From positions 4,659,752 through 4,723,751 of the forward strand of contig NC_005085.1 in NCBI RefSeq assembly GCF_000007705.1: DNA of 64,000 nt, written 5' to 3'. This DNA is from Chromobacterium violaceum ATCC 12472 (GTDB lineage Bacteria > Pseudomonadota > Gammaproteobacteria > Burkholderiales > Chromobacteriaceae). Position numbers and translations under genes: made by a program. Shown here piece by piece: positions 1-64,000 of the stretch; position 1 is the stretch's first letter; every line of letters begins with the position of its first letter. The notes under the pieces were generated by a model. It saw only the letters and a list, made by a program, of their open reading frames with translations, did not search any database and was not told where the DNA came from.

Positions 1-1908
1 GTCGCCGTGCTGCCGGCGCCGAGCGACGCGCTGCCGCGGCTGATGGCCGACGCCGACGGCGTGTCCGCCTGGGGCGGCGACGCCGCGCTGTCCGCGATCC
101 GCGCGCGGCTGCCGGCCGGCTGCCGCTGGATAGACTGGGGCCATCGCGTCAGCTTCGCCTATCTCGACCCCGCCGCCGCCGCGGACGAGGCGCTGGACGC
201 GCTGGCCGACGACATCTGCCGCTTCGACCAGCAAGCCTGCTCCAGCCCGCAGGCGCTGCTGGTGGACAGCGACGATCCGGCCGCGATCCACGAGATGGCG
301 CGCCGGCTGGCCGCCGCGCTCGCCCGCCGCGCGCCGTTGTGGCCGGCGCTGACGCCGGACCTGCAGGAAGCCGCCGAGATCAGCGCCCGCATGGCCTTCC
401 ACAAGCTGGACCAGGCTTTCGCCGACGATCAGGGCCAGGTGCTGTCCGGCCAGGGCTGGCGGCTGGCCTGGAGCATGGAACAGGAACTGGCGCCGTCGCC
501 GCTGTTCCGCACCGTGGAGCTGCGGCCGGCCCCGCGCGCGGCGCTGGCCCGCATCCTGCGCCCCTGGCGCACCCACCTGCAAAGCTGCGGCCTGATCGCG
601 CCGCCGGCGCGCTTGCCGGAGCTGAGCCGCATGCTGCTGGCCGCCGGCGTCAGCCGCGTCGCGCCGGCCGGCCGCATGCACGACGGCTACCACGGCGAGC
701 CGCACGACGGCGTCTACGCGCTGCAGCGGCTGTCGCGCCGGGTATCGGTGAGCCTGGACGCCGCCGCGCTGCCCGGCCACGCCCACCTGGACGCGCCGCC
801 GGCCGCGCCCGCGGGCCTGGCCGCGCTGCCGGTGATGGACAAGGCCGCCTTCCAGAGCCAGGCCGCCAGCGACAAGGCGCAGCTGTTCTTCCGCAGCGGC
901 GGCAGCAGCGGCGCGCCCAAGCTGGCCGGCTTCAGCTACCGCGACTACCACCGCCAGATGCGCGCCGCCGCCGACGGCCTGCTGGCCGCCGGCCTCAACC
1001 CGGCCACCGACCGCGCGATGAACCTGCTCTACGGCGGCAAGCTGTACGGCGGCATGCTCAGCTTCTTCACCATCCTGGACCACATGGGCGTCGCGCAGTA
1101 CCCGATGGGCGGCCCGTCCGACGACGACTTCGCCGAGATCGCCCACTTCATCGTCGAGCAGCAGATCAACACCCTGATCGGCATGCCGGGCACGCTGCAC
1201 AGGCTGTTCGAGCGCGAGAACAAGGTGCTGCGCCGCTACGGCGGCGTGCGCAAGGTGTTCTGCGGCGGCGAGCACATCAGCGACGGCCAGCGCGCCTACA
1301 TCGGCAGCTTCGGCGTGGAGCTGATCCGTTCGGCGATGTACGGCTCGGTGGACGCCGGCCCGCTGGGCCACGCCTGCCCGCACTGCGCCGACGGCGAATT
1401 CCACCTGCTGGCCGAAACCCAGTGGCTGGAGGTGCTGGACATGGACAGCGACCTGCCGGCGGCGCGCGGCGCCGTCGGCCGCCTGGTGTTCACCTCGCGC
1501 GAGCGCGAGGCGCAGCGGGTAGAGCGCTACGACCTGGGCGACCTGGGCCAGTGGCTGGACGGCGGCTGCGCCTGCGGCCTGGCCGCGCCGCGTTTCCGCC
1601 TGACCGGCCGCCACGGCGCGCTGCTGCGGGTGGGCACCATCTTCGTCAATCCGGCCGCGCTGAGCGAGAAGATCGGCCTGCCCATGCAGTGGCTGGTCGA
1701 CCACGCCGACAGCGGCGGCGACCGCATCCGGCTGCTGGCCGACGGCGACCCGTGGGCGATACGCGGCCGCCTGCTGGAGGAGCCGATGCTGAATGAGGTG
1801 GTCGGCGGCGGCCTGCTGCAACTGGAAGTGGCCGCCACCCCGGCCGCCGAATTCCGCCGCCATCCGCACAGCGGCAAGACCCCGCTGGTGCTGGACCTGA
1901 GACGATGA
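1..1908 (+). CDS. LuxC-type acyl-CoA reductase fused to LuxE/PaaK-type adenylating domain (5' partial)
   Basis: The frame is open to the left edge, so the start lies outside the window. The first ~250 visible residues match the C-terminal half of LuxC acyl reductases (PF05893): a WGGDAA motif and a QQACSSPQ motif whose Cys (codon 238-240) aligns with the LuxC acyl-thioester nucleophile. In LuxC about 200 residues precede this Cys, so roughly that much is missing. The remaining ~350 residues are a PaaK/LuxE-like adenylate-forming domain with the phosphate-binding motif SGGSSGAPK (about 894-920), a YGSVDAGPLG segment, and CPHC and CACG cysteine pairs. It ends in HPHSGK. LuxE activates a fatty acid and LuxC reduces the acyl-thioester to aldehyde, so a fused enzyme could turn an acid directly into an aldehyde. 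The substrate is unknown, and no luxAB is in view. Confidence 0.8.
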   Translation, partial: VAVLPAPSDALPRLMADADGVSAWGGDAALSAIRARLPAGCRWIDWGHRVSFAYLDPAAAADEALDALADDICRFDQQACSSPQALLVDSDDPAAIHEMARRLAAALARRAPLWPALTPDLQEAAEISARMAFHKLDQAFADDQGQVLSGQGWRLAWSMEQELAPSPLFRTVELRPAPRAALARILRPWRTHLQSCGLIAPPARLPELSRMLLAAGVSRVAPAGRMHDGYHGEPHDGVYALQRLSRRVSVSLDAAALPGHAHLDAPPAAPAGLAALPVMDKAAFQSQAASDKAQLFFRSGGSSGAPKLAGFSYRDYHRQMRAAADGLLAAGLNPATDRAMNLLYGGKLYGGMLSFFTILDHMGVAQYPMGGPSDDDFAEIAHFIVEQQINTLIGMPGTLHRLFERENKVLRRYGGVRKVFCGGEHISDGQRAYIGSFGVELIRSAMYGSVDAGPLGHACPHCADGEFHLLAETQWLEVLDMDSDLPAARGAVGRLVFTSREREAQRVERYDLGDLGQWLDGGCACGLAAPRFRLTGRHGALLRVGTIFVNPAALSEKIGLPMQWLVDHADSGGDRIRLLADGDPWAIRGRLLEEPMLNEVVGGGLLQLEVAATPAAEFRRHPHSGKTPLVLDLRR

Positions 1909-1914
1909 AACCCG

Positions 1915-1934
1915 GCCGGCGCCGCGGCGCCGGC
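1915..1934. repeat. Perfect 20-bp palindrome between the first two genes
   Basis: GCCGGCGCC and GGCGCCGGC flank a central GC, 6 bp after the stop codon of the fusion gene and 16 bp before the ATG of the next gene. In RNA this gives a very stable hairpin. No T-run follows, so it is not a standard terminator. It may set relative expression or protect the upstream message. Confidence 0.6.
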
Positions 1935-1950
1935 ATGTACACACATAATC

Positions 1951-3213
1951 ATGAATCCGAAACTGATATCGCTGGTCGAACACGCCCGCAACCATTCGCC
2001 GCACTACAACGCGCTTTACCACGGCTTGCCCGCCGAAGGCTGGCGGCTGTCCGACCTGCCCCCGGTCGATCCCGCCGCCTACTGGCGGGATTCGCAGGAC
2101 CTGTCGCGCTGGCCGGCGCTGACCGCCGCCCCCGAGGACGGCCACGTGTTCAAAACCGGCGGCTCTACCGGCGACGGCAAGCTGTCGGTGTTCAGCCGCG
2201 CGGAATGGCAGGCCTTCGTCGCCGCCTTCGGCGCCGGCCTGGCGCGCCAGCTGCGCCCAGGCGACCGCGTCGCCAACCTGTTCTTCGCCGGCGATCTCTA
2301 CACCAGCCTGCTGTTCATCCACGGCGCGCTGTCGCATGCGCCGGTGCCGGTGCTGGAATTCCCGTTCACCTGCAATGTCGACAACGACGCGCTCGCCGGG
2401 GCGATTAGCCGCCACCGGATCAACGTGCTGGCCGGCGTGCCGGCGCAGCTGCTGCGCTTCGCCCATTACCTGGAGGCGCGCGCGCAGGCGCTGGCCGAGG
2501 TGGAAACCGTGCTTTACGGCGGCGAAAGCCTGTTCGGCGAACAGATCGCGCTGCTGAAGCAGGTGTTCCCGCTGGCCCGCGTCGGATCGGTCGGCTGCGC
2601 CAGCGTGGACGCCGGCCTGATCGGCTACGCCGACCCGGACTGCGCGCATGGCGAGCACCGGGTGTTCGATGAGGACAGCGTGGTCGAGATCGTCGACGAG
2701 GACAGCGGCGAGCCGATAGACGAGCCCGGCCGGCGCGGCCTGCTGCTGGTGACCAACCTGCAGCGCCGGCTGATGCCGGTGATACGCTATCCCAGCGGCG
2801 ACCTGGCCTGCTGGCGCGAGCCGCCCGGCCCCAACCGCAAGTTCGCGCTGCAGGGCCGGGCCGGCAACGGCCACCGCGTGCGCGTCGGCACGCTGTCGCT
2901 GTTTCCGGAGGAGCTGGGCCGCGCGCTGGGCGAGCCGCACGAGCTGCTGGGCTGGCAGCTGGATATTTCGCGCGAGGGCGGCCGGGACCGGCTGGAGCTG
3001 CTGCTGGCGGCGCGCGCGCCGCTGGACCTGGAGAAGATGCGGCAAGCCCTGCTGGCCGGCCAGCCGGCGATCGCCGAGCTGTGCGAGACGGCGCGGCTGA
3101 GCCTGGCGCTGACGCAAACCACGCCGGAAGCGATGCGCACCCATCCCCGCTCCGGCAAGCTGCTGCGGGTGGTGGACCGGCGCGACTACCAGCCGGCGGA
3201 GGCGACGGCATGA
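1951..3213 (+). CDS. Stand-alone PaaK/LuxE-like adenylate-forming enzyme
   Basis: The 420-residue protein resembles phenylacetate-CoA ligase and LuxE acyl-protein synthetase. It has a P-loop-like FKTGGSTGDGK motif near residues 67-77, a YGGES segment, a VGCASVDAGLIGY segment and an IRYPSGDL motif like the conserved RYxxGD of adenylating enzymes. The C-terminus HPRSGK parallels the HPHSGK end of the upstream fusion, so the two are probably paralogues with different acid specificity or a split activation/transfer role. No Shine-Dalgarno sequence is obvious before ATG 1951. A strong hairpin sits there instead, so translation may be coupled or leader-dependent. The stop overlaps the next start by 4 bp. 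The substrate cannot be read from sequence. Confidence 0.8.
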   Translation: MNPKLISLVEHARNHSPHYNALYHGLPAEGWRLSDLPPVDPAAYWRDSQDLSRWPALTAAPEDGHVFKTGGSTGDGKLSVFSRAEWQAFVAAFGAGLARQLRPGDRVANLFFAGDLYTSLLFIHGALSHAPVPVLEFPFTCNVDNDALAGAISRHRINVLAGVPAQLLRFAHYLEARAQALAEVETVLYGGESLFGEQIALLKQVFPLARVGSVGCASVDAGLIGYADPDCAHGEHRVFDEDSVVEIVDEDSGEPIDEPGRRGLLLVTNLQRRLMPVIRYPSGDLACWREPPGPNRKFALQGRAGNGHRVRVGTLSLFPEELGRALGEPHELLGWQLDISREGGRDRLELLLAARAPLDLEKMRQALLAGQPAIAELCETARLSLALTQTTPEAMRTHPRSGKLLRVVDRRDYQPAEATA

Positions 3214-4133
3214 GCGCCCGCCATCCGCACGCGGCCTGGGCGCGCGACTACCAACCGTCCGACGCCGCCGACATCAGCGCGCTGTTCCGCGCCGTCTACG
3301 GCGACCACTACGTCTACGCCGACGTCTACCTGCCGAGCCAGATCCAGCAGCGCAACGCCAGCGGACAATGGCGCTCGGCGGTGGCGGTGCGCGACGGCCG
3401 GCTGCTGGGCCACGCGACGCTGTGGCTGGACCCGGCGCGTCCGGGCCAAGCCGAGCTGGCGCTGAACGCAGTGCACCCGGACGCCCGCGGCCAGGGCATC
3501 GCCAGCCTGCTGGGCCGGCACCTGCGCGCGGCGGCCGCCGACCTCGGCATCCCGCTGTTGACCATCAAGCAGGTGTGCTCGCATCCGCAAAGCCAGTACG
3601 TGGCGCGCGCGCTGGGCTTTCACAACACCGCGCTGCTGCTGGACTACGTCGACTCGCCGTTCGGCAAGCCGGAGCCGGAAAGCATCGTGTTCGGCTGCCT
3701 GCCGCTGAAGCCCCGGCCGCTGCCGAAACTGGCGTGGCCGCCGGAGTGGGAGGCATGGCTGGCGCCGCTGCGCCTGGCATTCGGAGAAAAAGAAGGCTCG
3801 CCGGCCAGCCTCGGCCTGCCCGGCCTGGCGCTGGCGCGCCACGGCCAGCGGCTGGAACTGGCCGCGCAGCAGCCCACCGAGGCGCGTCTGGCCGAGATCG
3901 CCGCGCTGCCGGCCGGCCAGCTGATCTATCTGAAACTGCCGGCCGCGGCGGAAACGCTGGCGCGGCGACGCCAGCTGGAAAGCGCCGGCTTCCGTTTCGG
4001 CGGCCTGTTGCCGGCGGCAAGCGGCGGCTGGCAGCTGCTATGGCTGCGCGGCCTGTCGGGGCAGGACATCCGCTTCTGCGACGAGCAGGCCGAACGGCTG
4101 TACCGATTGGGGCGAAACCCGCAAAGCGCTTGA
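3210..4133 (+). CDS. GNAT-family acetyltransferase with C-terminal second lobe
   Basis: I chose ATG 3210, which overlaps the upstream stop as ATGA, giving 307 residues; a longer in-frame start inside the previous gene is unlikely. Residues ~10-150 form a GNAT domain with the acetyl-CoA loop in HPDARGQGIASLLGRHL and a typical ALGFHNTALLLDYV beta-bulge region. Residues ~170-300 (LIYLKLPAAAETLARR, then SAGFRFGGLLP) resemble the degenerate second GNAT-like lobe seen in some bacterial acetyltransferases. It is the third gene of the LuxC/LuxE operon, so it may acylate an amine intermediate or product of that pathway (inference). A short GC hairpin without a T-run follows at about 4156-4171. Confidence 0.75.
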   Translation: MSARHPHAAWARDYQPSDAADISALFRAVYGDHYVYADVYLPSQIQQRNASGQWRSAVAVRDGRLLGHATLWLDPARPGQAELALNAVHPDARGQGIASLLGRHLRAAAADLGIPLLTIKQVCSHPQSQYVARALGFHNTALLLDYVDSPFGKPEPESIVFGCLPLKPRPLPKLAWPPEWEAWLAPLRLAFGEKEGSPASLGLPGLALARHGQRLELAAQQPTEARLAEIAALPAGQLIYLKLPAAAETLARRRQLESAGFRFGGLLPAASGGWQLLWLRGLSGQDIRFCDEQAERLYRLGRNPQSA

Positions 4134-4189
4134 GGCGCTGCGCAAAGCGGATGCTTCGGCCCCAAGGCCGAGCCCGGCGCAACGCCGGA

Positions 4190-4543
4190 TCAGGGGTTTG
4201 GCTCGCGGCCTGCCAGCGGCTCCAGCTTGACCGCGGTGCCGTAACACAGCACTTCGGTCAGGCCGGTCATCACCTCGGTGGCGTCGTAGCGCATGCCTAT
4301 CACCGCGTCGGCGCCCAGCGCCTGCGCGTGCTGGCACATCTCGGCATAGGTTTCCGAGCGGGCGCGCTCGCACAGGCTGGTATAGATGGTGATGTTGCCG
4401 CCGAACAGCGACTGCAGGCCGCCGAAGAAATTGCCGACCAGGGAGCGCGAGCGCACGGTGATGCCGCGCACCACGCCCAGGTTGGCGCTCACCCGGTAGC
4501 CGGGCAGCTCGAAAGCGGTGGTGACCATCTTGGCGGGCAGCAT
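4190..4543 (-). CDS. YbjQ-family (UPF0145) protein
   Basis: The 117-residue protein matches the small YbjQ/UPF0145 family: an N-terminal TTAFELPGYRV strand, an internal GNITIYTSLCERARSETYAEM segment and the conserved GADAVIGMRYD motif near the C-terminus. Members are thought to form pentameric rings and are sometimes called heavy-metal binding, but the biochemical role is unproven. The gene converges on the upstream GNAT gene and lies 35 bp downstream of the ComB-like gene on the same strand, so the two are probably co-transcribed. Length and conserved core are normal for the family. Confidence 0.85.
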   Translation of the reverse strand: MLPAKMVTTAFELPGYRVSANLGVVRGITVRSRSLVGNFFGGLQSLFGGNITIYTSLCERARSETYAEMCQHAQALGADAVIGMRYDATEVMTGLTEVLCYGTAVKLEPLAGREPNP

Positions 4544-4578
4544 GGATTTCTCCCAGTAGCGTTGAAAACGCCGGCCGC

Positions 4579-5307
4579 TCAGGCGGCGGCCAGCTCGCGT
4601 CCGGCGCGCAAGGCGCCGCCGTCCAGCACCGGCACGCAGGCGCTGATGTTCAGCTGCGCGGCCAGCACGATGTCGTCCGGAAAGCCGCGCGCCACCAACT
4701 CTCCGCCCGATGCCGTGAACTGCAGCTGGCGCTCGAGATCGTGGCGGGCCAGCTCGAACGCCGTTTCGGCCGCCAGCGCTTCCGGCGACTTGCTGCCGCT
4801 CAGGCGCTGGATGATGGCGCCGGCGCCGATGAAGTCCTCGTAGGCGAAACGCAGGCAGCCATCGGCGCCCAGCTCGCCGGCGGCAACCAGCAACACCTCG
4901 CCGCCCGCCGTTTCAAGATAGTCGGCCACCGCCGCCGCGTTGCGCAAGCAAGCCACGATCGTGCTGGCCGACTCGCTGGCCAGGCTCAACGCCGCGCCGT
5001 TCTGCGAAGGCAGCACCAGCCGGCTGCCCGCCTTCAGGCCGCACAGCGAAGCCGGCGACAGAGAAGGCTGCTTGTGGCTGCGCTCGGCCGCCAGCACCGC
5101 CTGCTGCTCGCTGGCGAAATCGGCGGCGCCGGCCGCCTTGAAGCGGTACGGCAACACCTCGGCGCCGTTGCCGCAGACGATGTCGACGCTGGTGCCGAAG
5201 GACAGCACGTCGACGATCACGCAATGGGCCGCCTGCGCGCTCAAATGCTGTACCGCCGGCAGCCCCCATTGCAGACGCACGGAATATTCCTGTTGCGCGT
5301 AATGCAT
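4579..5307 (-). CDS. ComB-like (2-phosphosulfolactate phosphatase family) protein
   Basis: I chose ATG 5307 (242 residues, GGGATGTGGG upstream) over a TTG 33 bp further out. The protein matches the ComB/PF04029 fold: an IVDVLSFGTSVDIVCGNGA start, a LVLPSQNGAALSL motif, an ACLRNAAAVADYL motif and a FAYEDFIGAGAII motif. The archaeal enzyme dephosphorylates 2-phosphosulfolactate in coenzyme M synthesis. Betaproteobacteria do not make coenzyme M, and no sulfolactate genes are nearby, so the true substrate is uncertain. Two perfect inverted repeats lie 77-123 bp upstream (5384-5430). Confidence 0.75.
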   Translation of the reverse strand: MHYAQQEYSVRLQWGLPAVQHLSAQAAHCVIVDVLSFGTSVDIVCGNGAEVLPYRFKAAGAADFASEQQAVLAAERSHKQPSLSPASLCGLKAGSRLVLPSQNGAALSLASESASTIVACLRNAAAVADYLETAGGEVLLVAAGELGADGCLRFAYEDFIGAGAIIQRLSGSKSPEALAAETAFELARHDLERQLQFTASGGELVARGFPDDIVLAAQLNISACVPVLDGGALRAGRELAAA

Positions 5308-5383
5308 CCCACATCCCCGACCAATATGGAACACCGCCAACGGCTTGCGCCGAAGGCGGTGTCTCCATTGATTCTTCGATACC

Positions 5384-5402
5384 GTCGCGGCCAGGCCGCG
5401 AC
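5384..5402. promoter_or_regulatory. Perfect inverted repeat 1 upstream of the ComB-like gene
   Basis: GTCGCGGCC and GGCCGCGAC flank a single A. With 9-bp arms and a 1-bp centre it looks more like a protein-binding palindrome than a transcript hairpin. It lies 77 bp upstream of ATG 5307 on the coding (minus) strand. Confidence 0.45.
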
Positions 5403-5413
5403 CTCTTGTCCCG

Positions 5414-5430
5414 GGCGCAGCGTCTGCGCC
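5414..5430. promoter_or_regulatory. Perfect inverted repeat 2 upstream of the ComB-like gene
   Basis: GGCGCAG and CTGCGCC flank CGT, 11 bp from the neighbouring palindrome. The pair could be tandem operators or leader hairpins. The sequences of the two repeats differ. Confidence 0.45.
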
Positions 5431-5481
5431 ATGTTTCTTATCAGTAAGGTCGGAAGATTAACGACTGGCGCGGGAAAATTC

Positions 5482-5510
5482 AAAAAAAAACGGCGGAAAA
5501 ACCGTCAAGA
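5482..5510 (-). terminator. Possible terminator after the DUF3224 gene
   Basis: On the minus strand a short GC-rich stem (ACGG/CCGT core, extendable) is followed directly by nine Ts. The T-tract is strong but the stem is short, so this is tentative. Confidence 0.45.
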
Positions 5511-5561
5511 TCGCCGAAACCGAGATAGACGCTGATGAATTTCCAACACTGGCGGCCATCG

Positions 5562-5981
5562 CTACAGCTTGAGCATCAACGTGTATTCGCCGCCATGCTC
5601 GCCGGCCTTGGCGGCCAGCCGCCCCTCGCCGGACAATCCGGCGAAACCGCCGCTGCCGCTGCCAGGCAGCACCTGCAAGGACGCCCGCGCGCCGGTCGTC
5701 GGCGAATACACGCCGTCGTGGCGCAGCACGAAACTGCCGGTCCGCCCGTTCCAAGTGCCCGCCACCCGCTCGAAGCCGGTGAAAATCACCTCGCCGTCCG
5801 GCGACGCCGGATGCAGCAGCTGGTATTCCAGCCGCCCCTCGCCGGCCAGCGGACCGCTCAGTTCGTTGACGATGCTGGCGCGCTTGAGCTCGCCGGCTCC
5901 CTCGGTTTGCAGCAGGCTCTGCTCCTGCCACTGCCGGGTCTGGAACGCGCAGCCCAGCGCGACGACAAGATGGGCGCTCAT
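5562..5981 (-). CDS. DUF3224 family protein
   Basis: I chose ATG 5981 because AGGAG lies 7 bp upstream; this gives 139 residues. The C-terminal half contains the family pattern GTWNGRTGSFVLRHDGVY, followed by a Gly-rich LPGSGSGGFAGLSGEGRL strand and a terminal EYTLMLKL strand. That fits the small DUF3224 (PF11528) beta-barrel fold, often compared with allene oxide cyclase barrels. No enzymatic role is established. It is transcribed away from the opp operon terminator and stands as a single gene. Confidence 0.8.
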   Translation of the reverse strand: MSAHLVVALGCAFQTRQWQEQSLLQTEGAGELKRASIVNELSGPLAGEGRLEYQLLHPASPDGEVIFTGFERVAGTWNGRTGSFVLRHDGVYSPTTGARASLQVLPGSGSGGFAGLSGEGRLAAKAGEHGGEYTLMLKL

Positions 5982-6026
5982 GGTCAAGCTCCTTTCTAAG
6001 AGAACAATTCAGCATAACAGCCGGCG

Positions 6027-6060
6027 AAGAAAAACGCCGCCAGCCTGACGGCGGGCGGCG
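6027..6060 (-). terminator. Terminator of the opp operon
   Basis: On the minus strand, CGCCGCC (6054-6060) pairs with GGCGGCG (6035-6041) and is followed by TTTTTCTT, 26 bp after the oppF stop. This is a typical intrinsic terminator. Confidence 0.8.
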
Positions 6061-6085
6061 CTGGCGCGGCTGGCTTCCAGACGGA

Positions 6086-7075
6086 TCAGGCCAGCAGGCA
6101 GGAGGACTGGGTCTCTTCGCTCAGGCGGCGCAGCTTGGGCACCTCCTGCGCGCAGCGCGCCTCCGCCTGCGGGCAGCGGGTGCGGAACACGCAGCCGGAC
6201 GGCGGGTTGATCGGGCTGGGCAGGTCGCCCTGCAGGATCTGGATGGTCTTGTTCTTCTCCAGCTTCGGGTCCGGGACGGGAATCGCCGACAGCAGCGCGC
6301 GGGTGTACGGGTGCGAGGGCACGTCGTACAGCGCGTGCTTTTGCGCCAGCTCCATCTCGCGGCCCAGGTACATCACCAGGATGCGGTCGGAGATGTGCTT
6401 GACCACGGCCAGGTCGTGGGCGATGAAGATCAGCGCCAGGCCCATCTCGCGCTGCAGCTCCTTCAGCAGATTGATGATCTGCGCCTGGATCGACACGTCG
6501 AGCGCCGACACCGGCTCGTCGCAGATGATCAGCTTGGGCTCCAGGATCAGCGCGCGGGCGATGCCGATGCGCTGGCACTGGCCGCCGGAGAACTCGTGCG
6601 GGTAGCGGTTGATCATCTGCTCGCGCAGGCCAACCTTCTTCATCATCGCCTTGACGCGCTTCATCACCTCGTCGGCGGACAGCTCCGGCTTATGCACGCG
6701 CAGCGGCTCGCCGATGATCTGGGCGATGGTCATCCGCGGGTTCAGGGACGCCAGCGGATCCTGGAAGATCATCTGGATGTCCTTGCGGACGGCCAGCCAG
6801 TCCTTGTCGCCGCCCTTGCGCAGGTCCTTGCCCATCCACACGATCTCGCCGTCGGTGGCAGGGATCAGGTTGAGAATGGCGCGCGACAGCGTGGACTTGC
6901 CGCAGCCGGACTCGCCGACCACGCCCAGCGTCTCGCCGGCGTACAGGTCGAAGCTGACGCCGTCGACGGCCTTCAGCGTCTTCTTCGGGCTCCACGGCCA
7001 GGCGTCGCCGCCCTTGACCTGGAAATGCACCTTGACGTTGCGCACCGACAGAATGGCTTGCTTGTTGTCAGGCAT
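6086..7075 (-). CDS. oppF: Oligopeptide ABC transporter ATP-binding protein OppF
   Basis: The 329-residue ATPase has Walker A GESGCGKS (near residues 55-62), signature FSGGQCQRIGIARAL, Walker B LIICDEPVSAL and an H-loop IAHDLAVV. The C-terminal oligopeptide/dipeptide extension has the cysteine cluster FRTRCPQAEARC expected to bind an Fe-S cluster in OppD/OppF proteins. It would pair with OppD on the inner face of the membrane to power peptide import. It is the last gene of the operon: its start overlaps the oppD stop by 8 bp and a terminator follows. Confidence 0.95.
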   Translation of the reverse strand: MPDNKQAILSVRNVKVHFQVKGGDAWPWSPKKTLKAVDGVSFDLYAGETLGVVGESGCGKSTLSRAILNLIPATDGEIVWMGKDLRKGGDKDWLAVRKDIQMIFQDPLASLNPRMTIAQIIGEPLRVHKPELSADEVMKRVKAMMKKVGLREQMINRYPHEFSGGQCQRIGIARALILEPKLIICDEPVSALDVSIQAQIINLLKELQREMGLALIFIAHDLAVVKHISDRILVMYLGREMELAQKHALYDVPSHPYTRALLSAIPVPDPKLEKNKTIQILQGDLPSPINPPSGCVFRTRCPQAEARCAQEVPKLRRLSEETQSSCLLA

Positions 7076-8069
7076 GGGTCACCTCCTCGGCGGCTTTGAC
7101 CAGTTCCTCCGCCGGCTTGTGACAGGCGCGCAGAATCTGCGGGTTGAGCGGATTGGCCGCCAGCGGCGGCAGTTCGCCGACGCAGCGCGCGCTGGCGTGC
7201 GCGCAGCGCTCGCTGAACGGGCAGCCCTTGGGCATGCTGGCCATATTGGGCGGATTGCCCGGGATGCTGATCAGCGCGGAATCGTCGTGATCCAGCCGCG
7301 GCAGCGCGCCCAACAGGCCGATGGTGTAGGGGTGGCTCGGGTGGTAGAAGATGTCGTCGGCGCGGCCGTACTCCATCGCGCGGCCGCCGTACATCACCAG
7401 CACGTTCTCGCACAAGCCCGCCACCACGCCCAGGTCGTGGGTGATCATGATGATGGCGGTGCCGAAGTCGCGCTGCAGGTCCTTCAGCAGCGACAGGATC
7501 TGCGCCTGCACCGTCACGTCCAGCGCGGTGGTCGGCTCGTCGGCGATCAGCAGCTCCGGCTCGCACAGCAGCGCCATCGCGATCATCACCCGCTGGCGCA
7601 TGCCGCCGGAGAACTCGTGCGGATACATATTGACCCGGCGCGCGGCCTCGGGAATGCGCACCGCGTCCAGCAGCTCGATCGCGCGCTTTTTCGCGTCGCG
7701 GCGGCTCATGCCCTTGTGCAGCTCCAGCACCTCGGTCATCTGCCGCTCCACCGTCAGGTAGGGGTTGAGCGAGGTCATCGGGTCCTGGAAGATCATCGAC
7801 ACGCGGTCGCCGCGGATGCGGTTGAGATCGCGGGTCGGCAGCGTCAGCAGGTTCTGGCCGTGGAACAGCGCTTCGCCGCTGGCCTGGCCGTTCCTGGCCA
7901 ACAGGCCCATCAGCGCCAGCATGGTCTGGCTCTTGCCGGAACCGGACTCGCCTACGATGCCCAGGGTCTGGCCCTTGTTCAGCTCGAAGCTCACGCCGTT
8001 GACGGCGTTGACCACGCCGTCGTTGGTCTGGAACTGAACCCCGAGGTTGTTGACTTTCAAAATGCTCAT
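7068..8069 (-). CDS. oppD: Oligopeptide ABC transporter ATP-binding protein OppD
   Basis: The 333-residue ATPase has Walker A GESGSGKS, signature FSGGMRQRVMIAMAL, Walker B LLIADEPTTAL and H-loop ITHDLGVV. The C-terminal oligopeptide-type extension contains a CPFSERCAHASARC cysteine cluster. It forms the heterodimeric motor with OppF. The gene lies 23 bp after oppC in the oppABCDF order and overlaps oppF by 8 bp, so the two subunits are likely translated in a coupled way. Confidence 0.95.
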   Translation of the reverse strand: MSILKVNNLGVQFQTNDGVVNAVNGVSFELNKGQTLGIVGESGSGKSQTMLALMGLLARNGQASGEALFHGQNLLTLPTRDLNRIRGDRVSMIFQDPMTSLNPYLTVERQMTEVLELHKGMSRRDAKKRAIELLDAVRIPEAARRVNMYPHEFSGGMRQRVMIAMALLCEPELLIADEPTTALDVTVQAQILSLLKDLQRDFGTAIIMITHDLGVVAGLCENVLVMYGGRAMEYGRADDIFYHPSHPYTIGLLGALPRLDHDDSALISIPGNPPNMASMPKGCPFSERCAHASARCVGELPPLAANPLNPQILRACHKPAEELVKAAEEVTHA

Positions 8070-8092
8070 GGCTTGCCTCGTCTATCCTGGGT

Positions 8093-9007
8093 TCAGCGGT
8101 CTTTCGGGTCCAGCGCGTCGCGCAGGCCGTCGCCGATGTAGTTGGCGCAATAAAGCGTCAGCGACAGCATGCCGGCCGGGAACAGCAGAATCCACGGCGA
8201 GGTTTCCATCACGCCGGCGCCGTCCTGGATCAGCACGCCCCAGCTGGTCATCGGCTCCTGCACGCCTAGGCCGAGGAAGGACAGCACCGACTCGGTCAGG
8301 ATCACGCCCGGCACCGTCACCGTGGTGTAGATCACCACGATGCCCAGCAGATTGGGGACGATGTGGCGGAAGATGATGGTGGGCGTGGACACGCCGATCG
8401 CGTGGGCAGCCTCCACATACTCCTTGGACTTGATCGCCAGGGTCTGGCCGCGCACCACCCGCGCCATGTCCATCCAGGAGAACACGGTGATGGTCAGCAC
8501 CACCAGGTAGAACTCGCGGCCCAGCAGCGTCACCATCAGGATGGCGATCAGCAGGTAGGGCACCGCGTACATCATGTCGACGATGCGCATCATCAGCGCG
8601 TCCACCTTGCCGCCGAGGAAGCCGGAAGTCGCGCCCCACACCACGCCCAGGATGACGGAAGCCACGGTGGCCAGCGCCCCCACCATCAGCGAAATGCGTC
8701 CGCCGACCAGGCAGCGCACCAGCAGGTCGCGGCCCGAGGCGTCGGTGCCGAACCAGTGCATGCCGGCCAGGGCCGGAGCCTGGCTGATCGCATCCCAGTC
8801 CGCGTCTTCATAGCTGTACGGCAGGACCATGGGTCCGAAAATACAGGCCAGCGTGATCAGCGTCAGCACCACCAGGCTGAACACGGCAGCCTTGTTGCGC
8901 AGGAAGCGGATGCGCGCGTCGCGCCACGGGCTGCGGCCTTCCACCGCGGCCTCGGCCAGGCCATTCTCGATTGCCGCCACGGCGGCGGCTTGCTTGCTCT
9001 TGATCAT
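8093..9007 (-). CDS. oppC: Oligopeptide ABC transporter permease OppC
   Basis: The 304-residue inner-membrane permease has a cytoplasmic N-terminus (ARIRFLRNKAAVFSLVVL), then about six membrane segments. The EAA loop is seen in EAAHAIGVSTPTIIFRHIVPN, which contacts the ATPases. A periplasmic segment with HWFGTDASGRDLL is the OppC/DppC hallmark. It pairs with OppB as the translocation channel. Spacing is 12 bp to oppB and 23 bp to oppD, consistent with one transcript. Confidence 0.95.
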   Translation of the reverse strand: MIKSKQAAAVAAIENGLAEAAVEGRSPWRDARIRFLRNKAAVFSLVVLTLITLACIFGPMVLPYSYEDADWDAISQAPALAGMHWFGTDASGRDLLVRCLVGGRISLMVGALATVASVILGVVWGATSGFLGGKVDALMMRIVDMMYAVPYLLIAILMVTLLGREFYLVVLTITVFSWMDMARVVRGQTLAIKSKEYVEAAHAIGVSTPTIIFRHIVPNLLGIVVIYTTVTVPGVILTESVLSFLGLGVQEPMTSWGVLIQDGAGVMETSPWILLFPAGMLSLTLYCANYIGDGLRDALDPKDR

Positions 9008-9019
9008 TTCCCCGCCTCC

Positions 9020-9940
9020 TCAATAGCGGATCTTGGGGTCGAGCACGGCGTAAGCCAGGTCGACGAGGAGGTTGAACACCACGGTGATCACCGTCACCAG
9101 CACCACCAGGCCCAGCACCAGCGTGTAATCGCGGTTGGACGCGCCGTTGACGATCAGCTTGCCCAGGCCCGGCAGCGAGAAGATCGACTCGGTCACCACG
9201 GCGGAGGTGATGGACGAGATCGCCAGCGGCCCCAGCAGCGTCACCACCGGCATCAGGGCCGGCTTCAGCGCGTGGCGCAGCACGATGACGCGCAGCGGCA
9301 GGCCCTTGGCGCGGGCGGTGCGGATGAAGTTGCTGTTCAGCACCTCGATCAGGCTGCCGCGCATCACGCGGCCTATCGTGGAGATGTTGATGAACACCAG
9401 CAGCATGATCGGCAGCACCATGAACTTGGGCGCGAAGTGGTTCCAGCCGCCGGCCGGCAGCCACTTCAGCGTCACGGCGAAAATCAGCACCAACACCGGC
9501 CCCAGGATGAAGGACGGGAAGGCGCCGCCGATATTGCCGAGAAACATCACGAAATAGTCGACCATGCTGTTCTGGCGCAGCGCGGCGGTGATGCCGAGCG
9601 CGACGCCGATGAACAGCGAGATCAGGATGGCGCTGCCGCCTATGGTGGCGGAAACCGGCAAGGCGCTGGCCACCAGATCGTTGACGCTCCAGTCCGCGTA
9701 GCGGAACGAGGCGCCCAGATCGCCGTGCAGCAGGCTATTCAGGTAATACAGGTATTGCTGCCACAGCGGCAGATCCAGATGATACTTGGCCTGCAGATTG
9801 GCCAGCACCGCCTCGGAGACCTTGCGTTCTCCGTCGAACGGGCCGCCCGGGGTCATGTGCAGCAGCAGATAGCAAACGGTGATGACGGCCAGCAGCGTCG
9901 GAATCGCCGCCAGGATGCGTCGGAAAGTGTAGGACCACAT
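9020..9940 (-). CDS. oppB: Oligopeptide ABC transporter permease OppB
   Basis: The 306-residue inner-membrane permease begins MWSYTFRRILAAIPTLLAV, a typical OppB/DppB start, and carries an MTPGGPFD periplasmic motif. The EAA-type loop is RTARAKGLPLRVIVLRHALKPALMP and the C-terminus is DPKIRY. GGAG lies 8 bp before the ATG. It forms the channel with OppC. A 134-bp gap with two strong hairpins separates it from oppA, a usual arrangement for making far more binding protein than permease. Confidence 0.95.
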   Translation of the reverse strand: MWSYTFRRILAAIPTLLAVITVCYLLLHMTPGGPFDGERKVSEAVLANLQAKYHLDLPLWQQYLYYLNSLLHGDLGASFRYADWSVNDLVASALPVSATIGGSAILISLFIGVALGITAALRQNSMVDYFVMFLGNIGGAFPSFILGPVLVLIFAVTLKWLPAGGWNHFAPKFMVLPIMLLVFINISTIGRVMRGSLIEVLNSNFIRTARAKGLPLRVIVLRHALKPALMPVVTLLGPLAISSITSAVVTESIFSLPGLGKLIVNGASNRDYTLVLGLVVLVTVITVVFNLLVDLAYAVLDPKIRY

Positions 9941-10002
9941 GGTGTAACTCCGTATGGCCGGGCGGATGCCTCGCGCACCGCGGCCCAGCCCCTACATCAC
10001 AA

Positions 10003-10032
10003 GCCGGATGGCCGCTCGCGCGGACATCCGGC
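10003..10032 (-). repeat. Hairpin between oppA and oppB (1)
   Basis: GCCGGATG (10003-10010) pairs with CATCCGGC (10025-10032). After one mismatch, CCGC pairs with GCGG around a TCGC loop. No T-run follows on the coding strand. Its place after a binding-protein gene suggests an mRNA-stabilising or partially terminating stem. Confidence 0.6.
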
Positions 10033-10041
10033 CTCGGTTGC

Positions 10042-10059
10042 CGCCGGCGTCAGCCGGCG
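10042..10059 (-). repeat. Hairpin between oppA and oppB (2)
   Basis: CGCCGG and CCGGCG flank CGTCAG, 16-33 bp past the oppA stop. Together with the adjacent larger hairpin it forms a tandem stem structure in the oppA-oppB gap. Confidence 0.5.
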
Positions 10060-10074
10060 TCTCGCTTGGCACGC

Positions 10075-11688
10075 TCAGTGCTGGATGATGTACAGGTCCT
10101 TGCTGCGATAGCGGTCCAGCGGGTTCTGGCCCACGCCGCCGACATAGGACTTGATCAGGCGCGGCGCCGTGTACTGCAGCAGCGGCAGCATCGGATAGTC
10201 GTCCATGATCATCTTGACGGCCTGGGTGAACAGCTGCTTGCGCTTGCCGGCATCGGTCGCCTGGTTGCCCTGCTTGATCAGCTCTTGGGCCTTCGGGTTG
10301 CAGTTCTGGTTGTCGTTCTGGGTGTTGCCGCACTCGACCAGCGCCAGGAAGGTGGTGGCGTCGTTGTAGTCGGCGTTCCAGCCGTTGCGGGCGATCTGGT
10401 AATCGCCGTCATGGCGCTTCTTCAGCAGCACCTTGAACTCGAGGCTTTCCAGTTCGGTGTTCAGGCCCAGCTTGGATTTCCACTCGGAAGCGGCGAAGAT
10501 CGCCATCTTCTTATGGTAGTCGTTGGTGTTGTAGGTGAACTTGATCTTGGTGCCCGGCTTCACGCCGGCCTGGGCCAGCAGCTTCTTGGCCTCGTCCACG
10601 CGCTTGGCCATCGGCCATTTCGCCCAGTCGTAAGTGGACGGATCGGCGCCGGACACGCCGTGCACCATCACGCTGTAGGCCGGGTTCTGGCCGTCGGCGG
10701 TCACTTTCTTGGCCAGGATGTCGCGGTCGATCGCCATGGACAGCGCCTTGCGCACGCGCACGTCTTTCAGCAGCGCATCCTTGTTGTTGAACGAGTAGTA
10801 GCGCAGCGCGGCCAGCTCGCCGTTGCGGATTTCCTTCGGATACTGCGCCTTGTACTTGTCGAAGGAGCCCGGCGGCAGGTTCAGCACCCAGTCGTTCTGG
10901 CCGGATTCATACAACTTCACGTCGGCGTTGGAGTCTTCGATCGGCAGGTAGGTGGTCTGGTTCAGCACCACGCTCTTGGCGTCCCAGTAGTTGGCGTTCT
11001 TGGCGACCACCACCTTGCTGTTCACCTGCCAGTCTTTCAGCATGTAGGCGCCGTTGCTGATCATCTTGCCCGGCTTCACCCAATCCTTGCCGTATTTGTC
11101 GATGGTGGCCTTGGGCGCGGGGGCGAACTGGGTATTGGCCACCAGGGCCGGCAGGAACAGCACCGGGTACGGGGTCTTCACTTCCAGCGTGTACTTGTCC
11201 AGCGCCTTGACGCCGAGTTCGGCCGGCTTCTTCTTGCCGGTGGCGATTTCCTTGCCGTTCAGGATGAAGATGCCGTAGGTCTCGGAGTACGGGGACGCGG
11301 TTTTCGGATCGAGGAAACGCTGCCAGCCGTAAACGAATTCATCGGCGGTCACCGGATGGCCGTCGGACCATTTCGCGTTCTTGCGCAGGTGGAATACCCA
11401 GGTGGTGGCGTCGGTCTGCTTCCAGGACTCCGCCACGCCGGGCACGATCTTGCCGTTGTTGTCGGCGGCGGTCAGGCCCTCGAACAGGTCTGCGGTAATG
11501 GTATTGGCCGGCACCGACTCGGCGACGGCCGGATCCAGGGTTTCCGGCTCGGACCCGGTATTGCGGACCAGTTCCTGCTTGGCGGCCAGCTTGGTGCCGG
11601 CCGGCACCTTGGCGGCCAGCGCGGATCCGGAAGCCATGGCCAGCGCGACGGCGGCGGCGATCACCTGCAGCGATTGCGTGTTCGACAT
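10075..11688 (-). CDS. oppA: Periplasmic oligopeptide-binding protein OppA
   Basis: The 537-residue SBP family 5 protein has a cleavable signal peptide: MSNTQSLQ, a hydrophobic stretch and ALA before AKVPAG. There is no lipobox, so it should be soluble in the periplasm. The family signature lies in GSEPETLDPAVAES and the WVFHLRKNAKWSDGHPVTADEF segment, and the peptide-pocket region GADPSTYDWAKWPM follows later. It delivers peptides to OppBCDF. AGGAG lies 8 bp before the ATG. It is the first gene of the operon; a TACAAT -10-like hexamer occurs at 11751-11756 (minus strand) without a convincing -35. Confidence 0.95.
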   Translation of the reverse strand: MSNTQSLQVIAAAVALAMASGSALAAKVPAGTKLAAKQELVRNTGSEPETLDPAVAESVPANTITADLFEGLTAADNNGKIVPGVAESWKQTDATTWVFHLRKNAKWSDGHPVTADEFVYGWQRFLDPKTASPYSETYGIFILNGKEIATGKKKPAELGVKALDKYTLEVKTPYPVLFLPALVANTQFAPAPKATIDKYGKDWVKPGKMISNGAYMLKDWQVNSKVVVAKNANYWDAKSVVLNQTTYLPIEDSNADVKLYESGQNDWVLNLPPGSFDKYKAQYPKEIRNGELAALRYYSFNNKDALLKDVRVRKALSMAIDRDILAKKVTADGQNPAYSVMVHGVSGADPSTYDWAKWPMAKRVDEAKKLLAQAGVKPGTKIKFTYNTNDYHKKMAIFAASEWKSKLGLNTELESLEFKVLLKKRHDGDYQIARNGWNADYNDATTFLALVECGNTQNDNQNCNPKAQELIKQGNQATDAGKRKQLFTQAVKMIMDDYPMLPLLQYTAPRLIKSYVGGVGQNPLDRYRSKDLYIIQH

Positions 11689-12061
11689 CTCTAATTCTCC
11701 TGATTCTGTAGCATCCCGCGCCCGGCGGGTTGTTCGAATTTTTTCACTCTATTGTATCCAGAGTGGGTTCGACGATTATGCGCAGAGGGTTTTGATTCCA
11801 TCAAGCCCCTATGGGCACAATATGCTATTCATTTTTCTCAAAAAGGAAAATCTGTCAGACAATAGTCAAGCAAGACAAATCAACGGCCTGTCCATCTCCA
11901 TCGATTTATACTGATGGCATCCACCCATGTAAAATGCTATTGCCTGGCCCAAGCAAAATTCATCAAAGTCCGAAGCGTTTCCCGCCACGCCGCCAGATAA
12001 ATAATCATCCCCTTCTGCACAAGAAAAGCTTGCCCGCCAAGCTTGAAGCCACACGGCGCTA
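11689..12061. other. AT-rich intergenic region upstream of oppA
   Basis: About 370 bp with no supported gene. From about 11740 to 12060 it is clearly more AT-rich than the surrounding DNA. It must contain the oppA promoter (candidate -10 TACAAT, minus strand, 11751-11756) and a small leader hairpin CCCGC/GCGGG at 11715-11729. Short ORFs on both strands lack ribosome-binding sites and recognisable products. Confidence 0.6.
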
Positions 12062-12093
12062 AAAATGAAAAAGCCGCCTCAAACGGCGGCTTT
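12062..12093 (-). terminator. Terminator of pyrC
   Basis: AAAGCCGCC and GGCGGCTTT pair around TCAAAC. On the minus strand this is followed by TTTTTCATTTTT, 17 bp after the pyrC stop. It is a standard intrinsic terminator and may also work weakly on the plus strand. Confidence 0.85.
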
Positions 12094-12109
12094 CCGATCT
12101 CATGCGGAG

Positions 12110-13144
12110 TCAGCGCCGCAGACGCCAGGCGACGCTGTCGCCGGCGCGCAGCGGCACCAGGCTGTCGCCGGGATAAGGCAGCTCGGCCGGCACCGTCCAA
12201 CTCTCCTTGACCAGCTCGATGCGGTCGCCGTTGGCCGGCAAGCCGTAGAAAGCCGGGCCGTTCAGGCTGGCGAAAGCCTCCAGCTTGTCCAGCGCGCCGG
12301 CGGCCTCGAAAGCCTCGGCGTAGAGCTCGATCGCCGCGTTGGCGGTGTACATGCCGGCGCAGCCGCAAGCCGCCTCCTTGGCGCCCTTCGCGTGCGGCGC
12401 GCTGTCGGTGCCGAGAAAGAACTTGGCCGAGCCCGACGTCGCCGCCTTCACCAGCGCCTGGCGGTGCAGCTCGCGCTTGAGCACCGGCAGACAGTAGTGG
12501 TGCGGGCGGATGCCGCCGACAAACAGCGCGTTGCGGTTCATCAGCAGGTGATGGGCGGTGATGGTGGCGGCGACGTTGGCCGGCGCGGCGGCGACGAACT
12601 CGGCCGCCTCTCGGGTGGTGATGTGCTCGAACACCACCTTCAGTTGCGGCAGCTTGGCCAGCAAGGGCTTCATCACCCGCTCGATGAACACCGCCTCGCG
12701 GTCGAACACGTCGATGTCGGCGTCGGTGACTTCGCCGTGCACCAAGAGCGGCATGCCGGCTTCGGCCATCGCCTCCAGCGCCGGCATCGCGTGGGCGATA
12801 TCGGTGACGCCGTGGTCGGAATTGGTGGTGGCGCCGGCCGGGTACAGCTTGACGCCGTGGACGAAGCCGCAGGCCTTGGCCTTGCGGATTTCGTCGGCGC
12901 TGGTTTTATCGGTCAGATAAAGCGTCATCAGCGGCTCGAAGGCGCTGCCGGCCGGGCGCGCGGCCAGAATGCGCTCGCGGTAGGCGGCGGCGGCGGCCAC
13001 GGTGGTGACCGGCGGCTTCAGGTTGGGCATGACGATGGCGCGGCCCATCTGGCGACAGGTGTCGGGCAGCACCGCGGCCAGCGCGGCGTCGTCGCGCAGG
13101 TGCAAATGCCAGTCGTCGGGGCGGATCAGGGTGAGAGTCTGCAT
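12110..13144 (-). CDS. pyrC: Dihydroorotase
   Basis: I chose ATG 13144 ([19 protein letters not shown]) over an upstream in-frame start; this gives 344 residues, normal for class II PyrC. The metal-binding HLH motif is at residues 13-15, and the Lys that is carboxylated to bridge the two zincs is in GVKLYPAG (K99). Further His ligands lie in LVHGE and FEHITT, and the catalytic Asp is in GTDSAPH. It interconverts carbamoyl-aspartate and dihydroorotate in pyrimidine synthesis. It lies 63 bp downstream of a TusA-like gene on the same strand and ends at an intrinsic terminator. Confidence 0.96.
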
Positions 13145-13207
13145 GGTGGATGGCTTGCCGTAACGATGGATAAAACAATGGCGATGGAAAGCCATCGCCA
13201 GGAATGT

Positions 13208-13438
13208 CTACTTGCGCCGGAGCACCATCCGGAACTTGCCTTCGCCGGTGGTGGTCGATTCCAGCAGGCCGTTGCCGGTCTGGCGGCAGAAAGCTTCGAA
13301 GTCCTTGGGCGCGCCCGGGTCGGTGGCGATCACCTCCAGCACGGCGCCGCTGTCCATGTCGGCCAGCGCCTTCTTGGCGCGCAGTATCGGCAGCGGGCAG
13401 TTCAGGCCGGAAAGATCAATATGCTTGTCGGGGGTCAT
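13208..13438 (-). CDS. TusA-like sulfurtransferase family protein
   Basis: I chose ATG 13438, giving 76 residues, a normal TusA/YeeD length. The hallmark LSGLNCPLPILRAKKAL contains the CPLP motif with the reactive Cys at residue 14. Family members carry persulfide sulfur for tRNA thiolation, molybdenum cofactor maturation or sulfur oxidation. The sequence alone does not show whether this is TusA or a paralogue. It is immediately upstream of pyrC and divergent from the NRDE-family gene. Confidence 0.85.
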   Translation of the reverse strand: MTPDKHIDLSGLNCPLPILRAKKALADMDSGAVLEVIATDPGAPKDFEAFCRQTGNGLLESTTTGEGKFRMVLRRK

Positions 13439-13565
13439 GGGCCGGGTATCCTTCAGCCATATCGGGTTACAATGAATCACATGGCGGCCGGCCGCGCAAA
13501 CCGGCGGGCCGCAGCCGTATAGTTTACGCCAGTCGTCAAGCCTTACCCAAATCGGTCACCGCAAT

Positions 13566-14330
13566 ATGTGCATCATCGCTTTCGCTTACAAAACGCCGGG
13601 CATGGGCCAGCTGGTACTCTTGGCCAACCGCGACGAATACTACGCCCGCCCCGCCGAGCCGCTGGACTGGTGGCCGGAATTCCCCAACACCCTGGGCGGC
13701 CGCGACCAGCAATCCGGCGGCAGCTGGCTGATGGTGGACGGGCGCAATCGCATCGCCGCCGTCACCAACTTCCGCGACGGTTTCCCGCCCAAGGCGGAGC
13801 GCTCGCGCGGCGAGCTGGTGCGGCGCTTCGTCACCGGCGACGACGACCCGTTCGCCTTCGCCGACTGGCTGCGCGAGGAATGCCACCGCTACGCGCCGTT
13901 CAACCTGCTGTTCGGCACCACCTCGGACCTGTTCTTCTTCCACAGCCCCGGCCGGCAGATCGCGCGCGTGACGCCCGGCATCCACACGCTGTCCAACGCC
14001 ACGCTGGACACGCCGTGGTTCAAGAGCCAGCGGCTGGCGGAATACCTGGGCGAGTTCGGCCGGCCGCCGACCGAGGAGCAGGCCTACGCCGCGCTGTCCG
14101 ACCCGACGCCGGCCGGCCCCGGCCACCTGCCCAATACCCGCATCGGCCTGGCGCTGGAAAAGACGCTGTCGCCGATCTTCATCCAGGGCCGCGACTACGG
14201 CACCCGCGCGTCGATGCTGCTGACGGTGTCCAGCCGCGGCGACATCGGCTTTTCCGAACTGAGCTGGGGCCTGGCCGGACGCGAGACCGGCCGCCGCCAC
14301 TACAACCTGCGCGCCGGCCAGGCGCGCTGA
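13566..14330 (+). CDS. NRDE (TANGO2-like) family protein
   Basis: The 254-residue protein starts MCIIAF, with Cys2 in the position of a possible N-terminal nucleophile, and has the family motif NRDE at residues 21-24. A PSGGSWL-like segment (GGSWLMVDGRNRIAAVTNFRD) and FNLLFG follow, and ends with strands matching PF05742. Bacterial and eukaryotic TANGO2 proteins are linked to haem or acyl-lipid handling, but the reaction is unsettled. It is followed 14 bp later by the CNP1-like gene and is divergent from the TusA-like gene. Confidence 0.85.
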   Translation: MCIIAFAYKTPGMGQLVLLANRDEYYARPAEPLDWWPEFPNTLGGRDQQSGGSWLMVDGRNRIAAVTNFRDGFPPKAERSRGELVRRFVTGDDDPFAFADWLREECHRYAPFNLLFGTTSDLFFFHSPGRQIARVTPGIHTLSNATLDTPWFKSQRLAEYLGEFGRPPTEEQAYAALSDPTPAGPGHLPNTRIGLALEKTLSPIFIQGRDYGTRASMLLTVSSRGDIGFSELSWGLAGRETGRRHYNLRAGQAR

Positions 14331-14344
14331 CGGAGCATCCGCAT

Positions 14345-14851
14345 TTGAAAGCCATCGCAACCCTGCCGGCGCTGCTGGCGCTGTGCCTGAGCCTGCCCGC
14401 TCTGGCCGGCAACGACAGGATCAACAAGAACATCGAATTCGAGGAAGAACAGCCGTGGACCGAGCAGGACTACGCGCTGCCCGATTACCCGCAGACGCCG
14501 GACTGGATAGAAGTGAAGCCGGACTGGCTGCAGCAAAACCGCTTCTTCGTCGACGCCAGGACGCTGAGCGTGGCCGGCGACGGCGTGGTGCGCTTCGTCA
14601 GCCGGGTGCTGACGCCCGGCGGCGTGGAGAACCTCAGCGTCGAAGGCATCCAATGCAAGGCGAACCAGTACAAGGCCTACGGCTTCGGCGACAGCGTCAA
14701 CCACCGCTGGATCGCGGCGATGCGGCCGCAATGGCAGGCGATCAACAGCACCGACAAGCTCAGGCGGGAGCTGCGCGAGCTGATGTGCCCGTCGCATGGC
14801 GCGCCGCGCGACGCGGCCCAGGCGATCGCCTCTTTGCGCGGCGCGCGCTGA
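14345..14851 (+). CDS. CNP1-like family secreted protein
   Basis: I chose TTG 14345 because GGAG lies 9 bp upstream and the next ~22 residues form a clean signal peptide (KAIATLPALLALCLSLPALAG). This gives 168 residues. The mature part has an acidic start (EFEEEQPW), a KPDWLQQNRFFVDARTLSV strand and a VEGIQCKANQYKAYGFGD segment, matching the CNP1-like family (PF08750) of uncharacterised betaproteobacterial proteins. Two Cys (IQCK and LMCP) could form a disulfide in the periplasm. It probably shares a transcript with the NRDE gene. Confidence 0.8.
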   Translation: MKAIATLPALLALCLSLPALAGNDRINKNIEFEEEQPWTEQDYALPDYPQTPDWIEVKPDWLQQNRFFVDARTLSVAGDGVVRFVSRVLTPGGVENLSVEGIQCKANQYKAYGFGDSVNHRWIAAMRPQWQAINSTDKLRRELRELMCPSHGAPRDAAQAIASLRGAR

Positions 14852-14920
14852 GCCCGATGACGGACGCCCGCGGCGGATGTTCTAGAATGAAGCATCTGTC
14901 TTGCATTCGCGTAGGCGCCG

Positions 14921-15505
14921 ATGGATCAGCAAACTCTGCAGGAAAATCGGGAAAGGGAATGGGTCAGGCGGCTGTTCGAGCAAAAGGGCATCGCGCCGCT
15001 TGACGTCAGGTCGCTGAAATGTCCGGCCCCCGACGTCGGCGTGCAGCTGTCGGATGGCCGCCGCTTAGCGATCGAGGTGACCGAAGTGCTGTCGGGCGAG
15101 CACACCCGCCGCCATGCCAGGAAAAAGGAAATCCAGCAGGCGCCCGGCGGCATAGACGCGATCTTCACGCGGCCGGCCAGCGCGCTGGACGTCGCCTGCC
15201 GGATCGAAGCCAAGGTGGGCAAGGACTACCACGTGCCGCACGGACACCAGCTGCAGCTGCTGCTCGCGGCCGGCACGGTCGAACACGGCGGCGGCAGCAC
15301 CTCGCTGCTGCTCTATCTCTCGGTGCAGGAGCTGAACCAGCTGACGCATGACATGCTGGAACGCTCGCGCTACCAGCACGCCTATCTCCACCTGCAGCTG
15401 GGCAGCGGCCTGTACGAATGGACCCGCCGCGACGGCTGGCGCGAAATCCATACGCCGGGCCTGGACCGCGCGCTGGAAACGGAGATGCGCCAGGCCGGAC
15501 GTTAG
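14921..15505 (+). CDS. Uncharacterised protein with a PD-(D/E)XK-like motif
   Basis: The 194-residue soluble protein is not one I recognise. Residues ~37-55 (APDVGVQLSDGRRLAIEVTEV) have the spacing of a PD-(D/E)XK nuclease core: an acidic residue after Pro, a short beta-hairpin, then IEVTE where ExK or ExT would sit. A following helix is very basic (HTRRHARKKEIQ). The C-terminal half has alternating strands (SLLLYLSVQELNQLTHDML, HAYLHLQLGSGLYEW). No partner or restriction gene is adjacent. The upstream DNA reads through from the CNP1-like gene with a 69-bp gap. The nuclease idea is an inference from motif shape only. Confidence 0.6.
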   Translation: MDQQTLQENREREWVRRLFEQKGIAPLDVRSLKCPAPDVGVQLSDGRRLAIEVTEVLSGEHTRRHARKKEIQQAPGGIDAIFTRPASALDVACRIEAKVGKDYHVPHGHQLQLLLAAGTVEHGGGSTSLLLYLSVQELNQLTHDMLERSRYQHAYLHLQLGSGLYEWTRRDGWREIHTPGLDRALETEMRQAGR

Positions 15506-15535
15506 AACCCGTTCGCGCTTTTTCCCGAACAGCTC

Positions 15536-16009
15536 TCAGGCCCGCCAGCGGCCGCTCTTGCCGCCATCCTTCTCCAGCAGACGCACCCCGGTGATCTCCA
15601 TGCCGCGGTCCACCGCCTTGCACATGTCGTAGATGGTCAGCAGGCCGACGTTGACCGCGGTCAGCGCCTCCATCTCCACGCCGGTCTGGCCCATGCACTC
15701 GGCGGTCGCCGCTATCCGCACCGCGGACTCGGCGTCCAGCAGCTCGAACTCCACCGCCAACCGCGTCAGCGCGATCGGATGGCATAGCGGGATCAGGTCC
15801 CAGGTTTTCTTGGCCGCCATGATGGCGGCCACGCGGGCGATGCCGAGCACGTCGCCCTTCTTGTGGCCGCCGTCCTTCACCAGCGCGAACGTGGCCGGCA
15901 GCATGCGGATCACGCCCTCTGCCACCGCGCGGCGGGCAGTGGCGGCCTTGCCGCCGACATCCACCATGTGGGCTTGCCCGCTGTCGTCGAAATGGGTGAG
16001 TCGTGTCAT
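15536..16009 (-). CDS. moaC: Cyclic pyranopterin monophosphate synthase MoaC
   Basis: I chose ATG 16009 ([18 protein letters not shown]), giving 157 residues, normal for MoaC. Conserved blocks are [15 protein letters not shown], the [18 protein letters not shown] helix, the active-site LIPLCHPI loop, [10 protein letters not shown] and YDMCKAVD. It converts the GTP-derived cyclic dehydroGTP made by MoaA into cPMP, the first stable intermediate of molybdenum cofactor synthesis. No other moa genes are near. It converges with the orphan gene at 15505. Confidence 0.95.
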
Positions 16010-16042
16010 CGCGTACCCTTCAAATGAAAACGCCCGCCGCAT

Positions 16043-16225
16043 TCAGCGCAGCAGGCGGAAAATCAGCCAGAAGCAGGAAACGACCACCAACAGGCCGGCG
16101 CTCCAGCGGACGATGGCCAGCACGCGGCGCAGGTAGCGGCGATCATGGGTGAAGGCGTAGCACAGCAGCGCCCAGCCTATCGCCAGTATCGTCGCCAGCA
16201 GCCACAGCCGCCAGAAGCCGAACAC
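16043..16225 (-). CDS. Small two-helix membrane protein downstream of lpxC
   Basis: A 60-residue protein starting at GTG 16225, just 4 bp after the lpxC stop. It has two predicted membrane helices (WLLATILAIGWALLCYAF and AGLLVVVSCFWLIFRLL) separated by a strongly basic loop (HDRRYLRRVLAIVR), so both termini should be outside the cytoplasm by the positive-inside rule. I do not recognise the family. Tight spacing suggests co-translation with lpxC, which hints at an envelope role (inference). Confidence 0.6.
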   Translation of the reverse strand: MFGFWRLWLLATILAIGWALLCYAFTHDRRYLRRVLAIVRWSAGLLVVVSCFWLIFRLLR

Positions 16226-16229
16226 GGCC

Positions 16230-17144
16230 CTACTCCTGCGGCGGCAGCTGGTGGAAGCTGGACGGCGCGTCCAGCGGATCGTCGAAGCTGGCGAACTCCC
16301 AGGCCTCCGGCGTTTCCAGCAGCTTGCGCAGCAGCCGGTTGTTCATCGCGTGGCCGGATTTATGGCCGGAGAACGCCGCGATCAGCGGATGGCCGACGAT
16401 GTAGAGGTCGCCGATCGCGTCCAGGATCTTGTGGCGGACGAACTCGTCCGGAAAACGCAGGCCTTCCGGATTCAACACGTATTCGTCGTCGATGACGATG
16501 GCGTTGTCCAGGCTGCCGCCGCGGCCGAGGCCGTGGTTGCGCATGTACTCCACCTCGTGCATGAAGCCGAAGGTGCGGGCGCGGCTGATCTCGTCCATGT
16601 AGGAGTGGCGGGCGAAATCCACTTCCACCGTCTGCGGCGCGCGGTTGAACGCCGGATGGTTGAACTCGATGGACAGCGTGATCTTGAAGCCGTCGTGCGG
16701 GTCCAGCCGGACCCATACGCCGCGGTCTTCCACCATCACGCTCTGCTTGACGCGGATGAAACGCTTCTTCTTGGGCTGATCGACCACGCCGGCCGTCTGC
16801 AACAGGTAGAGGAACGGCGCGGCGGACCCATCCATGATGGGGATTTCCGCCGCCGTCACCTCGACGACCAGGTTGTCGATGCCGAAGCCGGCGAACGCCG
16901 ACATCAGATGTTCGATCGTGCCGACACGCACGCCGGTATCCGTCACCAGCGTGGAGGAGAGGCGCGTGTCGTTGACGAGCGAAGGTTCCACCTTCACGTC
17001 GACCGGCTCGGGCAAGTCGGTGCGACGGAAGACGATGCCGGTATCGGGCGGCGCCGGCAGCAGGGTGAGCTTCACCCGCTCGCCGGAATGCAGACCGACG
17101 CCCGTGGCGCTGATCGCTTGCTTCAGCGTGCGCTGCAAGATCAT
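16230..17144 (-). CDS. lpxC: UDP-3-O-acyl-N-acetylglucosamine deacetylase
   Basis: The 304-residue protein is a full-length LpxC: GVGLHSG near the N-terminus, EHLMSAFAGFGIDN with zinc ligand His79, the HKILDAIGDLY segment carrying the other His and Asp ligands, and the GHKSGH catalytic histidine motif. It catalyses the committed, zinc-dependent step of lipid A synthesis. It ends the dcw cluster downstream of ftsZ, separated by 109 bp that hold its own promoter-like extended -10 and an inverted repeat. A small membrane protein follows after 4 bp. Confidence 0.97.
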   Translation of the reverse strand: MILQRTLKQAISATGVGLHSGERVKLTLLPAPPDTGIVFRRTDLPEPVDVKVEPSLVNDTRLSSTLVTDTGVRVGTIEHLMSAFAGFGIDNLVVEVTAAEIPIMDGSAAPFLYLLQTAGVVDQPKKKRFIRVKQSVMVEDRGVWVRLDPHDGFKITLSIEFNHPAFNRAPQTVEVDFARHSYMDEISRARTFGFMHEVEYMRNHGLGRGGSLDNAIVIDDEYVLNPEGLRFPDEFVRHKILDAIGDLYIVGHPLIAAFSGHKSGHAMNNRLLRKLLETPEAWEFASFDDPLDAPSSFHQLPPQE

Positions 17145-17175
17145 TTCAGGCTACTCAACCAAACGGGAAAACCCG

Positions 17176-17201
17176 ATTCTAGCATAGCGACTGGCTATGC
17201 T
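17176..17201 (-). promoter_or_regulatory. Candidate lpxC promoter with overlapping inverted repeat
   Basis: On the minus strand TGCTAGAAT forms an extended -10 (hexamer 17176-17181), about 32 bp before the lpxC ATG. Immediately upstream, AGCATAGC and GCTATGCT pair around a 5-bp centre (17181-17201) and cover the usual spacer and -35 side. This could be a regulator site or the end of the ftsZ transcript. Confidence 0.5.
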
Positions 17202-17253
17202 TTATTGATTGATTCGCTGGCATGAATAGCGTTTATCTATCCGCGTCCTCCGT

Positions 17254-18441
17254 TCAGTCCGCCTGCTTGCGCAGGAAGGCCGGGATGTCGTAGCTCTCGC
17301 TGACCTCGGGGTTGGAGAAGTCCAGCGACGGGTTGGCGCGGCGGCGGCCGGTGCGCATGATGGCCGGCGCGTCCAGATCCTCGTAGTTCACCATTTCCAC
17401 CGCGCGGTCGTCGGTGCCGGTCTTGACGATCTTGATGTACTCCGGACGATCCTCATTGCGGACCGACTTCTTCTGGCCCAGACCGGTGGCGATCAGCGTC
17501 ACGCGGATGGTGTCTTCCGGCATATCCTCCACTTCGGCGGTGCCGAACTTGATCTGCGCGTCCTCGTCCGCGTACTGGCGGATGATGCCCATGATCTCGC
17601 GGTACTCGCTCATCTTCAGGCAGCCCGGGGCGGTGGAGATGTTCACCAGCACGCCGCGCGCGCCTTCCAGCGTGATGTTGTCCAGCAGCGGGCTGGCCAC
17701 GGCCTGCTCGGCGGCCACGCGGGCGCGGTCGATGCCGGAGGCGTAGGCGGAGCCCATCATCGCCAGGCCCATCTCGCCCATCACGGTGCGCACGTCGGCG
17801 AAGTCGACGTTGATCAGGCCCGGGCAGGTGATCACTTCGGCGATGCCGGCCACGGCGCCCTTCAGCACGTCGTCGGCGGCTCGGAACGCTTCGCGCATGG
17901 TGACGTCGTCGCCCAGCACTTCCATCAGCTTCTCGTTGGGGATCACGATCAGCGAGTCCACGTGCTTCTTCAGATCCTCGATGCCGTTCTGCGCCACCTT
18001 CATGCGCTTGCCTTCGTGCTCGAACGGACGGGTGACCACGCCCACGGTCAGGATGCCCATTTCCTTGGCCACTTCGGCCACCACCGGCGCCGCGCCGGTG
18101 CCGGTGCCGCCGCCCATGCCGGCGGTGACGAACACCATATTGGAGCCGCGCAGCATCTCGGCGATGCGCTCGCGGTCTTCCAGCGCCGCGCTGCGGCCCA
18201 CTTCCGGATTGGCGCCGGCGCCCAGGCCGCGCGTCAGATTGGTGCCCAGCTGCAGCTTCTGCGGCGCGCGGTTGCGCTGCAGCGACTGCGCGTCGGTGTT
18301 GGCGCAGATGAATTCCACGCCGTGCACGTTGCCGGTGATCATGTTGTCGATGGCATTGCAACCGCCGCCGCCGACGCCGATGACCTTGATCACGGCCGAA
18401 TTGGCCGTTTCCTGCATCACTTCAAAAACCATTCCGCTCAT
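17254..18441 (-). CDS. ftsZ: Cell division protein FtsZ
   Basis: I chose ATG 18441 because GAGGAGAGGG lies just upstream; 395 residues. The tubulin-like GTPase shows GVGGGGCNA, the signature loop GGGTGTGAAP, and the NVDFADVRTVM catalytic-loop region. The C-terminal conserved peptide is DIPAFLRKQAD, which binds FtsA and ZipA. A Gly/Arg-containing linker (RTGRRRANPSLDF) precedes it. FtsZ polymerises into the division ring. It follows ftsA by 105 bp, the longest gap in this part of the dcw cluster, so it may have extra promoters. Confidence 0.98.
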   Translation of the reverse strand: MSGMVFEVMQETANSAVIKVIGVGGGGCNAIDNMITGNVHGVEFICANTDAQSLQRNRAPQKLQLGTNLTRGLGAGANPEVGRSAALEDRERIAEMLRGSNMVFVTAGMGGGTGTGAAPVVAEVAKEMGILTVGVVTRPFEHEGKRMKVAQNGIEDLKKHVDSLIVIPNEKLMEVLGDDVTMREAFRAADDVLKGAVAGIAEVITCPGLINVDFADVRTVMGEMGLAMMGSAYASGIDRARVAAEQAVASPLLDNITLEGARGVLVNISTAPGCLKMSEYREIMGIIRQYADEDAQIKFGTAEVEDMPEDTIRVTLIATGLGQKKSVRNEDRPEYIKIVKTGTDDRAVEMVNYEDLDAPAIMRTGRRRANPSLDFSNPEVSESYDIPAFLRKQAD

Positions 18442-18546
18442 TTTCCCTCTCCTCACATAAAGATGAGCAAATCAAACTGCCTTGCACTGCGCCCGAACAA
18501 CCTTGAAATGCGCCGCCGGCGCTCGCCGACGGCCCTGAAAACCGCG

Positions 18547-19788
18547 TCAGAAATTGCTGCCGAACCACGCCTTCATCCGCGAGAACATCTGGCCCACGCC
18601 GGCGGACTCCGCCTTCACCGGACCGGCATAGCCCTGGATCTGGTCCTTGCCGTACAAGAGCAGGCCGACGCCGGTGGAGAAGCGCGGGGTCTTGACCACT
18701 TCCGCCAGGCCGCCGACATACTTGGGCACGCCGACGCGCACCGGCAGGTGGAACACTTCCTCGGCCAGCTCCACCATGCCCGGCATCAGGCTGGCGCCGC
18801 CGGTCAGCACCATGCCGGACGACAGCATTTCCTCGAAACCGCTGCGGCGCAGCTCTTGCTGCACCAGCTGGAACAACTCCTCGACGCGCGGCTCGATCAC
18901 TTCGGCCAGCGTCGCGCGGGACATCTGGCGCGGACCGCGCTCGCCGACGCCCGGCACTTCTATCATCTGCGCCGGATCGGCCATGCCCACCAGGCCCACG
19001 CCGTGCTGGATCTTGATGTCCTCGGCTTCCTTGGTCGGGGTGCGCAGCGCCATCGCGATGTCGTTGGTGATCTGGTCGCCGGCGATCGGAATCACCGCGG
19101 TGTGGCGGATCGCGCCGCCGACGTAGACGGCGATGTCGGTGGTGCCGCCGCCGATGTCGATCAGGCACACGCCTAGGTCCTTCTCATCCTCGGACAGCAC
19201 GGCGATGGCCGAGGCCATCGGCTGCAGCACCAGGTCGGACACCTCGAGGCCGCAACGGCGCACGCACTTGGTCACGTTCTGCGCGGCGGACACCGCGCCG
19301 GTGACGATGTGCACCTTGGCCTCCAGCCGCACGCCGCTCATGCCCAAGGGCTCGCGCACGCCTTCCTGGCCGTCGATGCTGTACTCCTGGGTCAGGATGT
19401 GCAGCACCTGGTGGTCAGGCGGGATGGTCACCGCGCGCGCGGTCTCGATCACGCGGTCGATGTCCATCTTGGTGACTTCGCGATCCTTGATCGCCACCAT
19501 GCCGTGCGAGTTCACGCTCTTGATGTGGCTGCCGGCGATGCCGACGAACACCTCGTGAATCTTGCAGTCGGCCATCAGCTCGGCCTCTTCCAGCGCGCGC
19601 TGGATCGCCTGTACGGTGGACTCGATGTTCACCACCATGCCGCGCTTCAGTCCGCGCGACGGGGTGTGTCCCATGCCGACGATGTTAAGCTGGCCGTCTT
19701 CCAGCACCTCGGCCACGATCGCCACGATCTTGGAGGTGCCGATGTCCAGGCCGACCAGCATGTTCTTGCTTTCCTTTGGTTTGCTCAC
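18547..19788 (-). CDS. ftsA: Cell division protein FtsA
   Basis: I chose GTG 19788 (VSKPKESKNMLVGLDIGTSK) because GGAG sits 8 bp before it; 413 residues. The actin-fold ATPase has phosphate-1 GLDIGTSKIVAIV, phosphate-2 VCLIDIGGGTTDIAVY and the adenosine motif VLTGGASLMPGM. The C-terminal amphipathic helix (MFSRMKAWFGSNF) tethers FtsZ to the membrane. The gene follows ftsQ by 19 bp and precedes ftsZ. Confidence 0.97.
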   Translation of the reverse strand: MSKPKESKNMLVGLDIGTSKIVAIVAEVLEDGQLNIVGMGHTPSRGLKRGMVVNIESTVQAIQRALEEAELMADCKIHEVFVGIAGSHIKSVNSHGMVAIKDREVTKMDIDRVIETARAVTIPPDHQVLHILTQEYSIDGQEGVREPLGMSGVRLEAKVHIVTGAVSAAQNVTKCVRRCGLEVSDLVLQPMASAIAVLSEDEKDLGVCLIDIGGGTTDIAVYVGGAIRHTAVIPIAGDQITNDIAMALRTPTKEAEDIKIQHGVGLVGMADPAQMIEVPGVGERGPRQMSRATLAEVIEPRVEELFQLVQQELRRSGFEEMLSSGMVLTGGASLMPGMVELAEEVFHLPVRVGVPKYVGGLAEVVKTPRFSTGVGLLLYGKDQIQGYAGPVKAESAGVGQMFSRMKAWFGSNF

Positions 19789-19807
19789 CTGTCGCTCCAA
19801 CGCCTAA

Positions 19808-20533
19808 TCACTTGTTTCCCTTGGCCGGCGGCGCCTTGTAATCGGGCATCCGCACGGCGAATCCGTTCGGGTAGCGCAGGTCGACGTATTCGATGTGATA
19901 CGGCAACCGCGCCAACTCGCTCTTCCAGTAGGTGGCGAAGCGCTCGGCGCGCGCCGCCACGTCGTTACGTCCCAGCTCCAGCTGCAGCTGGTTGTCCAGC
20001 ACCACTTTCCACGCCCGCCGCGACGACAGCCACAGCTCGCGCGGCGCCAGGCCGGACGGCTGCAGAGACTGCCGCATCTGCGTCAGCATCGCCGTCATGT
20101 CCTTCTCCGCGCCCGCCGGTCCGAAGAACACCGGCAGCTTGGCGTCGCTGGCGGCGTCGAAACGCTCGCCGCGGGTATTGACCAGGCCGTTCTCGCCCCA
20201 GCGCGCCAGCGCCACATGCTCCTCCACGGTGATATCCAGCGCATCCGGCCAGCGCCGTCTCACCTGCGCGTCGCGCACCCACGGCAGCTTGCCGAAGGCG
20301 GCGCGCGTCTTGTCGATATCCAGCGTGAAGAAGGTGCCGGACAGCTCGTGCTCCGCGATGAATTTCAGCTGTTCGGCCGTCACCCGGTTCATGTCGCCCT
20401 GAATCCGTATCTTCTTCACCGGGAACACCGGCGCGTGCGTCAGCCAGAATCCCCCCGCGTACAGCAGCATCAGCGCCGCGGCGCCCAGCATCAGATTGGC
20501 CAGGCTCCTGAGCAGCCGATGGTTATCCCACAT
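19808..20533 (-). CDS. ftsQ: Cell division protein FtsQ
   Basis: The 241-residue bitopic protein has a short cytoplasmic tail, one membrane helix ([18 protein letters not shown]), a POTRA domain starting [20 protein letters not shown], and a beta domain ending [16 protein letters not shown]. It links the early divisome to FtsB and FtsL in the periplasm. Its start overlaps the ddl stop by 11 bp, suggesting coupled translation. Confidence 0.95.
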
Positions 20534-21434
20534 GCACCGTATCCAATACCTTCAGACACAGGTCCTCGTAAGCGATGCCCTCCGCCCGCGCCGCCATCGG
20601 CACCAGGCTGTGGCTGGTCATGCCCGGACTGGTATTCGCTTCCAGCAGGTAGATCTCTCCCGCCTCGTCCATCAGGAAGTCCACCCGGCTCCAGCCGCGG
20701 CAACCCAGCACCTTGAACGCCTTCAGCGCCAGCTCGCGCGCCCTGGCTTCCACCTCCGGCGCGAGGCCGGACGGGCAGCGGTACACCGTGTCGTCGCGGA
20801 AGTACTTGGCCTGGTAGTCGTAGTACTCGGTGGCCGGCTCGATCTTGATGGTCGGATAAGCCGTCTCGCCGATCACCGCGCAGGTGTATTCGCCGCCGCC
20901 GATGAACTGCTCGGCGATCACCACCTTGTCGTACTTGCGCGCCTCTTCGAACGCCGCGCGCAATTCCCCCGGCTGCTTCACCTTGGTCACGCCGATGCTC
21001 GAACCTTCGGTCGACGGCTTGACGAAGATGGGCAGGCCCAGCTGCCGCTCGATCGCGTCGAAATCGCTGTTCTCGTCCAGCAGCTCGAACGCCGGGATCG
21101 GCAGGCCGGCGCCCTTCCACAACAGCTTGGTGCGCCACTTGTCCATGGCGATGGCCGAAGCCATCACGCCGCAACCGGTGTAGGGCATGCCCAGCGCTTC
21201 CAGCGCGCCCTGCAGCGTGCCATCCTCGCCGAACGGGCCGTGCAGGATGTTGAACACGCAATCGAAACCTTCTTCCTTCAACGCCGACAGCGGTTTCTCG
21301 GACGGATCGAACCCGTGGGCGTCCACGCCCTTGGACCGCAGCGCCGAAAGCACGCCGGCGCCGCTCATCAGCGACACTTCGCGCTCCGACGAGCTTCCGC
21401 CCATCAATACCGCCACCTTGCCGTACTGCTTCAT
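20523..21434 (-). CDS. ddlB: D-alanine--D-alanine ligase
   Basis: The 303-residue ATP-grasp ligase starts [20 protein letters not shown], a Ddl hallmark. It has an [16 protein letters not shown] segment, a [16 protein letters not shown] nucleotide-binding loop and the [24 protein letters not shown] metal and dipeptide site. It makes D-Ala-D-Ala for UDP-MurNAc-pentapeptide, used by MurF. The position between murC and ftsQ identifies it as the dcw copy. Confidence 0.96.
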
Positions 21435-21483
21435 CTATCTACCCTCAACAAGCCCGCGCCCACGGCGCGGACGGAAATTCCGA

Positions 21484-22878
21484 TCAGCCCGCCAGGGCCG
21501 TCACCTTGCCCGGCACCGCGCCCACCGAGCCGGCGCCCATGGTCACCACCACGTCGCCGTCGCGGGCGGCGTCCAGGATGGCCTGCGGCATGTCGGCGAT
21601 GTCCTCGACGAACAGCGGCTCCACCTTGCCGCCCACGCGCACCGCGCGCGCCAGCGCCCGGCCGTCGGCCGCCACGATGGGCGCCTCGCCGGCCGCGTAC
21701 ACCTCGGACAGCAGCAGCGCGTCGACGCCGGACAGCACCTTGACGAAGTCTTCGAACAGGTCGCGGGTGCGAGTGTAGCGGTGCGGCTGGAAGGCCAGCA
21801 GCAGCCGGCGGTCCGGGAAGGCCCCGCGCACCGCGGCCAGCGTGGCGGCCATTTCCACCGGGTGGTGGCCGTAGTCGTCGATCAGCGTGAAGCTGCCGCC
21901 GTCCTGGGCTTTCACTTCGCCGTAGCGCTGGAAGCGGCGGCCGACGCCGGCGAACTCGGACAGGCCCTTCTGGATGGCCTCGATGCTGGCGCCGCATTCC
22001 AGGCCGATGGCGATCGCCGACAGCGCGTTCAGCACGTTGTGGCGGCCCGGCAGGTTCAGCACCAGCGGGAAGCGGGTGATGGCGCCGTTCTTCACCACCA
22101 CGTCGAAATGCATCTGGCCGGCGGCCGCGCGCACGTTCTCGGCATAGATGTCGGCCGAATCGTCGAGGCCGTAGGTGGTCACCGGCTTGGTGACGCGCTC
22201 GCGGATCTCGCGCACGTTCGGGTCGTCGACGCACAGCACCGCGCGGCCGTAGAACGGCATCCGCTGCAGGAAATCGACGAAGGCCTGCTTCAGCTTGTCG
22301 AAACTGTGGTCGTAGGTGTCCATGTGGTCGGCGTCGATATTGGTCACCACCGCCATCACCGGGGTCAGGTGCAGGAAGGACGCGTCCGACTCGTCGGCCT
22401 CGGCCACCAGGAACTCGCCCAGGCCCAGCTTGGCGTTGGTGCCGGCCGCGGTCAGCTTGCCGCCGATGACGAAGGTCGGGTCCAGCCCGGCCGCGCCCAG
22501 CACCGACGCGGTCAGGCTGGTGGTGGTGGTCTTGCCGTGGGTGCCGGCGATGGCGATGCCCTGCTTGAAGCGCATCAGCTCGGCCAGCATCAGCGCGCGC
22601 GGGATCACCGGGATGCGCTTGTCGCGCGCCGCCAGCACTTCCGGGTTGTCGGCCTTCACCGCGGTGGAAGTCACCACCACGTCCGCGCCTTCCACATAGG
22701 TGGCGTCGTGGCCGAAAAACACGCGCACGCCTTCGGCGGCCAGCCGCTTGGTGGTCGCGCCGTCGGCCATGTCCGAGCCGGACACGGTGTAGCCGAGGCC
22801 GTGCAGCACCTCGGCGATGCCGCACATGCCGACGCCGCCTATGCCCACGAAATGTATGTGTTTGACCCTGTGTTTCAT
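21484..22878 (-). CDS. murC: UDP-N-acetylmuramate--L-alanine ligase
   Basis: The 464-residue protein begins [20 protein letters not shown], the MurC Rossmann motif, then has the ATP loop [11 protein letters not shown], a [16 protein letters not shown] segment and [11 protein letters not shown]. It adds the first residue, L-Ala, to UDP-MurNAc in the cytoplasm. It lies 37 bp after murG and 49 bp before ddlB. Confidence 0.97.
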
Positions 22879-22915
22879 GTCTGTGTCTCTGCTTGGACGC
22901 TCGCTCGGCGCCCTG

Positions 22916-23998
22916 TCATTCCCCGGCCAGCTGCTGGCACAGGTCGGCCACCCGGCCGGCCGCGCCGGAGCGGGCCAGCGCGCGGGCGCGCTCGGCCTTG
23001 TCCAGCAACTGGTCTCTGTCCAAACCCGCCAGCAGGCCCGCGAGCCCGTCGGCGTTCAATTCCTTCTGCGGCAGATGCCAGGCCGCGCCGGCCTGGGCCA
23101 TCCACTCGGCGTTGTCGCGCTGGTGGCTGGTGGTGGACACCACCAGCGGCACCAGCACGCTGGGCACGCCGGCCGCGCACAATTCGCTGACCGTGATCGC
23201 GCCGGCGCGGCAGATCACCAGATCGCACTCGGCCAGCCGCTTCGGCATATCGTCGACGAAGGGCAGCAGCTCCACTTGCTGCCGCAGGCCCGCCGCCTGA
23301 TAGGCGGCCTCGACCGCGGCGAAATTCGCCTCGCCGGTCTGATGCGTCAGCTGCGGCCGCTGCTCGGCCGGCAGCCTGGCCATCGCCTGCGGCAGCGTTT
23401 CGTTCAACACCTTGGCGCCCAGGCTGCCGCCGACCACCAATACCTTCAGCGGACCGCTGCGGCCGGCGAAGCGCGCCGCCGGCGCGGCGATGCGCTCGAT
23501 CTCGCCGCGCACCGGATTGCCGGTGACCAGCGCCTTGGGGCCACGCGCCGCGCTGCCGTCGAAACCGCAAACCAGCTTGCTGGCGAACGGCAGCAAAGCC
23601 TTGTTGCTGAGCAGCAGGCCGGCGTCGGCGTTGACCAGCACCAGCGGCTTCCACAGCAGGCCGGCCATCACGCCGCCGGGCAGGCAGACGTAGCCGCCCA
23701 TGCCCAGCACCACGTCCGGCCGGTGGCGGAAGATCTGCGCCGCGCTGCTGAAGAAAGCGCCGGCCAACTGCAGCGCGCCCTTGAGCGAGCCCAGCAGGCC
23801 CTTGCCGCGCACGCCGTGGAAATTCAGCCTCTCCAGCGGGATGCCGGTCGGCGGCACCAGCTTGTTCTCCATGCCGCGGCGGGTGCCCAGCCACACCACC
23901 TTCCAGCCGCGGCTTTGCAATTCCTTGGCCACGGCGAGGCCGGGGACGATGTGTCCGCCCGTGCCAGCCGCCATCACCATGACCGTGCGATTCGCCAT
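22916..23998 (-). CDS. murG: Lipid II synthase MurG
   Basis: I chose ATG 23998 ([20 protein letters not shown]), 360 residues. The N-terminal [13 protein letters not shown] glycine loop and the C-terminal [23 protein letters not shown] donor-site motif are typical. MurG transfers GlcNAc from UDP-GlcNAc to lipid I at the inner face of the membrane. The stop of ftsW is 5 bp before this start. Confidence 0.97.
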
Positions 23999-24003
23999 TT
24001 CTC

Positions 24004-25161
24004 TCAAACCTTGTACCCGCGCATGATGCGCCGGTTCTCATAATCAACCCGCAGCAGCACCGCCACCGCGATCAAATTCATCAGCATCGCCGAACCGCCG
24101 AAGGACATCAGCGGCAGCGTCAGACCCTTGGTCGGCAACAGGCCCATGTTCACGCCAATGTTGAAAAACACCTGGATGCCCAGCCAAATGCCGATGCCCT
24201 GCGCCACCAGCGCCTGGTAGTAGCGCTCCAGCTTTTTCGACTCCACCCCGATGTGGAAGGCGCGGCGCACGATCCAAGCATAGAGGCCGATCACCACGCA
24301 GATGCCGGCGAAGCCGAACTCCTCGGCGATCACCGCCATGATGAAGTCGGTGTGCGCCTCCGGCAGGTAGAACAGCTTCTCGATGCTGCCGCCCAGGCCG
24401 ACGCCGAACCATTCGCCGCGGCCGATGGCGATCAGCGAATGGCTCAGCTGGTAGCCCTTGCCGTACGGGTCGTCCCACGGGTCCATGAAGCCCAGCACCC
24501 GCTTCAGCCGGTACGGCGACGACACGATCAGCAGCACGATGGCCACCACCGCCATCGCCGCCAGCCCCGAAAAGATGCGCATATTGATGCCGCCCAGGAA
24601 CAGCAGGCCCATCGCGATGCTCATCACCACCATCAGCGCGCCGAAGTCCGGCTCGCGCAGCAGCAGGAAAGCCACCACCACCATCGCCGCGAACATCGGC
24701 GCGAAGCCTTCCTTGATGCTGTGCAGCAGGTGGCTCTTGCGCACCGTGTAATCGGCCGCGTACAGCACGGTGGCGAACTTCATCACCTCCGACGGCTGCA
24801 AATTCAGCACGAACAGGTTGATCCAGCGCCGCGAGCCGTTGACCACCTTGCCGATGCCGGGAATCAGCACCAGCACCAGCATCACCAAGCCGATCAGGAA
24901 AATCTTCCCCGAATACTTCTGCCAGAACGCCGTCGGTATCTGGAACGCCGCGAACGCCGCCGACAGCCCGATCACCATGAACACGATGTGGCGGATCAGG
25001 TAGAAGTAGCGGTTCTGCGTCGCCGCGTCGGCTTCCGCGTAGGCGATGGACGCCGAATACACCATCACCAGGCTGATCGACAGCAGCAGCGCCAGCGCCC
25101 AGGCCAGCGCCTCGTCCAGAGCGGTGATCGCCGTGTAGCGGCGCGCCGGATTGTGGTTCAT
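24004..25161 (-). CDS. ftsW: Septal peptidoglycan polymerase FtsW
   Basis: The 385-residue SEDS protein has about ten membrane segments. It shows the family motif region [23 protein letters not shown] and the [17 protein letters not shown] loop with the catalytic Asp in the preceding AHTDFI. The C-terminal [18 protein letters not shown] completes the signature. It polymerises glycan strands at the septum with FtsI. Its start overlaps the murD stop by 4 bp. Confidence 0.96.
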
Positions 25162-26519
25162 GCCCGCGCCGCCTTCACCGCCGCCACGGTGTCGATGAAC
25201 ACCTGCGCCCGGTGCGCGTAATTCTTGAACATGTCCAGGCTGGCGCAGGCCGGCGACAGCAGCACCACGTCGCCCGGACGGGCCAGCGCCGCCGCGCGGC
25301 GGGTAGCCTCCTCCAGCGTGTCGCAGCGCTCCAGCGCCAGGCCGCTGTCTTCCAGCGCGGCCTCGATCCGGCCGGCGTCGCGGCCGATCAGCAGCACCGC
25401 GCGGGCGATGCGCTGGCAGGCCGGCTTCAGCGGCGCGAAGTCCTGGCCCTTGCCGTCGCCGCCGGCGATCAGCACCACCTGGCGGGTCATGCCGTTCAGC
25501 GCGGCCTCGGTCGCGCCGACGTTGGTGCCCTTGGAATCATCGATAAACGCAATACCGTCGAATTCGTCTACCAGCTCGACGCGATGCGCGAGGCCGCGGA
25601 AGGTCTTCAGCCCGTCCAGCAGCTTCTCCAGCGGCAGGCCTATGCCTTGGCACAGGCCCAACGCGGCCAGCGCGTTGGCGGCGTTGTGCAGGCCCTGCAG
25701 CTGCATGTCGGCGCAGTCGAACACCTTTTCGCCGTCCACTTTCAGCCAGTAGCCGCCGTTGCGCGCCAGCGCGTAGTCTGCCGCGCCGTTCAGCGAGAAC
25801 CACTTGACCGGATGGCCGGGGCGGACCATCGCCCGCACCAGCGCGTCGTCCTTGTTCAGCACCTGGACGCCCTTGCCGTTGAACACCCGGGTCTTGGCAT
25901 GCGCGTAGTCCAGCAGGTCGGCGTAACGGTCGAGGTGATCCTCGGAAATGTTCAGCACGGTGGCGGCGTCGGCCGCCAGCGAGAAAGTGGACTCCAGCTG
26001 GAAGCTGGACAGCTCCAGCACCCACACGTCGGGGCGCTTGCCGCTCTGTTCGCGCGCGAGCAAAGCCTCCAGCACCGCCAGGCCGATATTGCCGGCGACG
26101 ACGGTATCCAGCCCGGCCGCCTCGCACAAGTGGCCGACCAGACTGGTGACCGTGCTCTTGCCGTTGGAGCCGGTGATCGCGATCACCTTGCTGCCGTCGC
26201 CCTGGATCGCGCGCGCCAGGATCTCGATGTCGCCGACCACCTCGCCGCCGGCGCGGCGGAAGGCGGCGATGGCCGGGTTGGCCAGCGGCACGCCGGGACT
26301 GACCACCAGCAGCTCGGCGCCGGCGAAGGTGGCGTCGTCGAACGCGCCGACCATCACTTCCACGCCCGGCAGGCAGCGTTCCAGCTCGGCCAGCCGCTCG
26401 GCGGACGGATTGGCGTCGGCCACGCGCACGCGCGCGCCGTGGGCGGCCAGGTAGCGCGCGGCCGCCAGGCCCGAGCCCCCCAATCCCACCACCGTCACAT
26501 GTCGATTGGCGTAATCCAT
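25158..26519 (-). CDS. murD: UDP-N-acetylmuramoyl-L-alanine--D-glutamate ligase
   Basis: The 453-residue ligase begins [22 protein letters not shown], has ATP loop [15 protein letters not shown], the [11 protein letters not shown] motif, [10 protein letters not shown] and [12 protein letters not shown], all diagnostic of MurD. It adds D-Glu to UDP-MurNAc-L-Ala. It is tightly packed: 10 bp after mraY and overlapping ftsW by 4 bp. Confidence 0.97.
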
Positions 26520-26529
26520 TTTTCCGTCC

Positions 26530-27615
26530 TCAGCGCAGCTTCAGCGTCGACAGGCCGATCAGCACCAGCATCATGGTGACGATCCAGAAGCGGACCACCA
26601 CCTGGGTTTCCTTCCAGCCCTTCAATTCGAAATGGTGATGCAGCGGCGCCATGCGGAACACGCGCTTGCCGGTCAGCTTGAACGAGGTCACCTGGATCAT
26701 CACCGACAGCGCCTCCATCACGAACAGGCCGCCCATCAGGAACAGCACGATCTCCTGGCGCACGATCACCGCCACCGTGCCGAGCGCGGCGCCCAGCGCC
26801 AGCGCGCCGACGTCGCCCATGAACACCTGGGCCGGGTAGGCGTTGAACCACAGGAAGCCCAGGCAGGCGCCGCACATCGCCGCGCAGAACACCACCACCT
26901 CGTGCGCCCCGGGGATGAAGGGCAGGCCCAGGTACTTGGAGAACACCGCGTGGCCGGCGACATACGCGAAAATCGCCAGGCCAGCCGACACCAGCACCGT
27001 CGGCAACGCCGCCAGGCCATCCAGGCCGTCGGTCAGGTTGACCGCGTTGGAGGTGCCGACGATGACGAAATAGGTCAGCACGCAGAAGCCGACGGCGCCC
27101 AGCGGATAGGCGACGGTCTTGAAGAAGGGCACGATCAGCTCGGTGGACGCCGGCAGCTTGGCGGTGGCGATCAGAAACACGCCGGCGCCGATGGCGATGG
27201 CCGACTGCCACGCCATCTTGAACTTGGCGGACACGCCCTTCGGGTCCTTGTACACCACCTTGCGCCAGTCGTCGTAAAAGCCCAGCGCGCCGGTGCCCAG
27301 CATCACCGCCAGCAGCAGCCACACGTATTTGTTGGACAGGTCCGCCCACAGCAGCGTGGTGAGGGTGATGGCCAGCAGGATCAGCGAGCCGCCCATGGTC
27401 GGCGTGCCCGCCTTGACCAGGTGGGTCTGCGGACCGTCGTTGCGCACCGCCTGGCCGACTTTGAGCTCGGTCAGCTTGCGGATCACCCACGGGCCCAGCA
27501 ACAGCGAGATGGTCAGCGCGGTCAACGCGGCCATCACCGCGCGCAGCGTGGTGTAATTGAAGACATTGAAGGCCCGGATATGCGAACCCAACAGATCAGC
27601 CAGCCAAAGCAGCAC
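26530..27615 (-). CDS. mraY: Phospho-N-acetylmuramoyl-pentapeptide transferase
   Basis: The 361-residue integral membrane enzyme starts at GTG 27615 with GGGAG upstream inside the end of murF. It has about ten helices and the MraY motifs [26 protein letters not shown] (catalytic Asp), [14 protein letters not shown] and [14 protein letters not shown]. It transfers phospho-MurNAc-pentapeptide to undecaprenyl phosphate, making lipid I. The murF stop codon ends 1 bp before its start. Confidence 0.97.
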
Positions 27616-27616
27616 C

Positions 27617-28978
27617 TTAAACTCCCTCTTTCTTTGCTTGCATCAGGTGTTCCACCACCCGTTCCATGCGCATAAAGCGCGACCCCTTGACCAGAACGGC
27701 GGTACCCGAAGCCAGCCGGCTATCCAGGCACTCCAACAGCTCGTCAATCGAATCGAAACCCTGCCCGGCGCCGCCGAAGGCCTGAACCGCGCGGCGCGAG
27801 GCCTCGCCCAGCGCAAAGAGCTGTTCGATGCCGCGCAGGCGCGCGTGTTCCCCGACTTCGGCATGCAAGGCTGGCGCGGCCTCGCCCAGCTCGCCGATGT
27901 CGCCCATCACGAAACAGCGCGGACCGGGCAGGCCGGCCAGCACGTCGATGCCGGCCTTCATCGAATCCGGGTTGGCGTTGTAGCTGTCGTCGATCACGGT
28001 CAGGCCGCGCGGGCTCTGCTTGATCTGCAGCCTGCCCTTGGCGCCGGCGAAGGCGGACAGCCCCTCTGCGATGGCGGCCAGCGGCACCTCCAGCGCCAGC
28101 GCGGCGGCCGCCGCGGCCAGCGCGTTGCGTACGTTGTGCTCGCCCGGCGCCGGCAGCGAGACGGCAAGCTGTCCGGCCGGAGAGACCAGCGTGAAGCGGC
28201 TGTCCAGCGCGCTCAGCGCCAGATCGCGCGCGCTGACGTCCGCCAGCCCCAGGCCGAAGCTCAGCTGGCGGTGCGAGCCGGCGGCGGCGCGGAACAGCGG
28301 CAGATTGGCGTCGTCGGCGTTGACCACGGCCACGCCGGCGTCGATCAGGCCTTCGAAAATCTCGGCCTTGGCGCGGGCGACGTCCTCGGTGGAGCCGAAG
28401 TGCCCGAAATGGGCGCGCATCGCGTTGTTGACCAGCGCCACCTGCGGCCGGGTCAGCCCGGTCAGGTAGCTGAGCTCGCCGTGATGGTTCATGCCCATCT
28501 CGATCACCGCGTAGCGATGCTGCGGCTTCAGCTGCAGCAAGGTCAGCGGCAGGCCGATGTCGTTATTGAAATTGCCGGCGGTGGCCAGCACCGCATCCGC
28601 TCCGGCATGGGCGCGCAGTATCGCCGCCAGCATTTCCTTGACCGTGGTCTTGCCGTTGGAGCCGGTGACGCCGATACGGATGGCCGGCTGCGTCTCGCGC
28701 CAGCCGGCGGCCAGACGACCCAGCGCCAGCCGGGTGTCGTCGCCGGCCTGGATCAGGCTGGCGCCGGCCAGCTCGAAGCCGTCGCGCACCAAGGCGGCGG
28801 CGCCGCGGGCGACAACCTCGGCGACGAAATCGTGGGCGTCGAAACGTTCGCCCTTCAGCGCGACGAACAAGTCGCCGGGCTGGGCCAGGCGGCTGTCGGT
28901 GATCACGCGCGACACTTCGCCGTCGGCGCCGACGAGGCGGCCTTGCGCGAAACGGGCGGCTTGGCTCAGCGTCATCAT
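27617..28978 (-). CDS. murF: UDP-MurNAc-tripeptide--D-alanyl-D-alanine ligase
   Basis: The true start is ATG 28978, overlapping the murE stop as ATGA, for 453 residues; the same frame stays open far upstream through murE but that part is not protein. Motifs are [28 protein letters not shown] and [12 protein letters not shown]. It adds the D-Ala-D-Ala made by DdlB to give the pentapeptide. The low-complexity Ala-rich region near residue 270 is normal for high-GC MurF proteins. Confidence 0.96.
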
Positions 28979-30456
28979 GGCCGTTTCCCCCACGCGGTCA
29001 GCGCTTCTTCCGCCACGCGGAAGTCGGAGAACGGCCGTTTGACGCCGGCGATGTCCTGGTATTCCTCGTGGCCCTTGCCGGCCACCAGCACCACGTCGCC
29101 GACGCGGGCCTGGGCCACCGCCCAGTGGATGGCGGCCTCGCGGTCGGCCTCGACATGCGCGCGGGCGGCGTCCATGCCGGCCAGCACGTCGCGGATGATG
29201 GCCTGCGGGTCCTCGCTGCGCGGGTTGTCGCTGGTCAGCACCGCCACGTCGGCGTGCTTTTCGGCGATGGCGCCCATCATCGGACGTTTGCCCGGATCGC
29301 GGTCGCCGCCGCAGCCGAACACGCAGAACAGCCTGCCGCCGGCGGGGCGGATCTCGGACAGCGTGGCCAGCGCCTTCTCCAGCGCGTCGGGCGTGTGGGC
29401 GTAATCGATCACCACCAGCGGCTCGTGCGCGCCGCCGACGCTCTGCATCCGGCCGCGCGCCGGCTGGATGCGCGCCATCACCGCGGCGGCGTCCTGCAGG
29501 CTGACGCCGTTGACGCACAGCGTGGCCAGACAGGCCAGCAGGTTGGCGGCGTTGAAGCGGCCGACCAGGCCGGTGCGCACGTCGACCGTGCCCCACGGCG
29601 TGGCCACGGTCAGCTGCAGGCCTTCCAGCGTGGCGGCCAGCGCCAGCGGACGCACGTCGCCCTGCTCCAGGCCATAGGTGACCACGCGGGTCTGCTTGGG
29701 GTCGATCCCGGCGGCGAGCTGGCGGCCGAAGGCGTCGTCGGCGTTGATCACCGCGTGCTTCAGGCCTTCCCAGAAGAACAGCTTCTTCTTGGACTCGCCA
29801 TAGGCTTCCATCGAGCCGTGGTAGTCGAGGTGGTCGCGGGTCAGGTTGGTGAACACCGCGGTGGCGAACTCGACGCCGTTGACGCGGAACTGGTCCAGGC
29901 CGTGGCTGGACACTTCCATCGTCACCACGTGCGCGCCCTGGCGGCGGTATTCGGCCAGCTTCTGCTGCACCGTCACCGGGTCCGGCGTGGTATGGGTGGT
30001 TTCGGTCAAGTGGCCGTAGAAGCCGTTGCCGACGGTGCCGATCAGCGCCGCTTTCTGGCCCAGCAGCGAGAAGGCCTGCGCCAGCCAGTGCGAAATGGAG
30101 GTCTTGCCGTTGGTGCCGGTGATGCCGACCACGGTCAGGTCGCGCGAGGGCAGGCCCAGCACGTGGGCGGCGACGATGCCGGCGCGCTCGCGCAGATTCG
30201 GCACCGCCAGATTGGGCGCTTGCCACTCGGCTTTCCAGGCGAAGCCGTCGGCTTCGTCCCACAGCACCGCGGCCGCGCCCTTTTCCAGCGCGGCGGGGAT
30301 GAAGTCGCGGCCGTCGGCGTACTCGCCGCGGCAGGCGAGGAACACATCGCCCGGCAGCACGCGGCGGCTGTCGGCCTCCACCCGCTTGATCGGGAGGCCC
30401 AGCTGTTGCAACAAGGCCGGATCCCAGTCCGGCAACGCAGTCAAACGGCTCTTCAT
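28975..30456 (-). CDS. murE: UDP-MurNAc-L-Ala-D-Glu--meso-diaminopimelate ligase
   Basis: The 493-residue ligase has VVGITGTNGKTSISHWL, the TTPDP motif, the carbamylated-Lys region around HDYHGSMEAYGESKKKLF, IDYAHTPDALEKAL and a DNPR motif in TSDNPRSEDP. DNPR marks meso-diaminopimelate specificity rather than lysine, as expected for a Gram-negative wall. It lies 4 bp after ftsI and overlaps murF by 4 bp. Confidence 0.97.
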   Translation of the reverse strand: MKSRLTALPDWDPALLQQLGLPIKRVEADSRRVLPGDVFLACRGEYADGRDFIPAALEKGAAAVLWDEADGFAWKAEWQAPNLAVPNLRERAGIVAAHVLGLPSRDLTVVGITGTNGKTSISHWLAQAFSLLGQKAALIGTVGNGFYGHLTETTHTTPDPVTVQQKLAEYRRQGAHVVTMEVSSHGLDQFRVNGVEFATAVFTNLTRDHLDYHGSMEAYGESKKKLFFWEGLKHAVINADDAFGRQLAAGIDPKQTRVVTYGLEQGDVRPLALAATLEGLQLTVATPWGTVDVRTGLVGRFNAANLLACLATLCVNGVSLQDAAAVMARIQPARGRMQSVGGAHEPLVVIDYAHTPDALEKALATLSEIRPAGGRLFCVFGCGGDRDPGKRPMMGAIAEKHADVAVLTSDNPRSEDPQAIIRDVLAGMDAARAHVEADREAAIHWAVAQARVGDVVLVAGKGHEEYQDIAGVKRPFSDFRVAEEALTAWGKRP

Positions 30457-30460
30457 GATC

Positions 30461-32212
30461 TTAGAAATCCGCCGGAACCGGGGTCGATTCCGGCAATAAA
30501 GTGTTGTTGGATGGCTCGTCCGGCGCGATGTTCAGCACGCGCAGCGCGCCGCCCGCCACCTGAGAGAACACCGGCGCGGACACCGCGCCGCCGTAGTATT
30601 TGCCCGCGGACGGCTCGTCTATCATCACCGCCACGATCACCTTGGGCGAGTGGCCGGGCGCGAAGCCCATGAACAGCGCGCGGTGCTTGTTGGCCACGTA
30701 GGCGCGGCCCTCCAGCTTGCGCGCGGTGCCGCTCTTGCCGCCTATGCTGTAGCCGATGATGCGGCCGCCGACGGCGCCGCCGCCAGGCTGGCTGTTGGCG
30801 ATCAGCAGATCGCGCATCTCGTGCGCGGTCTTCTCGCTGAGCACCCGCTTGCCCGGCATCGGGTTGGCAGTCTTGTACAGCGCCACCGGCAGCATCACGC
30901 CGTCGTTGGCGAAAATGGTGTAGGCGCGCGCCATCTGGATCAGGCTGACCGACACGCCGTAGCCGAAGGACATCGTCGCCTGCTCGATCGGGCGCCACTT
31001 GTGCCAGTCGCGCAGCCGGCCGCTGGCCTCGCCGGGGAAGCCGGTTTCCGGCGCCCGGCCGAAGCCCAGCGCGTCGTAGTGCTTCCAGAACTCTTCCGGG
31101 CTGTTCAGCAGCGCCAGCTTGCTGGTGCCGACGTTGGACGATTTCTGGATGATGCCCAGGATGCCCAGGCTGGCCTGCGGCGACACGTCGCGGATGGTGG
31201 CCGGGCCTATCATGTAGCTGTGGGTGTCCAGCACCGTGTTCAGATTGGCCTTGCCGTGCTCCAGCGCCAGCGAGATCGACAGCGGCTTCATCGTCGAGCC
31301 GGGCTCGAACAGGTCGATCACGCCGCGGTTGCGCATCATTTCCGGCGTCACGCCGCTGCGGTTGTTCGGGTTGAACGACGGGTAGTTGGCCAGCGCCAGC
31401 AGTTCGCCGGTGTGGGCGTCCAGCACCACCACGCTGCCGGCCTTGGCCTTGTTGGTCTCCACCGCGGCCTTGATTTCGCGGTAGGCCAGGTACTGGATGC
31501 GGTGGTCGATCGCCAGCGCCAGCTTCTGGCCGTCGCGCGGCGGCTCGATGGCGGCGACGTCCTCGATGATGTGGCCGCGGCGATCCTTCAGCACCACGCG
31601 GCGGCCATCCTTGCCGGACAGCATCTTCTCGCGGGCGAGCTCCACGCCCTCCTGGCCCTTGCCGTCCACCCCGGTGAAACCGATGATGTGCGACACGATC
31701 TCGCCGGCCGGGTAGAAGCGGCGGAACTCCTGCTGCTTGGCGATGCCGGGCACGCCCAGCGCCATCACCTTGTCCGCCAGCTCCGGGCTGATCTGGCGCT
31801 TGATGTAGACGAATTCCTTCTTGCGGTCAGACAACTTGGCCGACAGCTCCTCCGGCGACAGGTCCAGCAGGCCGGCCAGCTCTCGCAGCTTGGCCGGCGG
31901 CACCGGCTCCATGTCGGCCGGACTGGCCCAGATGGTCTGCACCGGCGAGCTGATCGCCAGCGGCTCGCCGTTGCGGTCGGTGATCACGCCGCGGTTGGCC
32001 TCCAGCGTCAGGGTGCGGCGGAAACGCGCCTCACCCTGGTTCTGCAAGAAGTCCTGCTGCACCACCTGCAGATAGACCGCGCGGCCGATCAGCGCCAGGA
32101 ACAGCAGCGCCAGCATCAGCAGCACGCAGCGCACGCGCGTGCTGGTCATCCGCAGCGCGGGGCTGGCCGGCGCGGGGCGGGTGCGGACGCTGTAGCTGGA
32201 ACCGGCGCGCAT
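30461..32212 (-). CDS. ftsI: Septal transpeptidase FtsI (PBP3)
   Basis: Start taken at ATG 32212 (583 residues); GTG 32215 just before it, overlapping the ftsL stop, is equally possible. One N-terminal membrane helix (CVLLMLALLFLALIGRAVYL) precedes a class B PBP dimerisation domain. The transpeptidase motifs are SxxK in EPGSTMKPL, SxN in KSSNVGTSKL and KSG in GGKSGTARKL. It cross-links septal peptidoglycan with FtsW. Confidence 0.96.
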   Translation of the reverse strand: MRAGSSYSVRTRPAPASPALRMTSTRVRCVLLMLALLFLALIGRAVYLQVVQQDFLQNQGEARFRRTLTLEANRGVITDRNGEPLAISSPVQTIWASPADMEPVPPAKLRELAGLLDLSPEELSAKLSDRKKEFVYIKRQISPELADKVMALGVPGIAKQQEFRRFYPAGEIVSHIIGFTGVDGKGQEGVELAREKMLSGKDGRRVVLKDRRGHIIEDVAAIEPPRDGQKLALAIDHRIQYLAYREIKAAVETNKAKAGSVVVLDAHTGELLALANYPSFNPNNRSGVTPEMMRNRGVIDLFEPGSTMKPLSISLALEHGKANLNTVLDTHSYMIGPATIRDVSPQASLGILGIIQKSSNVGTSKLALLNSPEEFWKHYDALGFGRAPETGFPGEASGRLRDWHKWRPIEQATMSFGYGVSVSLIQMARAYTIFANDGVMLPVALYKTANPMPGKRVLSEKTAHEMRDLLIANSQPGGGAVGGRIIGYSIGGKSGTARKLEGRAYVANKHRALFMGFAPGHSPKVIVAVMIDEPSAGKYYGGAVSAPVFSQVAGGALRVLNIAPDEPSNNTLLPESTPVPADF

Positions 32213-32484
32213 CACAGCGCTCCCTTGGCCGTGATCACCTGGATCTGGCGCGGATCGGGGGTGTGCATGTCGAGACGGGTGGACGCGGCCTTTTCTATCA
32301 CCGCGTGCGCGCCCCAGGTGCTCTGCTCCAGCTGCAGCTGGCCGAATTCCACCTCCAGCTGCTGCGCCGACTTGGTTTCCTTCTGCAAGTCGCTGTAGAG
32401 CTTGCGCGACACGTGCGTGGACGTCACCACCGACCAGGCGGAGAACACGGCCATCAGCAGCAGCGTCGCGTTGAGCTTGTTCAT
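32212..32484 (-). CDS. ftsL: Cell division protein FtsL
   Basis: I chose ATG 32484, which overlaps the rsmH stop as ATGA; 90 residues. It has one membrane helix ([20 protein letters not shown]) followed by a periplasmic coiled coil ([29 protein letters not shown]). That is the standard FtsL layout for the FtsQLB complex that activates FtsWI. Sequence conservation in this family is low; position between rsmH and ftsI is the strongest evidence. Confidence 0.9.
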
Positions 32485-33443
32485 GCGTCGCCCTCCCGCC
32501 ACGGCGCGGCGGTGCGCTGGGCCACGCGCATGATGGCGCTGCGGGCGCGCGGATTCTCGCGCACTTCCTCGTCGCCGGCGCGGATGGCCTTGCCGACCAG
32601 GTCTATCGGCGGCTGGGCCATGTCGGCCGCGCGCACCATCGCCCAGGCCGGCAGCTTTTCCTCGCTGCTGACGTCGCGCAGGTAGAGCTTGACGATGCGG
32701 TCCTCCAGCGAATGGAAGCTGATCACCGCCAAGCGGCCGCCCTCGTTCAAGAGGCGCGCGGCCTGCGGCAGCACCGCCTTCAGCTCGTCCAGCTCGCGGT
32801 TCACAAAGATCCGGATCGCCTGGAAGGTTCGCGTCGCCGGGTCTTGACCCGGTTCGCGAGTACGGACGTTTTGCCCAACGAGCACAGCGAGCTCGCGGGT
32901 GGTCGTGATGGGGCTTTCGTCCCGTTGCGCAACAATGGCTGCTGCGATCTTGCGAGCAAACCGCTCTTCACCATAAGTCTTGATGACCTCTCTGATATCG
33001 GCCTCGTCGGCCGTTGCCAACCACTCGGCGGCGGTGACGCCGCGGGTGGTATCCATACGCATGTCCAGCGGCGCGTCGAAGCGGAAGCTGAAGCCGCGGC
33101 TGCCGTCGTCGATCTGCGGCGACGACACGCCCAGGTCCATCAGCACGCCGTCGACGCCCGCCACGCCCAGGCGGGCGAGCTCGGCCGACAGCGTCTCGAA
33201 ACCGTTGTGCACGATGTTGAAGCGGGAATCCTCCGCCGCCAGCCTGTCGGCGACGGCGATGGCTTCCGGATCCTTGTCGAAGGCGATCAGCCGGCCGGAG
33301 GGGCCGAGCTTCGACAGGATCAGGCGGCTGTGGCCTCCGCGACCGAAGGTGCAATCGACGTAGACGCCATCGGGACGAATGGCGAGCGCGTCGACCGCTT
33401 CGGTCAGCAATACCGTGCGATGCACGAAGGTGGGGGTGCTCAC
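32481..33443 (-). CDS. rsmH: 16S rRNA (cytosine1402-N4)-methyltransferase
   Basis: The 320-residue MraW/RsmH protein starts at GTG 33443, overlapping the mraZ stop by 4 bp. It has [13 protein letters not shown], the SAM-binding [26 protein letters not shown] and [13 protein letters not shown]. It N4-methylates C1402 in the ribosomal P site. A stretch from about 32800 to 33025 uses many A/T-ending codons (ACT, TAT, GGT, TTT, GCT, GCA, AGA) unlike the rest of the gene, while the protein stays intact. This suggests a recombination tract. Confidence 0.96.
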
Positions 33444-33886
33444 AGCGTGAAATCTCCAAGGTGTTGCGCCAAATCGGCTTGGTCGATGGCCAGTGCGTCA
33501 GCGGTCTGGCTGTCCCATTCCTCGGCATTCCACAGTTCGAAGCGGTTGCCCATGCCTACCAGGGCAACGTCCTTGTCCAGCGCGGTCAGTTCGCGCAGGC
33601 GGGCCGGCAGCAGCACGCGGCCGGCGGAGTCCATCTCCAGGGTCTCGGCGTGGCCGAGCACCAGTCTTTGATAGCGTTTCAGGGTGGGATTGCCGGTGGG
33701 AAGGGCCAGCAGACGGGCCTCGACCGGGCGCCAGTTGGGTTCTGGGTAAAGCAGCAGGTGGTCTTGGGATTCGAGGGTGACGACCAGCTTGTGCCCAAAC
33801 GCGGACAGCAGCGTCTCGCGGTGCTTGGCCGGAATAGCCAAGCGCCCCTTGCTATCGAGAGACAAGATGCTGACGCCACCAATCAT
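33440..33886 (-). CDS. mraZ: Transcriptional regulator MraZ
   Basis: The 148-residue protein has two SpoVT/AbrB-like domains: [21 protein letters not shown] and [21 protein letters not shown], each carrying the DxxGR motif. MraZ forms a ring and represses its own dcw promoter by binding spaced GTGGG repeats, exactly the kind found at 33941-33980. It is the first gene of the cluster, starting at ATG 33886 about 80 bp downstream of the likely transcription start. Confidence 0.96.
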
Positions 33887-33940
33887 GATTTGAGAACCCG
33901 CTGACCGAGAAAACGGAGCCGTCGCTCCGGGGGGAGAATT

Positions 33941-33980
33941 TCCCCACTTTCACCCACTTTACCCCACTTTCCGCCACTAT
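33941..33980 (-). promoter_or_regulatory. Four MraZ-box repeats with 10-bp period
   Basis: On the coding (minus) strand four units GTGGCGGAAA, GTGGGGTAAA, GTGGGTGAAA and GTGGGGAAAT follow with exact 10-bp spacing (CCAC cores at 33944, 33954, 33964 and 33974 on the plus strand). They match the known GTGGG-type MraZ operator. The first box overlaps the -10 hexamer, consistent with autorepression. Confidence 0.85.
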
Positions 33981-34004
33981 AAGAAAGAACTGCCCCACGG
34001 TCAA
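33976..34004 (-). promoter_or_regulatory. Sigma-70 promoter of the dcw cluster
   Basis: TTGACC (33999-34004) and TATAGT (33976-33981) on the minus strand are separated by exactly 17 bp. Transcription would start near 33969, inside the MraZ boxes, leaving an ~83-nt leader before mraZ. A GGGG-rich extra box lies in the spacer at 33993-33998. Confidence 0.8.
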
Positions 34005-34228
34005 CATAGGGATTTGCTAATTCGCCTTTTGAGACAATGACTTACAGGAGCGCGCAAAAATGGAATCCGAAACAAATCAGGGACTTAAATTCGCCTGTAA
34101 AAGTGGGACATGAACATTGCGGGTCACGGGGATTGCAACAAGGCGGCAATAATTGCCGATGGAACTGTTTGAACCACAAGTATCTTCAGGAAAAGCAACA
34201 AATTACCGGCGGCAATTTTCAGCCATGT
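34005..34228. other. Intergenic stretch between the dcw promoter and the gatB terminator
   Basis: About 220 bp of relatively AT-rich DNA. A 65-codon plus-strand frame (34037-34234) has no family match I recognise and runs into the gatB terminator, so I do not call it. An AAAGTGGG sequence near 34096 resembles a lone MraZ box on the other strand. Nothing else is seen. Confidence 0.5.
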
Positions 34229-34229
34229 A

Positions 34230-34263
34230 TTTAAAAAACAACAGGGCGGCCATTCAGGCCGCC
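34230..34263 (-). terminator. Terminator of the gatCAB operon
   Basis: GGCGGCC (34245-34251) and GGCCGCC (34257-34263) pair around 5 bp. The minus strand then reads CTGTTGTTTTTTAA. It begins 24 bp past the gatB stop. Confidence 0.85.
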
Positions 34264-34286
34264 TTGCTGTTTCAAACGCAGAGCGC

Positions 34287-35714
34287 TCAGGACAGTTTTT
34301 GCCGCAGGATATCCTGCACCTGGGCCGGATTGGCCTTGCCCTTGGACGCCTTCATCACCTGGCCGGCCAAGGCGTTGAGCGCCTTTTCCTTGCCGGCGCG
34401 GAATTCCTCCACCGCCTTCGGATTGGCGGCGATCGCCTCTTCCACCATTTTCTCGATGGCGCCGACGTCCGACACCTGCTTCAGACCGTCGCGCTCGATG
34501 ATGGCGTCGGCGGACAGCTCGCTGTCCCACAGCGCGTCGAACACCTGCTTGGCCAGCTTGCTGGACAGGGTGTTGTCGGCGATGCGCGCGATCAGGCCGG
34601 ACAGGCGCTCAGCCGAGATCGGGCAGTCTAGGATGTCCTTGCCGTCGCGGTTCAGGCGCGCGGCGATCTCGCCATTGATCCAGTTGGCCGCCAGCTTGCC
34701 CTGGCCGGAGGCCTTGGCCACGGCTTCGAAATACTGCGCCTGCGCCAGGCTGGAGGTGAGCAGCGCCGCATCGTAGGCGGACACGCCGTAAGCGTCGACG
34801 AAGCGGGCCTGCATCGCGCCCGGCAGCTCCGGCATCTCGCCCTTGATGCGGGCAACCTGCTCGTCGGAGATGCGCACCGGCAGCAAGTCCGGGTCCGGGA
34901 AGTAGCGATAGTCGTGCGCGTCTTCCTTGCTGCGCATCATGCGGGTCTCACCGGTATCCGGGTCGAACAGCACGGTGGCCTGCTGCACCTTGCCGCCGTC
35001 TTCCAGCGTGTCGATCTGCCACTGGATCTCGTACTTGGCGGCCTGTTCCAGGAAGCGGAAGGAGTTGAGGTTCTTGATCTCGCGGCGGGTGCCGAATTCC
35101 TTTTGGCCTTCCGGGCGCACCGACACGTTGACGTCCATGCGGAAGCTGCCTTCCTGCATATTGCCGTCACAGATGCCCAGCCAGGTCACCAGGGTGTACA
35201 AGGCCTTGACGTAGGCCAGCGCCTCGTCGACCGAGCGCATGTCGGGCTCGGACACCACTTCCAGCAGCGGCGTGCCGGCGCGGTTCAGGTCGATGCCGGA
35301 CAGGCCCTGGAAGTCTTCGTGCAGGCTCTTGCCGGCGTCCTCTTCCATGTGGGCGCGCGTCACGCCGATGACTTTTTCCTGATCGCCAACCAGGATTTTC
35401 AGCTTGCCGTGCTCGACGATGGGCAGGTCCATCTGGCTGATCTGGTAGCCCTTGGGAAGGTCCGGGTAGAAGTAGTTCTTGCGGGCGAACACGTTCTTCT
35501 GGTTGATGTTGGCATCCAGCGCCAGGCCCAGGCGGATCGCCTTGTCCACCACCGCGCGGTTCAGCACCGGCAACACGCCGGGCAGCGCCAGCTCCACCGC
35601 GGAAGCCTGGGTGTTGGGCTCCGCGCCGAAAGCGGTGCTGGCGCCGGAGAAAATCTTGGAGGCGGTATTGAGCTGCACATGCACCTCGATACCGATTACG
35701 ACTTCCCATTTCAT
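34287..35714 (-). CDS. gatB: Asp/Glu-tRNA amidotransferase subunit B
   Basis: The 475-residue protein starts [21 protein letters not shown] and has [33 protein letters not shown] and [18 protein letters not shown], all diagnostic of GatB. The C-terminal YqeY-like tail domain ends [14 protein letters not shown]. GatB phosphorylates and amidates the mischarged tRNA using ammonia from GatA. AAGGA lies upstream of the ATG, preceded by a perfect 8-bp hairpin. The operon terminator follows. Confidence 0.97.
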
Positions 35715-35735
35715 AGTCGGAAAATCCTTTTCATG

Positions 35736-35757
35736 CCAGAGCGCAGCATCGCTCTGG
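35736..35757 (-). repeat. Leader hairpin before gatB
   Basis: CCAGAGCG and CGCTCTGG pair around CAGCAT, 22 bp before the gatB start. It sits just upstream of the Shine-Dalgarno sequence. It may influence translation or simply close the upstream palindromic element. Confidence 0.5.
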
Positions 35758-35775
35758 GAAACGTAAACTTATTAG

Positions 35776-35872
35776 CCAGCGCGCGAGCGGCGCGAAGACA
35801 AGGCGGGCGCGCGCAGACAGTACATTGAGTACGGCAAGCGCGCCCAACGCCGTATTCGCGTCGAGCCGCTGG
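35776..35872. repeat. Nested palindromic element between gatA and gatB
   Basis: Three nested inverted repeats share one centre: CCAGCG (35776-35781) with CGCTGG (35867-35872), GGGCGCGC (35805-35812) with GCGCGCCC (35838-35845), and GTAC (35820-35823) with GTAC (35829-35832). This fills most of the 160-bp gap inside an otherwise tight operon. The layout is that of a dispersed intergenic palindromic repeat; copy number in the genome is unknown here. Confidence 0.6.
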
Positions 35873-35874
35873 TT

Positions 35875-37326
35875 TTACAGCGACGGCGCCTTGGCGTGCC
35901 AGTCAGTCGCCTGCTGGAACTGGTGCGCCACGTTCAGCATCCTGGCTTCGGCAAAGTAGTTGCCGATGATCTGCAGGCCGATCGGGCGGCCGTTGGCGGC
36001 GAAGCCGGCCGGCACGCTCATGCCCGGCAGGCCGGCCAGGTTCACCGACAGCGTGTAGATGTCGGACAGATACATCTGCACCGGATCGCCGGACTTCTCG
36101 CCGATATTGAAGGCGGCGGTCGGCGCCACCGGCCCCAGGATCACGTCGCACTGCTCGAAGGCGGCCTTGAAGTCGTTGGCGATCAGGCGGCGGATCTTCT
36201 GCGCCTTCAGGTAGTAGGCGTCGTAGTAACCGTGGCTCAGCACATAGCTACCCACCAGGATGCGGCGCTTGACCTCGTCGCCGAAGCCTTCGGCGCGGGT
36301 CTTCTCGTACATGTCGACCAAGTCCTTGTAGTCCTTGGCGCGGTGGCCGTAGCGGACGCCGTCGTAGCGGGACAGGTTGGTCGAGGCCTCGGCCGGGGCG
36401 ATCACGTAATAAGCCGGGATCGACAGCTCGGTATTGGGCAGGCTGATCTCCACCGCCTCGGCGCCCAGCTTTTTCAGCTCGGCCACCGCGTTGTCGACGG
36501 CGCGCGCGACGTCGGCGTCCAGACCGGCGGCGAAGTATTCCTTGGGCAGGCCCACCTTCAGTCCGGACAAGGACTGGTTCAGGTCGCGGGCGTAGTCTTC
36601 CTTGGCGCGCTCCAGGCTGGTGGAGTCGCGCGCGTCGAAGCCGGCCATCACGTTCAGCATCAGCGCGCAGTCCTCGGCGGTCTGGGCGATCGGGCCGCCC
36701 TGGTCCAGCGAGGAGGCGTAGGCCACCATGCCGTAACGCGACACCACGCCGTAGGTCGGCTTGATGCCGGTGACGCCGCAATGGCTGGCCGGCTGGCGGA
36801 TGGAACCGCCGGTGTCGGTGGCGGTGGCCACCGGCGCCAGGCGCGCGGCCACCGCGGCGGCGGAGCCGCCGGACGAACCGCCCGGAATCGCGTTCAGGTC
36901 CCACGGGTTCTTCACCGCGCCGTAGAACGAGTTTTCATTCGACGAGCCCATCGCGAACTCGTCCATATTGGCGCGGCCCAGCGTCACCATGCCGGCGGCG
37001 GCGCACTGCTCCACCACGTGGGCGCTGTACGGCGAAACGAAGTTGTCCAGCATTCTGGAGCCGCAGCTGGTTTTCCAACCTTGCTGGCAGAACAGGTCCT
37101 TGTGCACCAGCGGCACGCCGGTCAGGGCACGGGCATCGCCGGCGGCGAGGCGGGCGTCGGCCGCGCGGGCCTCGGCCAGCGTCTTTTCGCGGTCTACGGT
37201 GACGATGGCGTTGAGCTGCGGGTTCAGCGCCTCGATGCGGTCCAGGTACTGGCTGGCCAGCTCCACGCTGGAAACCTGCTTGGCCGCCAGCTGTTGCGAC
37301 AATTGCTTGAGGGTGGCTTGTGTCAT
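35875..37326 (-). CDS. gatA: Asp/Glu-tRNA amidotransferase subunit A
   Basis: I chose ATG 37326 ([13 protein letters not shown]), 483 residues. The amidase signature is intact: catalytic Lys in [10 protein letters not shown], the Gly/Ser-rich [15 protein letters not shown] and the nucleophile region [19 protein letters not shown]. GatA hydrolyses glutamine and channels ammonia to GatB. Together with GatC it makes Gln-tRNA and/or Asn-tRNA by transamidation. It lies 82 bp after gatC. Confidence 0.97.
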
Positions 37327-37408
37327 TTCGATCAAATCTTGCTATCCGGATAGTCTGGCCCGGCCGGCGATTTTCTGGGAACCAATCGCGGCGGGACGGC
37401 TCACAGGC

Positions 37409-37696
37409 TTACTCGATCACTTTGGGAACGAGGAACAGGCCTTTTTCCACTTGCGGCGCGACCGCCTGGAAGGCCTCGCGCCGGTTGGGTTCGGTGACGA
37501 CGTCGTCGCGCAGGCGCAGGGAAACATCCTGCGGATGCGCCATCGGCTCGATGCCGGCGGTGTCGACGGCCTGCATCTTTTCGATCAGGCCGAAAATATT
37601 GTTGAGCTGGTCCGCCGTGGCGGCGATTTCCGCCTCGCTCACGTTGATGCGGGCAAGCTTGGCGATCCGTGCGACATCCTGATGCGTCAGCGACAT
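37409..37696 (-). CDS. gatC: Asp/Glu-tRNA amidotransferase subunit C
   Basis: The 95-residue protein has the typical GatC layout: two N-terminal helices ([22 protein letters not shown] and [22 protein letters not shown]) and a C-terminal extended region with [20 protein letters not shown]. It stabilises GatA against GatB. AGGA lies 5 bp before ATG. It is the first gene of the operon, divergent from mreB. Confidence 0.95.
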
Positions 37697-39093
<1,397 letters not shown>

Positions 39094-39154
39094 ACTTCCA
39101 GCAACGAACTAAACCGAGCGAACGCCGCGCCGTCAAGGCGCGGTGGCTGTGGCC

Positions 39155-40063
39155 ATGGATTTCGCCAACACCCCTAGCTTCTTCCGCTCCGGGCCGCCGC
39201 CGGCTGCGCGCCTGGCCATGAGCGTGGTCGCGTCCATCGCGCTCTTGATCGGCGACAGCCGCTACGGCCTGATGGAACAGGCGCGCGAGGCGCTGTCGCT
39301 GGCGCTGTACCCGGTGCAGCGCGCGGTCAACATGCCGGCGCAGGCGGTGCGCCACGCCGGCGACTACCTGACCTCGCAGGCCGAGCTGAAGCAGGAAAAC
39401 ACCGCGCTGCGCGAGAAGCAGCTGCAGATGGCGGCCCAGCTGGGCCGGCTGCAGACGCTGGAGCGCGAGCTGAACCAGCTGCGCCAGCTGAACGGCATCC
39501 GCGCCCAGCGCGACGACTCCGCCCAGATCGCCGAGACGCTGTACACCGGCCGCGACCCGTTCTCGTACAAGATCATCATCGACAAGGGCGACGACGCCAA
39601 GCTGCAAGCCGGCCAGCCGGTGGTGGATTCGCGCGGCCTGCTGGGCCAGGTGACCCGCGTGCAGCCGCTGACCGCCGAAGTGACGCTGATCATCGACAAG
39701 AACCAGATGGTGCCGGTGATGATCGCCCGCACCGGCGAGCGCGCCATCCTCTATGGTTATGGGGGCGGCATCGAATTGCGCTACCTGCCGCAGAGCTCGG
39801 ACGTCAAGGAAAACGACCGCATCGTCACCTCCGGCCTGGACGGGGTGTTCCCGGAAGGCATCCCGGTGGCGGTGGTGAGCAAGGTGGACCGCAATGCCGG
39901 CGCCGCCTTCACCCGCGTCAGCACCCTGCCGCTGTCCGGCGTGCAGCAGACCCGCTACGTGCTGGTGCTGCAGGCCAAGGAAACGCGCCCGCGCCCGGCG
40001 GAACCGCCGCCGCTGCCGGAGAAGAAGACCAAGGGCGGCAAGAAGTCCGCCGACGAGGAGTAA
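39155..40063 (+). CDS. mreC: Rod-shape-determining protein MreC
   Basis: Start uncertain: ATG 39155 (MDFANTPSFFRSGPPP, 302 residues) is preferred over GTG 39143. One membrane helix (LAMSVVASIALLIG) is followed by a coiled coil (QAELKQENTALREKQLQMAAQLGRLQTLERELNQLRQL) and two beta domains with VVDSRGLLGQV and TSGLDGVFPEGIPVAVV. It ends in a Pro- and Lys-rich tail. MreC scaffolds and activates PBP2 in the periplasm. Confidence 0.94.
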   Translation: MDFANTPSFFRSGPPPAARLAMSVVASIALLIGDSRYGLMEQAREALSLALYPVQRAVNMPAQAVRHAGDYLTSQAELKQENTALREKQLQMAAQLGRLQTLERELNQLRQLNGIRAQRDDSAQIAETLYTGRDPFSYKIIIDKGDDAKLQAGQPVVDSRGLLGQVTRVQPLTAEVTLIIDKNQMVPVMIARTGERAILYGYGGGIELRYLPQSSDVKENDRIVTSGLDGVFPEGIPVAVVSKVDRNAGAAFTRVSTLPLSGVQQTRYVLVLQAKETRPRPAEPPPLPEKKTKGGKKSADEE

Positions 40064-40069
40064 GCCCAG

Positions 40070-40573
40070 ATGTCGTTGGACCGTCCCAAGGAACTGCTCA
40101 AGCCGGTCAAGCGCCGCTTCATCCTGACCACCTTCGTGATCGCCGTGCTGATCGAGCTGGTGCCGCTGCCGCACGGCAGCACGCGCTGGCTGCCCGACTT
40201 CATCGGCCTCCTGATCCTGTACTGGGTGATCAACCAGCCGCGCCGCGTCAACATCGGCATCGCCTTCCTGATGGGCATCATCGCCGACGTGTCCACCGCC
40301 GGCCTGTTCGGCCAGCACGCGCTGGCCTACTCGGTGACCGCCTTCCTGGCCTTGAGCCGCCAGCGCCAGCTGGTGATGTTCAACCTGGGCCAGCAGGCGC
40401 TGGTGGTGCTGGGCCTGATGCTGACCAACCAGTTGATCATGGTGGTGGTGCGGATGCTGACCGGCTCCGCCTTCGTCGGCTGGAGCTACTTCCTGCCGCC
40501 CCTGATTGGCGCGCTGCTGTGGCCGCTGCTGACCAAGCTGATGCTGATCCCCTACCGCCAACACACGGCATGA
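40070..40573 (+). CDS. mreD: Rod-shape-determining protein MreD
   Basis: The 167-residue inner-membrane protein has about five helices. The P-HGSTRWLPDFIGLLILYWVI segment and NIGIAFLMGIIADVSTAGLFGQHALAYS are the conserved MreD core. It works with MreC in the elongasome. It starts 6 bp after mreC and is followed 14 bp later by mrdA. Confidence 0.93.
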   Translation: MSLDRPKELLKPVKRRFILTTFVIAVLIELVPLPHGSTRWLPDFIGLLILYWVINQPRRVNIGIAFLMGIIADVSTAGLFGQHALAYSVTAFLALSRQRQLVMFNLGQQALVVLGLMLTNQLIMVVVRMLTGSAFVGWSYFLPPLIGALLWPLLTKLMLIPYRQHTA

Positions 40574-40587
40574 AACTCGACTGACCC

Positions 40588-42528
40588 ATGCGCCGCCCGT
40601 CCCGTTTCAAGAACCCGCAGTCCGAAGAGGCCCAGTTCGAGCTGCGGCTGGTCATCGCCTACGCGCTGATCATCCTGATGTTCCTCATCCTGCTCGCGCG
40701 CTTCGTCTGGCTGCAGGTGCTGCAGCACGACCATTTCTCGACGCTGGCGCAGAACAACCGCATCTCGCTGGTGCCCATTCTGCCCAACCGCGGCCTGATC
40801 CTGGACCGCAACGGCATCGTGCTGGCGCAGAACTACTCCGCCTACACGCTGGAGCTGACGCCAAGCAAGATTTCCGACCTCGCCGCCACCATCGCCAAGC
40901 TGAAGACGCTGGCCGACGTCAGCCCGCGCGACGAAAAGCTGTTCAAGAAGCTGTTGGCCGAGAGCAAGACCTTCGAGGCGATTCCGCTGAAGGTCAAGCT
41001 GACCGACGACGAAGCCGCGCGCGTCGCCGCCCATGGCTTCGAGCTGCCCGGCGTCGAGGTCAGGGCGCGGCTGTTCCGCGACTATCCGTATAAAGAGATG
41101 ACCAGCCACGTGCTGGGCTATATCGGCCGCATCAACCAGAAGGACAAGGAGCGGCTGGAAGAGGAAGACAAGACCACCAATTACAAGGGCACCAACTACA
41201 TCGGCAAGACCGGCCTGGAAGCGGTGTACGAGGACGACCTGCACGGCCAGGTGGGCTTCGAGGAGATGGAAACCGACTCCGGCGGCCGCGCGGTGCGCAG
41301 CCTGCGCCGCACGCCGCCGGTCAACGGCAACACGCTGAAGCTGGCGCTGGACATCCGGCTGCAGGAAATGGCCGACAAGCTGTTCGGCGACCGCCGCGGC
41401 GCGCTGGTGGCGATCGACCCCAACACCGGCGGCGTGCTGGCCTTCCTGTCCAAGCCGGGTTTCGATCCCAGCCTGTTCATCGACGGCATCGACACCCAGA
41501 CCTGGACCGCGTTGAACACCGACTGGCAGAAGCCGCTGATCAACCGCGCGCTGCGCGGCACCTATCCACCCGGCTCCACCTTCAAGCCCTTCATGGCGAT
41601 GGCCGCGCTGAACACCCACAGCATAGGCATGCACGACATCCGTCCGGCGCCCGGCTACTTCACGCTGCCCGGCTCCAGCCACCAGTTCCGCGACAGCAAG
41701 AAGAGCGGCAACGGCATGGTCAACCTGCAGCGCGCGATCACCGTGTCCAGCGACACCTTCTTCTACAAGCTGGCCTGGGACATGGGCATAGACAAGATCC
41801 ACCCGGTGGTCGGCTCCTTCGGCCTGGGCAGCAAGACCGGCATCGACCTGGACGGCGAGGCCACCGGCGTGCTGCCCTCCAAGGAGTGGAAGGCCAAGCG
41901 TTTCGCCCGCTACAAGCCCGAGGTGCGGCGCTGGTATCCGGCCGATGTGGTCAGCATCGGCATCGGCCAGGGCTTCAACGCCTACACCCCGCTGCAGATG
42001 GCCAACGCCACCGCCATCATGGCCAACGGCGGCCAGGTGTTCAAACCGCACCTGGTGCAGCAGGTGGTGGACTCCAAAACCGGAAAATCCCGCCAGATCG
42101 AGCCGCAGCCGATTCGGCAGCTGCCTTACCCGAAGGAATACTTCGACTACATCAAGGAAGGCATGCGCAACGTGATGATCTCCGGCACCGGCGCCCGCGT
42201 CGGCGCCGGCCTGCAGTACACGATGGCCGGCAAGACCGGCACCGCCCAGGTGGTGGCGATCAAGCAGGGCGCCAAATACAACGCCGCCGCGCTGGCCGAG
42301 CAGTACCGCGACCACAGCTGGTTCATCGCCTTCGCGCCGGTGGAGCAGCCCAAGATCGCGGTGGCCATCATCGTCGAGAACGCCGGCTTCGGCGCCGCCG
42401 CCGCCGCGCCGGTGGCGCGCGGCCTGTTCGACTTCTACCTGACCGGCAAGGTGCGCAACGACCTGGCCGGCATGCTCAAGACCGTGCCGATGGAAAACGG
42501 AGACGTACGTGAAGACGCCGCTGATTAA
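40588..42528 (+). CDS. mrdA: Elongation transpeptidase PBP2
   Basis: The 646-residue class B PBP has one N-terminal helix (LVIAYALIILMFLILLARFV), a dimerisation domain with PNRGLILDRNG, and a transpeptidase domain with SxxK in YPPGSTFKPF, SxD in VSSDTFFYKLAWDMG and KTG in MAGKTGTAQVV. It cross-links side-wall peptidoglycan, activated by MreC. It overlaps rodA by 20 bp. A Pro-free acidic C-terminus (ENGDVREDAAD) comes from that overlap. Confidence 0.97.
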   Translation: MRRPSRFKNPQSEEAQFELRLVIAYALIILMFLILLARFVWLQVLQHDHFSTLAQNNRISLVPILPNRGLILDRNGIVLAQNYSAYTLELTPSKISDLAATIAKLKTLADVSPRDEKLFKKLLAESKTFEAIPLKVKLTDDEAARVAAHGFELPGVEVRARLFRDYPYKEMTSHVLGYIGRINQKDKERLEEEDKTTNYKGTNYIGKTGLEAVYEDDLHGQVGFEEMETDSGGRAVRSLRRTPPVNGNTLKLALDIRLQEMADKLFGDRRGALVAIDPNTGGVLAFLSKPGFDPSLFIDGIDTQTWTALNTDWQKPLINRALRGTYPPGSTFKPFMAMAALNTHSIGMHDIRPAPGYFTLPGSSHQFRDSKKSGNGMVNLQRAITVSSDTFFYKLAWDMGIDKIHPVVGSFGLGSKTGIDLDGEATGVLPSKEWKAKRFARYKPEVRRWYPADVVSIGIGQGFNAYTPLQMANATAIMANGGQVFKPHLVQQVVDSKTGKSRQIEPQPIRQLPYPKEYFDYIKEGMRNVMISGTGARVGAGLQYTMAGKTGTAQVVAIKQGAKYNAAALAEQYRDHSWFIAFAPVEQPKIAVAIIVENAGFGAAAAAPVARGLFDFYLTGKVRNDLAGMLKTVPMENGDVREDAAD

Positions 42529-43603
42529 GCACATCTGGCAGCAGATAAAAGAGCCGCTGGACGGCTGGCTGATGCTGTTCCTCGGCCTGATCTTCGCGGT
42601 CAGCATGGTGCTGCTGTACTCCGCCAACAACCAGTCCTTCGACAAGATAGACAACAAGCTGATCTACACCGCGATGGCGCTGACCGTGATGTGGGTGATC
42701 GCGCGGATGCGGCCGCAGAGCGTGATGAACTTCGCGCCGCCCATCTACGTCATCGGCGTGCTGCTGCTGATCGCGGTGCATTTCAAGGGCATCACCGTCA
42801 ACGGCTCCACCCGCTGGCTGAGCCTGGGCGTCACCCGCATCCAGCCGTCGGAGATCCTGAAGATCGCGCTGCCGATGATGCTGGCCTGGTTCTTCCAGAA
42901 GTACGAGCTGTCGCTGCGCTGGTGGCACTACCTGATCGCCGCCGCCATCATGCTGGTGCCGGTGGGCCTGGTGCTGAAACAGCCCGACCTCGGCACCGCG
43001 CTGTTGATCGCCGCCGCCGGCTTCTTCGTGCTGTTCTTCGCCGGCCTACCGTGGAAAGTCATTCTGGCCGGCGCGGTGATGGCCGCCGCCAGCCTGCCCA
43101 TCGTCTGGAACCACCTGCACGACTACCAGCGCAAGCGGGTGCTGACCCTGATCGACCCCACCACCGACCCGCTGGGCACCGGCTACCACATCATCCAGTC
43201 GATGATCGCCATCGGCTCCGGCGGCCCCTGGGGCAAGGGCTGGCTCAACGGCACCCAGACCCACCTGGACTACATCCCGGAGCGCACCACCGACTTCATC
43301 TTCGCCGTCTATTCCGAAGAGTTCGGCCTGGCCGGCAACGCGGTGCTGCTGACGCTCTACCTGCTGATCCTGAGCCGGGCGATGATGATCACCGCCAGCG
43401 CGCAGACGCTGTACGGCCGGCTGATGGCCGGATCGATCACCATGTCCTTCTTCGTCTACGCCTTCGTCAACATGGGCATGGTGTCCGGCATCCTGCCGGT
43501 GGTCGGCGTGCCGCTGCCCTTCATGTCCTACGGCGGCACCGCCTCGGTCACGCTGTTCATCGGCATGGGCATGCTGATGGGCATCAGCAATCTGCGGCGC
43601 TGA
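42509..43603 (+). CDS. rodA: Elongation peptidoglycan polymerase RodA
   Basis: The 364-residue SEDS glycosyltransferase starts at GTG 42509, with GGAGAC upstream inside the end of mrdA. It has ten predicted helices, the NGSTRWLSLGVTRIQPSEILKIALP motif, the TTDFIFAVYSEEFGLAGN loop with the catalytic Asp and PFMSYGGTASV near the end. It polymerises glycan strands in side-wall growth with PBP2. A clear terminator follows. Confidence 0.97.
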   Translation: MKTPLIKHIWQQIKEPLDGWLMLFLGLIFAVSMVLLYSANNQSFDKIDNKLIYTAMALTVMWVIARMRPQSVMNFAPPIYVIGVLLLIAVHFKGITVNGSTRWLSLGVTRIQPSEILKIALPMMLAWFFQKYELSLRWWHYLIAAAIMLVPVGLVLKQPDLGTALLIAAAGFFVLFFAGLPWKVILAGAVMAAASLPIVWNHLHDYQRKRVLTLIDPTTDPLGTGYHIIQSMIAIGSGGPWGKGWLNGTQTHLDYIPERTTDFIFAVYSEEFGLAGNAVLLTLYLLILSRAMMITASAQTLYGRLMAGSITMSFFVYAFVNMGMVSGILPVVGVPLPFMSYGGTASVTLFIGMGMLMGISNLRR

Positions 43604-43630
43604 GCGCCCCGCTCCGGAACCCTTGCCGAG

Positions 43631-43658
43631 CCGGCCTGCCCAAGCAGGCCGGTTTGTC
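43631..43658 (+). terminator. Terminator of the mreB-rodA operon
   Basis: CCGGCCTG and CAGGCCGG pair around CCCAAG and are followed by TTTGTCC, 27 bp after the rodA stop. The U-tract is short but the stem is strong. Confidence 0.75.
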
Positions 43659-43749
43659 CATCCGCCGCGCGCGGCTTGACGCCGCCAACGCCGCTGCGGC
43701 ATCGTCAAGCGGACCGCCTTCCATCCCGCAAGGAAACGCAAGCTAATCC

Positions 43750-46512
43750 ATGAGACTGAAGACCCTGAGCCTGCTGCTGGCGCTGGCCCTGTCGCCCGCG
43801 CTGCCCATCCACGCCGAAACCGCCGCGCCGGCCGTCCAGCGCGCGCAGACGCTGCCTTACGCCAGTGTCGAGGGCATCAGCGAATACCGGCTGGCCAACG
43901 GCCTGCGCGTGCTGCTGGCCCCGGACGACTCCAAGCCCACCACCACCGTCAACCTGACCTATCTGGTCGGCAGCCGGCACGAAGGCTACGGCGAAACCGG
44001 CATGGCCCATTTGCTGGAACACATGCTGTTCAAGGGCACGCCCACCAGCGGCAACCTGATGTCCGAGCTGTCCAAGCGCGGCATGCAGTTCAACGGCTCC
44101 ACCTTCTTCGACCGCACCAACTACTACGAAACCTTCCCCGCCGACCCGGCCAGCCTGGACTGGGCGCTGGCGATGGAGGCCGACCGCATGGTCAACAGCA
44201 AGGTGGCCAGAAGCGATCTGGACACCGAGTTCTCGGTGGTGCGCAACGAGATGGAGCAAGGCGAGAACAATCCGGCCAACGTGCTGTGGAAGCAGCTGTC
44301 GGCGATCACCTTCGACTGGCACAACTACGGCCACAGCACGATAGGCGCGCGCTCAGACGTGGAGAAGGTGCGCATCGAAAACCTGCAGGCTTTCTACCGC
44401 AAGTACTACCAGCCGGACAACGCGGTGCTGCTGGTCAGCGGCAAGTTCGACCCCGCGCGCGCGCTGGCGCGGATCGAGGCGGTGTTCGGCAAGATCCCGC
44501 GCCCGCAGCGCGAACTGGTCCCCACCTGGACCGAGGAGCCGCAGCGCGACGGCGAGCGCGAAGTCACCGTGCGCCGCGTCGGCGACACCCAGCTGGCCGC
44601 GACGCTGTACCGCACCGCGGCCAGCAGCCACCCGGACAGCGCCGCGCTGCAGGCGCTGGCGGTGATCCTGGCCGACACGCCCAACGGCCGCCTGTACCAG
44701 AGCCTGGTCCGCGCCCACAAGGCGGTCGGCGTCAGCGCGATGCCGTTCGAGCTGGCCGAGCCCGGCTACATCCTGTTCATGGCCGAGCTGTCCAAGCGCC
44801 AGAGCCTGGCCGAGGTCCGCCCCATTCTGCAGGCCAGCGTCGAGGCCATCCGCGCCAAGCCCATCACCGCCGCCGAGCTCAAGCGCGCCAAGGCCGCGCT
44901 CTTGAAGGACATCGACCAAACGCTGAACGACCCGCAGCGGCTGGCGGTGCAGCTGTCCGAATCCATCGCCCAGGGCGACTGGCGGCTGTATTTCTTGCAG
45001 CGCGACCGCATCGAGGCGCTGACCGTCGCCGACGTGCAGCGGGCGGCGGAGAACTACTTCAAGCCCAGCAACCGCAGTTACGGCCAGTTCATTCCCACCG
45101 CCCAGCCCGACCGCGCCGTCATCCCGCCGGTTCCGGACGTGGCCGCGATGATCAAGGGCTACCAGGGCAAGGCCGCCGTCGCCGCCGGCGAAGCCTTCGA
45201 CGCCAGCCCGGCCAATATCGAGGCCCGCACCCGTCGCGGCCGGCTCGCCAACGGCGCCGAGTTCGCGCTGCTGGCCAAGCAGACCCGCGGCAATGCCGTG
45301 CACGGGGCGTTCAGCTTCTCCTTCGGCGACGCCGACAGCCTGCGCGGCCAGGCCGCGACGGCCGAGTTGGCCGCCAACATGCTGGAGCGGGGCAGCCGCA
45401 AGCTCGGCCGCGCGGCCATCGCCGACCAGCTGGACGCGCTGCAGGCCAGCCTGGACATCGGCCAGGACGGCCAGGATCTGCAGGTGCGCTTCAAGACCAC
45501 GCGCCAGAACCTGCCGGCGCTGCTCGATCTGATCGCCGAGCTGCTGCAGCAGCCGGCCTTCCCCGCCGACGAGTTCGAGCAACTGAAGCGCCAGGCGCTG
45601 GCCGGCATCGACGCCTCGCGCGGCGAGCCGCAGGCGCTGGCCGGCCAGGCCGTCAGCCAGCAGCTGAACGCCTACGCCAGAGACGACATCCGCTACAGCC
45701 CGACGCTGGACGAATCCTACCGCGACATCGCCGGGGTGAAGCTGGACGCGCTCAAGCGCTTCCACCAGCAGTTCTACGGCGCCGGCCACGCGCAGCTGGC
45801 GCTGGTCGGCGATTTCGACGACACCGCCGTCCGCGCTCGGCTGGACCAGCTGTTCGGCCGCTGGAACAGCAAGGCCGCCTACCGCCGCGTCGACGGCCTG
45901 CTGCCGCCGCCCAAGCCGGCCAGCCTGTCCGTCGCCACGCCGGACAAGGCCAACGCGGTCTACAGCGCCTCGCTGCCGCTGGCCATCAGCGACGATTCGC
46001 CCGACTACCCGGCGCTGCTGCTGGCCAACGAGATACTGGGCGGCGGCGCGCAATCGCGGCTGCTGACCCGGCTGCGCCAGCAGGACGGCATCAGCTACGG
46101 CGCCGGCAGCGGCGTCGACGCCGCCAGCTTCGGCAAGGTGGGCGCGTGGCGGATGGGCGCGATCTTCGCCCCGCAGAACCTGGACAAGCTCAAGCGGGGC
46201 GTGGCCGAGGAATTGGCGCGGCTGCTGCGCGACGGCGTCACCGCCCAGGAGCTGGCGGAAGCGAAGCAAGGCCTGCTGCGGACCTACCAGGTGGCGCTGG
46301 CCCAGGACGGCCCGCTCAGCGATCTGCTGCAGCGCCAGCTGTGGCAGGGCCGCACCATGGCCTTCACCCAGGAACGGCTGGCGACGCTGGACAGGCTGAC
46401 GGTGGACGACGTCAACGCCGCCTTGCGCAAGTATCTGAAGCCGGAGCTGCTGACCCAGGCCTACGCCGGCGACTTCGCCGCCAAGCCGGCCGCGGGCCAG
46501 CCGACGCCCTGA
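43750..46512 (+). CDS. M16 family zinc metallopeptidase (two-domain, periplasmic)
   Basis: The 920-residue protein has a signal peptide (MRLKTLSLLLALALSPALPIHA). The inverted zinc motif HLLEH is at residues 87-91, with the distal Glu in NEMEQGENNP. This is the active M16 half. The second half (from about residue 480) lacks the HxxEH motif and resembles the inactive partner domain that closes the chamber. Homologues degrade small peptides in the periplasm. Its own gene unit begins after the rodA terminator; GGAAACGCAAGCTA lies before ATG. Confidence 0.92.
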   Translation: MRLKTLSLLLALALSPALPIHAETAAPAVQRAQTLPYASVEGISEYRLANGLRVLLAPDDSKPTTTVNLTYLVGSRHEGYGETGMAHLLEHMLFKGTPTSGNLMSELSKRGMQFNGSTFFDRTNYYETFPADPASLDWALAMEADRMVNSKVARSDLDTEFSVVRNEMEQGENNPANVLWKQLSAITFDWHNYGHSTIGARSDVEKVRIENLQAFYRKYYQPDNAVLLVSGKFDPARALARIEAVFGKIPRPQRELVPTWTEEPQRDGEREVTVRRVGDTQLAATLYRTAASSHPDSAALQALAVILADTPNGRLYQSLVRAHKAVGVSAMPFELAEPGYILFMAELSKRQSLAEVRPILQASVEAIRAKPITAAELKRAKAALLKDIDQTLNDPQRLAVQLSESIAQGDWRLYFLQRDRIEALTVADVQRAAENYFKPSNRSYGQFIPTAQPDRAVIPPVPDVAAMIKGYQGKAAVAAGEAFDASPANIEARTRRGRLANGAEFALLAKQTRGNAVHGAFSFSFGDADSLRGQAATAELAANMLERGSRKLGRAAIADQLDALQASLDIGQDGQDLQVRFKTTRQNLPALLDLIAELLQQPAFPADEFEQLKRQALAGIDASRGEPQALAGQAVSQQLNAYARDDIRYSPTLDESYRDIAGVKLDALKRFHQQFYGAGHAQLALVGDFDDTAVRARLDQLFGRWNSKAAYRRVDGLLPPPKPASLSVATPDKANAVYSASLPLAISDDSPDYPALLLANEILGGGAQSRLLTRLRQQDGISYGAGSGVDAASFGKVGAWRMGAIFAPQNLDKLKRGVAEELARLLRDGVTAQELAEAKQGLLRTYQVALAQDGPLSDLLQRQLWQGRTMAFTQERLATLDRLTVDDVNAALRKYLKPELLTQAYAGDFAAKPAAGQPTP

Positions 46513-46515
46513 GCG

Positions 46516-47655
46516 CTAGGCCGCCGAGTCGGCCTCCGGCCCGCCCGGCGGCGCCTCGGCGGGCGGCGCGCTGTCCGGCAGCGGCCGGCCGTCGCGGCCA
46601 AACAGCCGCAGCTGGCGCGGCAGATCGAAATCGTCGGCCAGCTTCACGCCCACGCCCAGCAGCCGCGCCGGCCGCGCGCCGCGCGCGTGGCCGGCGCGCA
46701 GCAGCTGGCCGAAGGCCGCCATCGACAGCGCGTAGCCCGGCTGCTCGACCGTGGTCTGGCTGAAATCGTCGAACTTCAGCTTCACCGACAAGCCCTTGAA
46801 TGCCGGGCTGCCGCTGCGCGCCAGCCGCGCCTGCAGCCGGTCCACCAGCTCCGGCAGCTTGGACAGGCAGCTGGCGAGGTCGGGCAGGTCCTGCGCGTAA
46901 GTCTCCTCGACGCTGATCGTCTTGCGGCTGCGGTCGGTGGACACCGGCCGCTCGTCGCGTCCGTGCGCCAATGCCAGCAGGCGCTCGCCGAAGCTGCCGA
47001 AATGGCGGAACAGGTCGGCCGGCGACCAGCGCCTGAGATCGCCGCAGCTGCGTATGCCCAGCCGGTGGAGCCGCTCGGCGGTGACGCGGCCGACGCCGTG
47101 TATCTTCTCCACCGGCAACACGGCGACGAAGGCGTCGATGTCGCGCGGGCGGATCAGATACTGGCCGTCCGGCTTGTTCCAGTCGCTGGCCACCTTGGCC
47201 AGGAACTTGTTGGGCGCGATGCCGGCCGACGCGGTGATGCCCACCTCGTCGCGGATCTGGCGGCGTATCGCCTCGGCCATCAGCGTGGCGCTGCCCCGCT
47301 CATGCGGCTGGCCGGTGACGTCGAGATAAGCCTCGTCCAGCGACAAGGGCTCGATCACCTCGGTGTAGCGCTGGTAGATGGCCATGATCTGCTGGCTGGC
47401 CAGCCGGTAGCGCGCCATGTCCGGCGGCACGATCAATAGTTCCGGGCACAGCCTGAGCGCGCGCGCCGACGACATCGCCGAATGCACGCCGTAGCGCCGC
47501 GCGATGTAGTTGCAGGTGGCGACCACGCCGCGCGTCTCCGGGCGGCCGCCCACCGCCAGCGGCACGTCGCGCAGGCTGGGGTCGTCGCGCATTTCGATCG
47601 CGGCGTAGAAGCAGTCGCAATCGACGTGGATGATCTTGCGTTGCGGGGCGTTCAT
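46516..47655 (-). CDS. dinB: DNA polymerase IV
   Basis: I chose ATG 47655 (MNAPQRKIIHVDCDCFYAAIE), 379 residues. The Y-family catalytic acidic residues are in HVDCDCF (D12) and PLSLDEAYLDVT. The IARRYGVHSAMS, HGVGRVTAERLHRLGI helix-hairpin-helix and SVEETYAQDL little-finger motifs follow. QLRLF near the C-terminus matches the beta-clamp-binding pentapeptide, but here a ~28-residue Pro-rich tail follows it. It performs translesion synthesis. It lies 8 bp after the SelW-like gene and converges with the M16 gene. Confidence 0.95.
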   Translation of the reverse strand: MNAPQRKIIHVDCDCFYAAIEMRDDPSLRDVPLAVGGRPETRGVVATCNYIARRYGVHSAMSSARALRLCPELLIVPPDMARYRLASQQIMAIYQRYTEVIEPLSLDEAYLDVTGQPHERGSATLMAEAIRRQIRDEVGITASAGIAPNKFLAKVASDWNKPDGQYLIRPRDIDAFVAVLPVEKIHGVGRVTAERLHRLGIRSCGDLRRWSPADLFRHFGSFGERLLALAHGRDERPVSTDRSRKTISVEETYAQDLPDLASCLSKLPELVDRLQARLARSGSPAFKGLSVKLKFDDFSQTTVEQPGYALSMAAFGQLLRAGHARGARPARLLGVGVKLADDFDLPRQLRLFGRDGRPLPDSAPPAEAPPGGPEADSAA

Positions 47656-47663
47656 CGCGGCGC

Positions 47664-47963
47664 TCAGGGACGGTCGCTGTGCCCCAGCGCCTTGTCCGGC
47701 GCGATGCGGTCGCGCAGCCGCTGCTTGAGGATTTTCAGCTCGGGAAAGCCGTCTTCCGCCTTGCGGTCCCACAGCAGCTCGCCGTCGACCTCGACGCGGA
47801 ACACGCCGCCGCTGCCGGGACGCAGCGCCACCTCGGCCAGCTCTTTCTCGAAAGTGGTCAGCAGTTCCTGGGCCAGCCAGCCGGCGCGCAACAGCCAGCG
47901 GCAGCCGGTGCAGTAATGGATGACGACGCGGGGCAGGGAAGCGGGAGGGGCGGACGGATTCAT
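47664..47963 (-). CDS. SelT/SelW/SelH-like thioredoxin-fold protein (Cys form)
   Basis: I chose ATG 47963 (MNPSAPPASLPRVVIHYCTGCRWLLR), 99 residues. The redox motif CTGC sits at the usual place after the first strand; selenocysteine of the animal family is replaced by Cys. The GSGGVFRVEVDGELLWDRKAEDGFPELKILKQRLRDRI region is the family's C-terminal core. Role probably thiol redox, but substrates are unknown. It is immediately upstream of dinB on the same strand. Confidence 0.88.
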   Translation of the reverse strand: MNPSAPPASLPRVVIHYCTGCRWLLRAGWLAQELLTTFEKELAEVALRPGSGGVFRVEVDGELLWDRKAEDGFPELKILKQRLRDRIAPDKALGHSDRP

Positions 47964-48257
47964 GATGGAAAGACGAACACGGGTACAAAACGACAGCATA
48001 ACGCAAAAAATGGCGCCGACCCCCTGTTTGCAGCGTATTGTTCGGGTGCGGAGCACCCTCTCCTCCATCGTTTCTCTTGTATTTGGCAGACTTGGCGCAG
48101 TGCCGAGTCGGGGGCCGGCGTCGCGGATGTCGTCTTGTTCAAACCGTGTTGCTCGGGCCAGTGTGCCCAGCCGGACCCGGACTGTAAAGCCCGGAACGGT
48201 CGGCGGCGACGTTGCTGCAAAGCACCATGTCACTTCGGCGCAACGCTGGCCATTGCC
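47964..48257. other. Intergenic region upstream of the SelW-like/dinB unit
   Basis: About 300 bp with no supported gene. A GGGTGC-GGA-GCACCC inverted repeat lies at 48044-48058. The minus-strand frame is open through here but lacks a plausible start or family similarity. It should contain the promoter for the SelW-like gene; none stands out. Confidence 0.5.
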
Positions 48258-48300
48258 AAAAAAAACAGCAGCTTGCGCCGACAACGGCGGCAAGCTGCTG
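48258..48300 (-). terminator. Strong terminator of the copper-chaperone gene
   Basis: CAGCAGCTTGC (48266-48276) and GCAAGCTGCTG (48290-48300) form an 11-bp perfect stem extended by GCCG/CGGC. The minus strand then has eight Ts. It begins 22 bp past the stop. Confidence 0.9.
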
Positions 48301-48322
48301 CGGATATCGCTTGGTAGCGCTA

Positions 48323-48778
48323 TCAGTGCGCGTGGTCGCCGGCGCCGTCCTGCACCACCACCTGCACTTCCACTTGGCCGGCCTTCTCGAAGCTCAGCGT
48401 CAGCGGAAAGCGGTCGCCTGCCTTCAGCGGCTGCTTCAGGCCCAGCAGCATGATGTGGTAGCTGCCCGGCGCGAACTTGACGGTCTGGCCCGGCGCGACC
48501 GCCACGCCGCCCTCCACCTTGCGCATCCGCATCACGCCGTTGTCGTTGACGTGGGTATGCACTTCGGCGCGCTCTGCGCGCGGCGTGCTGGCCGACACCA
48601 GCTTGTCCTCGGCCTTGCCCTGGTTCTCCAGCGACAGATAGACGCCGCCGGTCTGGCTGGCCGCCGGCATCGCGCGGCTCCACGGATGGCCGATTTGGAT
48701 GGCGCCCAGCTGGAAGGAATGGGCGGCGGCCAGGCCGGACAGGCACAGGCCGAGCAGGGCGGCGGCGAAACGTTTCAT
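48323..48778 (-). CDS. PCu(A)C family periplasmic copper chaperone
   Basis: The 151-residue protein has a signal peptide (MKRFAAALLGLCLSGLAAA). The conserved fold shows HPWSRAMPAASQTGGVYLSLEN and the Cu(I) ligand set in AEVHTHVNDNGVMRMRKVEGG and GSYHIMLLGL, matching the HxnM...HxM pattern. A His tail (DHAH) could add a Cu(II) site. PCu(A)C delivers copper to the CuA centre of cytochrome c oxidase. It is a single gene with its own terminator, divergent from the MarC-family gene. Confidence 0.92.
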   Translation of the reverse strand: MKRFAAALLGLCLSGLAAAHSFQLGAIQIGHPWSRAMPAASQTGGVYLSLENQGKAEDKLVSASTPRAERAEVHTHVNDNGVMRMRKVEGGVAVAPGQTVKFAPGSYHIMLLGLKQPLKAGDRFPLTLSFEKAGQVEVQVVVQDGAGDHAH

Positions 48779-48967
48779 CGCGGAGTCTCCAATTGAAAAT
48801 GGCTCTCACTCTAGCACGCCGCGCGGGCCGGCGAACGCGACAAATTGCCGCATCCGTCGGCCTCCCGCCACACCTCGCCATGCCGCCGGTCTAAAGCGCA
48901 GTCCCCGGCTACCCCGCCGCAACGTAAGCCTCTACAATCTGCGGGCTAGATACCCGGCCTCAACACC

Positions 48968-49615
48968 ATGTTCAAAACCCTGTCGCTGCAATTCCTGTTC
49001 GGCGGTCTGCTCAGCCTGATCACCATCACCAATCCGCTGTCCAAGATTCCGCTGTTCATCACGCTGACCCGCGAAATGAGCGACTCGCACCGCGACTCAC
49101 AAGCCCGCCGCGCCTGCGTGTTCGCAGCCGCCATCATGGCGGTGAGCCTGCTGGCCGGCAACCTGATCATGGCCGCCTTCGGCATTTCCTACGGCGCGCT
49201 GCGCATCGCCGGCGGCTTCGTGGTGGCGGTGCTGGGCTACCGCATGCTGTTCCTGTCGCAGGATCCGGGCCAGGCGCCCAGACAGTCGGGCGAACGCGAG
49301 GACTACGCCTTCTTCCCGCTGGCGATGCCCGGCATCAGCGGTCCGGGCACCATCGCGGTGGTGATCGGCATCTCCACCGAGATCGCGGAGCTCTCCACGC
49401 TGCCGGCCAAGGCGCTGGCCTTCGCGATGACCTTCGCCGCCATCGGCCTGACCTGCGTCGGCATGTGGCTGACGCTGAAGTCGTCGCTGCTGATCTCGGA
49501 GCGGCTGGGCCGCGGCGGCCGCGAGGTGATGACCCGGCTGATGGGCTTCTTGCTGATCTGCATCGGCGTGCAGTTCGTCGGCTCCGGCATCCGCACCTTC
49601 ATGGCCGGCTCTTGA
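48968..49615 (+). CDS. MarC family integral membrane protein
   Basis: The 215-residue protein has six predicted membrane helices, an NPLSKIPLFITLT motif in the first third and FPLAMPGISGPGTIAVVIG in the second; the MarC/UPF0056 fold repeats the NP and PG motifs. The family was once linked to multiple-antibiotic resistance but its function is unknown. It stands alone, 63 bp before the AraC-type regulator. Confidence 0.9.
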   Translation: MFKTLSLQFLFGGLLSLITITNPLSKIPLFITLTREMSDSHRDSQARRACVFAAAIMAVSLLAGNLIMAAFGISYGALRIAGGFVVAVLGYRMLFLSQDPGQAPRQSGEREDYAFFPLAMPGISGPGTIAVVIGISTEIAELSTLPAKALAFAMTFAAIGLTCVGMWLTLKSSLLISERLGRGGREVMTRLMGFLLICIGVQFVGSGIRTFMAGS

Positions 49616-49650
49616 GCGCCGCGCGCGCGAACCCCATTTCTGCCACAATG

Positions 49651-49673
49651 AACGGATAGTCCCGCTATCCGTT
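49651..49673. promoter_or_regulatory. Perfect palindrome directly before the AraC-type gene
   Basis: AACGGATAG and CTATCCGTT flank TCCCG, ending 5 bp before the ATG. No Shine-Dalgarno sequence is visible in the remaining leader. It is a candidate autoregulatory operator or a translation-blocking hairpin. Confidence 0.55.
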
Positions 49674-49678
49674 CCGCC

Positions 49679-50512
49679 ATGCCCGCTCCCGCCCAAGAAC
49701 GTTCCGAACTGTTCCGCGCCGACGACCTCGGCGCGCTGGAATGCCTGGACGCGCAATACGCCGAGCGGACCTTCCCGCCCCATTTCCACGAAGAATTCGT
49801 CGTCAACACGCTGACCCTGGGCGCGCAGTCCTACCGCCACCGCGGCGGCCTGCACCGCGCCGGCGTCGGCGCGCTGGTGCTGATCAATCCCGGCGAGGTG
49901 CACACCGGCGAAACCGCCCACGAAAACGGCTGGGCCTATCGCGGCTTCTATCCCGGCGTCGACATGATAGGCGGCCTGGCCGCCGACCTGAACGGCAAGG
50001 CCGGCCTGCCCTATTTCCGCGACACCGTGGTGGTCGATCCCGGCCTGGCGGGCCGGCTGGACGGCCTGCACCTGCTGCTGCGCGACAGCCACGACGCGTT
50101 GCGGCGCGAGTCGGCGCTGGCCGCAGTGTTCAGCGAGGTACTGGTCAAATACATGCGGCTGCAGCCGGACGAGCAAGCGTCGGCTCCCACCGCGGTGGAG
50201 ACCGTCAGGCAGATGCTGGCCGACGATCCCGCCGCCAATCACTCGCTGCAACAACTGGCGGCGGCGGTCGGCCTGTCGCCCTGGCAGCTGTGCCGCCAAT
50301 TCAAGCGCGAAACCGGGCTGCCGCCGGTAGCCTGGCGCAACCAGCTGCGGGTGGCGCGCGCCCGCAAGCTGCTGGCCGCCGGCATGCGCCCCGGCGCGGC
50401 GGCGCTGGAGCTGGGCTTCGCCGACCAGCCGCACCTGACCCGCGCGTTCCAGCAGGCGCTGGGCGTCACGCCGGCCGCCTATCAGAAGGCCGTGGGCGCG
50501 CGCGCCGGCTGA
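49679..50512 (+). CDS. AraC family transcriptional regulator
   Basis: The 277-residue regulator has an N-terminal cupin-like sensing domain (FPPHFHEEFVVNTLTLGAQSYRHRGG, then INPGEVHTGE) and a C-terminal double helix-turn-helix: LQQLAAAVGLSPWQLCRQFKRETGLPP and GAAALELGFADQPHLTRAFQQALGVTPAAYQ. AraC proteins of this kind often sit next to azlCD exporters, as here, and probably control them in response to an amino acid or related ligand (inference). A 9-bp palindrome lies just before its start. Confidence 0.92.
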   Translation: MPAPAQERSELFRADDLGALECLDAQYAERTFPPHFHEEFVVNTLTLGAQSYRHRGGLHRAGVGALVLINPGEVHTGETAHENGWAYRGFYPGVDMIGGLAADLNGKAGLPYFRDTVVVDPGLAGRLDGLHLLLRDSHDALRRESALAAVFSEVLVKYMRLQPDEQASAPTAVETVRQMLADDPAANHSLQQLAAAVGLSPWQLCRQFKRETGLPPVAWRNQLRVARARKLLAAGMRPGAAALELGFADQPHLTRAFQQALGVTPAAYQKAVGARAG

Positions 50513-50608
50513 ACCGCCCGCAAAATCGTTCAAGACAGGCCGGACGGCCTGCGCCATCATCAGCGACAGGGGGCCGATGTCCGGCCCCGCCGCACGCAGG
50601 ATTCCGCC

Positions 50609-51319
50609 ATGCCCTCCTTGCCCGACCGCCGCCGCTGGCTGCTGGACGGCGCGCGCGACACCGTCCCGATGATGGTGGGCGCCGCGCCCTTCGGCCTGAT
50701 CTTCGGCACCCTGGCCATCGCCGCCGGCCTGTCGCCCGCCGCGACGGCGGCGATGTCGCTGCTGGTCTTCGCCGGCTCCTCGCAGTTCATCGCCGTCAGC
50801 CTGGTTTCCGCCGGCGCCGCCTTGCCGGTGATCTGGCTGACCACCTTCGTCGTCAATCTGCGCCACGCGCTGTACAGCGCCACGCTGCTGCCCTACGCGC
50901 GGCCATGGCCGCTGGCCTGGCGCTGGCCGCTGGCGTTCTGGCTCACCGACGAGACCTTCGCCGTGGTCGAGCACCGCTTTCGCAGCCTGGGCGCCGAGGG
51001 CGGCCAGTGGTACTGGCTGGGATCGTCGCTGTCCATGTATCTGAACTGGCAGCTGTGGACGCTGGCCGGCGTGGCGCTGGGCCGCTCGGTGCCGGGACTG
51101 GACCGATTGGGGCTGGATTTCGCGATGGTGGCCACCTTCGCCGCCATCGTCGCGCCGCAGCTGAAAAAGCGGCCGACGCTGGCGGCGGCGCTGGCGGCCG
51201 GCGCGGTGGCGCTGCTGGCGCGCGGCCTGCCGTACAAGCTGGATCTGATGCTGGCCGCGCTGGCGGGCGTCGCCGCCGGCATGATGGTTGAACGCGGACA
51301 GAAACGGGAGGCCGCATGA
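50609..51319 (+). CDS. azlC: AzlC family branched-chain amino acid exporter large subunit
   Basis: The 236-residue membrane protein begins GARDTVPMMVGAAPFGLIFGTLAIAAGLS, then has FAGSSQFIAVSL and TTFVVNLRHALYSATLLPYA, the AzlC/YgaZ core motifs. Seven or so helices are predicted. It works with the small AzlD subunit to export branched-chain or similar amino acids. It overlaps azlD by 4 bp (ATGA) and follows the AraC regulator by 96 bp. Confidence 0.92.
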   Translation: MPSLPDRRRWLLDGARDTVPMMVGAAPFGLIFGTLAIAAGLSPAATAAMSLLVFAGSSQFIAVSLVSAGAALPVIWLTTFVVNLRHALYSATLLPYARPWPLAWRWPLAFWLTDETFAVVEHRFRSLGAEGGQWYWLGSSLSMYLNWQLWTLAGVALGRSVPGLDRLGLDFAMVATFAAIVAPQLKKRPTLAAALAAGAVALLARGLPYKLDLMLAALAGVAAGMMVERGQKREAA

Positions 51320-51639
51320 ACGGATGGCAACACTGGGCGGCCATCGCCGGCATGCTGGCCGCCACGCTGGCGGTGCGCGCCAGCTTCCTGGTCTTCGGCC
51401 AGCGGCTGGCGTTTCCCGGCTGGCTGAACCGCGCGCTGCACTACGTGCCGGCGGCGGTGCTGTCGGCGCTGGTGGCGCCGATGGCGCTGGCGCCGGCCGG
51501 CAGCATCGACCTGTCCTGGCATAACGCCTACCTTGTCGGCACCATCGTCGCCATCGCCGTCGCCTGGAAAAACGGCAAGACGCTGCTGGCCATCGTGGTC
51601 AGCTTCGCCGTCTACGGCGCGCTGCGCTGGCTGCTATAG
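51316..51639 (+). CDS. azlD: AzlD family exporter small subunit
   Basis: The 107-residue protein has four predicted helices and the AzlD/YgaH pattern: LAVRASFLVFGQRLAFPGWLNRALHYVPAAVLSALVAPMAL and TIVAIAVAWKNGKTLLAIVVSFAVYGALRWLL. Its start overlaps azlC. Its stop overlaps the convergent sodium-symporter gene by 6 bp, so there is no room for a separate terminator between them. Confidence 0.92.
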   Translation: MNGWQHWAAIAGMLAATLAVRASFLVFGQRLAFPGWLNRALHYVPAAVLSALVAPMALAPAGSIDLSWHNAYLVGTIVAIAVAWKNGKTLLAIVVSFAVYGALRWLL

Positions 51640-52947
51640 GTTGTAGGCCAGCACCAGGCCTATCAGCAGCGGCGCCAGCCAGCGGCAGGCGCCGCGCATC
51701 AGCGTCGCCGCCGGCGCGGACAGCCGCAGCTCGTCGCGCACCGCCGGCCACGCCACCCGTCCGGCGAACAGCGCGGTGCCAATGCAGCCCAAAGGCAGCA
51801 GCACATTGGACGCGGCGTAGTCCATCAGCTCGAACGCGGTGCGGCCGAACAGCTTGCAATCGGCCAGCGGACCGAAGGACAGCGCCGCCGGCACGCCGGC
51901 CAGGAAGGCCAGCGCGGTCACCGCCAGCGTGGCCTGGCGCCGGCCGACGCCGAATTCGTCTATCGGCAGGATGGCCACCACCTCCAGCAGCGACACCGCC
52001 GAGGTCAGCGCCGCCATCAGCAGCAGCGCGAAGAAGGCCGTCGCGAACAGCTGGCCGTAGGGCAGATGGTTGAACACCACCGGCATCACCATATAAGTCA
52101 GGCCCGGGCCGGCCTGCGGATTCAGGCCGAAGGCGTAGATGGCGGGAAAGATCATCAAGCCGGCCAGCACCGAGGTCAGCGCGGTCAGCCCGGTCACCCA
52201 CAGCGCCGAATTGCCGAGCCGGGTGCCCGGCCCCAGGTAGGAGCCGTAAGCCAACATGCAGCCGGCGCCCACCGACAACGAGAAGCAGGCCAGGCCCAGC
52301 GCCTCCACCAGCATGCCCGGCGTCAGCCGGCTAAAATCGGGGCGGAACAGCGCCGCCACCCCGGCCATCGCGCCGGGCAGCGTCACGGCGCGGACGATCA
52401 GCGCCAGCATCAGCAGGAACAGCAGCGGCATCAGCAGCTTGCCGGCGCGCTCTATGCCCTTCTGGATGCCGCCCGCCACCACCAGCAGCGTCAGGCCGGC
52501 GAACAGCGCGTGGGTCAGCAGCGCCTCGGCAGGATCGCCGACGTACTGGCCGAACAGCGCGGCCAGCGCGCCCGCGTCATCGCTCATCACCCGGCCGTCC
52601 AGCGCGCGCAGCAGATAGCCCAGCGTCCAGCCGCCGACCACGCTGTAAAAGGAAAATATCAGGAAGCAGCACAGCACGCCGCCGTAGCCCAGCAGCTTCC
52701 AGCGCGGCGAGCCCAGCCGGGAGAACGCGCCGACCGCGCCGCAGCCGGCCGCGCGGCCCAGCGCCAGCTCGGCCTGCAGCAAGGCCAGCCCCAGGGTGAA
52801 GGTGAAGGCCAGATAGACCAGCAGGAAGGCGCCGCCGCCATTCATGGCGGTGACATAGGGGAATTTCCAGATGGAACCGAGGCCCACCGTGGCGCCGGCC
52901 GAAGCCAGAATGAAACCGAGGCGGGAACCCCATTGCGTGCGTGGCAT
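51634..52947 (-). CDS. Neurotransmitter:sodium symporter (NSS) family transporter
   Basis: I chose ATG 52947 because AGGAG lies 6 bp upstream; 437 residues, about 11-12 helices. The N-terminal sodium and substrate site is clear in RLGFILASAGATVGLGSIWKFPYVTAMNGGGAFLLVYL, the LeuT/NSS hallmark. SFYSVVGGWTLGYLL and SLSVGAGCMLAYGSYLG follow. Bacterial members import amino acids such as Trp, Leu or Tyr with sodium. The proximity to azlCD and aroP fits amino acid transport; the substrate is not readable. Confidence 0.92.
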   Translation of the reverse strand: MPRTQWGSRLGFILASAGATVGLGSIWKFPYVTAMNGGGAFLLVYLAFTFTLGLALLQAELALGRAAGCGAVGAFSRLGSPRWKLLGYGGVLCCFLIFSFYSVVGGWTLGYLLRALDGRVMSDDAGALAALFGQYVGDPAEALLTHALFAGLTLLVVAGGIQKGIERAGKLLMPLLFLLMLALIVRAVTLPGAMAGVAALFRPDFSRLTPGMLVEALGLACFSLSVGAGCMLAYGSYLGPGTRLGNSALWVTGLTALTSVLAGLMIFPAIYAFGLNPQAGPGLTYMVMPVVFNHLPYGQLFATAFFALLLMAALTSAVSLLEVVAILPIDEFGVGRRQATLAVTALAFLAGVPAALSFGPLADCKLFGRTAFELMDYAASNVLLPLGCIGTALFAGRVAWPAVRDELRLSAPAATLMRGACRWLAPLLIGLVLAYNL

Positions 52948-53123
52948 GACAACTCCTGAGTTGGAACAGTTTGCCGCCGCATGGGGATAAAAAGCTGGAT
53001 ACAACAAGGCCGCCCATGACGGCGGCCCGGAAAGCGGATGTGAACACCCCTGGCGCGCCGGCTTAGCCGCGCCACCACCCATACTGGGTCTGGAGTGAAA
53101 TAATCTGCTTCATCATGGCTCAA

Positions 53124-53163
53124 GCATGCCGGTTAACGCCCGCAGGCGTCAAGCCCGGCATGC
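53124..53163 (-). terminator. Large hairpin just after aroP
   Basis: GCATGCCGG (53124-53132) pairs with CCGGCATGC (53155-53163), with an inner ACGCC/GGCGT stem. It starts 4 bp past the aroP stop. The downstream strand has only TTG, so it is a weak intrinsic terminator at best but placed like one. Confidence 0.5.
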
Positions 53164-53167
53164 GCGC

Positions 53168-54538
53168 TCAGGCGTTCTCTCCGGCCAGCCTGGCCTCGGC
53201 CGGCGAGGGTTTCTTCAAGCGGAAGCCCAGCCACAGCAGGCCCAGCCACACCGGCAGCACGTAGACCGACACCGCCATGCCCGGCGTGAACAGCAGGATG
53301 CCCAGTATCATCACCATGAAGGCCAGGCAGATCCAGTTGGACAGCGGGAACCAGAACGACGGGAACACCAGCTTCTGGCCGCCCTTGGCGCGGCGGAACT
53401 TCAGATGGGTCAGGCTGATCATCGCCCAGTTGGTGACCAGCGCGGCCACCACCAGCGACATCAGCAGGCCCAGCGCCTCGCCCGGCAGCAGGTAGTTCAG
53501 GATCACGCAGGCGAAAGTGGCCGCCGCGGAGAACAGCGTGGCGTACACCGGCACGCCGCGCGTGTCCAGCTTGCCCAGCGCCCGCGGCGCGTTGCCTTGT
53601 CGGGCCAGGCCGAACAGCATGCGGCTGGTGGCGTACACGCAGCTGTTGTACACCGACAGCGCGGCGGTCAGCACCACGAAGTTCAGCGCGTGCGCGGTGA
53701 AGCCGGCGCCGATCTGCTCGAAGATCATCACGAAGGGGCTGCCGCCGGCGGCCACCTTGTTCCACGGGTACAGCGACAGCAGCACCACCAGCGAGCCGAT
53801 GTAGAAGATCAGGATGCGGTAGATCACCTGGTTGACGGCCTTGGGGATGGTTTTCTGCGGGTCGTTCGCCTCGGCCGCGGTCATGCCGATCAGTTCCAAG
53901 CCGCCGAAGGAGAACATGATCACCGCCATCATCATGAACAGGCCTTTGACACCGTGCGGGAAGAAGCCGCCGTCGTTCCACAGATTGCTGACCGAGGCCT
54001 GCGGGCCGCCGCTGCCGGACAGCAGCAGGTAGCCGCCGAACAGGATCATGCCGATCACCGCCGCCACCTTGATCAGCGCGAACCAGAATTCGGTCTCGCC
54101 GTAGGATTTGACGTTGGCGAGATTGATGCCGTTGATGCAGACGAAGCACACCAGCGCGGTCAGCCAGGCCGGCACGTGCGGCCACCAGTACTGGACGTAG
54201 GCGCCGACCGCGGTCAGCTCGGCCATGCTCACCAGCACGTACAGCACCCAGTAGTTCCAGCCGGACAGAAAGCCGGGGAAGCGGCCCCAGTAGCGGTAGG
54301 CGAAGTGGCTGAACGAACCGGCGACCGGCTCCTCGGCCACCATCTCGCCCAGTTGGCGCATGATCATGAAGGCGATGAAGCCGGCGATGGCGTAGCCGAG
54401 GATCATCGAGGGGCCGGCCGACTTCAGGACGCTGGCCGAGCCGAGGAACAGGCCGGTGCCGACGGCGCCGCCCAGCGCGATCAGCTGGATGTGGCGGTTT
54501 TTCAGCTCGCGCTGCAAACCGGTGTGGGCTTCGCTCAC
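53168..54538 (-). CDS. aroP: Aromatic amino acid permease AroP
   Basis: I chose GTG 54538, with GGAG 8 bp upstream; 456 residues, the same length as enterobacterial AroP. It matches AroP closely along its length: LKNRHIQLIALGGAVGTGLFLGSA, IMRQLGEMVAEEPVAGSFSHFAYRYWG, MMMAVIMFSFGGLELIGMTAAEA and ALSVYNSCVYATSRMLFGLA. The APC-fold proton symporter has 12 helices. PheP or LysP relatives are alternatives, but the matches favour AroP. An AT-rich promoter region lies upstream. Confidence 0.92.
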   Translation of the reverse strand: MSEAHTGLQRELKNRHIQLIALGGAVGTGLFLGSASVLKSAGPSMILGYAIAGFIAFMIMRQLGEMVAEEPVAGSFSHFAYRYWGRFPGFLSGWNYWVLYVLVSMAELTAVGAYVQYWWPHVPAWLTALVCFVCINGINLANVKSYGETEFWFALIKVAAVIGMILFGGYLLLSGSGGPQASVSNLWNDGGFFPHGVKGLFMMMAVIMFSFGGLELIGMTAAEANDPQKTIPKAVNQVIYRILIFYIGSLVVLLSLYPWNKVAAGGSPFVMIFEQIGAGFTAHALNFVVLTAALSVYNSCVYATSRMLFGLARQGNAPRALGKLDTRGVPVYATLFSAAATFACVILNYLLPGEALGLLMSLVVAALVTNWAMISLTHLKFRRAKGGQKLVFPSFWFPLSNWICLAFMVMILGILLFTPGMAVSVYVLPVWLGLLWLGFRLKKPSPAEARLAGENA

Positions 54539-54888
54539 TATGAATTCTCCGTTGAGGTGCGGGCGCCGAACGCGCGCCCGGACAGGTGCGCGTTCATCTA
54601 AACATCGGCACGGCGTTGCCGTCAAACCATTGGATACAATATAAATGCCCAAAATATGCCTAATGATTGCATTTTAAAAATAAAATTCCCCATTATTTGA
54701 AATTTCAAACCATAAATTGCCGAATCAGGCCTATCTAGCTGCGAATTTCCCGCGCCAACCGGCTGATCCCAGGCACGAACGTTCGGTTACCTGCAGTGAC
54801 AAATGGCACACACAGCTGTTGCAACTGTTTGTCGATAATCTCAGTCGAAGGCATGAGTGACCCAGTGCGTCACCTCAGGGAGAGAACA
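54539..54888. other. AT-rich divergent promoter region aroP / glycine-zipper gene
   Basis: About 350 bp without a gene, strongly AT-rich at 54630-54725. On the aroP strand TTGAAA (54703-54708) and TTTTAT (54680-54685) are spaced by 17 bp and the -35 is part of a TTGAAATTTCAA palindrome. A GATAAT at 54834-54839 could be the -10 of the plus-strand gene, without a clear -35. Confidence 0.5.
54680..54708 (-). promoter_or_regulatory. Candidate aroP promoter
   Basis: TTGAAA / 17 bp / TTTTAT on the minus strand, ~140 bp before the GTG start. The -35 lies in a 12-bp perfect palindrome (54697-54708). No TyrR-box consensus was recognised. Confidence 0.35.
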
Positions 54889-55596
54889 ATGAAACAATCG
54901 GTATTGATCGCCAGCGTGCTCGGCGGCGGCATCGCGCTCGGCGCGGTGGGCGTGGCCGGCATCCAGGCCATGAAGTCGTCGAAGCCGGAAACCGCCGTCG
55001 TCGCCAGCGCGCCGCTGGCCCAGGCTTCCGCTCCGGCCATCCAGGCGCTCGCGCCCAGCGCGGCCTCGTCCACCCTCGCGCAAGCGGCGCCGCAGGCGTC
55101 TACGCCCGCCGCCGCCGCGGTCCCCAAAGCGGAGCCGGCGCCGAAGCCGAAGCCGGTTCATGCCACCCACGCCCGAATCCTGGGCGTGACCCCGATCCGC
55201 GAAGCGGGCACCGAGCCCAAGCAGGTCTGCCACCAGGAGCAGGTGGTGCACCAGGCGCCGGTGCAGGATGAAAACCGCATCGCCGGCTCGGTGATCGGCG
55301 GCGTGGTCGGCGGCCTGCTCGGCAACCAGGTGGGCGGCGGCAACGGCAAGAAGGCGGCCACCGTGATCGGCGCGCTGGCCGGCGGCTATGCCGGCAACCG
55401 GGTGCAGGAAGGCATGCAGCAGCGCGACCAGGTGGCCGGCACCCGCACCATCTGCAACACCGAGGACGTGAAGACCGAGAAGATCGTCGGCTACAACGTG
55501 CGCTACTCGCTGGACGGCAAGACCGGCACCGTGCGCATGGACGAAAAGCCGAAGGGCAAGACGCTGCCGGCCAAGGACGGCAAGCTGCTGATCTGA
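54889..55596 (+). CDS. Glycine-zipper 2TM-domain envelope protein
   Basis: I chose ATG 54889 (MKQSVLIASVLGGGIALGAVG), preceded by AGGGAG; 235 residues. An N-terminal signal anchor is followed by an Ala/Pro-rich linker (residues ~30-95). The conserved CHQEQVVHQAP precedes the glycine zipper AGSVIGGVVGGLLGNQVGGGNGKKAATVIGALAGGYAGNRVQ (PF05433). The C-terminus has a small beta domain (VRYSLDGKTGTVRMDEKP). Such proteins resemble SlyB/OmpA-like lipoproteins, but no lipobox Cys is seen. It ends at an intrinsic terminator. Confidence 0.85.
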   Translation: MKQSVLIASVLGGGIALGAVGVAGIQAMKSSKPETAVVASAPLAQASAPAIQALAPSAASSTLAQAAPQASTPAAAAVPKAEPAPKPKPVHATHARILGVTPIREAGTEPKQVCHQEQVVHQAPVQDENRIAGSVIGGVVGGLLGNQVGGGNGKKAATVIGALAGGYAGNRVQEGMQQRDQVAGTRTICNTEDVKTEKIVGYNVRYSLDGKTGTVRMDEKPKGKTLPAKDGKLLI

Positions 55597-55619
55597 TTCC
55601 GGCTCATCCGCCAAGACCA

Positions 55620-55645
55620 GGCCCGGCATCGCCGGGCCTTCTTGC
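55620..55645 (+). terminator. Terminator after the glycine-zipper gene
   Basis: GGCCCGGC and GCCGGGCC pair around ATC and are followed by TTCTTGCTT, 23 bp after the stop. It may serve the convergent gene as well. Confidence 0.8.
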
Positions 55646-55654
55646 TTGCGCGCC

Positions 55655-56539
55655 TCAGGCCGCCGCCCGCCTCGCCTCGCCGGCGCGCTGCCGCTCGGCC
55701 ACTTTCTCCGCCGCCTCCGGCGGTCCGAACAGCAGCACCAGCCGATCGCGCCAGTTCCGGGCATGCCAGGCTTCCGCCAGCATGTCGCGCCACTCCACCA
55801 GGCTGACCCACAGCGGGTTGAAGCTGTTGACCGGCTTCACCGTGCCGTAGTCGCACGGATCGCTGTCCAGCTCCTCGGCATAGGTGCCGAACAGCCGGTC
55901 CCAGACCACCAGCACGCCGGCGTAGTTGTGGTCGATGTAGCGCGGGTTCTTGGCGTGGTGGCCGCGGTGTATGGACGGGGTGTTGAACACGTATTCCAGC
56001 CAGCCCAGCTTGGGCGCGGCCTGGGTATGGACAAAGAACTGGAAGGCCAGGTTGAGCAGCACCACCGCCACCACCTGCTCGGGCGGAAACCCCAGCCAGG
56101 CCAGCGGCAGCCAGAACGCCCACATGCCGGCCAGCGGATACATCAGGCTCTGGCGGAAGGCGGTGGTGAAATTCATCCGCGTCGAGCTATGGTGGACGCT
56201 GTGCGCCGCCCACAGCCAGCGCACGCGGTGACTGACGCGGTGGAACCAGTAATAAAGGAAATCCTGGCCGAGGAACAGCAGGAAGAAGCTCAGCCAGCCA
56301 GCGGAAAAATCGAACAGGCGGTGGTGCTGGTAGATCCAGCCGTACAGCGGCAGCACCAGCACCCAGGCCAGCTTGTCCGCGCCCTGGTGCAGCAGGCCCA
56401 AGGCCGCGCTGCACAGCGAATCGCGCCAGTGGTACAGGCCGAGCCGGCCCTGGCGCCGGAACAGCCACAGCTCCCAGGCGACAAACAGCAGGAACACCGG
56501 CGCCAGCGCCAGCAGAATCAGTTCAACCGGAAATTTCAT
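55655..56539 (-). CDS. Fatty acid hydroxylase / sterol desaturase family protein
   Basis: I chose ATG 56539 (MKFPVELILLALAPVFLLF), 294 residues. About four helices and the three histidine clusters of the di-iron superfamily are intact: HRVSHR, HSVHHSS and HRGHHAK, with an extra HNYAG. These enzymes hydroxylate or desaturate lipids at the membrane. The NTPSIHRGHHAKNPRYIDHNYAGVLVVWDRLFGTY block is typical of bacterial members whose substrate is unknown. It is a single gene, convergent with the glycine-zipper gene. Confidence 0.9.
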   Translation of the reverse strand: MKFPVELILLALAPVFLLFVAWELWLFRRQGRLGLYHWRDSLCSAALGLLHQGADKLAWVLVLPLYGWIYQHHRLFDFSAGWLSFFLLFLGQDFLYYWFHRVSHRVRWLWAAHSVHHSSTRMNFTTAFRQSLMYPLAGMWAFWLPLAWLGFPPEQVVAVVLLNLAFQFFVHTQAAPKLGWLEYVFNTPSIHRGHHAKNPRYIDHNYAGVLVVWDRLFGTYAEELDSDPCDYGTVKPVNSFNPLWVSLVEWRDMLAEAWHARNWRDRLVLLFGPPEAAEKVAERQRAGEARRAAA

Positions 56540-56623
56540 TGCGGCCCACCATAGAGCAAACACTTGATTGGAGTTTAAGCTCTATCCCGGCGATGCTGTC
56601 AACTGGCGGAAGGCCGCGCGCGC

Positions 56624-56652
56624 GCATTCCCGCGCCGCTGTGGCGGGAATGC
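56624..56652. promoter_or_regulatory. Perfect 10-bp inverted repeat upstream of the hydroxylase gene
   Basis: GCATTCCCGC and GCGGGAATGC flank a 9-bp loop, 85-113 bp before ATG 56539. It could be an operator for the hydroxylase gene or part of the GST gene's 3' end. No T-run follows. Confidence 0.45.
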
Positions 56653-56658
56653 CATATG

Positions 56659-56702
56659 AAAAGCGGCCGCCCCGCAATATGCGGAACAGCCGCCAGGCCG
56701 CG
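56659..56702 (-). terminator. Probable terminator of the GST gene
   Basis: GCGGCC (56663-56668) pairs with GGCCGC (56697-56702), with an inner CCGC/GCGG stem around AATAT. The minus strand then reads TTTTCAT. It begins 18 bp past the stop. Confidence 0.5.
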
Positions 56703-56720
56703 CGATGGCGACGGCGCCGC

Positions 56721-57371
56721 TCAGTCGCGCCTAGCCATCAAGGCGGCCAGCGAAGCGTCGCGCTCGCTCCACACCCTGGCCACGCTGGGACGCTCGCCCA
56801 AGCGGCGCAGATAATCGGCACAGCCCTCCAGCCGCAGGGTCATGTCCTCGCCCAGGAAGGCCTGGCTCAAACGCGCCACCACCGGCAGGATGCCGGCGGC
56901 GCTGAGATCGGCGAAGCTGAAATCCTCTCCCGCCAGCCAGGGACGGTACTGCGCCAGCTTGGCCACCGCGCCGATGCCGCGCGCCAGCGCCTGGCGGATT
57001 TCCTCGCACTTCTCCGGCTCGGGCTTGGTGCCCTTCAGCATGTGGCGGATCAGCGGGCTGGCCGGCAGCATCACGTACAGCTCCAGCATCGCGGTCAGCT
57101 CTCGCGCCAGCGCCCGGCCGTTCGGCGTCGGCGGCAGCAGCGAGGCGGTGGGATAGGCATCCTCCAGCCATTCCAGGATCACCGTGGACTCGGCCAGCGG
57201 GTGGCCGTTGATCTCGACGAAAGGAATCTTGCCCATCGGGCTCTTTTCCAGCAGCGCCTCCTCCTGCGAGGGCGTCGCCACCACTTCCTGGAAATTGACG
57301 CCCTTCTCCAGCAGGGCGATCTTCACCTTGTTGTAGTAAGGCGACAGCGGGATACCGTGCAGTTTGATCAT
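56721..57371 (-). CDS. Glutathione S-transferase family protein
   Basis: I chose ATG 57371 (MIKLHGIPLSPYYNKVKIALLEKG), with GGAGT 4-8 bp upstream; 216 residues. The N-terminal thioredoxin fold has LSPYYNKVK at the glutathione site, then MGKIPFVEINGHPLAESTVILEWLE with the conserved cis-Pro and ES motif. The all-helical C-terminal domain ends with LAGEDFSFADLSAAGILPVV, the usual N-capping box. It resembles beta/theta class enzymes. Substrate unknown. Located 85 bp upstream (5') of the patatin gene, on the same strand. Confidence 0.92.
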   Translation of the reverse strand: MIKLHGIPLSPYYNKVKIALLEKGVNFQEVVATPSQEEALLEKSPMGKIPFVEINGHPLAESTVILEWLEDAYPTASLLPPTPNGRALARELTAMLELYVMLPASPLIRHMLKGTKPEPEKCEEIRQALARGIGAVAKLAQYRPWLAGEDFSFADLSAAGILPVVARLSQAFLGEDMTLRLEGCADYLRRLGERPSVARVWSERDASLAALMARRD

Positions 57372-57455
57372 GCCGACTCCAAATAGCGATGGGTTCACAA
57401 GCGCCGATGCGGGACCGGGCATCGGCGCGCGGCCTACATCATCCAGCCTATTCCC

Positions 57456-58355
57456 TTATTTAGCCAGCGCCAGGGTCTTTTGCTGCAGCAATTGGCGGAT
57501 CTGCGGCAACATCTGCTGCGCCGCCTTCTCGCCTTCCAGGATCGCCTGGTTGCGGGCCTCGAATTCGGCCGCGCCGATGTTCAGCACGTTCGGGTGGATC
57601 ACCACATCGGCCTGTTTCAGCTCCTGCGTCAGCGCCGGGCCGTTCATGATGCTCAGGCTCTGGTCCAGCATGGACAGGAAGCCGGTGGCGCGGCCGGCCT
57701 TGGGACGGCCGGTGATGTCGACGGCGATCACGAACTGCGCGCCCATCTCGCGCGCGGCGCTGACCGGCACCGGGCTGACCAGGCCGCCGTCGACATAGCT
57801 CTTGCCGCCTATCTTCACCGGCAGGAACACATTGGGAATGCTGGCCGAGGCCCGCACCGCCTGGCCGGTGTTGCCGACGCGGAACACCACCCGGCGGCCG
57901 GAATCCAGCTCGGTGGCCACCGCGGCGAACGGCCGGCTCAGCTTCTCCAGCGGTCGGTTGCCCACCTGGGCGTTGATCCAGTTCTGCAGCTTCTCGCCCT
58001 TGAGCACGCCCTTGGTGGACAGCGTCCAGTCGGTCAGGTCGGCCTGGTCCAGCGCGATCGCGCGCTGCTGCAGCTGCATGCCGTTGAGGCCGGATGCGTA
58101 CAGGCTGCCGACCACGCTGCCGGCGCTGGTGCCGACGATGATGTCGGGCGTGATGCCGGCGCCTTCCAGCACCTTGATCACGCCGATGTGGGCGAAGCCC
58201 TTCACCGCGCCGCCGCCGAGCGCCAGCGCGATTTTCGGTTTGGGCAGCGGCTTGGCGGCCTGGCCGCTGTCCGGCGGCGTGGCGGTCATGCAGGCGGACA
58301 ACAGGGAGGCGATCCCGGCCAGCAGCGCGGGACGTAAAATGCTCTTGCTAATCAT
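57456..58355 (-). CDS. Patatin-like phospholipase lipoprotein
   Basis: The 299-residue protein has a lipoprotein signal with lipobox LLSAC (Cys22). The patatin domain shows the oxyanion loop LALGGGAVKGFAHIG, nucleophile elbow GTSAGS (Ser77) and the DGG dyad motif in SYVDGGLVSPVP. It resembles RssA/NTE-type esterases tethered to the envelope. It overlaps the GNAT gene by 4 bp, the two forming a likely operon. Substrate, probably a lysophospholipid or acyl ester, is unproven. Confidence 0.92.
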   Translation of the reverse strand: MISKSILRPALLAGIASLLSACMTATPPDSGQAAKPLPKPKIALALGGGAVKGFAHIGVIKVLEGAGITPDIIVGTSAGSVVGSLYASGLNGMQLQQRAIALDQADLTDWTLSTKGVLKGEKLQNWINAQVGNRPLEKLSRPFAAVATELDSGRRVVFRVGNTGQAVRASASIPNVFLPVKIGGKSYVDGGLVSPVPVSAAREMGAQFVIAVDITGRPKAGRATGFLSMLDQSLSIMNGPALTQELKQADVVIHPNVLNIGAAEFEARNQAILEGEKAAQQMLPQIRQLLQQKTLALAK

Positions 58356-58918
58356 GATTGCATCGGTCTTTCAGACATCGGCGGCCTTCGGGCCGCCCCA
58401 ACGGGCGCGGGATCCAGCATCACGTAATTCAGATGCCGCGCGCCCTCCAATTCGAAATGGGTTTCGCCGTGGATGCCCATGCCCAGCCGGTGGTAGAAGG
58501 CGATGGCGCGGGCGTTGCCGTGCCATACGCTCAGCCACAGACGCGGCTGGCCGGGCTGTGCTGCAGCCCATTGCCGCGCCGCCGCCATCAGCCGCCGCAC
58601 CAGTCCTTGCCCAGTGTGCCTCTCCACCAGGTAAAGCCGCTCCAGCTCCGACGACGGGTCGTCGCAGCCGGCGCAGGCTTCATCCAGTTTCAATTGCGCG
58701 TAACCCAGCAGATGGCCGTCTTTCTCCATCACCAGCAGTTGGCGCGCCGGATCCGCGATCAAGGCCGCCATCTTTTCCGGCGTGAATTCCGTCAGCACGT
58801 AATCGGCCAAGGCCTGGCGGATGCCGTCGATGGCATAGGTGCTCAGCCACACCTGTATCGACAGGGCGGCGAGACACGCCGCGTCTTCGCGGCGGGCGCT
58901 GCGGATTTCCACATTCAT
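58352..58918 (-). CDS. GNAT family N-acetyltransferase
   Basis: The 188-residue protein has the GNAT fold: IRSARREDAACLAALSIQVW start, LLVMEKDGHLLGYAQLKL, then ELERLYLVERHTGQGLVRRLMAAARQWA containing the acetyl-CoA-binding loop, and a C-terminal AIAFYHRLGMGIHGETHFEL. The acceptor is unknown. Its stop overlaps the start of the patatin-like gene by 4 bp. The upstream bioC gene ends 34 bp before. Confidence 0.9.
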   Translation of the reverse strand: MNVEIRSARREDAACLAALSIQVWLSTYAIDGIRQALADYVLTEFTPEKMAALIADPARQLLVMEKDGHLLGYAQLKLDEACAGCDDPSSELERLYLVERHTGQGLVRRLMAAARQWAAAQPGQPRLWLSVWHGNARAIAFYHRLGMGIHGETHFELEGARHLNYVMLDPAPVGAARRPPMSERPMQS

Positions 58919-58952
58919 TCAGCGGCTTCCTTTCCGCTCCGCCGGTTTCCGC

Positions 58953-59861
58953 TCAATCGGCCCGCGGCGCTTTCTTGACGAATTCGATCACCTGGCGGCC
59001 GTCGTCGCTGATCTTGGCCAGTTTTTTTTCGGTGCCCTTCCAAGCGTGGCCGTACACCACCTCGTAGCTGGCGGGCAGCTTGCCGTCGCGGCGGTAGCGC
59101 TCGTACGCTTCTTCCACCTTGCGCCAGGCCTGCTTGCCCATCAGGCCGCGGCCGCGGCCGGCGGTGGCGTTGTGCGCGCCGATGGCTTTCAGGTCGCGCA
59201 TCACCGCGCGGGCGTCGTCGTAGGTCAACGCGATCTTCTCCATGTCCATCACCGGCTCGGCGAAGCCGGCGCGCATCAGCGCGTCGCCGATGTCGTGCAT
59301 GTCGATGAACTGGTTGACGTGGGTGGCGCCGTCCACGCCGGCGAATGCCGCCCGCAGCTCGGACAGCGTGTCCGGCCCCAGCGTGGAGAACATCAGCATG
59401 CCGTCCGGCTTCAGCACCCGGCGCAGCTCGGCGAACATCTTGTCCGGCACGTTGATCCACTGGATGGTCAGATTGGACCAGATCATGTCGACGCTGGCGT
59501 CGGCCAAAGGCAGTTTTTCGATATCGGCGTTGATCTGCCACGGCAGGCTGGGCTTGAACAGCTTCTTCAACAGGCCGTCCCCGGCCCGGCCGCGCTCGCG
59601 CGAGGCCAGCAGCATCGCGTGCGCCAGGTCCAGCTCGATCACCCGCGCCTGCGGATAGCGCCGCCGGAGCTCGGCCGCGCCGTAACCGGTGCCGGCGCCG
59701 GCGTCCAGGATCACCGCCGGCTGGTGCTTGATGTAGTCCAGCCGTTCCGCCATGCGGTCGGAGACTTCGCGCTGCAGCACCGCGGCGGAATCGTAGCTGG
59801 CCGCGGCCTTTTCGAACGAGGCGCGCACGCGCGCCTTGTCGGTGTAAAACGCTTCACTCAT
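58953..59861 (-). CDS. bioC: Malonyl-ACP O-methyltransferase BioC
   Basis: The 302-residue class I methyltransferase has the SAM motif VILDAGAGTGYGAAELRRRYP, ADIEKLPLADASVDMIWSNLTIQWI and LKPDGMLMFSTLGPDTLSELRAAF, the last two blocks being characteristic of BioC. BioC methylates malonyl-ACP so that fatty acid synthesis can build pimeloyl-ACP methyl ester for biotin. It overlaps bioH by 4 bp, and BioH later removes that methyl group. Confidence 0.94.
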   Translation of the reverse strand: MSEAFYTDKARVRASFEKAAASYDSAAVLQREVSDRMAERLDYIKHQPAVILDAGAGTGYGAAELRRRYPQARVIELDLAHAMLLASRERGRAGDGLLKKLFKPSLPWQINADIEKLPLADASVDMIWSNLTIQWINVPDKMFAELRRVLKPDGMLMFSTLGPDTLSELRAAFAGVDGATHVNQFIDMHDIGDALMRAGFAEPVMDMEKIALTYDDARAVMRDLKAIGAHNATAGRGRGLMGKQAWRKVEEAYERYRRDGKLPASYEVVYGHAWKGTEKKLAKISDDGRQVIEFVKKAPRAD

Positions 59862-60622
59862 GCCTGGGTTTCCAGATGCTCGGCAAGCGCGCGCACGAAA
59901 TCCTGTTCATGCGACAGGAAGGGGGCGTGCGACGCTTGCGGGAATTCATAAAGGACGGCGTCGGGCAGCGACTCGGCCAGCCAGCGGCCGGCGCCGATCG
60001 GGGTGATGGCGTCGCGCGCGCCGTAGAACAGCGCGGCCGGGCACTGGATGCGGCCGGCCAGCGCGCGCGCGTCGGCCTCCAGCAGCAGCCCCAGCGCCGG
60101 CAGCAGGCCCTGCGGCCGGCCATGGGAAAACAGTTCGCCGCGCAAGGCCTTCAGCGTGTCGCGCGCCGACGGGGCGCCCATCATCTGCAAGGCGAGGAAG
60201 CGCTCCAGCGTCTGCTCGAACGCGCCGTCCAGGCTCTGCGCCACCGCCTCGATGGATGCGCGCGCCTGCGCGTGCGGCCAGGTCTCGTCGCGGACGAAGC
60301 GCGGGCTGGTGGCCACCAGCGCCAGGCTCTTCACCTTGTCCGGATGGCGGGCGGCCCAGTGCTGGGCGATCAGGCCGCCAAGCGACCAGCCCACCACCTG
60401 CGCGGGCAAGGGGAAATGGGCGGCGAGCAGATCGGCCACCGCGTCGGCGTCGAAGCGCGGCAGCGCCGGCGACGCGCCGTGGCCCGGCAGATCCACCAGG
60501 TGGACGCAGAAACGCGTCGCCAGTTGCTCGGCCACGCGGGCGAACACGCCGCCGTGCAGCCCCCAGCCGTGCAGCATGACCACGTCCGGCCCCTGGCCCA
60601 GCGTTTCGACAAACAGATTCAT
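59858..60622 (-). CDS. bioH: Pimeloyl-ACP methyl ester carboxylesterase BioH
   Basis: The 254-residue alpha/beta hydrolase has the oxyanion segment VMLHGWGLHGGVF, nucleophile elbow VVGWSLGGLIAQHWA, the Asp in GARDAITPIGA and the catalytic His in ASHAPFLSHEQDF. Its match to BioH and the 4-bp overlap with bioC support the role of cutting pimeloyl-ACP methyl ester to end the chain cycle. No bioA, bioB, bioD or bioF is in the window. Confidence 0.94.
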   Translation of the reverse strand: MNLFVETLGQGPDVVMLHGWGLHGGVFARVAEQLATRFCVHLVDLPGHGASPALPRFDADAVADLLAAHFPLPAQVVGWSLGGLIAQHWAARHPDKVKSLALVATSPRFVRDETWPHAQARASIEAVAQSLDGAFEQTLERFLALQMMGAPSARDTLKALRGELFSHGRPQGLLPALGLLLEADARALAGRIQCPAALFYGARDAITPIGAGRWLAESLPDAVLYEFPQASHAPFLSHEQDFVRALAEHLETQA

Positions 60623-60646
60623 GTGCGGATAAATTGGGCGAAAACG

Positions 60647-61264
60647 CTATTTTCGCAAGAGTACGATGCGAAGGAAACCTCCGAAGCCGGCATCTTCGTC
60701 ATGAAACGGTTGCAATTTGGTGACGGCGACGATGTCGCCCAGGCGGCGGTTGATGTCGGTGGCGACCGCTCGGGCCAGCGCATTGCCGGCGCGCCGCCAC
60801 AGCGGCGGCCGCTTGCCGTCGGCCAGGAACTTGTCGAACACCACCACCCGGCCGCCCGGCTTCAGCACCCGCTCCACCTCCAGCAGACAGGCCCGCGGGT
60901 CGGGAATCACCGCCAGCACCAGGTGCAGCGCCACCGCGTCGAAGCTGCCGTCGGGGAAATCCAGCCTCTGCCCGTCCATGACCCTGGCGTCCACCTCCAT
61001 CCCCAGCTTGCCCGCCCGCTCGCGCAGCCGCGCCAGCATCGCCGGCGCGATGTCGATCGCGGCGACGCGGCGGCAGCGCACCAGGAAGTCCAGATCCAGC
61101 CCGGTGCCGGCGCCGACCAGCAGCACACGCTCGTCCGGCTGCGGATTCAGCAGGCCTATCGCGCGGCGGCGATGGCGGGCGAAGCCCTGGGCCACCTTGT
61201 CGTACACCGGCGCGTACAGGTCGTAGCGCCAGCGGTTGAAGCGGGTCGACCACTCACGCCACAC
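60647..61264 (-). CDS. Class I SAM-dependent methyltransferase
   Basis: The 205-residue protein starts at GTG 61264, overlapping the end of the upstream GGDEF-EAL gene by 11 bp. It has VLLVGAGTGLDLDFL (SAM motif I), AAIDIAPAML, LDFPDGSFDAVALHLVLAVI and VLKPGGRVVVFDKFL. It resembles phosphatidylethanolamine N-methyltransferase or UbiE-like enzymes; the substrate cannot be assigned. It lies 24 bp before bioH, so it may share a transcript with bioH-bioC. Confidence 0.85.
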   Translation of the reverse strand: MWREWSTRFNRWRYDLYAPVYDKVAQGFARHRRRAIGLLNPQPDERVLLVGAGTGLDLDFLVRCRRVAAIDIAPAMLARLRERAGKLGMEVDARVMDGQRLDFPDGSFDAVALHLVLAVIPDPRACLLEVERVLKPGGRVVVFDKFLADGKRPPLWRRAGNALARAVATDINRRLGDIVAVTKLQPFHDEDAGFGGFLRIVLLRK

Positions 61265-63977
61265 GGCCCGGCCCCTCCGCGAAGCGCGCCAGCTTGTCCC
61301 AGTCCAGCGCCCAGGCCGGCGCCGGGGCGGCGAAATGGAAGCCCTGCAGCATGCCGCAGCCCATCTCCTTCAGCATCGCCGACTGGCTGGCGGTCTCCAC
61401 TCCCTCGGCCACCACTTCCAGGTCCAACGCCCGCGCCAGCGCCAGGATGGCGCGGACGATGGCCACCGACTCCTGCTTGCGGTCCAGATCGAACACGAAG
61501 GACTGGTCTATCTTCAGCACGTCGAAACGATAGCGGTGCAGATAGGACAGCGCCGAATAGCCGGTGCCGAAATCGTCCAGCGCCAGCCTGACGCCCAGGC
61601 CGTGCAGCGCCTGCATCGCGGTGGCGGCGGCCTCGGGCTGGTCGATCAGCGCGCTCTCGGTGATTTCCAGGTGCAGCATCGCCGGCGGCAGCCGGTAATG
61701 GGCGATGCGCTCGCCTATCCAGCCGACCAGGTCCGGGTCGCGGAAATTGGCCGACGACAGGTTGATGTGCAGCGCGATGCCCTCGCCCACCCGCCCCTCG
61801 GCGCGCCAGGCCTGCAGCTGGGCGCAGGCGGCGTTGATCATGTAGCGGTCCAGCCGGGTGATCAGCCCGCTCTCCTCGGCCACCGGCAGGAACACGCCGG
61901 GCGACACCAGCCCGCGCTGCGGATGCTGCCAGCGCACCAGCGTCTCGAAGCCGGCCAGCGCGCCGGTGGCGGCGGCGATGAAGGGCTGGTAGTAGGGCAC
62001 CAGCTGGCCCTCTTCCTCCAGCGCGCGCCGGAGCTCCGTTTCCAGCGCCAGCTGGTCGGCCTGGTCTATCCGCAGCTGGTGGCTGAACAAGGTGTAGCCC
62101 TGGCGGCCCTGCTGCTTGGTGCAGTACATCGCGTGGTCGGCGTCGCGCAGCAGGTCGTCGGCCTTGTGATAGTGCTCGCTGTCGGCCAGCACCACGCCGA
62201 CGCTGGCGGTGGAGAACACCTCGCGCCCGGCCAGGACCACCGGCCGCTCGAACTCGCTGACGATGCGGCGGGCGATGACCTCGCACTCGTCCACCGCGTC
62301 CATGCCGAACATCAGCACCGCGAACTCGTCGCCGCCCAGCCGGGCCAGGAAATCGTAATGGCGCAGGCAGGAACGGATGCGGGCCCCGGCCTCGAACAGC
62401 AGATGGTCGCCCGCCAGATGGCCCAGGGTGTCGTTGACCAGCTTGAAGCGGTCCAAGTCGATGAACACCACGGCGAAACGGTCGCCGCCGTCGAGATAGG
62501 CGTCCCAGGCGCGGCGCAGCGCCTTGGAGAAATAGTTGCGGTTGGGCAGCTTGGTCAGCGGATCGTGCAGGCTGTCGAACTCCAGCTGGGCGTTGACCGC
62601 GTCCAGCTCGCTGGTGCGTTCGCGCACCCGCTGCTCCAGGTCGGCGTAGGCGTGCTGCAGGCTTTCCAGCGCGCGCACCCGCGCCAGCGCGGTGCCGATG
62701 TGGTTGGCGACGAACTCCAGCACCTCCTGGTCGCGGTAGCCGTACACCACGTCGCCGTCGTAGCTCTGCACCGCCAGCACGCCCAGCAGCTCGTGGTCGC
62801 AGTACAGCGGCACGCCCAGCCAGCTCTTGGGCGGCGTCGCGCCTTCCGCCGCCGCCATGCCCTGCAGGCTGCCGTACGGGTCCAGCAGCAACGGCCGTCC
62901 GCTGTGCAGCACCTGCTCGATCAGGCCCTTGCCCGGCTTGCGCGGCTTCAGCGCCGGCGCGTACTCGTCGGCGCAATACGGGAAGCTGATCAGATCGCTG
63001 CCCATGTCGTACAAGGCCACCACGCAGTTGCGCGCCGCCACCATCTCCAGCAGCAGGCGATGCAGGCCGCTGAGGAAAGCCTCCAGCGACAGGCTGGTAT
63101 TCGACAGCTCGGCGATGCGGAACAGCACATCCTGGAATTTCTCCGCGCGCTTGCGGCTGGCCACCTCGGCGCGCAGGCGCGCGTTGGCGCCCTCCAGCTC
63201 GCTGGTGCGCAGCGCCACCTGGCGCTCCAGCCGCCGGTGGTAGAGCACGCGGTCCAGCGCGAAGCCGACGTGGCGGGCGGCGAACATGAACAGCAGCTGC
63301 TCGGCCGAGGTCAGCGGCGGCTGGTCGTCGTACCGCTGCAGCACCGCCGCGCCGATCAGCTCATCCGCCGCGTTGCGCAGCGGCGCGCCCATCCAGAAAG
63401 CCGGCAGATTCGCCGGCCTCGCCAGCGCCTCCTGCCGGCACAACGCCTCGATGCGTTCGCCGGTCAGCACCATGGGCGCGCCGCCGCGGATCAGCCAGGC
63501 CGTCAGCGACACGTCGGGCCCGGCGATCGGAAAGGCGCGCTCGGGATCGGGCGGCGAGGCCTCGCGCCGGTCGGCGTAGAATGGGAAGCTCAGCGTGGAA
63601 CGGTCGTCGCCGCACAAGGCGATGTAGAAATTGTCGGCGTCCATCAGGCGCTGCATCAGCCGGTGCAGCCGGGGCAGCAAGCGGTCCAGCGTCGGGCACT
63701 CGCCGGCCAGCAGGCTGATTTCCAGCATGGTTTCGTTGGCGACGCGCGTCGCCGCCTGCTCGGCGCGCAGGGCCTCGCACTGCAGATGGCCGGCCAGCAG
63801 CTCGGCGACGGTTTCCATCTGTCCGGGAGGCTTGCCCTGCCAGGCCAGCCACCCCAGCGCGCCGTCCCCGGCCCGCATCGCCATCGCGCCGCCGGCAGGC
63901 GGCCGTTCGCCCGCGGCAAGCGCCGCGCCGTCGGGCAGACCGGCGAGGTCGCCAAAGCCGGCCAGCCGCCGCCACAT
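61254..63977 (-). CDS. GAF-GAF-GGDEF-EAL cyclic-di-GMP signalling protein
   Basis: Start at ATG 63977 (907 residues) is supported by GGAG 7 bp upstream, but the frame is open to the window edge, so a longer form is possible. Two GAF-like domains (about residues 75-245 and 285-440) are joined by coiled-coil helices. The GGDEF domain has an intact RLGGDEFAVL (near residue 548). The EAL domain reads ETL instead of EAL (near 677) but keeps NLS, LEITES, DDFGTG, KIDQSF and AEGVET. It may both make and break c-di-GMP under GAF control. No membrane helix is seen. Confidence 0.9.
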   Translation of the reverse strand: MWRRLAGFGDLAGLPDGAALAAGERPPAGGAMAMRAGDGALGWLAWQGKPPGQMETVAELLAGHLQCEALRAEQAATRVANETMLEISLLAGECPTLDRLLPRLHRLMQRLMDADNFYIALCGDDRSTLSFPFYADRREASPPDPERAFPIAGPDVSLTAWLIRGGAPMVLTGERIEALCRQEALARPANLPAFWMGAPLRNAADELIGAAVLQRYDDQPPLTSAEQLLFMFAARHVGFALDRVLYHRRLERQVALRTSELEGANARLRAEVASRKRAEKFQDVLFRIAELSNTSLSLEAFLSGLHRLLLEMVAARNCVVALYDMGSDLISFPYCADEYAPALKPRKPGKGLIEQVLHSGRPLLLDPYGSLQGMAAAEGATPPKSWLGVPLYCDHELLGVLAVQSYDGDVVYGYRDQEVLEFVANHIGTALARVRALESLQHAYADLEQRVRERTSELDAVNAQLEFDSLHDPLTKLPNRNYFSKALRRAWDAYLDGGDRFAVVFIDLDRFKLVNDTLGHLAGDHLLFEAGARIRSCLRHYDFLARLGGDEFAVLMFGMDAVDECEVIARRIVSEFERPVVLAGREVFSTASVGVVLADSEHYHKADDLLRDADHAMYCTKQQGRQGYTLFSHQLRIDQADQLALETELRRALEEEGQLVPYYQPFIAAATGALAGFETLVRWQHPQRGLVSPGVFLPVAEESGLITRLDRYMINAACAQLQAWRAEGRVGEGIALHINLSSANFRDPDLVGWIGERIAHYRLPPAMLHLEITESALIDQPEAAATAMQALHGLGVRLALDDFGTGYSALSYLHRYRFDVLKIDQSFVFDLDRKQESVAIVRAILALARALDLEVVAEGVETASQSAMLKEMGCGMLQGFHFAAPAPAWALDWDKLARFAEGPGRVA

Positions 63978-64000
63978 CACCCCGCTCCGCCCCCACGCCG

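Follow-up and report, generated by a model that had tools for sequence, protein, structure and literature searches.

A block of five genes on the same strand was found across the left end of the window, which is the whole stretch of 64,000 nucleotides of C. violaceum DNA that was analysed and covers bases 4659752-4723751 of a single-contig genome (4,751,080 bases). The block encodes an MFS exporter, a LuxE-family protein (leupA), a LuxC/ligase fusion (leupB), a PaaK-like ligase (leupC) and a GNAT protein (leupD). The left edge of the window cuts leupB, the second of the four biosynthetic genes, whose start codon precedes window base 1 by 498 bases; its 5' part was read from the same contig. 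An earlier note, made from the window sequence alone, had described three genes here; their frames are open and each matches known protein families (Table 1).

Table 1. Features of the five-gene block. Positions are those of the window unless marked as genome.
Feature	Position	Strand	Evidence
MdfA-like MFS gene	genome 4656836-4658092	+	profile score 340.3 bits vs 439 cut-off for the MdfA subfamily
leupA, LuxE-family, 376 aa	genome 4658122-4659252	+	PF04443, E 1.5e-26
leupB, LuxC-type thioester reductase + PaaK-like ligase, 801 aa	genome 4659254 to window 1908	+	
leupB, C-terminal 635 of 801 codons	1..1908	+	PF05893, E 9.7e-101 for the window part
Codon of LuxC-domain nucleophile Cys246 (QQACSSPQ)	238..240	+	Cys in 94/94 LeupB rows
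LeupB PaaK-like adenylating domain, RSGGSSGAPK motif	790..1905	+	profile matches to PaaK structures 9s3l, 4r1l
LeupB C-terminal Lys792	1876-1878	+	conserved in 94/94 rows
leupC, stand-alone PaaK-like ligase, 420 aa	1951..3213	+	PF00501, E 2.3e-8
LeupC C-terminal Lys403	3157-3159	+	conserved in 94/94 rows
leupD, GNAT N-acyltransferase, 307 aa	3210..4133	+	PF00583, E 3.5e-10

Intergenic spacings are 29 bp between the MFS gene and leupA, 1 bp between leupA and leupB and 42 bp between leupB and leupC, while leupC and leupD share a 4-bp ATGA overlap; the 4-bp coupling described in the earlier note for the downstream genes is thus limited to the last pair. A search for CviR quorum-sensing boxes gave no signal in locus L005, since 22 matches with up to two mismatches were found against 20.8 expected. 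In locus L006 the promoter scan detected one site against 0.2 expected, but on the opposite strand, and the terminator scan detected four against 3.3 expected.

Domains and catalytic residues

The first 582 residues of LeupB match the LuxC family (PF05893) over profile positions 2-401 of 401 (E 5e-151), with a complete LuxC domain at the N-terminus (residues 31-413), and Cys246 aligns with the cysteine of the DQQAC motif of LuxC in PDB 7xc6 chain A. The last ~370 residues form a PaaK-like ligase, which confirms the junction of a QQACSSPQ-bearing LuxC-type reductase and a LuxE/PaaK-type adenylating domain read earlier from the window. LeupC is also PaaK-like and is 34% identical to the ligase domain of LeupB; both ligases end in HPxSGK, as expected from the prior description of a second adenylating paralogue with the same end. 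The leftward extension and the profile searches that had been proposed as checks were both run: the former provided the remainder of the LuxC domain together with the LuxE-family (PF04443) and MdfA-like MFS partner genes, and the latter gave, besides the LuxC match, the PF04443 match of LeupA (Table 1) and PaaK equivalog scores far below the cut-off.

Residues 24-371 of LeupA align with LuxE of 7xc6 (chain E), with its C-terminal cysteine placed on that of LuxE; this residue (Cys365) is conserved in 93 of 94 rows, the remaining row having a gap. The lysine of the RSGGSSGAPK motif in the LeupB ligase domain (Lys473) is kept in only 50 of the 94 rows. These rows were found through the LuxC/ligase fusion, so the occurrence of LeupB as a fusion in all 94 is not an independent count.

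The AlphaFold model of LeupD has a mean pLDDT of 90.3. Reading of its secondary structure suggests that residues 10-165 make up a GNAT lobe and residues 178-302 a second, shorter alpha/beta part. The two-lobed acetyltransferase of the earlier note is thus partly supported: Pfam matches the first part only, and LeupD resembles the two-lobed MshD weakly (E 1.3e-4).

Several known systems were considered and rejected. A lux operon was discarded because the equivalog cut-offs were missed and Pfam scans of the five operon proteins gave no match to a luciferase family, in line with the prior observation that no luciferase genes are seen. A PaaK phenylacetate-CoA ligase was discarded on its TIGR02155 profile, which has a cut-off of 646.3 bits; LeupB scores 39.2 bits (its ligase domain by itself 41.2) and LeupC 37.9, placing the cluster outside both lux and phenylacetate catabolism. 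No carrier or condensation Pfam domain was detected in the five operon proteins, which sets aside an NRPS.

Distribution and relationships of the operon

The fusion (E <= 1e-30) was detected in 14 of 19 genomes of Chromobacterium and in none of 42 other genomes of the family, and in a phylum-wide sample it was present in two of 398 genomes, the C. violaceum genome included. In a 300-genome sample of the order, the LuxE-like partner (E <= 1e-80) was found in five, again counting C. violaceum. Relatives are encoded by 143 stretches of named genomes, of which the best 80 were fetched; the hosts of these best 80 of 143 comprise Chromobacterium, Photorhabdus, Xenorhabdus, many Pseudomonas, Rugamonas, Iodobacter and Parachitinimonas, as well as Klebsiella michiganensis, Erwinia, Pantoea, one Burkholderia multivorans and two enterobacterial MAGs. 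One stretch among the viral contigs matched a search pattern and none encoded a relative, and no near match of the Klebsiella operon was detected in E. coli genomes.

A total of 96 loci were compared (leaving aside L038 and L039, which are cut by contig ends, and the loci from the 300-genome order sample), and removal of three duplicate contigs and three actinomycete loci gave 90 non-redundant proteobacterial loci. The four leup genes lie in the order A-B-C-D on one strand in 90 of 90, a count in which the presence of the fusion is not independent, since the loci were found through it. An MFS gene is located directly upstream of leupA in 59 loci; 27 of the 31 others belong to Photorhabdus or Xenorhabdus, and some contigs end ~1 kb or less upstream. 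Flanking genes vary from genus to genus and the block remains constant, indicating that the leup block is the unit.

A maximum-likelihood LeupB tree was built with 52 of the 94 rows, after leaving out 30 Pseudomonas and 12 Xenorhabdus rows. It groups Chromobacterium, Xenorhabdus and Photorhabdus in a clade with 100/100 support, with Klebsiella outside, and the C. haemolyticum type is sister to Photorhabdus plus X. bovienii (100/99). The tree program warned of an unlike amino-acid make-up in six rows, including C. violaceum, and of one long branch (L081). LeupB of C. violaceum is 64.1% identical to that of Photorhabdus (mean, n = 7), 63.2% to that of X. bovienii T228 and 53.9% to that of K. michiganensis, while the X. 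bovienii and K. michiganensis proteins share 52.7% identity. Conservation is lowest in LeupD (41.0% identity to K. michiganensis and 45.1% to X. bovienii), and the acyl group may therefore differ.

LeupB-like proteins were also found in six plasmid records: two from Salmonella enterica, two from Streptantibioticus cattleyicolor and two from Streptomyces. The two Streptantibioticus cattleyicolor records look like two versions of one plasmid. The Salmonella plasmid that was examined (one of the two) is a conjugative IncF plasmid carrying leupABCD with a 121-aa MFS remnant upstream.

Three actinomycete megaplasmid loci (Streptomyces/Streptantibioticus) hold all five genes, with a different MFS exporter, in the rearranged order ligase, MFS, GNAT, LuxE and LuxC fusion, which is annotated in L136 and was established by tblastn and frame reading in L134 and L135. 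In these sets LeupA is on average 56% and LeupB 42% identical, and the Chromobacterium MFS had no tblastn match (E 1e-4) to the MFS genes of the actinomycete operons. Against the LeupD profile the actinomycete GNATs give weak matches (E 1e-9, 6e-7 and 0.002 in a set of 450 frames), and general GNAT similarity might produce the same values. Three genes annotated as I36 peptidase inhibitors adjoin the L136 set. In a 20-row tree of LeupB ligase domains and LeupC that included actinomycete rows, the two kinds of rows fall on opposite sides with modest support (86/67 and 81/90), suggesting that the two ligases had probably already separated when the actinomycete and proteobacterial forms split.

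These findings allow a tentative proposal, which we regard as possible and somewhat doubtful, that the leup kit could be an old, portable, carrier-free peptide-aldehyde line across Proteobacteria and Actinomycetes, and that at least part of the classical actinomycete leupeptin may be leup-made rather than made by an NRPS; Streptomyces leupeptin-type compounds are treated as NRPS products in the available text of two papers (PMC10548850, PMC11212599).

Assignment to the leup operons and proposed pathway

The genes in the window are, with high confidence, leupBCD of a five-gene leup operon whose product would be an N-acyl peptide argininal of the leupeptin type, with acetyl-Leu-Leu-argininal and its close analogues as the most likely compounds. 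The gene content fits this assignment, with a LuxE-like gene, a LuxC/ligase fusion, a ligase and a GNAT gene in order on one strand, and so do the conserved key residues, namely the cysteines of LeupA and the LuxC domain and the C-terminal lysines of both ligases. Both the tree and the identities establish orthology to a locus that bears the published primers for leup. In the available text of PMC8283571, the Klebsiella cluster consists of a transporter and leupABCD, with a span of 315,353-321,183 (5,831 bp), and primers for leupA and leupB yield a 1,235-bp product. Both primers match the locus of K. michiganensis DSM 25444 (L103) with zero mismatches, at 8924-8944 and 10139-10158, inside the LuxE-like gene and the fusion, and the primer-to-primer distance is 1,235 bp. 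From leupA to leupD this locus spans 8872-14699 (5,828 bp), compared with the 5,831 bp given in that text. The leupA_f primer starts with atg but sits 52 bases inside the predicted leupA and out of frame, and thus marks the place of the gene and not its start codon.

The available portions of other papers link such operons to products. The leup operon of K. oxytoca is reported to make leupeptin, a lysine analogue and derived pyrazinones, and those of Xenorhabdus and Photorhabdus to give a homoarginine form (PMC11480411), while PMC11212599, with reference to Li et al. 2020, attributes the leupeptin of X. bovienii SS-2004 to a route that involves no NRPS and relies on separate AMP-dependent ligases together with a reductase. 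The X. bovienii and K. michiganensis sequences compared here come from other strains than those named in the available text of these papers. On the basis of the LeupB tree, the identities and the kept residues, the C. violaceum operon appears to sit between experimentally linked operons, and its product is proposed from sequence comparison. Counting against production is the report, in a partly available source, that the leup operon is silent in Klebsiella under usual culture.

A variant of this assignment, which overlaps it at its edge, is that the operon is a leup relative making a different peptide aldehyde (with another N-acyl group or C-terminal residue, or built on a dipeptide), or that a derived pyrazinone is the real product. 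We consider this rather unlikely: products do vary by genus in the cited portion of PMC11480411, with the lysine analogue, the homoarginine form and the leupeptin-derived pyrazinones, and LeupD is the most divergent protein, but Chromobacterium branches among known producers and its catalytic residues are kept. A fatty-aldehyde, lux-like system, in which LuxE and LuxC would act on a fatty acid and the ligases and GNAT would give a fatty amide, is very improbable; it draws on the LuxE and LuxC homology, but the lux equivalog scores are far below the cut-offs (LuxE 71.3 against 550 bits; LuxC 60.8 against 750, with 582 residues), the five operon proteins match no luciferase family in Pfam scans, and orthologous operons make leupeptins according to the available text of PMC11480411 and PMC11212599. 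Glycan decoration, modelled on the Aeromonas flagellin glycosylation islands that combine luxC and luxE with an AMP-dependent synthetase and an acyl carrier protein (PMC7874193, available text), can practically be dismissed, as Pfam scans of the five-gene block found neither a carrier protein nor a glycosyltransferase and the block stays the same in genera with different surrounding genes.

The earlier note had suggested acid activation, one reduction to an aldehyde and acylation of an amine in a new pathway. That guess was right in kind, but its novelty is unsupported, because the cluster is orthologous to the published leupABCD leupeptin operon.

To make leupeptin, an N-acylation, two peptide bonds and a reduction are required. 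The simplest assignment of enzymes follows from the operon's content, in which a single GNAT, a pair of PaaK-like ligases and a LuxE/LuxC pair match these steps. LeupD would acetylate leucine with acetyl-CoA, and LeupC and the LeupB ligase domain would form acyl-adenylates and, from them, two peptide bonds without carrier proteins. LeupA would then adenylate the tripeptide acid and bind it in thioester linkage to Cys365, which corresponds to the acyl-carrying cysteine of LuxE and from which the LuxC domain of LeupB could take over the acyl group on Cys246 and reduce it with NADPH to the argininal, to be exported by the MFS protein, its presumed carrier. In this scheme the assignment of each bond to a ligase, the sequence of the steps, the cargo of the exporter and the exact product in C. 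violaceum are inferred.

The system is thus a known one, and Chromobacterium is, as far as the literature searched shows, a new host record for it. Among the matches listed in the literature search, no title or opening of an abstract pointed to leupeptin made by Chromobacterium, and no leup cluster appears by name among the matches listed in a wider search or in the available text of a Chromobacterium genome-mining paper (PMC5906607). The assignment gives the operon a likely product, a leupeptin-class inhibitor of serine and cysteine proteases, and places leup operons in Betaproteobacteria (Chromobacterium, Rugamonas, Iodobacter and Parachitinimonas) beside the gammaproteobacterial genera found in the available text of the cited papers, with further leup-like sets, rearranged in gene order, on megaplasmids of actinomycetes.

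Comparison with known systems

The antipain-type aldehydes of Streptomyces and the livipeptin of S. lividans belong to the same product class, arginal-type protease inhibitors, and the available text of PMC10548850 and PMC11212599 ascribes the former to NRPS modules and the latter to a tRNA-utilizing enzyme with an NRPS-like protein. In contrast, Pfam scans of the five C. violaceum operon proteins detected none of those domains. The LuxC-LuxE fatty acid reductase (7xc6) likewise combines a LuxE-type enzyme with a LuxC-type thioester reductase, with the catalytic cysteines aligned, but in LeupB the LuxC domain carries an extra fused ligase, and its substrate would be a peptide acid. With one domain per reaction, the making of peptide aldehydes by LuxE/LuxC chemistry can be tested directly at the enzyme level. 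This chemistry is unusual, but the pathway, which assembles leupeptin-type protease inhibitors from single amino acids and dispenses with giant assembly-line enzymes, is already known from other bacteria.

The closest experimentally linked relatives are the leup operons of Xenorhabdus bovienii and Photorhabdus, where an MFS homologue is absent directly upstream of leupA in 27 of 27 Photorhabdus and Xenorhabdus loci, a few of whose contigs end ~1 kb upstream. The leupABCD operon of Klebsiella michiganensis/oxytoca contains the same four genes in the same order with an adjacent MFS transporter; LeupA-C are 52-70% and LeupD 41% identical to the C. violaceum proteins, and a reading of the translations revealed other flanking genes than in C. 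violaceum.

Two leup lineages in Chromobacterium

The leup operon of Chromobacterium falls into two lineages, namely that of the C. haemolyticum type (L033-L036) versus that of L026-L032. In the LeupB tree, from which L035 was omitted as a duplicate of L042, the former was sister to the Photorhabdus type. L033-L036 also lacked YbjQ, PF04029 and DUF3224 neighbours over the 12 kb retrieved for each locus.

Directly downstream of the C. violaceum operon is a PF04029 gene, whose homologues adjoin leup in 8 of the 13 Chromobacterium loci compared. This neighbour is odd, since the family is known for coenzyme M synthesis.

leup outside Chromobacterium

In the LeupB tree, the Burkholderia multivorans WS-FJ9 block fell inside Chromobacterium, suggesting a recent transfer or a mixed assembly. 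The Salmonella enterica plasmid carrying leupABCD was typed as conjugative, IncF; only an MFS remnant (121 aa) was found upstream of these genes, and recombinase genes were found nearby. The three actinomycete megaplasmid sets share the order ligase, MFS, GNAT, LuxE and LuxC fusion. The L136 set is adjoined by three genes annotated as I36 peptidase inhibitor.

Coordinates of the leup-related features
Feature	Location	Strand
PF04029 gene (2-phosphosulpholactate phosphatase, ComB-like)	window 4579-5340	-
leupABCD, Salmonella enterica plasmid	L133:5969-12132	
leup block, Burkholderia multivorans WS-FJ9	L041:707-7398	
leup-type five-gene set, actinomycete megaplasmid	L134:4554-11917	
leup-type five-gene set, actinomycete megaplasmid	L135:4317-12007	
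leup-type five-gene set, actinomycete megaplasmid	L136:4155-11596
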